Source: a virus. Taken from it: 20,730 nt of DNA. The notes under the pieces were generated by a model. It was not told the DNA's origin. It saw only the letters and a list, made by a program, of their open reading frames with translations, and did not search any database. Shown one piece after another: positions 1 to 20,730 of this stretch; positions within the stretch are counted from its first letter, which is position 1; each line of letters starts with the position of its first letter. The DNA is taken from positions 1 through 20,730 of the IMG/VR virus record IMGVR_UViG_3300018428_000245; one strand, given 5' to 3'. A program made the position numbers and the translations under genes.

Positions 1-285
1 CTCCTTAGGATACTTGTCTTTAACTGCTTGTATTGTTGCAGTCATTTCTGTTGAGAATGCACCTGCTTTAAATAGGTCGTCTAGTTGGTCGCCTATTGGT
101 GGGTATTCACCTTTACGACTTCTTGCATATTCTTGTGCATCATAGTCTGCTTGTAGTTCTTCTGCCTTTGTTGTTGCTTGTGTTAGTTGTTCATCAGTAA
201 TAGGTGTGCCACCAATAGTAATATTACCTTCTTCATCTTGTAAACAATCACCAAACAATTCATTTACTGCATATAAAATATCCAT
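1..285 (-). CDS. Small fibre-partner protein, second copy (3' edge cut)
   Basis: The frame starts at ATG (285-283), with AGGGG six bases upstream, and stays open for 95 codons to the window edge. It ends in ...DKYPKE, the same ending as the paralogue at 2963-3229, whose stop follows directly, so probably only the stop codon is missing. The C-terminal half contains RKGEYPPIGDQLD and a final AVKDKYPKE. This pattern recurs in small phage proteins encoded next to tail-fibre genes. I infer a structural accessory or assembly role; no enzymatic motif is visible. It directly follows the fibre gene 287-952, as the paralogue follows fibre gene 3226-3912. The function is unproven, but the gene call is solid. 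Confidence 0.85.
   Translation of the reverse strand, partial: MDILYAVNELFGDCLQDEEGNITIGGTPITDEQLTQATTKAEELQADYDAQEYARSRKGEYPPIGDQLDDLFKAGAFSTEMTATIQAVKDKYPKE
81..112 (-). repeat. Direct repeat copy A (fibre-partner genes)
   Basis: Thirty-one of 32 bases match 3046-3077 (single g/a difference at position 23 of the repeat). It encodes the GEYPPIGDQLD segment in both small partner genes. The flanking sequence is less similar. Confidence 0.85.
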
Positions 286-286
286 A

Positions 287-952
287 CTATGCCCCTATCT
301 CCGTAATAATTATTTCGCTAACCCCAGTTTCATAATGTGTAGAGCCATAACTACTAGAAGCAACTCTATTGGTATACATACTGCCAGTCCCTGCTGATGA
401 GTATTTTAGAGTATATGTAATACTTGTCCCTGCTGTGCTACCAGTTTCATCTAATGTTTGTAGGTGCATTATTTGTGGAGTTGAATCTAAATCACTAGTA
501 GTTCCACTTTGTGCTGAAAGGGATAGTCCGTGATAAAGATTTGTATTTGCTTCATTTATTCTTGAAGAATCTCTATAAATATGTGCTACTGTGCTTTCAC
601 CATTTGCAGTTTCTCCAAACCATCTAATATAAATTAAAAAACTAGACCCGCTTTCTACTGGTGTTATTGATTTTGTTATAGATGGGTTTGTTGTGTAATC
701 ACTTTGTGAAAGAGAAACAGTCCCTTGAGCAGTAAAACGAGAAGATACTACTTGTAATACTTTACCACCACCAACTTCTAAATCACCAGAACCTACAATA
801 GAAGAACCATTAATTGTTTTAAGTCCTGCATCAGTTAGAATCTCACCTGCACCATCTGGTAGCGTTAGGGTTCTATCTGTATTTGTATTAGGTGCTGATA
901 TGGTTAAAGTACCAGTACCACTTGCATTGCCTTCAATCTTTACTTTACTCAT
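287..952 (-). CDS. Tail-fibre-like protein, second cassette
   Basis: 221 aa. The N-terminus (VKIEGNASGTGTLTISAPN, then DRTLTLPDGAGEILT) is a beta-repeat signature common in phage tail fibres and structural proteins. From about residue 73 a C-terminal domain begins with GGGKVLQVV, followed by a SITP motif near residue 96. The same landmarks (GKILQVV, SITP) occur in the fibre gene 3226-3912, so the two C-terminal domains look homologous; the N-terminal halves differ. It overlaps the upstream gene by 8 nt and is followed one base later by its small partner gene. It is likely an extracellular virion component, either a receptor-binding or a short side fibre. No peptidase or chaperone motif is seen. 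Confidence 0.8.
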   Translation of the reverse strand: MSKVKIEGNASGTGTLTISAPNTNTDRTLTLPDGAGEILTDAGLKTINGSSIVGSGDLEVGGGKVLQVVSSRFTAQGTVSLSQSDYTTNPSITKSITPVESGSSFLIYIRWFGETANGESTVAHIYRDSSRINEANTNLYHGLSLSAQSGTTSDLDSTPQIMHLQTLDETGSTAGTSITYTLKYSSAGTGSMYTNRVASSSYGSTHYETGVSEIIITEIGA

Positions 953-1319
953 CTGTAACCTCTGTCCAGTTAGTTATGCTTTCATTCCAAATATAATTTA
1001 ATCCATCATCTGGATATGGTATTGGTGCTTCCCATAAACAAGTATCTTCATCTAATACCCAAGACTGAAAAGGTTTGCGTGGTATAAAAGCATCTTTTTC
1101 TGCATCATAAGTAAAACCTACTCCTGCAAAATTCTTTCTAAGTGGTGTTCCATCATCTTCTTCTCTTGTTTCTGGATTATAGTGTTTACCACCATAAGTG
1201 TTATAAGAGGTTTGAATCCACTTTCCTGCACTTGTATCAACAAATGTATCGAAATAATCTGCTTCTGCAACAATAACTTTTGTAACTATATTATCAACTA
1301 CTTTTGCATAATGTCCCAT
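945..1319 (-). CDS. Conserved phage structural protein of unknown function
   Basis: 124 aa. It starts MGHYAKVVDNIVTKVIVAE, with AGGA upstream of the ATG. The body contains WIQTSYNTYGGKHY, LRKNFAGVGFTYD, DAFIPRKPFQSWVLDE and CLWEAPIPYPDDG. I recognise this pattern from proteins near tail-fibre genes in many marine phages, especially cyanophages; it has no established biochemical role that I know of. It is rich in aromatic residues, with no signal peptide or membrane segment. It lies in the fibre region between the glycine-rich adhesin and a fibre gene, which suggests a virion or fibre-associated role. Its stop overlaps the next start by 8 nt. Confidence 0.8.
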   Translation of the reverse strand: MGHYAKVVDNIVTKVIVAEADYFDTFVDTSAGKWIQTSYNTYGGKHYNPETREEDDGTPLRKNFAGVGFTYDAEKDAFIPRKPFQSWVLDEDTCLWEAPIPYPDDGLNYIWNESITNWTEVTDE

Positions 1320-1327
1320 AATCTATC

Positions 1328-2407
1328 CTATGTTGCGTATCTAAAAATTACAATGCCTGAACCACCAGTTCCACCAAGTCCCCAAGTATTTGCATTTCCG
1401 CCATTTCCAGTATTAGCAGAACCAGAAGTTCCACCACCTGCACCACCAGTTCCACCAGCTGAATAAGTAGTGCCATTCCAAGCTTGTCCGCTACCACCCG
1501 CATTAGTGGAGTAATTGCTAGTTGCATTAGTTCCTACCGAACCTTTACCTCCACCACCTGCACCACCAGTATTACCAGTATTATCACCGCCATCATTACC
1601 TTGTCCAGATGTCGCTGACCCTCCGTATGAATAATTATATTGCTTATATCCTGCACCACCGCCAGAACCACCTGCTCTACCATCATTAGGTGTAGGGTCA
1701 TAACCAGAACCACCGCCACCGCCACCGACTGCTGTAGTTAAGTCTGTTACAGATGTATCACCACCATCACTTCCATCACTATAGTAATCAGTAGAGCCAC
1801 CACTACCAATAGTAACTGTATAGTCTTTTGCAGGAAAAGATTGCGAACCAGAAAGCATACCACCCGCACCACCGCCACCAGAATATCCATAACTTGAACT
1901 AGATGTTGTTCCTGCACCACCGCCTCCTGCAACCATTAAATATTCAATAGTAGCTGTAAAACCAGAAGGGACTGTAAATGTTCCAGAAGAAGTAAATGTA
2001 TGATAGGTATAACCACCAGAAGATGTTTCTGTTCCTCCAGTAGGCAATCCAAAAACAGTTATATCAGTAGAGTTACTGTCATTACCAGAAGCATTAGTAA
2101 TTACAATACTTACTGTATCAGAAAGTGAAACTAAAGCATCTAACGCACTTGGTGTAGTAAATGTTAATGCTGTTTCACTATCACCTATTTGTTGGTCTAA
2201 TACATAATCAATAGAATTGTGAGTAAGTGTTACTACAAAAGCACCAATAAAGTTAGTGCCGTTTAATGTTAAAGTTGCACTAGTTCCTTCATAATAAGTT
2301 CCATTAACAGATGTAACAGTAGGTGCTGGAATACCAGTACCAGTAATAGTACCAGTAAAAGTAATATCACCATCTATTGTTCCATCGCCATCAATTGTAA
2401 TTGCCAT
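1328..2407 (-). CDS. Glycine-rich adhesin with IPT/TIG-like domain
   Basis: 359 aa. The N-terminus (MAITIDGDGTIDGDITF) is a beta-repeat lead-in common in marine phage fibres. Residues about 28-120 read like an IPT/TIG immunoglobulin-like domain: PTVTSVNGTYYEGTSATLTL, then NGTNF, ending in DITVFG. From about 150 a glycine-rich domain begins after EYLMVAGGGG, with many GGGG/GGAGG blocks, and closes with GSGIVIFRYAT, the usual ending of glycine-rich phage adhesin domains. In known phage adhesins such as S16 gp38, such blocks form packed polyglycine II helices whose loops bind the receptor. I infer a host-recognition tip protein. The ATG is preceded by AGGAA at six bases. Confidence 0.85.
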   Translation of the reverse strand: MAITIDGDGTIDGDITFTGTITGTGIPAPTVTSVNGTYYEGTSATLTLNGTNFIGAFVVTLTHNSIDYVLDQQIGDSETALTFTTPSALDALVSLSDTVSIVITNASGNDSNSTDITVFGLPTGGTETSSGGYTYHTFTSSGTFTVPSGFTATIEYLMVAGGGGAGTTSSSSYGYSGGGGAGGMLSGSQSFPAKDYTVTIGSGGSTDYYSDGSDGGDTSVTDLTTAVGGGGGGSGYDPTPNDGRAGGSGGGAGYKQYNYSYGGSATSGQGNDGGDNTGNTGGAGGGGKGSVGTNATSNYSTNAGGSGQAWNGTTYSAGGTGGAGGGTSGSANTGNGGNANTWGLGGTGGSGIVIFRYAT

Positions 2408-2440
2408 AATCTATTCCTATATGTCGCAGACTTATGCCTG

Positions 2441-2959
2441 CTATACTATTGTCCAAACACTGCCTGAAGGGACTGTTACTGAGTAACCTGTATCAATCGT
2501 TATTGGTCCTGCACTCATCATATTATAATTAGTTGTAATCGTATAATTCTCTGCGACTGTTACTTGATTCTCCCAACCAACTACTGCACTATTACCTGTT
2601 GCTACATCTCCTGCTTCAAAAGCACTTGAGGTTGAATTATAAATAAGTGCTTGGCCATTTGCGACCCCACTTGTATCAACATCAACTAAATCATTTGCAT
2701 AAAGCCCTGCTGGGCTAAATGTTGTCCACGCTACTACTGTTAAGTTATCTCCTGTAGTAGCCCCTGTGTTTAATACTACATCACTACCATTTGTTGCTGT
2801 GTAATCCGAGGGTTCTAAATGAACACCATTAAGATATACATCAAGATACCCAGGAGTATACCCAGATGTTGCAAAGGTAGTTTGACCAGAGGTTGCAGTA
2901 AGGTTATCTCTAGTCTGCGTAGCTTCTGGTACTGGAATATTTCCTATGTATCCTGCCAT
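2441..2959 (-). CDS. Accessory fibre protein with gp17-N-like domain
   Basis: 172 aa. It starts MAGYIGNIPVPEATQTRDN. Residues about 21-90 (SGQTTFATSGYTPGYLDVYL, then NGV, DYTATNGSDVVL, TTGDNLTVVAWTTF) resemble the beta-domain at the N-terminus of T7-type gp17 fibres, also seen in the fibre at 4231-6015. The C-terminus (MMSAGPITIDTGYSVTVPSG, then SVWTIV) is a widespread ending in marine phage fibre proteins. Its AAGGAG ribosome site is formed by the last codons of the upstream gene (2963-3229), which suggests coupled expression. It probably attaches or extends a fibre on the virion; the exact role is unknown. Confidence 0.82.
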   Translation of the reverse strand: MAGYIGNIPVPEATQTRDNLTATSGQTTFATSGYTPGYLDVYLNGVHLEPSDYTATNGSDVVLNTGATTGDNLTVVAWTTFSPAGLYANDLVDVDTSGVANGQALIYNSTSSAFEAGDVATGNSAVVGWENQVTVAENYTITTNYNMMSAGPITIDTGYSVTVPSGSVWTIV

Positions 2960-2962
2960 AAT

Positions 2963-3229
2963 TTACTCCTTAGGATATTTATCTTTGACAGCCTGAATAG
3001 CTGCTTGAAATTCATCACCACCTAGACCTGCACGAAATATCATATCTAGTTGGTCGCCTATTGGTGGATATTCACCTCGTCTATTATCAATGTATGCTTT
3101 ACTATCTGCTAATGCTTGTGCTTCTTCAAGATTATAAGAAACTTGATTACCTTCAGAGTCATAAGCAACCATATTATCTATTGATTTAATAGACGGATTT
3201 AATTCATAAATTGCATCGTGTAGCATCAT
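2963..3229 (-). CDS. Small fibre-partner protein, first copy
   Basis: 88 aa. The start is MM (ATGATG, 3229 or 3226); the first ATG overlaps the stop of the fibre gene in an ATGA junction. The C-terminal 39 residues (RRGEYPPIGDQLD, then QAAIQAVKDKYPKE) closely match the partial gene at 1-285. The N-terminal half differs (LNPSIKSIDNMVAYDSEGN). Small proteins with this YPxIGDQLD...VKxKYPK ending are common beside phage fibre genes. I infer a fibre accessory or assembly factor. It is not a secreted protein and shows no catalytic motif. Confidence 0.82.
   Translation of the reverse strand: MMLHDAIYELNPSIKSIDNMVAYDSEGNQVSYNLEEAQALADSKAYIDNRRGEYPPIGDQLDMIFRAGLGGDEFQAAIQAVKDKYPKE
3046..3077 (-). repeat. 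Direct repeat copy B (fibre-partner genes)
   Basis: Second copy of the 32-bp near-identical repeat at 81-112, in the same orientation about 3 kb away. It could be a site of homologous recombination between fibre cassettes. Confidence 0.85.
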
Positions 3230-3912
3230 CCTGCTATCTCCATTAAAGTCATTATTGTTCTATTACTTCCTCTAACTCCGTTATATACAGTTCCTGAACC
3301 AGTAACAAAATGTCCAATTACTTTATAAGAAATTGTGCTTGTAGTAGCAGGAGAGTGTAAAAAATTAATAGCGTATGGAACAGATACATTTGATGTTGCA
3401 TTTTTATTTGTTGCAATACCATCTCCACCAAGAATAAGTCTTGAAGTAGCATTATATTCAATATCTGCTTGTGATTCTGCTACACCAGTATTGTATATAT
3501 TTCCAGTTACAAATATTAATATTTTGTTTGATGTAGAAGATGGCGTAATTGATACACTCGGCCCGAATGTATTATCATATCCAGATGTAAAACTATGTGA
3601 ACCACCAGAAGTATAACCATTCACCACTTGTAGTATTTTACCAGTAGTAATACCAGTCAAGGCACTACCATCAATAGCGGGTAAAGCACCACTTAATTTT
3701 GAAGAAGACATTCCGTCAATCTTAGCATCAGTAATTGCACCATCTGAAATACGAGCTATAGGTAGAGTACCAGTAGTTAATTTACTAGCATCTACACCAG
3801 AAGCTACCTTAACATTTGTTACAGCACCATCTTGAATATCTTGGGTCTCAACAGTATTAGTTGAAACACTACTTAGTGAAACACTTTGAGATTTACCAAT
3901 ATAACCTGCCAT
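3226..3912 (-). CDS. Tail-fibre-like protein, first cassette
   Basis: 228 aa. It begins MAGYIGKSQ, the same six-residue start as the 172-aa protein. Residues about 30-90 carry fibre-type repeats (ASKLTTGTLPIARISDGAIT, then DAKIDGMSSSKLSG and IDGSALTGITTG), which in known fibres form triple-beta stems. The C-terminal domain begins GKILQVVNGY near residue 92, contains SVSITPSS and ends in TIMTLMEIAG. It resembles the C-terminal domain of 287-952. The start codon overlaps the upstream stop (TAATG), with GGAG eight bases before. Its small partner gene follows with a 4-nt overlap. Likely a virion fibre or head/tail decoration. Confidence 0.82.
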   Translation of the reverse strand: MAGYIGKSQSVSLSSVSTNTVETQDIQDGAVTNVKVASGVDASKLTTGTLPIARISDGAITDAKIDGMSSSKLSGALPAIDGSALTGITTGKILQVVNGYTSGGSHSFTSGYDNTFGPSVSITPSSTSNKILIFVTGNIYNTGVAESQADIEYNATSRLILGGDGIATNKNATSNVSVPYAINFLHSPATTSTISYKVIGHFVTGSGTVYNGVRGSNRTIMTLMEIAG

Positions 3913-4220
3913 TAGCTTTGCTCCAATACACTCAGAATAACATCAGCTGAAGTTGCTGTATCAGAAGTAACTGTAAGTACTTCCGTAGTCTCCATAATAA
4001 TTTTTCCATCCAGCACTGATAATGCTGAACCACTAGGAACAGGAGCACCCTTTACTAAATATGTAGAACCAATTTGTACATCTACATTAATTGCTGACCC
4101 TGTTTTATTTGCCACATTACATCCGATTATGACGGCTGTAGTAGAAGCTGGTACTGTATATACAGTTGCTGGAGAAGCACCAACGTCAGTGGCTGTATAA
4201 TTTTTAAAAGTATTTGCCAT
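3912..4220 (-). CDS. Small beta-rich virion protein
   Basis: 102 aa. It starts MANTFKNYTATDVGASPATV, then VYTVPASTTAVIIGCNVANK and DVQIGSTYLVKGAPVPSG. The alternating hydrophobic/Thr-Ser pattern predicts an all-beta fold with no membrane segment. Similar roughly 100-aa proteins appear beside tail-fibre genes in marine T7-like and T4-like phages, where they are annotated as structural. It lies 10 nt after the gp17-like fibre gene and its stop overlaps the next start by one base, so it is probably co-translated with the fibre genes. Its specific role is not known. Confidence 0.78.
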   Translation of the reverse strand: MANTFKNYTATDVGASPATVYTVPASTTAVIIGCNVANKTGSAINVDVQIGSTYLVKGAPVPSGSALSVLDGKIIMETTEVLTVTSDTATSADVILSVLEQS

Positions 4221-4230
4221 TTATATTCTC

Positions 4231-6015
4231 CTATCCTAAGGCTATTGCAAAAGCAAGAGCATTACCTGCATCTTCTTTTCCGTCTAAAGTTGTCTGTAAA
4301 TTTGTTATATCACTAATACTATGTGTGTGACCTACTGCTGCAATACCAGCCTCAGCTAATGTTTGATTTTCCCAAACACCACTTGTAGCATTCCATTGTA
4401 AAACTTCACCATCAGTATTGCTTGTAATTAATACATCGTGTAGCTCATCAATTTCCCAACCATTGTTAACGTGAACAAAGATTGTACCTTCAGTACTATG
4501 AGCACGAGTTACCCAACCTAAATGTACTAAATGATTAGGACTTGTAGGTTTAGTATTTGTAAATTGACCAGATGTAGTGTCTAACCATAAGGCATCACCA
4601 TCACTATAAGTTAATGGGTCAATATTTAAACCTCGTACTAGACCTTCTGTTGTGACACGTCCTGTACTATTATTACTAATATCTTCTGTAGCAATTGCAA
4701 AAGTTGACGCTGAACCTGATTCTGTACTAGCATTTGCTAAATCAATTGTGACTTTATTACCAGAAGCTCCAGTAACTTTTACAACATCACCATTACTAAT
4801 ATCAGCCCCAGATTCGTTCTTAACAACTAATCCTAATTCTTGTCCTAATTGATATGTGACATCAGCACTAACAACTAAATCAATAGTTTCATCATCAGTA
4901 TTCCAAGATAATGTTCCAGCATCACCTGTTCCACCAGTTACTTGAAAACTAGGAGCAACTAGCTCACCAGTCATTGTGTCACCACTAATACTTACAAAAG
5001 ATGATGGGCTTACTGCGACATCACCCCAAGCCGAACCATCATAAATTCTACTAATATTGCTTGTCGTATTAAAATACCAATCACCAGCATTTAGTGGGTC
5101 ACCATTTAAATCAACTGTTGGGTCACTTGCTTGACCACCTAGATATGTACCTTCCATACTATCTAGAGCTGCCTGAGCTGCTGTAGCACTTGCTGCCGCA
5201 TCACTTGCTGAAGTCGCTGCATTAGTCTCACTTGTAGCAGCATTAGTTTCTGAAGTAGATGCATTATTAGCTGAGGTTAAGGCATTACTTGCGTATGTTT
5301 GAGCAGAATTTTGACTTGTTAAGGCATTAGATGCACTCGTAGCTGCTGAAGTTGCACTTTGAGAAGCTGCAGTTGCAGAAGTAGCCGCATTCGTTTCAGA
5401 AGTTGCTGCAGCTGTTGCACTACTTGCTGCTGCTGTTGCACTTGTTGCGGAGTCTGTTGCACTACTAGCACTTGCTGTTGCACTTGTTGCTGAAGCACTT
5501 GCACTTGTGGCTGATGCTGTTGCACTATTTGCTGCATTTGTCTCCGAGGTACTTGCATTAGTTTCACTTGTAGCTGCTGCTGTAGCACTTGCTGCGGCCG
5601 CTGTTGCACTAGCTGCTGCTGCTTGGGCATTTGCTAAGGCTGTCTCAATCTCAGATATAGCCTCATTTAAATCATCTGCAACATCATTAATATCAGCAAT
5701 GTTTGCTAAAATTGTAGCAATATCACCTAGGGCATCTGCAACATCATTAATATCAGTAATATTTGCTGCAACAATACCTGCGTCAGTAGGTGATGTTAAA
5801 ATATCAGCTGGTGTTGTACCAACTTGTAAAGTTAATGTCTGCCCACTTGTAGGTGGTGTAAAAAATACCGCAGCATTATTAATTAAATCATAGTCATCTC
5901 TTGATACTACTGTACCATCAAGGAACACTCTGATATGGTCCTCAGATATAACATCAAAATCTGAGGAGAATATCTTTTGTGTTCCGTCAGTTGTAAAGAC
6001 TTTATCTGAAACCAT
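4231..6015 (-). CDS. Tail fibre, T7 gp17-like N-terminus with heptad stalk
   Basis: 594 aa. Residues 1-70 (KVFTTDGTQKIFSSDFDV, then DHIRVFLDGTVVSRDDYDL and PPTSGQTLTLQVGTT) match the gp17-type N-terminal domain that joins fibres to the tail. Residues 86-116 hold a repeated DIxDINDVADxL unit. Residues 132-285 form an Ala/Ser/Thr stalk of 22 unbroken heptads without Pro or Gly, a likely trimeric coiled coil. Residues 290-335 (YLGGQASDPTVDLNGDPL, then GDWYFNTTSN and YDGSAW) are a common fibre module. The distal part is beta-rich and ends GHTHSISDITNLQTTLDGKE. It follows the gp12 gene by 10 nt. T7 gp17 is 553 aa, so the length is usual, but the distal domains are not T7-like. Confidence 0.9.
   Translation of the reverse strand: MVSDKVFTTDGTQKIFSSDFDVISEDHIRVFLDGTVVSRDDYDLINNAAVFFTPPTSGQTLTLQVGTTPADILTSPTDAGIVAANITDINDVADALGDIATILANIADINDVADDLNEAISEIETALANAQAAAASATAAAASATAAATSETNASTSETNAANSATASATSASASATSATASASSATDSATSATAAASSATAAATSETNAATSATAASQSATSAATSASNALTSQNSAQTYASNALTSANNASTSETNAATSETNAATSASDAAASATAAQAALDSMEGTYLGGQASDPTVDLNGDPLNAGDWYFNTTSNISRIYDGSAWGDVAVSPSSFVSISGDTMTGELVAPSFQVTGGTGDAGTLSWNTDDETIDLVVSADVTYQLGQELGLVVKNESGADISNGDVVKVTGASGNKVTIDLANASTESGSASTFAIATEDISNNSTGRVTTEGLVRGLNIDPLTYSDGDALWLDTTSGQFTNTKPTSPNHLVHLGWVTRAHSTEGTIFVHVNNGWEIDELHDVLITSNTDGEVLQWNATSGVWENQTLAEAGIAAVGHTHSISDITNLQTTLDGKEDAGNALAFAIALG
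5161..5622 (-). repeat. Heptad-repeat stalk coding region (22 units)
   Basis: Codons 132-285 of the fibre gene encode 22 consecutive seven-residue units with the loose consensus [A/N]-A-[A/S]-T-S-x-T. Position 5 is Ser in 20 of 22 units and position 2 is Ala or Ser throughout. Units such as NAATSET and NASTSET occur more than once. At the DNA level this is an imperfect 21-bp tandem repeat. It may be prone to length change by recombination or slippage. Confidence 0.85.
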
Positions 6016-6025
6016 ATCTTATTTC

Positions 6026-8104
6026 CTATATTCCTCGACTTCCTTTAAGATGTAATTGTCCTCTCCAAGAAAGTGAATTTAATTTGAAACCTTTGTTAAT
6101 ATCACTAACAAAAGCTATTTCTAGATTATTTGCATTACCAACAACAGGATATTTATGATCACCTATAATTGCTAATGATGGAGTTGTCACATAATTATTG
6201 TATGTTTTTACTACAGTACCTCTGGTAATTTCCATACCATAATATGATGAATCTCCCATTGATAATCTTAAGTCTCTAAGAATTAATGATGAACGATTAC
6301 TATCTACATTTGATTTACCACTAGGAACACCCCATTTAGATAATTCAATACGAGATTGTACTGTATCTGCTCCGTGATCTTCATAAGTAACAGTAGTCAT
6401 ATCCTCAGGTAACTCTAAACTAATTGCTTCAAGTTTACGATCACCGTTGTCATAAGCTACCATAACTAATAACTCATCACCTAGTACTTCAATATTAAAT
6501 ATTCTATCATCTGGGTCTAATTCCCAAGTGTGCCAAGCAGACTGTGCTTTTTCTTCACCTTGCCAATAAAAGTTATATACATATATCTTATTATCTGTAC
6601 CTGTAATAGCAAATAACATATCGTACTTACTACTACCTGTTAATTTCTTAATTCCTTGTGGGATGTAGTAAGGACAATGTCCTGTAATATTTGCAGCATC
6701 ATTACTAGCCGTATCAGGAACATTAAAGTACTCTCTGATTGTAGTACTATCTTGTTTGTCTGTTGCAAAATAAATATTAGGACCAATTGCTACTGGTGCA
6801 GCTTCAATATTAATATCAAAGGCTGTACTTTGTTGAATACTAACATCATTAGGTGTTAATGCCCTTGTGCTTGACATAATGAATTGTGCTTTATCACCAA
6901 ACAATAATAATTCTTTATTGAATGGAATAGCATAACGTAAGTATACTGCTTTATTACTATCTACTGCAACATCAATAGGATCAGCATCAAGTACATCAGT
7001 AACAGTTGTAGGCCAGAAGTTATAGTACTCACTTGTTTCTGATAAAATTACATTATCATCTGCAAGCATACCTAATCTATTCTTAAAGAAAAAGATGTCT
7101 TCAATGTTCCTACCTACAAATGATGGTTCTGGTGCATTAAACTCGTCACCTACTGTACGATCACCCCAATTAATAGTTGACATTGGAAAACTAGTTGTAC
7201 TTTGTCTCTCAATTTTATGAGGCATAGTACTAGCATTAAATGAATTATCTAGTCCTGGTTTAAATGTTTCTCTATATGCAGAACCTACAAATTTAACATA
7301 GTAATTATCAAAGTTACTTTGTTCATCTCCTGCAATCTCAATGACTGCATTTTGGAAACCTAGATCACTAGGTAAATCCTGCAGTTTTCTTATTGTGCCT
7401 ACCCAAGATTCTGATGCTTGCGATCCCCAGGAATCTGATCCAGAATAATTAGGTGCACTTGTTTTTTTAACAACAGATCCTACTGCTGTACCACCAATAG
7501 CAGAGGCTATCGAGTTAGCAGCTGCGACACCATCGACATTAGTTTGCGAAGTGACTTGCGAGCCGTTGTTGTAAATATAGTAAGTATAGCCTTTAGCTGA
7601 ATTGTTATCTGTTCCATATCTTATTTCTGTTGTTCTTTTTACCCAATAATAAAAGTTTGAATCCCAGTTAGCATCATCATTGTTATCAGTTGTACCTGAC
7701 ATTGCAACAGTCTTTGTCTTATTAACAATGAATGTTGTGTCACCTACGGTAACTGCTGAGAATGCATCACGTGGTAATGTACCTGCTGGAACATTTAAGT
7801 AAGAGTTAGAGACCCAGTCTTGAGCCATCGTACCATTTTCATCATAAACCTTATATTCACCATCTTGAATAACCATAATGTACTGCTCATCACCAGCACC
7901 TCGGTCATACACGTGGATAAATGCATCAGGATCAACTGTGGTATCTGTTGCTTGAACAATAGATGGATTCCTCTTTTGTACTCCTTGTACTAATGAAGGA
8001 TAACAGTTAATCATCTCAGTTACCTGTGTATCTAAACGTAGCTCATCAGGTTGCTGCGAGACACCGTTGTATAACCCAGGTATAGTCTGATTTACTAAGG
8101 CCAT
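6026..8104 (-). CDS. Tail tubular protein B (T7 gp12-like)
   Basis: 692 aa. The N-terminus (ALVNQTIPGLYNGVSQQPDE, then LRLDTQVTEMINCYPSLVQG and VQKRNPS) is the hallmark of T7 gp12. Other matches include GDEQYIMVIQDGEYKVYDENG, EPSFVGRNIEDIFFFKNRLG, LLFGDKAQFIMSS and AYDNGDRKLEAISLE. It forms the nozzle of the short tail below gp11 and contacts the fibres. T7 gp12 is 794 aa; this shorter form is usual for marine relatives. AGGAG lies six bases before the ATG, overlapping the end of the gp11 gene. In T7 the internal core genes follow; here the fibre gene follows instead. Confidence 0.95.
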   Translation of the reverse strand: MALVNQTIPGLYNGVSQQPDELRLDTQVTEMINCYPSLVQGVQKRNPSIVQATDTTVDPDAFIHVYDRGAGDEQYIMVIQDGEYKVYDENGTMAQDWVSNSYLNVPAGTLPRDAFSAVTVGDTTFIVNKTKTVAMSGTTDNNDDANWDSNFYYWVKRTTEIRYGTDNNSAKGYTYYIYNNGSQVTSQTNVDGVAAANSIASAIGGTAVGSVVKKTSAPNYSGSDSWGSQASESWVGTIRKLQDLPSDLGFQNAVIEIAGDEQSNFDNYYVKFVGSAYRETFKPGLDNSFNASTMPHKIERQSTTSFPMSTINWGDRTVGDEFNAPEPSFVGRNIEDIFFFKNRLGMLADDNVILSETSEYYNFWPTTVTDVLDADPIDVAVDSNKAVYLRYAIPFNKELLLFGDKAQFIMSSTRALTPNDVSIQQSTAFDINIEAAPVAIGPNIYFATDKQDSTTIREYFNVPDTASNDAANITGHCPYYIPQGIKKLTGSSKYDMLFAITGTDNKIYVYNFYWQGEEKAQSAWHTWELDPDDRIFNIEVLGDELLVMVAYDNGDRKLEAISLELPEDMTTVTYEDHGADTVQSRIELSKWGVPSGKSNVDSNRSSLILRDLRLSMGDSSYYGMEITRGTVVKTYNNYVTTPSLAIIGDHKYPVVGNANNLEIAFVSDINKGFKLNSLSWRGQLHLKGSRGI

Positions 8105-8106
8105 AT

Positions 8107-8697
8107 CTAACTCCTAATTGGTCGAGGATTCCTACTTCTTGTAATAATTCTACTTGCGTCTGTTGAATCAAAGATATTATAATTATTTGTATCTACATCG
8201 TGCTCTAGTGCTTTTTCATAAGCGTGCTGTTCGTCATCCATAAGGACACGAATAACATCTGTAGAACCGATTAATCTTTGATATGTAATTCTTGCTGCTT
8301 TAATTGCGATATAATATGCAATTGTATATGGGATGTCATCAAAATCTAAGTCCCATACAACGTCTACTTTATGAGTAGAGTTAGGATCAAACTGAAATGT
8401 TTTATCATCTTTATCGTACAGTTTGTTATCCTTCATAATATATTTGTTTGATCCATCAGAACTTTCTAAACGTAGAATGCTCGATGCAAGGGCAACATAA
8501 CCGTTTGTATCTGCAGTTAAGTCCCAATCATAATCTGTGTTACAGTTGTAACCTTCTGTAAGAATAGTCTTACGAGTCTCCGTAAGAATCTCTAGGGCTG
8601 TACTAGCTTCGTATACATCCGAAATGTTTGTTGCAGTCGTAAGAGTCATCTCACCGATAGTTTGCAAGGCAATGTTTACGCCTTCTAATTCAGTCAT
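8107..8697 (-). CDS. Tail tubular protein A (T7 gp11-like)
   Basis: I chose the internal start MTELEGVNIALQTIGE because GGAG lies seven bases before its ATG (8697); an in-frame upstream extension to 8715 has no ribosome site. The result is 196 aa, close to T7 gp11. Gp11-type features are the helical N-terminus (LEGVNIALQTIGE, ALEILTETRKTILTEGYNCN), the WDLDFDDIP segment and the helix KAARITYQRLIGS. In T7 it forms the adaptor ring joining portal to nozzle. It is the first gene after the capsid terminator and is probably expressed by readthrough or from an unseen promoter. Confidence 0.93.
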   Translation of the reverse strand: MTELEGVNIALQTIGEMTLTTATNISDVYEASTALEILTETRKTILTEGYNCNTDYDWDLTADTNGYVALASSILRLESSDGSNKYIMKDNKLYDKDDKTFQFDPNSTHKVDVVWDLDFDDIPYTIAYYIAIKAARITYQRLIGSTDVIRVLMDDEQHAYEKALEHDVDTNNYNIFDSTDASRIITRSRNPRPIRS

Positions 8698-8713
8698 AGA
8701 ATTTCTCCGTATC

Positions 8714-8743
8714 AAAAAAAAGGGACACCCGAAGGCATCCCTT
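8714..8743 (-). terminator. Intrinsic terminator after capsid gene
   Basis: On the minus strand a 10-bp stem (AAGGGATGCC pairing with GGTGTCCCTT, two G-U pairs) closes a TTCG tetraloop, and the T-rich side continues into a run of eight T. It begins eight bases after the capsid stop codon. T7 has its main terminator (T-phi) at the same place, after gene 10, where partial readthrough lowers tail gene expression. Confidence 0.93.
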
Positions 8744-8750
8744 AGTTATA

Positions 8751-9806
8751 TTAGTCAGTTGTAACCATCTTGATTACACAACCATTGTTTAATGTACCGA
8801 AGCCCATTGCATAAGATGAAGTCATTAGATCACCTAATTTCTCAGGGATGTAATTAACTTCAGACTTGATGTCAAGAAGCTTAACAACACCAACAGCATT
8901 TTGAGTGAACATATAGATGTCACTTGTGCCAATGTTATTAGATACTAAGATGTTGTGACCAGCTACCTGAACAACACGACCAGTATCGATACCACCATTA
9001 GAACCTTGAGTCATATCTTTGTGAACTGCACCAGACTGTACTAGACGGTTGTAGTTCTTAGGAGATACAACTACGTAACGATCACCTGGAATATCTTGCT
9101 CGTCCATAGTAGTTTGAGCATCATAAAGAGCAGCAAGGATAAGATCACCCTTATCGCCATTTGAAGATGCACCTGCAGTAGCTACTGAAAGTACTGAAAC
9201 TGCTTCTACGTGACTAGCATTCCAAGCACCTGCTGCGTGAGCTGAAGTGAATACGTATACAACATTGTTGTAAGATACACGATCACCAACAGCGTAAGCT
9301 ACAGTTGCAGAAAATGCAGTAACGTCTGAGTATGGTTGACCTTCGCCACCATTAGTGTCATCAGTGTTTGCAGCATTAGCCACACAGTTATCAAGTTGTG
9401 TGATAATTGCTTGGTCTACTGTTTTAGCTAGTCTACGACCCATTTCAACAGAATACTGTGAACGAGTCTCATAGTGTTGCATTGCTTCTTCGAAGTTATC
9501 AACGAATACTGAAGCATATTTAAGATCATCAATCTCGATTACACGCTCACCAGCATTGATTAGGTTAGGTGTAATATCAGTTCCAGGAACGTGAGTTGAT
9601 GTTGCTGTCTCGTACTTACCGATAACTGCGAATGATGCAGACTTACCAGAGTTAATTGTACGAGTTTGTACTAAAGGCAAAAAGATATTTGCTGATTCGA
9701 AAGCTGTAAGTACTTCGCCAGAAAACACCTTAATCGCCAAGTCGCGATCGGAATAACCAGAGCCGTCACGACCTGTACCGATACCTTGTGAAGGATTATA
9801 AGACAT
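8751..9806 (-). CDS. Major capsid protein (T7 gp10-like)
   Basis: 351 aa. Gp10-type landmarks are LAIKVFSGEVLTAFESANIF, SGKSASFAVIGKYE, EEAMQHYETRSQYSVEMGRR, LAKTVDQAIITQLD, then PGDRYVVVSPKNYNRLV and, near the end, NAVGVVKLLDIKSE and SSYAMGFGTLNNGCV. It adopts an HK97-type fold in its family and builds the icosahedral shell. Residues about 159-205 look like an inserted small beta domain (VAYAVGDRVSYNNVVYVF) where T7 gp10 has a much shorter loop, while a later T7 loop is missing here. AAGGAAG precedes the ATG after a structured leader, and a strong terminator follows. Confidence 0.96.
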   Translation of the reverse strand: MSYNPSQGIGTGRDGSGYSDRDLAIKVFSGEVLTAFESANIFLPLVQTRTINSGKSASFAVIGKYETATSTHVPGTDITPNLINAGERVIEIDDLKYASVFVDNFEEAMQHYETRSQYSVEMGRRLAKTVDQAIITQLDNCVANAANTDDTNGGEGQPYSDVTAFSATVAYAVGDRVSYNNVVYVFTSAHAAGAWNASHVEAVSVLSVATAGASSNGDKGDLILAALYDAQTTMDEQDIPGDRYVVVSPKNYNRLVQSGAVHKDMTQGSNGGIDTGRVVQVAGHNILVSNNIGTSDIYMFTQNAVGVVKLLDIKSEVNYIPEKLGDLMTSSYAMGFGTLNNGCVIKMVTTD

Positions 9807-9837
9807 TTTTCTTCCTTTGTTATATATTAAAAATAAT

Positions 9838-9853
9838 GATAGTTTTCACTATC
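9838..9853 (-). promoter_or_regulatory. GAAA-tetraloop hairpin in capsid leader
   Basis: Minus-strand GATAGT-GAAA-ACTATC forms a perfect 6-bp stem with a GNRA-type tetraloop, about 31 bases before the capsid ATG and followed by ATTATTTTT. It could be a weak terminator, but its position just before the most highly expressed virion gene fits an mRNA 5'-stabilising or processing hairpin better. Confidence 0.55.
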
Positions 9854-9887
9854 GCTGGCAGCACTTATCATAATGAGGGTATCCGTT

Positions 9888-9909
9888 GACATATACCTCA
9901 GTATATATC
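9888..9909 (-). promoter_or_regulatory. Hairpin in capsid leader
   Basis: Minus-strand GATATATAC-TGAG-GTATATGTC pairs over 9 bp (one G-U). The TGAGG at its loop can alternatively pair with CCTCA (9874-9878) downstream, so two competing folds are possible. No Shine-Dalgarno or uridine tract is linked to it. Confidence 0.45.
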
Positions 9910-10025
9910 TTAGGGCAACTTCTGACTTTGTACTAAATAGGGTGGGGGTGCGGGTCTTACATTAGGTATAGAGGGAGGACCTAAAGGCCGCAAAGAGAGA
10001 TTAAAGGCATCACACCCCCTAAACT

Positions 10026-10793
10026 TTAAAACTTGCTTAAAGCCACACGCCTTTGTACCTCAGCACGGAATGCTGGGTCTTTCTTATATTTTGGATTTGA
10101 CATTTCAGCCATCATTTCTTGCTTACTTGCAAAACCTCGTGTCGATGTGTTTGACACTTCCCCTTTTACTAGATTAGGACCTTTAGCACTTTGATATTGT
10201 GCGTAAAGACCTTTAATTGCAAACTCAGATTGAGCTTCATTTGCTAATGACGCATTAAATGCTTGGATCTCAGACTCAGTTAAATTGTCTTGTGCCCAAG
10301 TAACCATCTCATTATATTCTGATTCACCACCAGCTAAACTATACATCTTATTTAATGTTTGTCCTGCTAGTGCTTCTTGACCTGCAATGTATGCATCCAC
10401 CATATTTTGTGGGATACCTGCATCTTCTAGTTGTTTATAGGTGTCAGGGGAGAGTTGTCCAGTTTCTTGATACTCACTTTCAAGTGCAGTGTAGTCAATA
10501 CCAGCTTGTGCTGTTACTTCTTCTGCATCTGCTTTAGTAGTATCTTCTTCTTGTGGGGCTTCAGCTTCAGTTTCTGTTGCTGTCTCTTCCGCAGGTTGAC
10601 CTAGTTTTGTTTGTAAGTGTTCGTAAGCTTTCTCCAGTTCTTCAACTGTTTTATACTTACCTGCAAGCATACGTTCTTGATCGGTCTGCATCGATTCAGT
10701 TACTTCTGTCTCGTGCTGCTCAACCTTATCGATCATTGCCTGATCGTGCTCACTTAGATTTGCTTGTGGATTTTCCTGCTGATTTTGCTCCAT
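10026..10793 (-). CDS. Capsid scaffolding/assembly protein (T7 gp9-like)
   Basis: I chose the start MEQNQQENPQ (ATG 10793-10791), because GGAGG lies six bases upstream; the upstream in-frame extension to 10826 reads Lys/Arg-rich and has no ribosome site. The protein is 255 aa and highly acidic in its first half (TETEAEAPQEEDTTKADAEE), with a YKTVEELEKAYEHLQTKLGQ motif. The C-terminus (SNPKYKKDPAFRAEVQRRVA, then LSKF) is typical of gp9-type scaffolds, whose basic tail contacts the capsid protein. It guides procapsid assembly and leaves before or during DNA packaging. T7 gp9 is 307 aa. Position between portal and capsid agrees. Confidence 0.92.
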   Translation of the reverse strand: MEQNQQENPQANLSEHDQAMIDKVEQHETEVTESMQTDQERMLAGKYKTVEELEKAYEHLQTKLGQPAEETATETEAEAPQEEDTTKADAEEVTAQAGIDYTALESEYQETGQLSPDTYKQLEDAGIPQNMVDAYIAGQEALAGQTLNKMYSLAGGESEYNEMVTWAQDNLTESEIQAFNASLANEAQSEFAIKGLYAQYQSAKGPNLVKGEVSNTSTRGFASKQEMMAEMSNPKYKKDPAFRAEVQRRVALSKF

Positions 10794-10911
10794 TCTCCGC
10801 CTCCATTTTTTTAGCTTCAGCCACAATAGCAGCTACACGAGCTGCCTGGGCTTTCATCATAATCTCTTGAGGTGTTGCTTCAACTGCCTCATCCTTTTTA
10901 TAGTCTGACAT
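10750..10911 (-). CDS. Small Ala/Lys-rich protein between portal and scaffold
   Basis: 53 aa, read from ATG at 10911, directly after the portal stop (TAAATG). GGAGGG, made from the last portal codons, is three bases from the ATG. The protein (MSDYKKDEAVEATPQEIMMK, then AQAARVAAIVAEAKKMEAEN) looks like a single amphipathic helix with a basic Ser/Lys tail. Its last 44 nt overlap the scaffold gene in another frame. I know no function; the position suggests a minor head-assembly factor. The small size makes this less certain, but ribosome site and junction are convincing. Confidence 0.7.
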   Translation of the reverse strand: MSDYKKDEAVEATPQEIMMKAQAARVAAIVAEAKKMEAENGAKSAGKSTSKSK

Positions 10912-12429
10912 TTACCCTCCTGTCATTTGTTCACTTGCTACTTGACCTGCCATAGCTCCGCCTTGAGAAGCTGCAGCATCCATACCCATTTGACCAGCTT
11001 GCTGCAACATTGCTTGAGCTTGTTCTTGTTGGATCTGTTCTTGTGTCTTAATAAGACCTTCTGTTTCAATACCTAATGATGTACCGATCTGTTCAATAAC
11101 AGCATCCACATTAGTATACTGAGCAAATATCTCAGGACCAAGAAGTTGTTGTAGTGTTTGTGAAAATTGTACTAATTTATTATAATCGTGTCCACGACCT
11201 AGTGCTTCAACACCAGTAACAATAACTGGTTCAACTAGACCTTCTGGGAACTTAACCTTATTAGAATGCATTAATAACTTAATTAACGGTAATTGCAATT
11301 CTTGTGTTAGAATGCTATAGATACCTCCAAGAGCATCTTCAAGCTCTCCTGCCATAAGTCGTACTTCTTCAGCAGTGACACGCTCAGCATCACGTCTTGC
11401 AGATTCATTGAGTAGGAAAGCACTCGCTAATCTCCTTTGAATGTCATTCATTGTTTGGTATGCAATGTTTAAGTCGTGTGACTTATCCATCTGCAAAGTA
11501 GAAACATCAGTCGCTCTACCTTTAACAATTGATCCTGACTGTGCCTTAGCAACCGTAGATATATTTGTACTACCTACAGGATCAACAAAGAATAAAACCT
11601 TAGATGCTGCTGCAGATGCTTCCACAATACTCATAGATAATGCTTCTAGTGAACGAAGGTCACCTAAGTATTGCTCAACAAGTCCACGTCCATAATTCTC
11701 ATTATGAATTGCAGTCCATCTTAAAGGAATGTATGGTAAATTTTTCTCTGTATATGTACCACGTGTTCCTGGAATTTCTTGCTCTAGTGCCTCTTGATAA
11801 ACATCGAAAGACTTTCCATTCCACTTAACACTGGTGTACAAGTCGATGGGTTTAGTTTGATCACCTTCCTTGTCCATTCCTTCTGGTAAATCATCCCTAC
11901 GTATCGACTCTTTAGTTAGGATTTCTTTTAACTTACCTTCAGGATTACGCTGTACAACGTATGAATTAAGATTAAAAACTCTAGTTCCATCATCTTTGTC
12001 TCGGTAAACTAGGGCATTACCTGTAGCAACTAATAATTTTAGTGCTTCAAAGATAGGCACACGTAGAGCTTCACGTTCGATCTGTGCAGATAGTGCACGC
12101 TCCAAATCCGCTAAACGTTCTTGTACTTGACCTGCCTGACCTTGTTGCTGCAATTCCATCATTGCAATCTTGTCAGGTACAAATCTAAAGAATGGAGCAT
12201 TAGGTGGTAGTAGAGAGAGTAACAGCTTACTTGCTAAGTTATTAACTGCACGAGCACCTAAGGATTGATAAGGTGTATCTAACCTTGATTCCTCAGTATG
12301 TGACTCATTGTCTACTAATAGTGAAGGAATAGTTAGCTCAGTACAATGTTTAGCTCTATCTAGTACAGTACTTCTTTCACCATCTAATTTTGTCCAACGG
12401 TTCTTTAAGCTAACTTCATTCTCATCCAT
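10912..12429 (-). CDS. Portal (head-tail connector) protein, T7 gp8-like
   Basis: 505 aa (T7 gp8: 536). Portal features include LDTPYQSLGARAVNNLASKL, LLSLLPPNAPFFRF, the clip/stem region RGLVEQYLGDLRSLEALSMS, and RRDAERVTAEEVRLMAGELE, which matches the stem-crown pattern of gp8 portals. The C-terminus is Gln/Met/Gly-rich (QEQAQAMLQQAGQMGMDAAA). The protein forms a 12-subunit ring at one capsid vertex through which DNA is packaged and ejected. The start (MDENEVSLKNRW) follows the gp7.3-like gene by two bases. Confidence 0.95.
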   Translation of the reverse strand: MDENEVSLKNRWTKLDGERSTVLDRAKHCTELTIPSLLVDNESHTEESRLDTPYQSLGARAVNNLASKLLLSLLPPNAPFFRFVPDKIAMMELQQQGQAGQVQERLADLERALSAQIEREALRVPIFEALKLLVATGNALVYRDKDDGTRVFNLNSYVVQRNPEGKLKEILTKESIRRDDLPEGMDKEGDQTKPIDLYTSVKWNGKSFDVYQEALEQEIPGTRGTYTEKNLPYIPLRWTAIHNENYGRGLVEQYLGDLRSLEALSMSIVEASAAASKVLFFVDPVGSTNISTVAKAQSGSIVKGRATDVSTLQMDKSHDLNIAYQTMNDIQRRLASAFLLNESARRDAERVTAEEVRLMAGELEDALGGIYSILTQELQLPLIKLLMHSNKVKFPEGLVEPVIVTGVEALGRGHDYNKLVQFSQTLQQLLGPEIFAQYTNVDAVIEQIGTSLGIETEGLIKTQEQIQQEQAQAMLQQAGQMGMDAAASQGGAMAGQVASEQMTGG

Positions 12430-12431
12430 AA

Positions 12432-12635
12432 CTAACTACCTGTTTGTACTGATTTTTTAACTGCTGTTCTTGTTAGAGGAATTTGTAAACGTTTCTTGCC
12501 CATTGCTTTCTTACGTACATCTTCTCTGTTTGTTTCATCTGTGCCACCAGGTTTGAACTCTGCCTCTTCAACTGGTGCAGATGGTGCTGGTGGAGGTGTA
12601 GGTGCAGGTGTTTTAGAACTAAATAGTCCGCCCAT
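12432..12635 (-). CDS. T7 gp7.3-like tail assembly protein
   Basis: 67 aa. The Pro/Ala-rich N-terminal half (MGGLFSSKTPAPTPPPAPSA) is followed by an acidic segment and then RKKAMGKKRLQIPLTRTA. That motif matches the end of T7 gp7.3-type proteins (basic KKA-x-GKK-x-L motif), a small virion protein needed for tail assembly and adsorption. The position just before the portal gene also matches T7. AAGGAG lies seven bases before the ATG. Homology rests on a short motif plus position. Confidence 0.75.
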   Translation of the reverse strand: MGGLFSSKTPAPTPPPAPSAPVEEAEFKPGGTDETNREDVRKKAMGKKRLQIPLTRTAVKKSVQTGS

Positions 12636-12637
12636 AC

Positions 12638-12799
12638 TTATTCTCCTTGTGCTAATTCTTGTAAACGTCTAATTAAATCAATGACTCCGTGTAGACGGCC
12701 CTGTTGGTAAGGACTCATTTCCTTTGTAATTATCTTATCGGGAAATTCATCTTCCAACGCTCTCAACAATTCTAATGTCTTGCTTGGTAATTTATCCAT
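12638..12799 (-). CDS. Small helical hypothetical protein before gp7.3-like gene
   Basis: 53 aa, read from ATG at 12799 with AGGA six bases upstream; the stop is two bases before the next ATG. The sequence (MDKLPSKTLELLRALEDEFP, then DKIITKEMSPYQQGRLHGVI, DLIRRLQELAQGE) is predicted to be two or three helices with mixed charge. It is the first gene after the candidate late promoter, so it would be expressed with head and tail genes. I do not recognise a family. A small virion assembly protein is possible. Confidence 0.72.
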   Translation of the reverse strand: MDKLPSKTLELLRALEDEFPDKIITKEMSPYQQGRLHGVIDLIRRLQELAQGE

Positions 12800-12815
12800 A
12801 ATAGTTCCTGGAGGG

Positions 12816-12839
12816 TCTCTGGTTCGAGTTCATCAGAGA
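12816..12839 (-). promoter_or_regulatory. Hairpin overlapping the previous stem
   Basis: Minus-strand TCTCTG and CAGAGA pair over 6 bp around a 12-nt loop (ATGAACTCGAAC). Four bases of its stem (12836-12839) are also used by the hairpin at 12836-12858, so the two cannot fully form together. It ends 16 nt before the start codon at 12799. Confidence 0.4.
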
Positions 12840-12858
12840 TTATCACTATAATAATCCC
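12836..12858 (-). promoter_or_regulatory. Hairpin in structural-operon leader
   Basis: Minus-strand GGGATTAT-TATAGTG-ATAATCTC forms an 8-bp stem (one G-U) with a 7-nt loop, 15 bases after the predicted transcription start at 12873. No uridine tract follows, so it is not a standard terminator. An RNase III-type processing site or 5'-stabiliser is possible. Confidence 0.45.
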
Positions 12859-12870
12859 ACCAGGGTGGAG

Positions 12871-12890
12871 TCCTATAGTGTAACCTCTAT
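12871..12890 (-). promoter_or_regulatory. Candidate T7-type phage RNA polymerase promoter
   Basis: Minus strand reads ATAGAGGTTACACTATA followed by GGA. The CACTATAGG core (-7 to +2) is identical to the T7 class III promoter core, and 10 of 17 positions upstream of +1 agree with the T7 consensus. +1 would be G at 12873. It lies in a true intergenic gap exactly where T7-like phages switch to structural genes. The upstream recognition half differs from T7, as expected for a diverged polymerase. The cognate RNA polymerase gene is not in this window. Confidence 0.6.
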
Positions 12891-12893
12891 ATA

Positions 12894-12995
12894 TTACTTT
12901 CGGAAAGGGTTTAGTTTATCAATCCAATCCCACACTTTACTGTAGTCTTTGGAGTGTAAACGCCACTTAGCTTTCCAGGCTTTATAACCTACCAT
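12894..12995 (-). CDS. 33-aa basic/aromatic mini-protein after nrdB
   Basis: A 34-codon frame from ATG 12995 to TAA 12894, overlapping the end of nrdB by 7 nt. AGGAG lies seven bases before the ATG, inside nrdB. The product (MVGYKAWKAKWRLHSKDYSK, then VWDWIDKLNPFRK) is rich in Trp and basic residues and could form an amphipathic helix. No family is recognised. It is too short to exclude chance, but the ribosome site and the way the ORF fills the gap up to the promoter support it. Confidence 0.5.
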   Translation of the reverse strand: MVGYKAWKAKWRLHSKDYSKVWDWIDKLNPFRK

Positions 12996-13948
12996 CCCCA
13001 CTCTCCTTTCATACCAGCAGCTGAGTAATCAGTTACTGTACCTTCGAAAAAATTCTTAAAACTATCTCCAGCAATAATCCATTCTACCCAAGGTAGGGGA
13101 TTATCTTTAACACCATAGTTAGGTTTAAGTCCTAGTTGTATAAGTCTACGATCTGCTAGATGCCTGATATAATCTTTGACTTCGCCTTTTTCAAGACCCT
13201 CGATGCTTCCCATTTTATAAGCAAGATCGATAACTTTGTCCTCCAAGGCAACCGCAGTTCTGACCATTTCGTAAATTTCTTTTTTAAATTCATCTGTTAC
13301 TACCCTCGGATGTTCATTACAAAACTGTCTAAACAAACGTGACATCCCTTCAACGTGCATAGACTCATCTCTAATAGACCACTCAACTACCTCACACATA
13401 CCCTTCATCTTACCGAAGCGTTGATAGTTTAGCAGCATAGCGAATGCTGAGAACAATGACATACCTTCGTTAACACAAGTCTGAGCTAATGCTTTAGCTA
13501 GTCCGTGCAACGTAGATGTATCGTTGTCCTTCATAAACTCAATCTTATCTTTCATTTGTTTGTAGTCTAAGAAAGCTGAGTATTCACTATCTTCAAAACC
13601 TAAGGTGTCATTTAGTAATGCATAGGCACGTTGATGTGTACCCTCACGATTAGCAAACGACATAATCATATTCCTAATCTCGTGATTACGAAACTTAGGT
13701 ATATATAAATCACAATAGTTTTGTGCTACCTGTACATCTGATTGTGTAAACAGACGAAGGATCTGAGTAATGTGGTTCTTCTCTTCTTCAGTGATAGTAC
13801 CACGTTTCCACTGATCTACATCTTCCTGTAATTTAACTTCCCATATACCCCAATGGATCTTCTCGTGCTCTTCAGCAATTTCCATTGCCCACTGATGATT
13901 AAATGGTTTATATGTTTGTGCCTCATCTAGTACTCCTACCTCAAGCAT
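12989..13948 (-). CDS. nrdB: Ribonucleotide reductase, class I small (radical) subunit
   Basis: The frame opens at 13960 (323 aa), but GGAG lies inside those first codons, so the start is more likely ATG 13948 (MLEVGVLDEAQ, 319 aa) or 13951. Numbered from 13960, the di-iron ligands are D75 (FTQSDVQ), E106 and H109 (REGTHQRAY), E165 (CVNEGMS), E199 and H202 (RDESMH); the radical tyrosine is Y113. All are intact, so it should be an active tyrosyl-radical di-iron subunit that passes the radical to NrdA. It overlaps the upstream zinc-finger gene slightly. The pair converts host ribonucleoside diphosphates into dNDPs for phage replication. Confidence 0.95.
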   Translation of the reverse strand: MLEVGVLDEAQTYKPFNHQWAMEIAEEHEKIHWGIWEVKLQEDVDQWKRGTITEEEKNHITQILRLFTQSDVQVAQNYCDLYIPKFRNHEIRNMIMSFANREGTHQRAYALLNDTLGFEDSEYSAFLDYKQMKDKIEFMKDNDTSTLHGLAKALAQTCVNEGMSLFSAFAMLLNYQRFGKMKGMCEVVEWSIRDESMHVEGMSRLFRQFCNEHPRVVTDEFKKEIYEMVRTAVALEDKVIDLAYKMGSIEGLEKGEVKDYIRHLADRRLIQLGLKPNYGVKDNPLPWVEWIIAGDSFKNFFEGTVTDYSAAGMKGEWGW

Positions 13949-14120
13949 CATATTCTCCATTCAATTGATCAGCCATATTTAATATGTTAGTTAAACAATC
14001 TGCACAAAAAGTAACAGGAAGGATACCAAAGTAACCTTGTATCCCTCCCTCCTCTTCATCATACTTCCATCCACAAATTGTGCATTCTTCTGGTGGTTCT
14101 AACCCTGACAGCTTAGACAT
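13941..14120 (-). CDS. Zinc-finger-like CxxC/CxxC protein between nrdA and nrdB
   Basis: 59 aa, from ATG 14120 to TGA 13941, overlapping the end of nrdA by 22 nt and the start of nrdB by about 8 nt. The product (MSKLSGLEPPEECTICGWKY, then GILPVTFCADCLTNILNMAD) has CTIC and CADC pairs 22 residues apart, a zinc-ribbon pattern. The CxxC pairs also recall thioredoxin/glutaredoxin active sites, but there is no room for that fold. Acidic residues follow the first pair. Being wedged between the two subunits suggests it acts with ribonucleotide reductase or is co-expressed with it. I do not know a proven function. Confidence 0.8.
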   Translation of the reverse strand: MSKLSGLEPPEECTICGWKYDEEEGGIQGYFGILPVTFCADCLTNILNMADQLNGEYDA

Positions 14121-15880
14121 TCTGTGTCCTCCTTAAATGATTCGAGTTTAATACGCTCTACCTTTTTACCAATCTGCTCTGCAGTAGCACCAGTATTAGT
14201 ACGTAAATAGTAAAGACCTTTTAGTTTCTTACCCCACGCTGCGAGATGTACTTTGTTCACGGAAGCCTTCTCGCTACCCGCAGGGAAGAACAAGTTTACG
14301 CTTTGACCTTGACATATGTATGGTTGTCTAGTCGCTGCGTGTTCTACTACCCATAACTGATCGAGTTCAAATGCAGTCTTAAATACATCCTTCTCCCAGT
14401 CAGATAGATAATCTAAATGTTGTACAGAGCCTTCGTGGTGAATAATACTCGACCACTGTTCCTCTAACCAATCTTTTTCAAAACCTAGTCGTAGTCTGTG
14501 TTCGTTCAACACTCTAGCTAGGTGTCTATTCTTAACTAAATGAGACCCAACGCGTGTCCTATGAGTATAAGCATTAGACTTAATGGGCTCAATAGAAGCA
14601 GAAGTACCGCAGATGATACTACTATTAGCATTAGGAGCGATAGCAAGAAGATGACTATTACGTTTTCCGCTTCCTTTACCATCAGGATATTCTCCACGTT
14701 CTGCAGCTAAAGCTTGTGTTGCCATCTCTGCTTGATCTTTAATTAACCTAAACATCTTTAAATTCTGTCCAGTAGCCTGTGCAGATTCCCAAGGAATATT
14801 CTTAGATTGTAAGTATGAATGGAAACCCATTGCACCTAGACCTAAGGAACGTTCCTGGAATGCTGAGTGAGTAGCTGCTGCTAATTCTTGAGGTGCGTGT
14901 TCAATGAATTGTGTAAGTACATTATCTAGCATCGTAATTAAATCTGATATTAGTGATGTATCTTTCCACTCATCAAACAACTCTAGGTTAACAGAAGACA
15001 AACAACATACAGCAGTACGTCCTTTCTCTGTAGGTAAGTGAATCTCATTACATAAATTACTACCGTGAATCTTAAGTCCCTTATCTTTTAAAGGTTGTGG
15101 TAGTTTACGATTCGCCTCATCGATAAAGTTTAGATATGGTTCACCAGTTCTAAATCTTACTTCGAGGAGTCTTTGCCAAAGGTCTCTTGCACGTACTGTA
15201 TCACGGACTTCACCGTTACTTGGATCAGTAAGACTCCAAGGACTATCATTGATAACACAATCCATAAAGGAATCAGTAATATTGACAGCATTATTAATGT
15301 TAAAACACTTGCGATTAGTATCCCCTCCAGTAGGGACTCTAAGGTTGATGAATTCAATAATGTCTGGATGTGAGATGTCAGTATACGCAGCATAACTTCC
15401 TTTTCTAGTTTGTCCTTGTTTATAAGCGGTCATCGCTGAGTCGCTTACTTTAATAAATGGAATTGGGCCTGGAGCTTTGTCCGATACGGGTCGAACATCA
15501 CCCCAGTGTCCTCCTACTCCCCCTCCTTTAACACTTAACCAAGCCAACTCTGACTGATGTTTAATAAGACCATCGAGATCGTCAGCAACATAACTAAGAA
15601 AACAACTAATAGGAAGTCCTCTTGGCTTTTCACCTGGGGCAGGAGCGTTACTAAGGATAGGGCTACTAAACATAAACCAGCCACTGCTAACAGCATCATA
15701 TAAACGTTGAGCAAGTTTCTTATCTCCTCCGCTATAAGCTAAGCAAGCTCTAGCGTATGCTTCTTGTGGTGATTTTTCTTTACCACGTAAATAATAATTA
15801 GTCACCAAGTCTCTTGCTTGGTCAGACATCTTCTTGTCTTTCTTGCGATCAATTACGATCCCTAAGTAATCACTCCTCAT
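14099..15880 (-). CDS. nrdA: Ribonucleotide reductase, class I large (catalytic) subunit
   Basis: 593 aa. Catalytic features are present: C93 (LPISCFLSY, equivalent to E. coli C225), N275/C277/E279 in SNLCNEI (N437, C439, E441), C292/C293 in AVCCLSSVNLELF (C462), the Y557-Y558 radical relay pair (KGLYYLRT), and the C-terminal redox pair C588/C591 (ECLSCQG). The enzyme reduces ribonucleoside diphosphates. E. coli NrdA is 761 aa; here about 130 residues are missing before C93, including the ATP-cone domain, so dATP feedback inhibition is probably absent. The start ATG (15880) overlaps the previous gene by 11 nt; AAGGA lies nine bases upstream. Confidence 0.96.
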   Translation of the reverse strand: MRSDYLGIVIDRKKDKKMSDQARDLVTNYYLRGKEKSPQEAYARACLAYSGGDKKLAQRLYDAVSSGWFMFSSPILSNAPAPGEKPRGLPISCFLSYVADDLDGLIKHQSELAWLSVKGGGVGGHWGDVRPVSDKAPGPIPFIKVSDSAMTAYKQGQTRKGSYAAYTDISHPDIIEFINLRVPTGGDTNRKCFNINNAVNITDSFMDCVINDSPWSLTDPSNGEVRDTVRARDLWQRLLEVRFRTGEPYLNFIDEANRKLPQPLKDKGLKIHGSNLCNEIHLPTEKGRTAVCCLSSVNLELFDEWKDTSLISDLITMLDNVLTQFIEHAPQELAAATHSAFQERSLGLGAMGFHSYLQSKNIPWESAQATGQNLKMFRLIKDQAEMATQALAAERGEYPDGKGSGKRNSHLLAIAPNANSSIICGTSASIEPIKSNAYTHRTRVGSHLVKNRHLARVLNEHRLRLGFEKDWLEEQWSSIIHHEGSVQHLDYLSDWEKDVFKTAFELDQLWVVEHAATRQPYICQGQSVNLFFPAGSEKASVNKVHLAAWGKKLKGLYYLRTNTGATAEQIGKKVERIKLESFKEDTECLSCQG

Positions 15881-16073
15881 CTGGCTTAATCCTTATATCT
15901 ATCATTTCAACTTCGCCTTCCATATAACTTTTATATGTCAAACGTCCCTCATTGTGTAGTTGTATGGCATCAATGATACCTCTCTCATATCTATGGTTAC
16001 TATAAAGGTAGGATGCAAACCCACCTCCGATAGCCACAAATAGCATTAATAGATATACGGTTTCTATCGCCAT
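15870..16073 (-). CDS. Small single-pass membrane protein
   Basis: I chose ATG 16073 (67 aa, MAIETVYLLMLFVAIGGGFA) because GGAG lies seven bases upstream; the adjacent ATG at 16076 is also possible, and a longer frame to 16115 reads through the neighbour. Residues about 5-23 form one hydrophobic membrane segment with a GGG motif, followed by a basic stretch (SNHRYERG) and a soluble acidic tail (EVEMIDIRIKPDEE). By the positive-inside rule the C-terminus is probably cytoplasmic. T7 holin is also 67 aa with one membrane segment, but this gene is not in a lysis block. The function is unknown. Confidence 0.78.
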   Translation of the reverse strand: MAIETVYLLMLFVAIGGGFASYLYSNHRYERGIIDAIQLHNEGRLTYKSYMEGEVEMIDIRIKPDEE

Positions 16074-16261
16074 CATTTCTCTCCAAATCTTTTGTCGTAG
16101 GCTAATGCTACGCACTCATCTAAAAATAAATCCTTCTCTAAACAGATTAATCTTAATGATATATAAATATCTCCTATCAATTCCTTAAGCTCATTAGTTT
16201 CGAGTGTAGTATTATCTTCAGATAAGAAGTGATCTATTTTCTTATCTAGATAATCTTTCAT
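16073..16261 (-). CDS. Small helical hypothetical protein (faint MazG-like end)
   Basis: 62 aa, starting at ATG 16261, which shares one base with the previous stop (TAATG). The sequence (MKDYLDKKIDHFLSEDNTTL, then NELKELIGDIYISLRLICLE and DECVALAYDKRFGEK) is predicted all-helical. The LIGDIYISL...DECVALAYDKR part faintly recalls the second half of MazG-type pyrophosphatases, but the ExxE(12-28)ExxD metal motif is not convincing, so I do not call it an enzyme. It ends in an ATGA overlap with the membrane protein gene. Confidence 0.72.
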   Translation of the reverse strand: MKDYLDKKIDHFLSEDNTTLETNELKELIGDIYISLRLICLEKDLFLDECVALAYDKRFGEK

Positions 16262-16431
16262 TACTCGCTCCCCTGATCCCAGAATTGTGTAAACAAAACT
16301 TCATCTGTATAAATAGTAAAGGTTTGATCTTGAGTGTAAATAAGTAGTTTGTCCATTGCTTCAATGATCTTAACTACACCATCATACACTTCATCACGTC
16401 CATCACTATGAACTACTCTTGCTCGAATCAT
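16261..16431 (-). CDS. 56-aa hypothetical protein
   Basis: Read from ATG 16431 to TAA 16261, with GAGG about ten bases upstream. The product (MIRARVVHSDGRDEVYDGVV, then KIIEAMDKLLIYTQDQTFTI, YTDEVLFTQFWDQGSE) has a beta-helix-beta look and an acidic C-terminus. The TAATG junction couples it to the 62-aa gene. It resembles other small early genes of T7-like phages, many of which modify host functions, but no family is recognised. Confidence 0.7.
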   Translation of the reverse strand: MIRARVVHSDGRDEVYDGVVKIIEAMDKLLIYTQDQTFTIYTDEVLFTQFWDQGSE

Positions 16432-16451
16432 CTTTCTTTTCCTCTTCTTTC

Positions 16452-16784
16452 TTAGGTTTCGGTTTGATCTTTACTGGGCTGCTCGTCTTCCACGGTTGCA
16501 TTATTTTCCTCCTTAAATCTTTCTTCACTAGCATAGTTCCATAGTTCATATTGGTAATGCTCTCCTGTATTACCATTTTGTCCTATGACATCCATTCGCT
16601 CTTCATCCCACTCTTGGTCTTCAGCTAATCTTTCGTAGTAGTACCTTTCCATTGCAAGGTCTTTAATTCTTTCAATAAGTTTTTCGTACTTCTGCTCGAT
16701 CTCGATTCGTTTCTTTTTCTCCGTTTCATACTTCCTAACCCAAGAGATGTAAGAGTTTTTCTGTAACTCACGCCAGCTATCCAC
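16452..16784 (-). CDS. Acidic coiled-coil hypothetical protein
   Basis: 110 aa from a GTG start (16784-16782) sharing one base with the previous stop (TAGTG); AGAGG lies eight bases upstream. The first about 60 residues (RKYETEKKKRIEIEQKYEKL, then IERIKDLAMERYYYERLAED) look like a continuous charged helix, probably coiled coil. The C-terminal part is acidic (EERFKEENNATVEDEQPSKD). No catalytic motif, signal peptide or membrane segment. It could act as a dimeric protein; function unknown. Confidence 0.75.
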   Translation of the reverse strand: MDSWRELQKNSYISWVRKYETEKKKRIEIEQKYEKLIERIKDLAMERYYYERLAEDQEWDEERMDVIGQNGNTGEHYQYELWNYASEERFKEENNATVEDEQPSKDQTET

Positions 16785-17056
16785 TAGTTGTACCTCTTAA
16801 ACCACACTGGTCTACCATTACGTTTGATTGTAATAGTCTTACAAGCATTGGTTGCACCACGATACTCTTGTTGTTTTACATATAAATGACATAAGTAAAC
16901 AGATTTACATCGAAAGATCTCTACGCTGTCTGCCATATTATTCTTATGTACTTCCATAGTAATGTCACTCTTAGGTGCTGGAAAATTATAAGGATTAGGA
17001 TTAGCTGCAAAAGCTGAGCTTGATATTAATAGTAGTGCTGCAAATAGACTACGCAT
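16784..17056 (-). CDS. Small exported protein with signal peptide
   Basis: I chose ATG 17056 because GGAGG lies five bases upstream and the product then begins with a textbook signal peptide, MRSLFAALLLISSSAFA, likely cleaved before ANPNPYNF. The mature protein is about 73 aa, basic, with three cysteines (FRCKSVYLCHLYV and NACKTITIK) and ends RPVWFKRYN. It would reach the periplasm. Export is unusual for a gene among replication functions; envelope modification, superinfection exclusion or a lysis aid are possible, none shown by the sequence. Confidence 0.82.
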   Translation of the reverse strand: MRSLFAALLLISSSAFAANPNPYNFPAPKSDITMEVHKNNMADSVEIFRCKSVYLCHLYVKQQEYRGATNACKTITIKRNGRPVWFKRYN

Positions 17057-17201
17057 AACGACCTCCAAAACGCATAGGGATCTCTTCACCCTTATCATTA
17101 ACAACTAATACTTCAGTGTACTCAATTACTTCAGCATCTTTACCTTTACCTGTTTGTGTACGTACAACCTGTACATCTTTTACTTTATACTTTGGTTTCA
17201 T
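17049..17201 (-). CDS. 50-aa hypothetical protein
   Basis: Read from ATG 17201 to TAG 17049, with AGGAG six bases upstream. It overlaps the exonuclease gene by 17 nt and the exported protein gene by 8 nt. The product (MKPKYKVKDVQVVRTQTGKG, then KDAEVIEYTEVLVVNDKGEE, IPMRFGGRYA) alternates hydrophobic and charged residues, suggesting a small beta-barrel or sheet. No family is recognised. Confidence 0.75.
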   Translation of the reverse strand: MKPKYKVKDVQVVRTQTGKGKDAEVIEYTEVLVVNDKGEEIPMRFGGRYA

Positions 17202-17949
17202 TCTTTACTCCTGTCGGTGTCCATAAGTTTACTTGTTGAGTTTCTTCATCAAAGTCACGTAGCATATAAACTAGTTGTGCTTGTTCAATCAGATACTCAT
17301 ATGTCATACCAGCTTTATCGTAAGTCTCTTCGATTACCTCCCAGTAATCTTTAGGGTCTGTTGCTGCTAATATCTTGGCTGCTTTAATCTTACCGATCTT
17401 AGGACAACCCTTGACACCATCAACACTATCACCTTCAAGTACTTGTAGATAGAACCAGTAGTCTGCTTCTTCCTGTGTTACTTCGTAGGATTCTTGTGTG
17501 TTATAGTTGTAGTGTTTACCAGGTGCTTGATTAAGATCCTTATCAATGTGACATAGGACATACTTACCTGGTTCTTTATACATTCGACTAACACATACAT
17601 CGTCTGCTTCTACATTATCAAATAGTAATGCACCCTTCTCTAGTAAATGCTCTCGAATTGGCAGCAACATTTCCAGAGGAACTTTAGGTGGTTTGCGATT
17701 ACCTTTGTATGTAGGTGTTACATCATAACGAAAAGATTTCTTAGGACTTAGAATGATAACTGAGTCGTCAGTATCTGTGTGATCTCTAATACCTTCTATG
17801 AAATAATCCATCTCTTCGAGTGCTGTCTCTAGGTCTGTAGAAACTGAGGCAACAATATTGTCCTCGTCACTATCATCCCAGATCACAGTGTCTTGATAGA
17901 TGCTCGCATATTTATAAGCGATGCTATCGCCATCAATCAATGAAATCAT
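17185..17949 (-). CDS. 5'-3' exonuclease (T7 gp6-like, FEN family)
   Basis: I chose ATG 17949 (MISLIDGDSIAYK, 254 aa), with GGAG and GAGGG upstream; the frame extends to 17970 only through that site. FEN-family metal ligands are visible: D6/D8 (LIDGDS), E114/D116/D117 (VEADDVCVSRMY), D136/D138 (CHIDKDLN) and D174/D177 (LEGDSVDGVKG), followed by the helix-hairpin-helix segment GCPKIGKIKAAKIL. YKGNRKPP near residue 81 is the arch-side basic motif. T7 gp6 (300 aa) degrades host DNA and removes RNA primers. Its neighbours are other nucleases and the polymerase. Confidence 0.93.
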   Translation of the reverse strand: MISLIDGDSIAYKYASIYQDTVIWDDSDEDNIVASVSTDLETALEEMDYFIEGIRDHTDTDDSVIILSPKKSFRYDVTPTYKGNRKPPKVPLEMLLPIREHLLEKGALLFDNVEADDVCVSRMYKEPGKYVLCHIDKDLNQAPGKHYNYNTQESYEVTQEEADYWFYLQVLEGDSVDGVKGCPKIGKIKAAKILAATDPKDYWEVIEETYDKAGMTYEYLIEQAQLVYMLRDFDEETQQVNLWTPTGVKNETKV

Positions 17950-18331
17950 AATTCCCTCTCCAATGAGCATTATCTATATGTAAGTAACCAACCTCTTTAT
18001 CTATGAATTGTCTATTACTGAATGTTGTTGTTGCAGGTAAGCTTCTAGTTTCCCACTGGAAGTCGTAACCTTCGTTGACTAATTTAGTAATGTCCCAACC
18101 ATAGACACCCCTAGGTGTTGACACAATATATAGAAAATCTCTTTCTTCGTGATTGCTTTCACATTTGTTTTTCTCTATAAACTGATCATCATAATGTGCA
18201 GTTCTACACTTCAGCTCCACAACGTATTTAATATTGTTTGCATCGTGGCAGCAAAACTGATCCGCATCAGTACTTTCTACAGATAAATTAAACTTGTGAT
18301 TTATATAATAAAGTAATTCATTTTGTGTCAT
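17933..18331 (-). CDS. Candidate PD-(D/E)XK nuclease-like protein
   Basis: 132 aa, start ATG 18331, with GGAG six bases upstream. Residues 22-41 contain D22/D24 and then VVELKCR with E39-x-K41 on a beta strand, the core of PD-(D/E)XK nucleases; K54/K56 follow on the next helix (DDQFIEKNKC). The later part (DFLYIVSTPRGVYGWDITKL) looks like the continuing alpha/beta sheet. It lies between DUF3310 and the exonuclease gene, with overlaps on both sides, so a role in host DNA breakdown or recombination is plausible. It is not clearly T7 endonuclease I. The fold call is by motif only. Confidence 0.6.
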   Translation of the reverse strand: MTQNELLYYINHKFNLSVESTDADQFCCHDANNIKYVVELKCRTAHYDDQFIEKNKCESNHEERDFLYIVSTPRGVYGWDITKLVNEGYDFQWETRSLPATTTFSNRQFIDKEVGYLHIDNAHWRGNYDFID

Positions 18332-18530
18332 TCTCCTCTCCGTACACGTGTTTCAAAATAAATTCACAGTAGTGAATGGCCTTCTTAATATCTTCAGCAC
18401 CATTCTTATCTTGATGTCTGCTTATATATTTGATCACGTTACCTTCGCAATAACCAAAACCATTATGCATAATGAAATCAATTGGTTGTATCGATAGGTT
18501 ATAGTGGTCTCCCCCGATCTGCTTGTTCAT
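18318..18530 (-). CDS. DUF3310 family protein
   Basis: 70 aa. The pattern GGDHYNLSIQPIDFIMHNGF, then CEGNVIKYISRHQDKNGAED and IKKAIHYCEFILKH, is the DUF3310 signature found in many phages. Some members are labelled nucleotide kinase-like, but no P-loop is visible here, so I do not assign that activity. Its GGAGG ribosome site lies just before the ATG (18530). The gene overlaps RusA upstream by 4 nt and the nuclease-like gene downstream by 14 nt. Confidence 0.88.
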   Translation of the reverse strand: MNKQIGGDHYNLSIQPIDFIMHNGFGYCEGNVIKYISRHQDKNGAEDIKKAIHYCEFILKHVYGEENDTK

Positions 18531-18853
18531 ACTCCCTCCAAACTAAATTCAATAAACTCTTCACCTTTCTTTACATCAGTCTTTGATGCAGTCAACATAT
18601 AAATATGCTTATCATTAAATGCATACTTCATCTGCAGACAATCAATAAAAGGTTTGAGTACGTTATCCAAATCAGCAAGTTTACTGCTAAGACCTACTGC
18701 TATAAATAATTGAAGTTTACCTTTCGGTATCTCTAAATCATTAGGTAATAGTGGTAGTAGTTTTCTCTCATAGTTTTTGTACTTATAAGATTTAACTTTT
18801 CTACCACCATACATATCATTGGTACTGAGTGGTTTAATATCAATGTGTATCAT
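18527..18853 (-). CDS. RusA-like Holliday junction resolvase
   Basis: I chose ATG 18853 (MIHIDIKPLSTNDMYGGRKV, 108 aa); the frame opens earlier at a GTG (18880), which lies inside the polymerase gene with a poor ribosome site. The RusA core is present: D61 and D63 with K67 in LADLDNVLKPFIDCLQ, and D81 in FNDKHI, matching E. coli RusA D70, D72, K76 and D91 in spacing. The N-terminal KPLSTNDMYGGRK is also typical. RusA dimers cut four-way junctions. In T7 this work is done by endonuclease I, so this phage may use RusA for branched replication intermediates before packaging. Confidence 0.9.
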   Translation of the reverse strand: MIHIDIKPLSTNDMYGGRKVKSYKYKNYERKLLPLLPNDLEIPKGKLQLFIAVGLSSKLADLDNVLKPFIDCLQMKYAFNDKHIYMLTASKTDVKKGEEFIEFSLEGV

Positions 18854-20651
18854 ACCAAGTGTTCCCAATTTTAGCCTCACCTTCCAACTTAACTCTGAAG
18901 TTCAAAAGTTTTTCAACATCAGCAAATGTAGACTCAGCAATTTCTTTTACGATCTCTGCTTTGTTTTCATCTACTTCTATTTGAACCTCATCGTGAATGT
19001 TACCAATGAACTCGTACTCCTTACCTGGAGTCATAGTCTCTTGTAACTTTTTGTCTAGTTCGACTAGGTAATACTTCATAACTAATGCACCTGCACCCTG
19101 TAGTAATACATTAAGTGCAGCGTGATCGCTACGAATCTCATACTTTCTTTTGTTTAAACCAAGAAGGAATCCCTTACTAGCTGACTTCTTGACAGCTTTA
19201 GTAAGTTTTGCCAATGCTGGAATCCTTTTTAAAAAAGTCTCTTTTAAATTTTTTCCAACTTTTTGAGACCCACCTACAATACTTCCTATCTTTGCATTCC
19301 CTGCACCATAGAGAAAACCATAGATAAAAGTTTTAGCATTGTCTCTAGTTGGTAGACCAGCTGCTTCTTGGTTAATCGTATGAATATCACCATTAACTAC
19401 TTGTTCACCATAAGCACCACCATCAAAGGCGGCCATATAATGTGCAAGCATTCTCAATTCCAAACCTGATGCATCAACACCTACAATCTTTTTACCTTCG
19501 GGAACAGTAAACAGTTGTCTACATTCTTTACCCATAAAAGCACGACTGCTTGGTGTCTGAGCAACATTAGGTTTGTTGTGTGTGCAACGACCAGTGACTG
19601 CACCTAAGGTGTTAACTTGACCGTGTATCCTATTATCATCTTTGACTAAACGTAACCAACCGTTCGCCCCTTCAACCAACATACCCAATACCTTTTGTAA
19701 TAAAAAGTATTTTCTGAGTAGTTGTGCCTCAGGAATATCACAGTTCTTTAGCGTGTCTTCATTAATAATAGGTGTACCTTTGTCAGTCTTCTTAGGTGAA
19801 TCCCAGTTGTACACTTCTTTCATCCAGCGAATGATGTGATGTCTACTTGATGGATTAAACCAAGTCTCCTCCCATCTTCCCCAGCCTAGTTTAGGATCAC
19901 GATGTGCTCCCTTCTTAATTTGATTGAGATAGTTCTTACTCTCAACACCATCAATTCTATATTGTGGTACTTCTTTCATCGCTACCCAATCTTTAAGAGG
20001 TTTAAAAGTTTCTTCTAACTCTTTTTCAATTGCCTCTTTTTGTTTGTTAAGTTCAACGTGTAGAAACTGTGCTTTTTCAATATCAAAGTACCAACCATAA
20101 CGTGACTGTCTATTAATAATGTAAGCGAAGTCCTGCTCAACATCGAGTGCTGAGTCAGGGACATTCTTTTTCAATAAACGTTCGTATAGTTTTACTGTTA
20201 CCTTAACATCTTGCTCACAGTAATCTAACATCTCCTCATTAAAAGTATCCCAAGCATTATCTTGAGAACCATACTCTCCCTTGTACTCACCTAGTCGCAT
20301 ACCCCACGCCTTCAAACTGTGAGACCCTTTCACCGCTGGAGGTAAACTTTTGTTACCCTCATCGAGGTTCATAAGGTTGTAGTATGCAATGCGACTAAGA
20401 ACAAAAGTGTCTAGTACTTTACACTCCTTGTATAAATCTATCCCATAGAGTTTCTCTATTACGGGGATGTCATAGTTAATACCGTTGTGTGCTCCGATAC
20501 TATCTGCACCTTTTAGATCATCGATTAATGTATCAATGTCTTCAGGTCGGTAACGTTTGTACTCCTGAGTATCAGTGTCATAAGTTACAGCACAGTGTAT
20601 CTTTGTCACGTCCTCCAGGAATCCATCTGTTTCCAAATCAAATAACAACAT
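18840..20651 (-). CDS. DNA polymerase, T7-like family A
   Basis: 603 aa. The 3'-5' exonuclease domain has D5/E7 (LLFDLETDG), N56/D61 (GAHNGINYDIPVI) and Y144/D148 (YCEQDVK). The polymerase domain has the motif around AVTGRCTHNKPNVAQTP, motif A D393 (VGVDASGLELRML), motif B K440 (TRDNAKTFIYGFLYGAG) and motif C H553-D554-E555 (GNIHDEVQIEV). All catalytic residues are intact. T7 gp5 is 704 aa; the region before FNPSSR (about 217-265), where T7 has its thioredoxin-binding insertion, is clearly shorter. The start ATG shares one base with the upstream stop (TAATG), with GGGAGAA before it. Confidence 0.97.
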   Translation of the reverse strand: MLLFDLETDGFLEDVTKIHCAVTYDTDTQEYKRYRPEDIDTLIDDLKGADSIGAHNGINYDIPVIEKLYGIDLYKECKVLDTFVLSRIAYYNLMNLDEGNKSLPPAVKGSHSLKAWGMRLGEYKGEYGSQDNAWDTFNEEMLDYCEQDVKVTVKLYERLLKKNVPDSALDVEQDFAYIINRQSRYGWYFDIEKAQFLHVELNKQKEAIEKELEETFKPLKDWVAMKEVPQYRIDGVESKNYLNQIKKGAHRDPKLGWGRWEETWFNPSSRHHIIRWMKEVYNWDSPKKTDKGTPIINEDTLKNCDIPEAQLLRKYFLLQKVLGMLVEGANGWLRLVKDDNRIHGQVNTLGAVTGRCTHNKPNVAQTPSSRAFMGKECRQLFTVPEGKKIVGVDASGLELRMLAHYMAAFDGGAYGEQVVNGDIHTINQEAAGLPTRDNAKTFIYGFLYGAGNAKIGSIVGGSQKVGKNLKETFLKRIPALAKLTKAVKKSASKGFLLGLNKRKYEIRSDHAALNVLLQGAGALVMKYYLVELDKKLQETMTPGKEYEFIGNIHDEVQIEVDENKAEIVKEIAESTFADVEKLLNFRVKLEGEAKIGNTWYDTH

Positions 20652-20730
20652 TAAAATTCTCCCTCAATAAAGTCATCTTCTACGACAGACATTCTGCCAG
20701 TCTCTTTTTTGTAGACCAGAGTATCTGCAA
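20651..20730 (-). CDS. C-terminus of probable gp4-like primase/helicase (partial)
   Basis: The last 25 codons plus stop of an upstream gene, read in the only frame open to 20651: ADTLVYKKETGRMSVVEDDF then IEGEF. The Y-x-KETG turn followed by an acidic tail ending in Phe resembles the end of T7 gp4, where the acidic tail contacts the polymerase. Position directly before polymerase also fits. An SSB-type acidic tail is the alternative. The stop TAA overlaps the polymerase start. Confidence 0.6.
   Translation of the reverse strand, partial: ADTLVYKKETGRMSVVEDDFIEGEF

Follow-up and report, generated by a model that had tools for sequence, protein, structure and literature searches.

The window analyzed here is the whole 20,730-nucleotide stretch of viral DNA (IMG/VR record IMGVR_UViG_3300018428_000245). 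It carries structural genes in the T7-like order portal–scaffold–major capsid protein (MCP)–adaptor–nozzle, and within the MCP gene lies a short inserted module that is the subject of this analysis. The relevant features are the following.

4231–6015, minus strand: tail fiber gene; the distal part and part of the stalk differ from the related contig L024
6026–8104, minus strand: nozzle (tail tubular protein B), without the module in the window (PF25675, 1.1e-167)
8107–8715, minus strand: adaptor (tail tubular protein A), without the module in the window (PF17212, 5.6e-31)
8751–9806, minus strand: MCP, T7 gp10A-like, HK97 fold, 351 amino acids (Pfam PF21703, phrog_267, Foldseek)
8757–9447 (about 690 nt), minus strand: MCP tract running from near residue 120 to the C-terminus, present in L024 as a different allele without the module, about 83% identical over aligned bins (mismatch map)
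9207–9332, minus strand: inserted 42-residue CBM5/12-like module, MCP residues 159–200, YSDVTAFSATVAYAVGDRVSYNNVVYVFTSAHAAGAWNASHV (PF02839; a single gap in module-free relatives)
9222–9224, minus strand: codon of W195 in the HxAGAW motif, which aligns with the Trp that contacts chitin in CBM5/12
9378–9473, minus strand: predicted spine helix of the P-domain, residues 112–143, upstream of the insertion loop (AlphaFold secondary structure)
10026–10826: scaffold-like frame, a neighbor of the MCP gene
10912–12429: portal, a neighbor of the MCP gene

Profile, fold and gene order all identify the product of 8751–9806 as a T7 gp10-like HK97-fold major capsid protein. The Gp10A-like Pfam profile PF21703 matches it at 1.8e-28 and phrog_267 (major head protein) at 1.9e-62, and the best Foldseek matches in the PDB are P-SCSP1u (8i4l), T7 (3j7v) and Kp9 (7y23). 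The nearest named record is podophage Lau218 (Autographiviridae), with 50% identity and an MCP of just 292 residues; no relatives of the window MCP were found in the bacterial genomes searched. Genes resembling those for the small and large subunits of ribonucleotide reductase (12989–13960 and 14099–15880) separate the structural genes from the replication genes, and both are also present in Lau218. The protein encoded at 1328–2407 contains a long glycine-rich domain (PF21722, 7.4e-17). Two similar gene pairs are found downstream of the tail fiber gene (1–285 with 287–952, and 2963–3229 with 3226–3912); the short proteins of both pairs end in GEYPPIGDQLD...IQAVKDKYPKE and each adjoins a larger protein of one general type, an arrangement suggestive of cassette duplication. 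In a related group of sequences (L071–L080 and L082; for example L076:3165–3790), the MCP gene is broken after about codon 60, between GKSA and QFPVIG. The interruption of about 600 nt matches the group I intron family RF00028 (5e-10 and 6e-5, below the gathering score) and encloses an HNH-endonuclease-like frame.

When the window MCP is aligned with T7 gp10A, P-SCSP1u, Lau218 and uncultured relatives (63–75% identity), residues 159–200 stand opposite one empty block of about 41–42 columns. Both flanks, GEGQP before the insert and a strand after it, are retained in the module-free relatives, and T7 gp10A comes near the window MCP in overall length only through extra residues elsewhere. The gap relative to T7, P-SCSP1u and Lau218 rules out the possibility that the segment is a gp10 core element. 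A preliminary description of the locus had proposed an insertion in the MCP without a counterpart in T7 gp10, and the single clean gap bears this out: the extra segment is genuine, with sharp boundaries. Its C-terminal end had been set slightly too far, as the span given was 9190–9335 and the actual one is 9207–9332.

By profile, the module belongs to the CBM5/12 superfamily. In a search of 24,736 Pfam models, the whole MCP matches CBM_5_12 (PF02839) over residues 164–200 with 32.7 bits (E = 7.7e-8), above the curated cut-off of 26.2 bits, and the segment alone reaches 36.5 bits (4.8e-9), with CBM_5_12 as its sole Pfam match. Judged by these scores the match is not a chance motif, and the CBM5/12 resemblance that had first been suggested is upheld. 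Among solved structures, the matches of a 13-module profile include 1ED7, the chitin-binding domain of ChiA1 (4e-4), and CBMs of NodB-type deacetylases, whereas a PHROGs search with the segment alone returned insignificant matches only.

The HxAGAW motif is nearly invariant among module versions. The position of W195 is occupied by Trp in all 12 modules from MCPs of the window family, in 25 of 28 from a gut MCP family described below and in 25 of 27 from other virion proteins. In CBM5 domains the exposed Trp contacts chitin along with the preceding aromatic residue and a third aromatic (PMC8449059). The exposed aromatic pair typical of CBM5 (Y-W or W-W) is absent from the module, which has A194–W195 at the aligned positions. 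The CBM12 domain of 1ED7 presumably has G-W at the aromatic-pair position, and A194–W195 would thus argue against a typical CBM5 more than against a CBM12. With respect to the core aromatics of CjCBM5 (Y265 and W299), the Tyr is retained as Y171 and the Trp is Val in the module; the first Trp of CBM5/12 is replaced by Phe. To judge from these residues, the invariant W195 favors binding, while the loss of the partner aromatic and of the core Trp speaks against labeling the module a proven CBM. With Ala before W195 and Val in place of the last core Trp, weaker binding or a different specificity is possible. With several hundred copies per head, even weak binding could still matter. We infer that the ligand is a glycan.

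A structure prediction of the kind proposed in the preliminary description supports a folded insert. AlphaFold2, run on a 30-row alignment, gave a moderate model of the MCP overall (pLDDT 71, pTM 0.73), and the insert is its best-predicted part, forming a confident local fold with pLDDT of about 91–92. Strands are predicted at high confidence for residues 176–179, 182–186 and 200–202, to be compared with the three-stranded antiparallel sheet of CBM5/12. In this model, the insertion loop follows the spine helix (112–143) and precedes a strand of the A-domain (205–208). The G-loop of P74-26, which also follows the spine helix, contacts an external decoration protein (PMC6775164), and the G-loop region docks external decoration proteins in PhiM1 as well (PMC11440229). 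An outer position of the module is therefore supported, if not proven, and we consider it most likely that the module faces outward on the capsid; in principle, the loop could face inward or into the capsomer interface. The T7-like capsid of P-SCSP1u has no decoration proteins and contains 415 MCP copies (PMC10575957).

Comparison with L024, a 5.6-kb contig, indicates how the module may be exchanged. L024 and the window are 98–100% identical in the nozzle, the adaptor and the initial stretch of the MCP. Mismatches crowd between 9447 and 8757; upstream they are few, and just downstream there are none, with identity back at 100% right after the MCP stop codon. The tract without the module in L024 most resembles (about 82%) the alleles found in further relatives that lack it. 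This pattern is the expected trace of homologous recombination between co-occurring strains, and recombination is the mode of exchange that it suggests. On a tree of the window-family MCP core, with the insert removed, two to three changes account for the distribution of the module; a single origin of the module in this family is neither shown nor rejected (AU p 0.21). The remaining large divergence between L024 and the window falls in the tail fiber gene, in part of the Ala/Ser-rich stalk and in the distal part. There, the distal fiber (window 4311–5390) is replaced by a different sequence in L024, between flanking DNA that is 98–100% identical. The window version of the fiber includes a weak match to Phage_cement_2 (PF09956).

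A scan for the module located it in a second MCP family, phrog_1623, in phages and prophages of gut Clostridia. The phrog_1623 protein of Dulem virus 37 is annotated as the major capsid protein and is encoded between protease and connector genes. The MCPs of this family in Streptomyces phages are without the module, and one of them matches the HK97-family profile TIGR01554 up to the would-be module point. The gain in phrog_1623 MCPs amounts to about 43 residues after EDLYLNGDE, a site that we take to be the glycine-rich loop following the spine helix in the HK97 family. Based on these sequence motifs and the HK97-family profile, the module looks to occupy the corresponding loop in both families; an AlphaFold model of a gut MCP (pLDDT 38, from a shallow alignment) was excluded from the fold search.

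The module is found in 15 of 53 phrog_1623 rows, which requires at least six changes (10 on the best tree). Here too, a pair of contigs, L170 and L208, is mostly 99–100% identical on either side of the MCP region, within which identity drops to 80–96% and the module is present in one and absent from the other. L024, L170 and L208 are metagenome contigs, and assembly chimeras are a possible but less likely source of these patterns, which involve a double switch within one gene in each of two families. When the two MCP families were compared with hhalign after removal of the inserts, their profiles gave no match (probability 0.2), yet modules from one family share up to 64% identity with those from the other, and mean module identity is 0.46 between them versus 0.52 inside the second. 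What the two MCP lineages visibly share is thus the module and not the capsid sequence. Lachnospiraceae, Oscillospiraceae and other Firmicutes account for most occurrences of the second family in bacterial genomes; Faecalibacterium sp. I4-3-84 (L236) is one bacterium with a prophage of this family. The module is present at 13 of 62 such loci and at none in Bacilli; a habitat link was dropped because the loci are too few and too related.

The module also resides in virion proteins other than capsid proteins. In L058, a relative of the window, the MCP lacks the module; by comparison with the corresponding window proteins, its adaptor and its nozzle each carry an inserted copy (37 and 41 bits, respectively). 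These bit scores are those of our own module profile, on which the assignment rests, the Pfam scores (20–21 bits) being under the curated cut-off. Fusion of the L058 MCP to a module by stop-codon read-through was rejected, as the frame right after the MCP stop codon is an ordinary adaptor gene. A second CBM match (in the L017 genome) and a third (in L058) were also set aside, being below the cut-off and unmatched by the module profile. The tail tube protein (PF18906) houses the module in L115 (4635–5840) and L116, and fiber-like proteins carry it as well. A very large protein (L099:2–5449) with four copies provides the nearest relative (69%) of the window-family module outside capsid proteins. 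In two other MCPs (L053:2980–4056 and L083:2992–3636), a different insert of similar size, WGASQDWVASTTVF..., occupies the same site; it is weakly similar to the module (E = 0.07 and 4e-4) and is possibly a second kind of plug-in domain.

Selection keeps the protein intact. In module-bearing MCPs, pN/pS is 0.36 within the module and 0.18 in the core, rough values, as many pairs are close to saturated at synonymous positions. The module is under constraint, though looser than that on the core.

The interpretation that we favor, and think probable though far from assured, is that of a mobile adhesion module on the virion surface, outward-facing and directed at glycans. Homologous recombination in the flanking capsid sequence would swap alleles with and without the module between near-identical phages; the same module has entered an MCP family of unrelated sequence and, in other phages, proteins of the adaptor, nozzle and tail tube as well as large tail proteins. 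On the head exterior, it would be displayed in about 415 copies if T = 7 as in T7-like phages. Weak binding at many points to polysaccharide of the host envelope, to extracellular polymer or to GlcNAc-rich particles could then raise residence time near hosts, and adsorption would benefit. Because the module recurs on different virion proteins, surface binding explains it better than the bracing of one capsomer. Such a brace, with the module touching neighboring subunits and stabilizing the capsomer without any ligand, is nonetheless the alternative that we take most seriously, unlikely as it appears. The chitin-binding-like domain of T4 gp23/gp24 bridges subunits (PMC3185693, PMC9958956), the insertion loop adjoins the E-loop contact region in other phages and the full binding triad of CBM5 is not kept. 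However, near-identical relatives manage without the module while adaptor and nozzle are unchanged, the second MCP family has gained and lost it repeatedly, and the module is also found in adaptor, nozzle, tail-tube and large tail proteins, where a capsomer brace would be pointless; the T4 domain, moreover, sits in the E-loop and the window module elsewhere. A compensating change within the MCP is conceivable, in that the rest of the swapped tract (the A-domain) also differs in L024. The absence from near-identical strains and the presence in tail proteins likewise weaken the suggestion in the preliminary description of a built-in decoration protein, and a cement or decoration role is less likely.

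It is also conceivable, at a distinctly lower probability than for the brace, that the module is a near-neutral passenger spread by recombination through tolerant virion loops and kept folded only because misfolding harms the capsid. Its promiscuous presence in many virion proteins, its frequent gain or loss and a rate of protein change about twofold that of the core would fit such a history, but purifying selection and the invariant positions, HxAGAW included, across unrelated host proteins do not. We give very little weight to the idea that a variable surface domain alters recognition of the head by host- or predator-derived factors without serving adsorption through glycan binding. The module does differ together with the tail fiber between near-identical strains; the CBM homology, however, indicates polysaccharide.

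A broader extension of the adhesion interpretation is put forward tentatively, and we would sooner doubt it than rely on it. The loop after the spine helix may be a general plug-in site of the HK97 fold, at which recombination moves a surface-binding module in and out in unrelated lineages, together with the receptor-binding portion of the tail fiber, and the shell would then be a fast-evolving adhesion organ matched to host or habitat. MCPs are usually seen as conserved building blocks and their added domains as fixed structural features; here, a recognizable binding-type module comes and goes with the allele of the capsid gene between strains that otherwise share 98–100% identity. If the module faces outward, head adhesion becomes a testable and evolvable trait, and the HK97 fold would seem to have a site that naturally tolerates insertions. 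The outer shell, besides the tail, may help such viruses stick to surfaces, and matched alleles with and without the module are available for a clean experiment.

The homology of the module and its mobility are established. It resembles CBM5/CBM12 domains (PF02839; the Bacillus circulans ChiA1 domain, 1ED7) in a homology over the cut-off, a length of about 40–45 residues, the pattern Y..GD.V.Y...VY and a Trp near the end, but it resides in a capsid protein and not in an enzyme, lacks the partner aromatic, has Phe for the first Trp and has the last core Trp replaced. The T4 gp23/gp24 insertion domain is likewise a small chitin-binding-like domain on an HK97-fold capsid protein (PMC3185693). That domain, however, has about 60 residues, is inserted via the E-loop and is structural (PMC9958956, PMC5957328), whereas the window module has 42 residues, follows the spine helix and is present or absent between near-identical strains; the difference in insertion point rules out a T4-type I-domain. 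The P22-type I-domain, another insertion into an HK97-fold MCP, is a Greek-key barrel in the A-domain sheet (PMC5701804), and is ruled out because the window module precedes the A-domain strand and is only 42 residues long. The long G-loops of P74-26 and phiRSA1 occupy the same part of the fold, but are E-loop-locking hairpins and not CBM homologs. The promiscuous Ig-like domains (Hoc, pb10, gp10B-type extensions, the BIG2 domain of phi29) are likewise small beta domains on capsids and tails that are thought to be weak surface binders (PMC7602432). They differ in fold and size and are mostly terminal extensions or separate proteins, whereas the window module is built into an internal loop of each MCP copy; its length and its sole Pfam match, CBM_5_12, rule out an Ig-like decoration domain (a beta sandwich of about 80–100 residues). 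In the open-licence literature that we searched, no MCP is described whose alleles carry or lack a CBM5/12 module. Small binding domains on phages are known already; what is unusual here is the protein that hosts the module, its exchange at strain level and its reappearance at a matching loop in two MCP families unrelated to each other.
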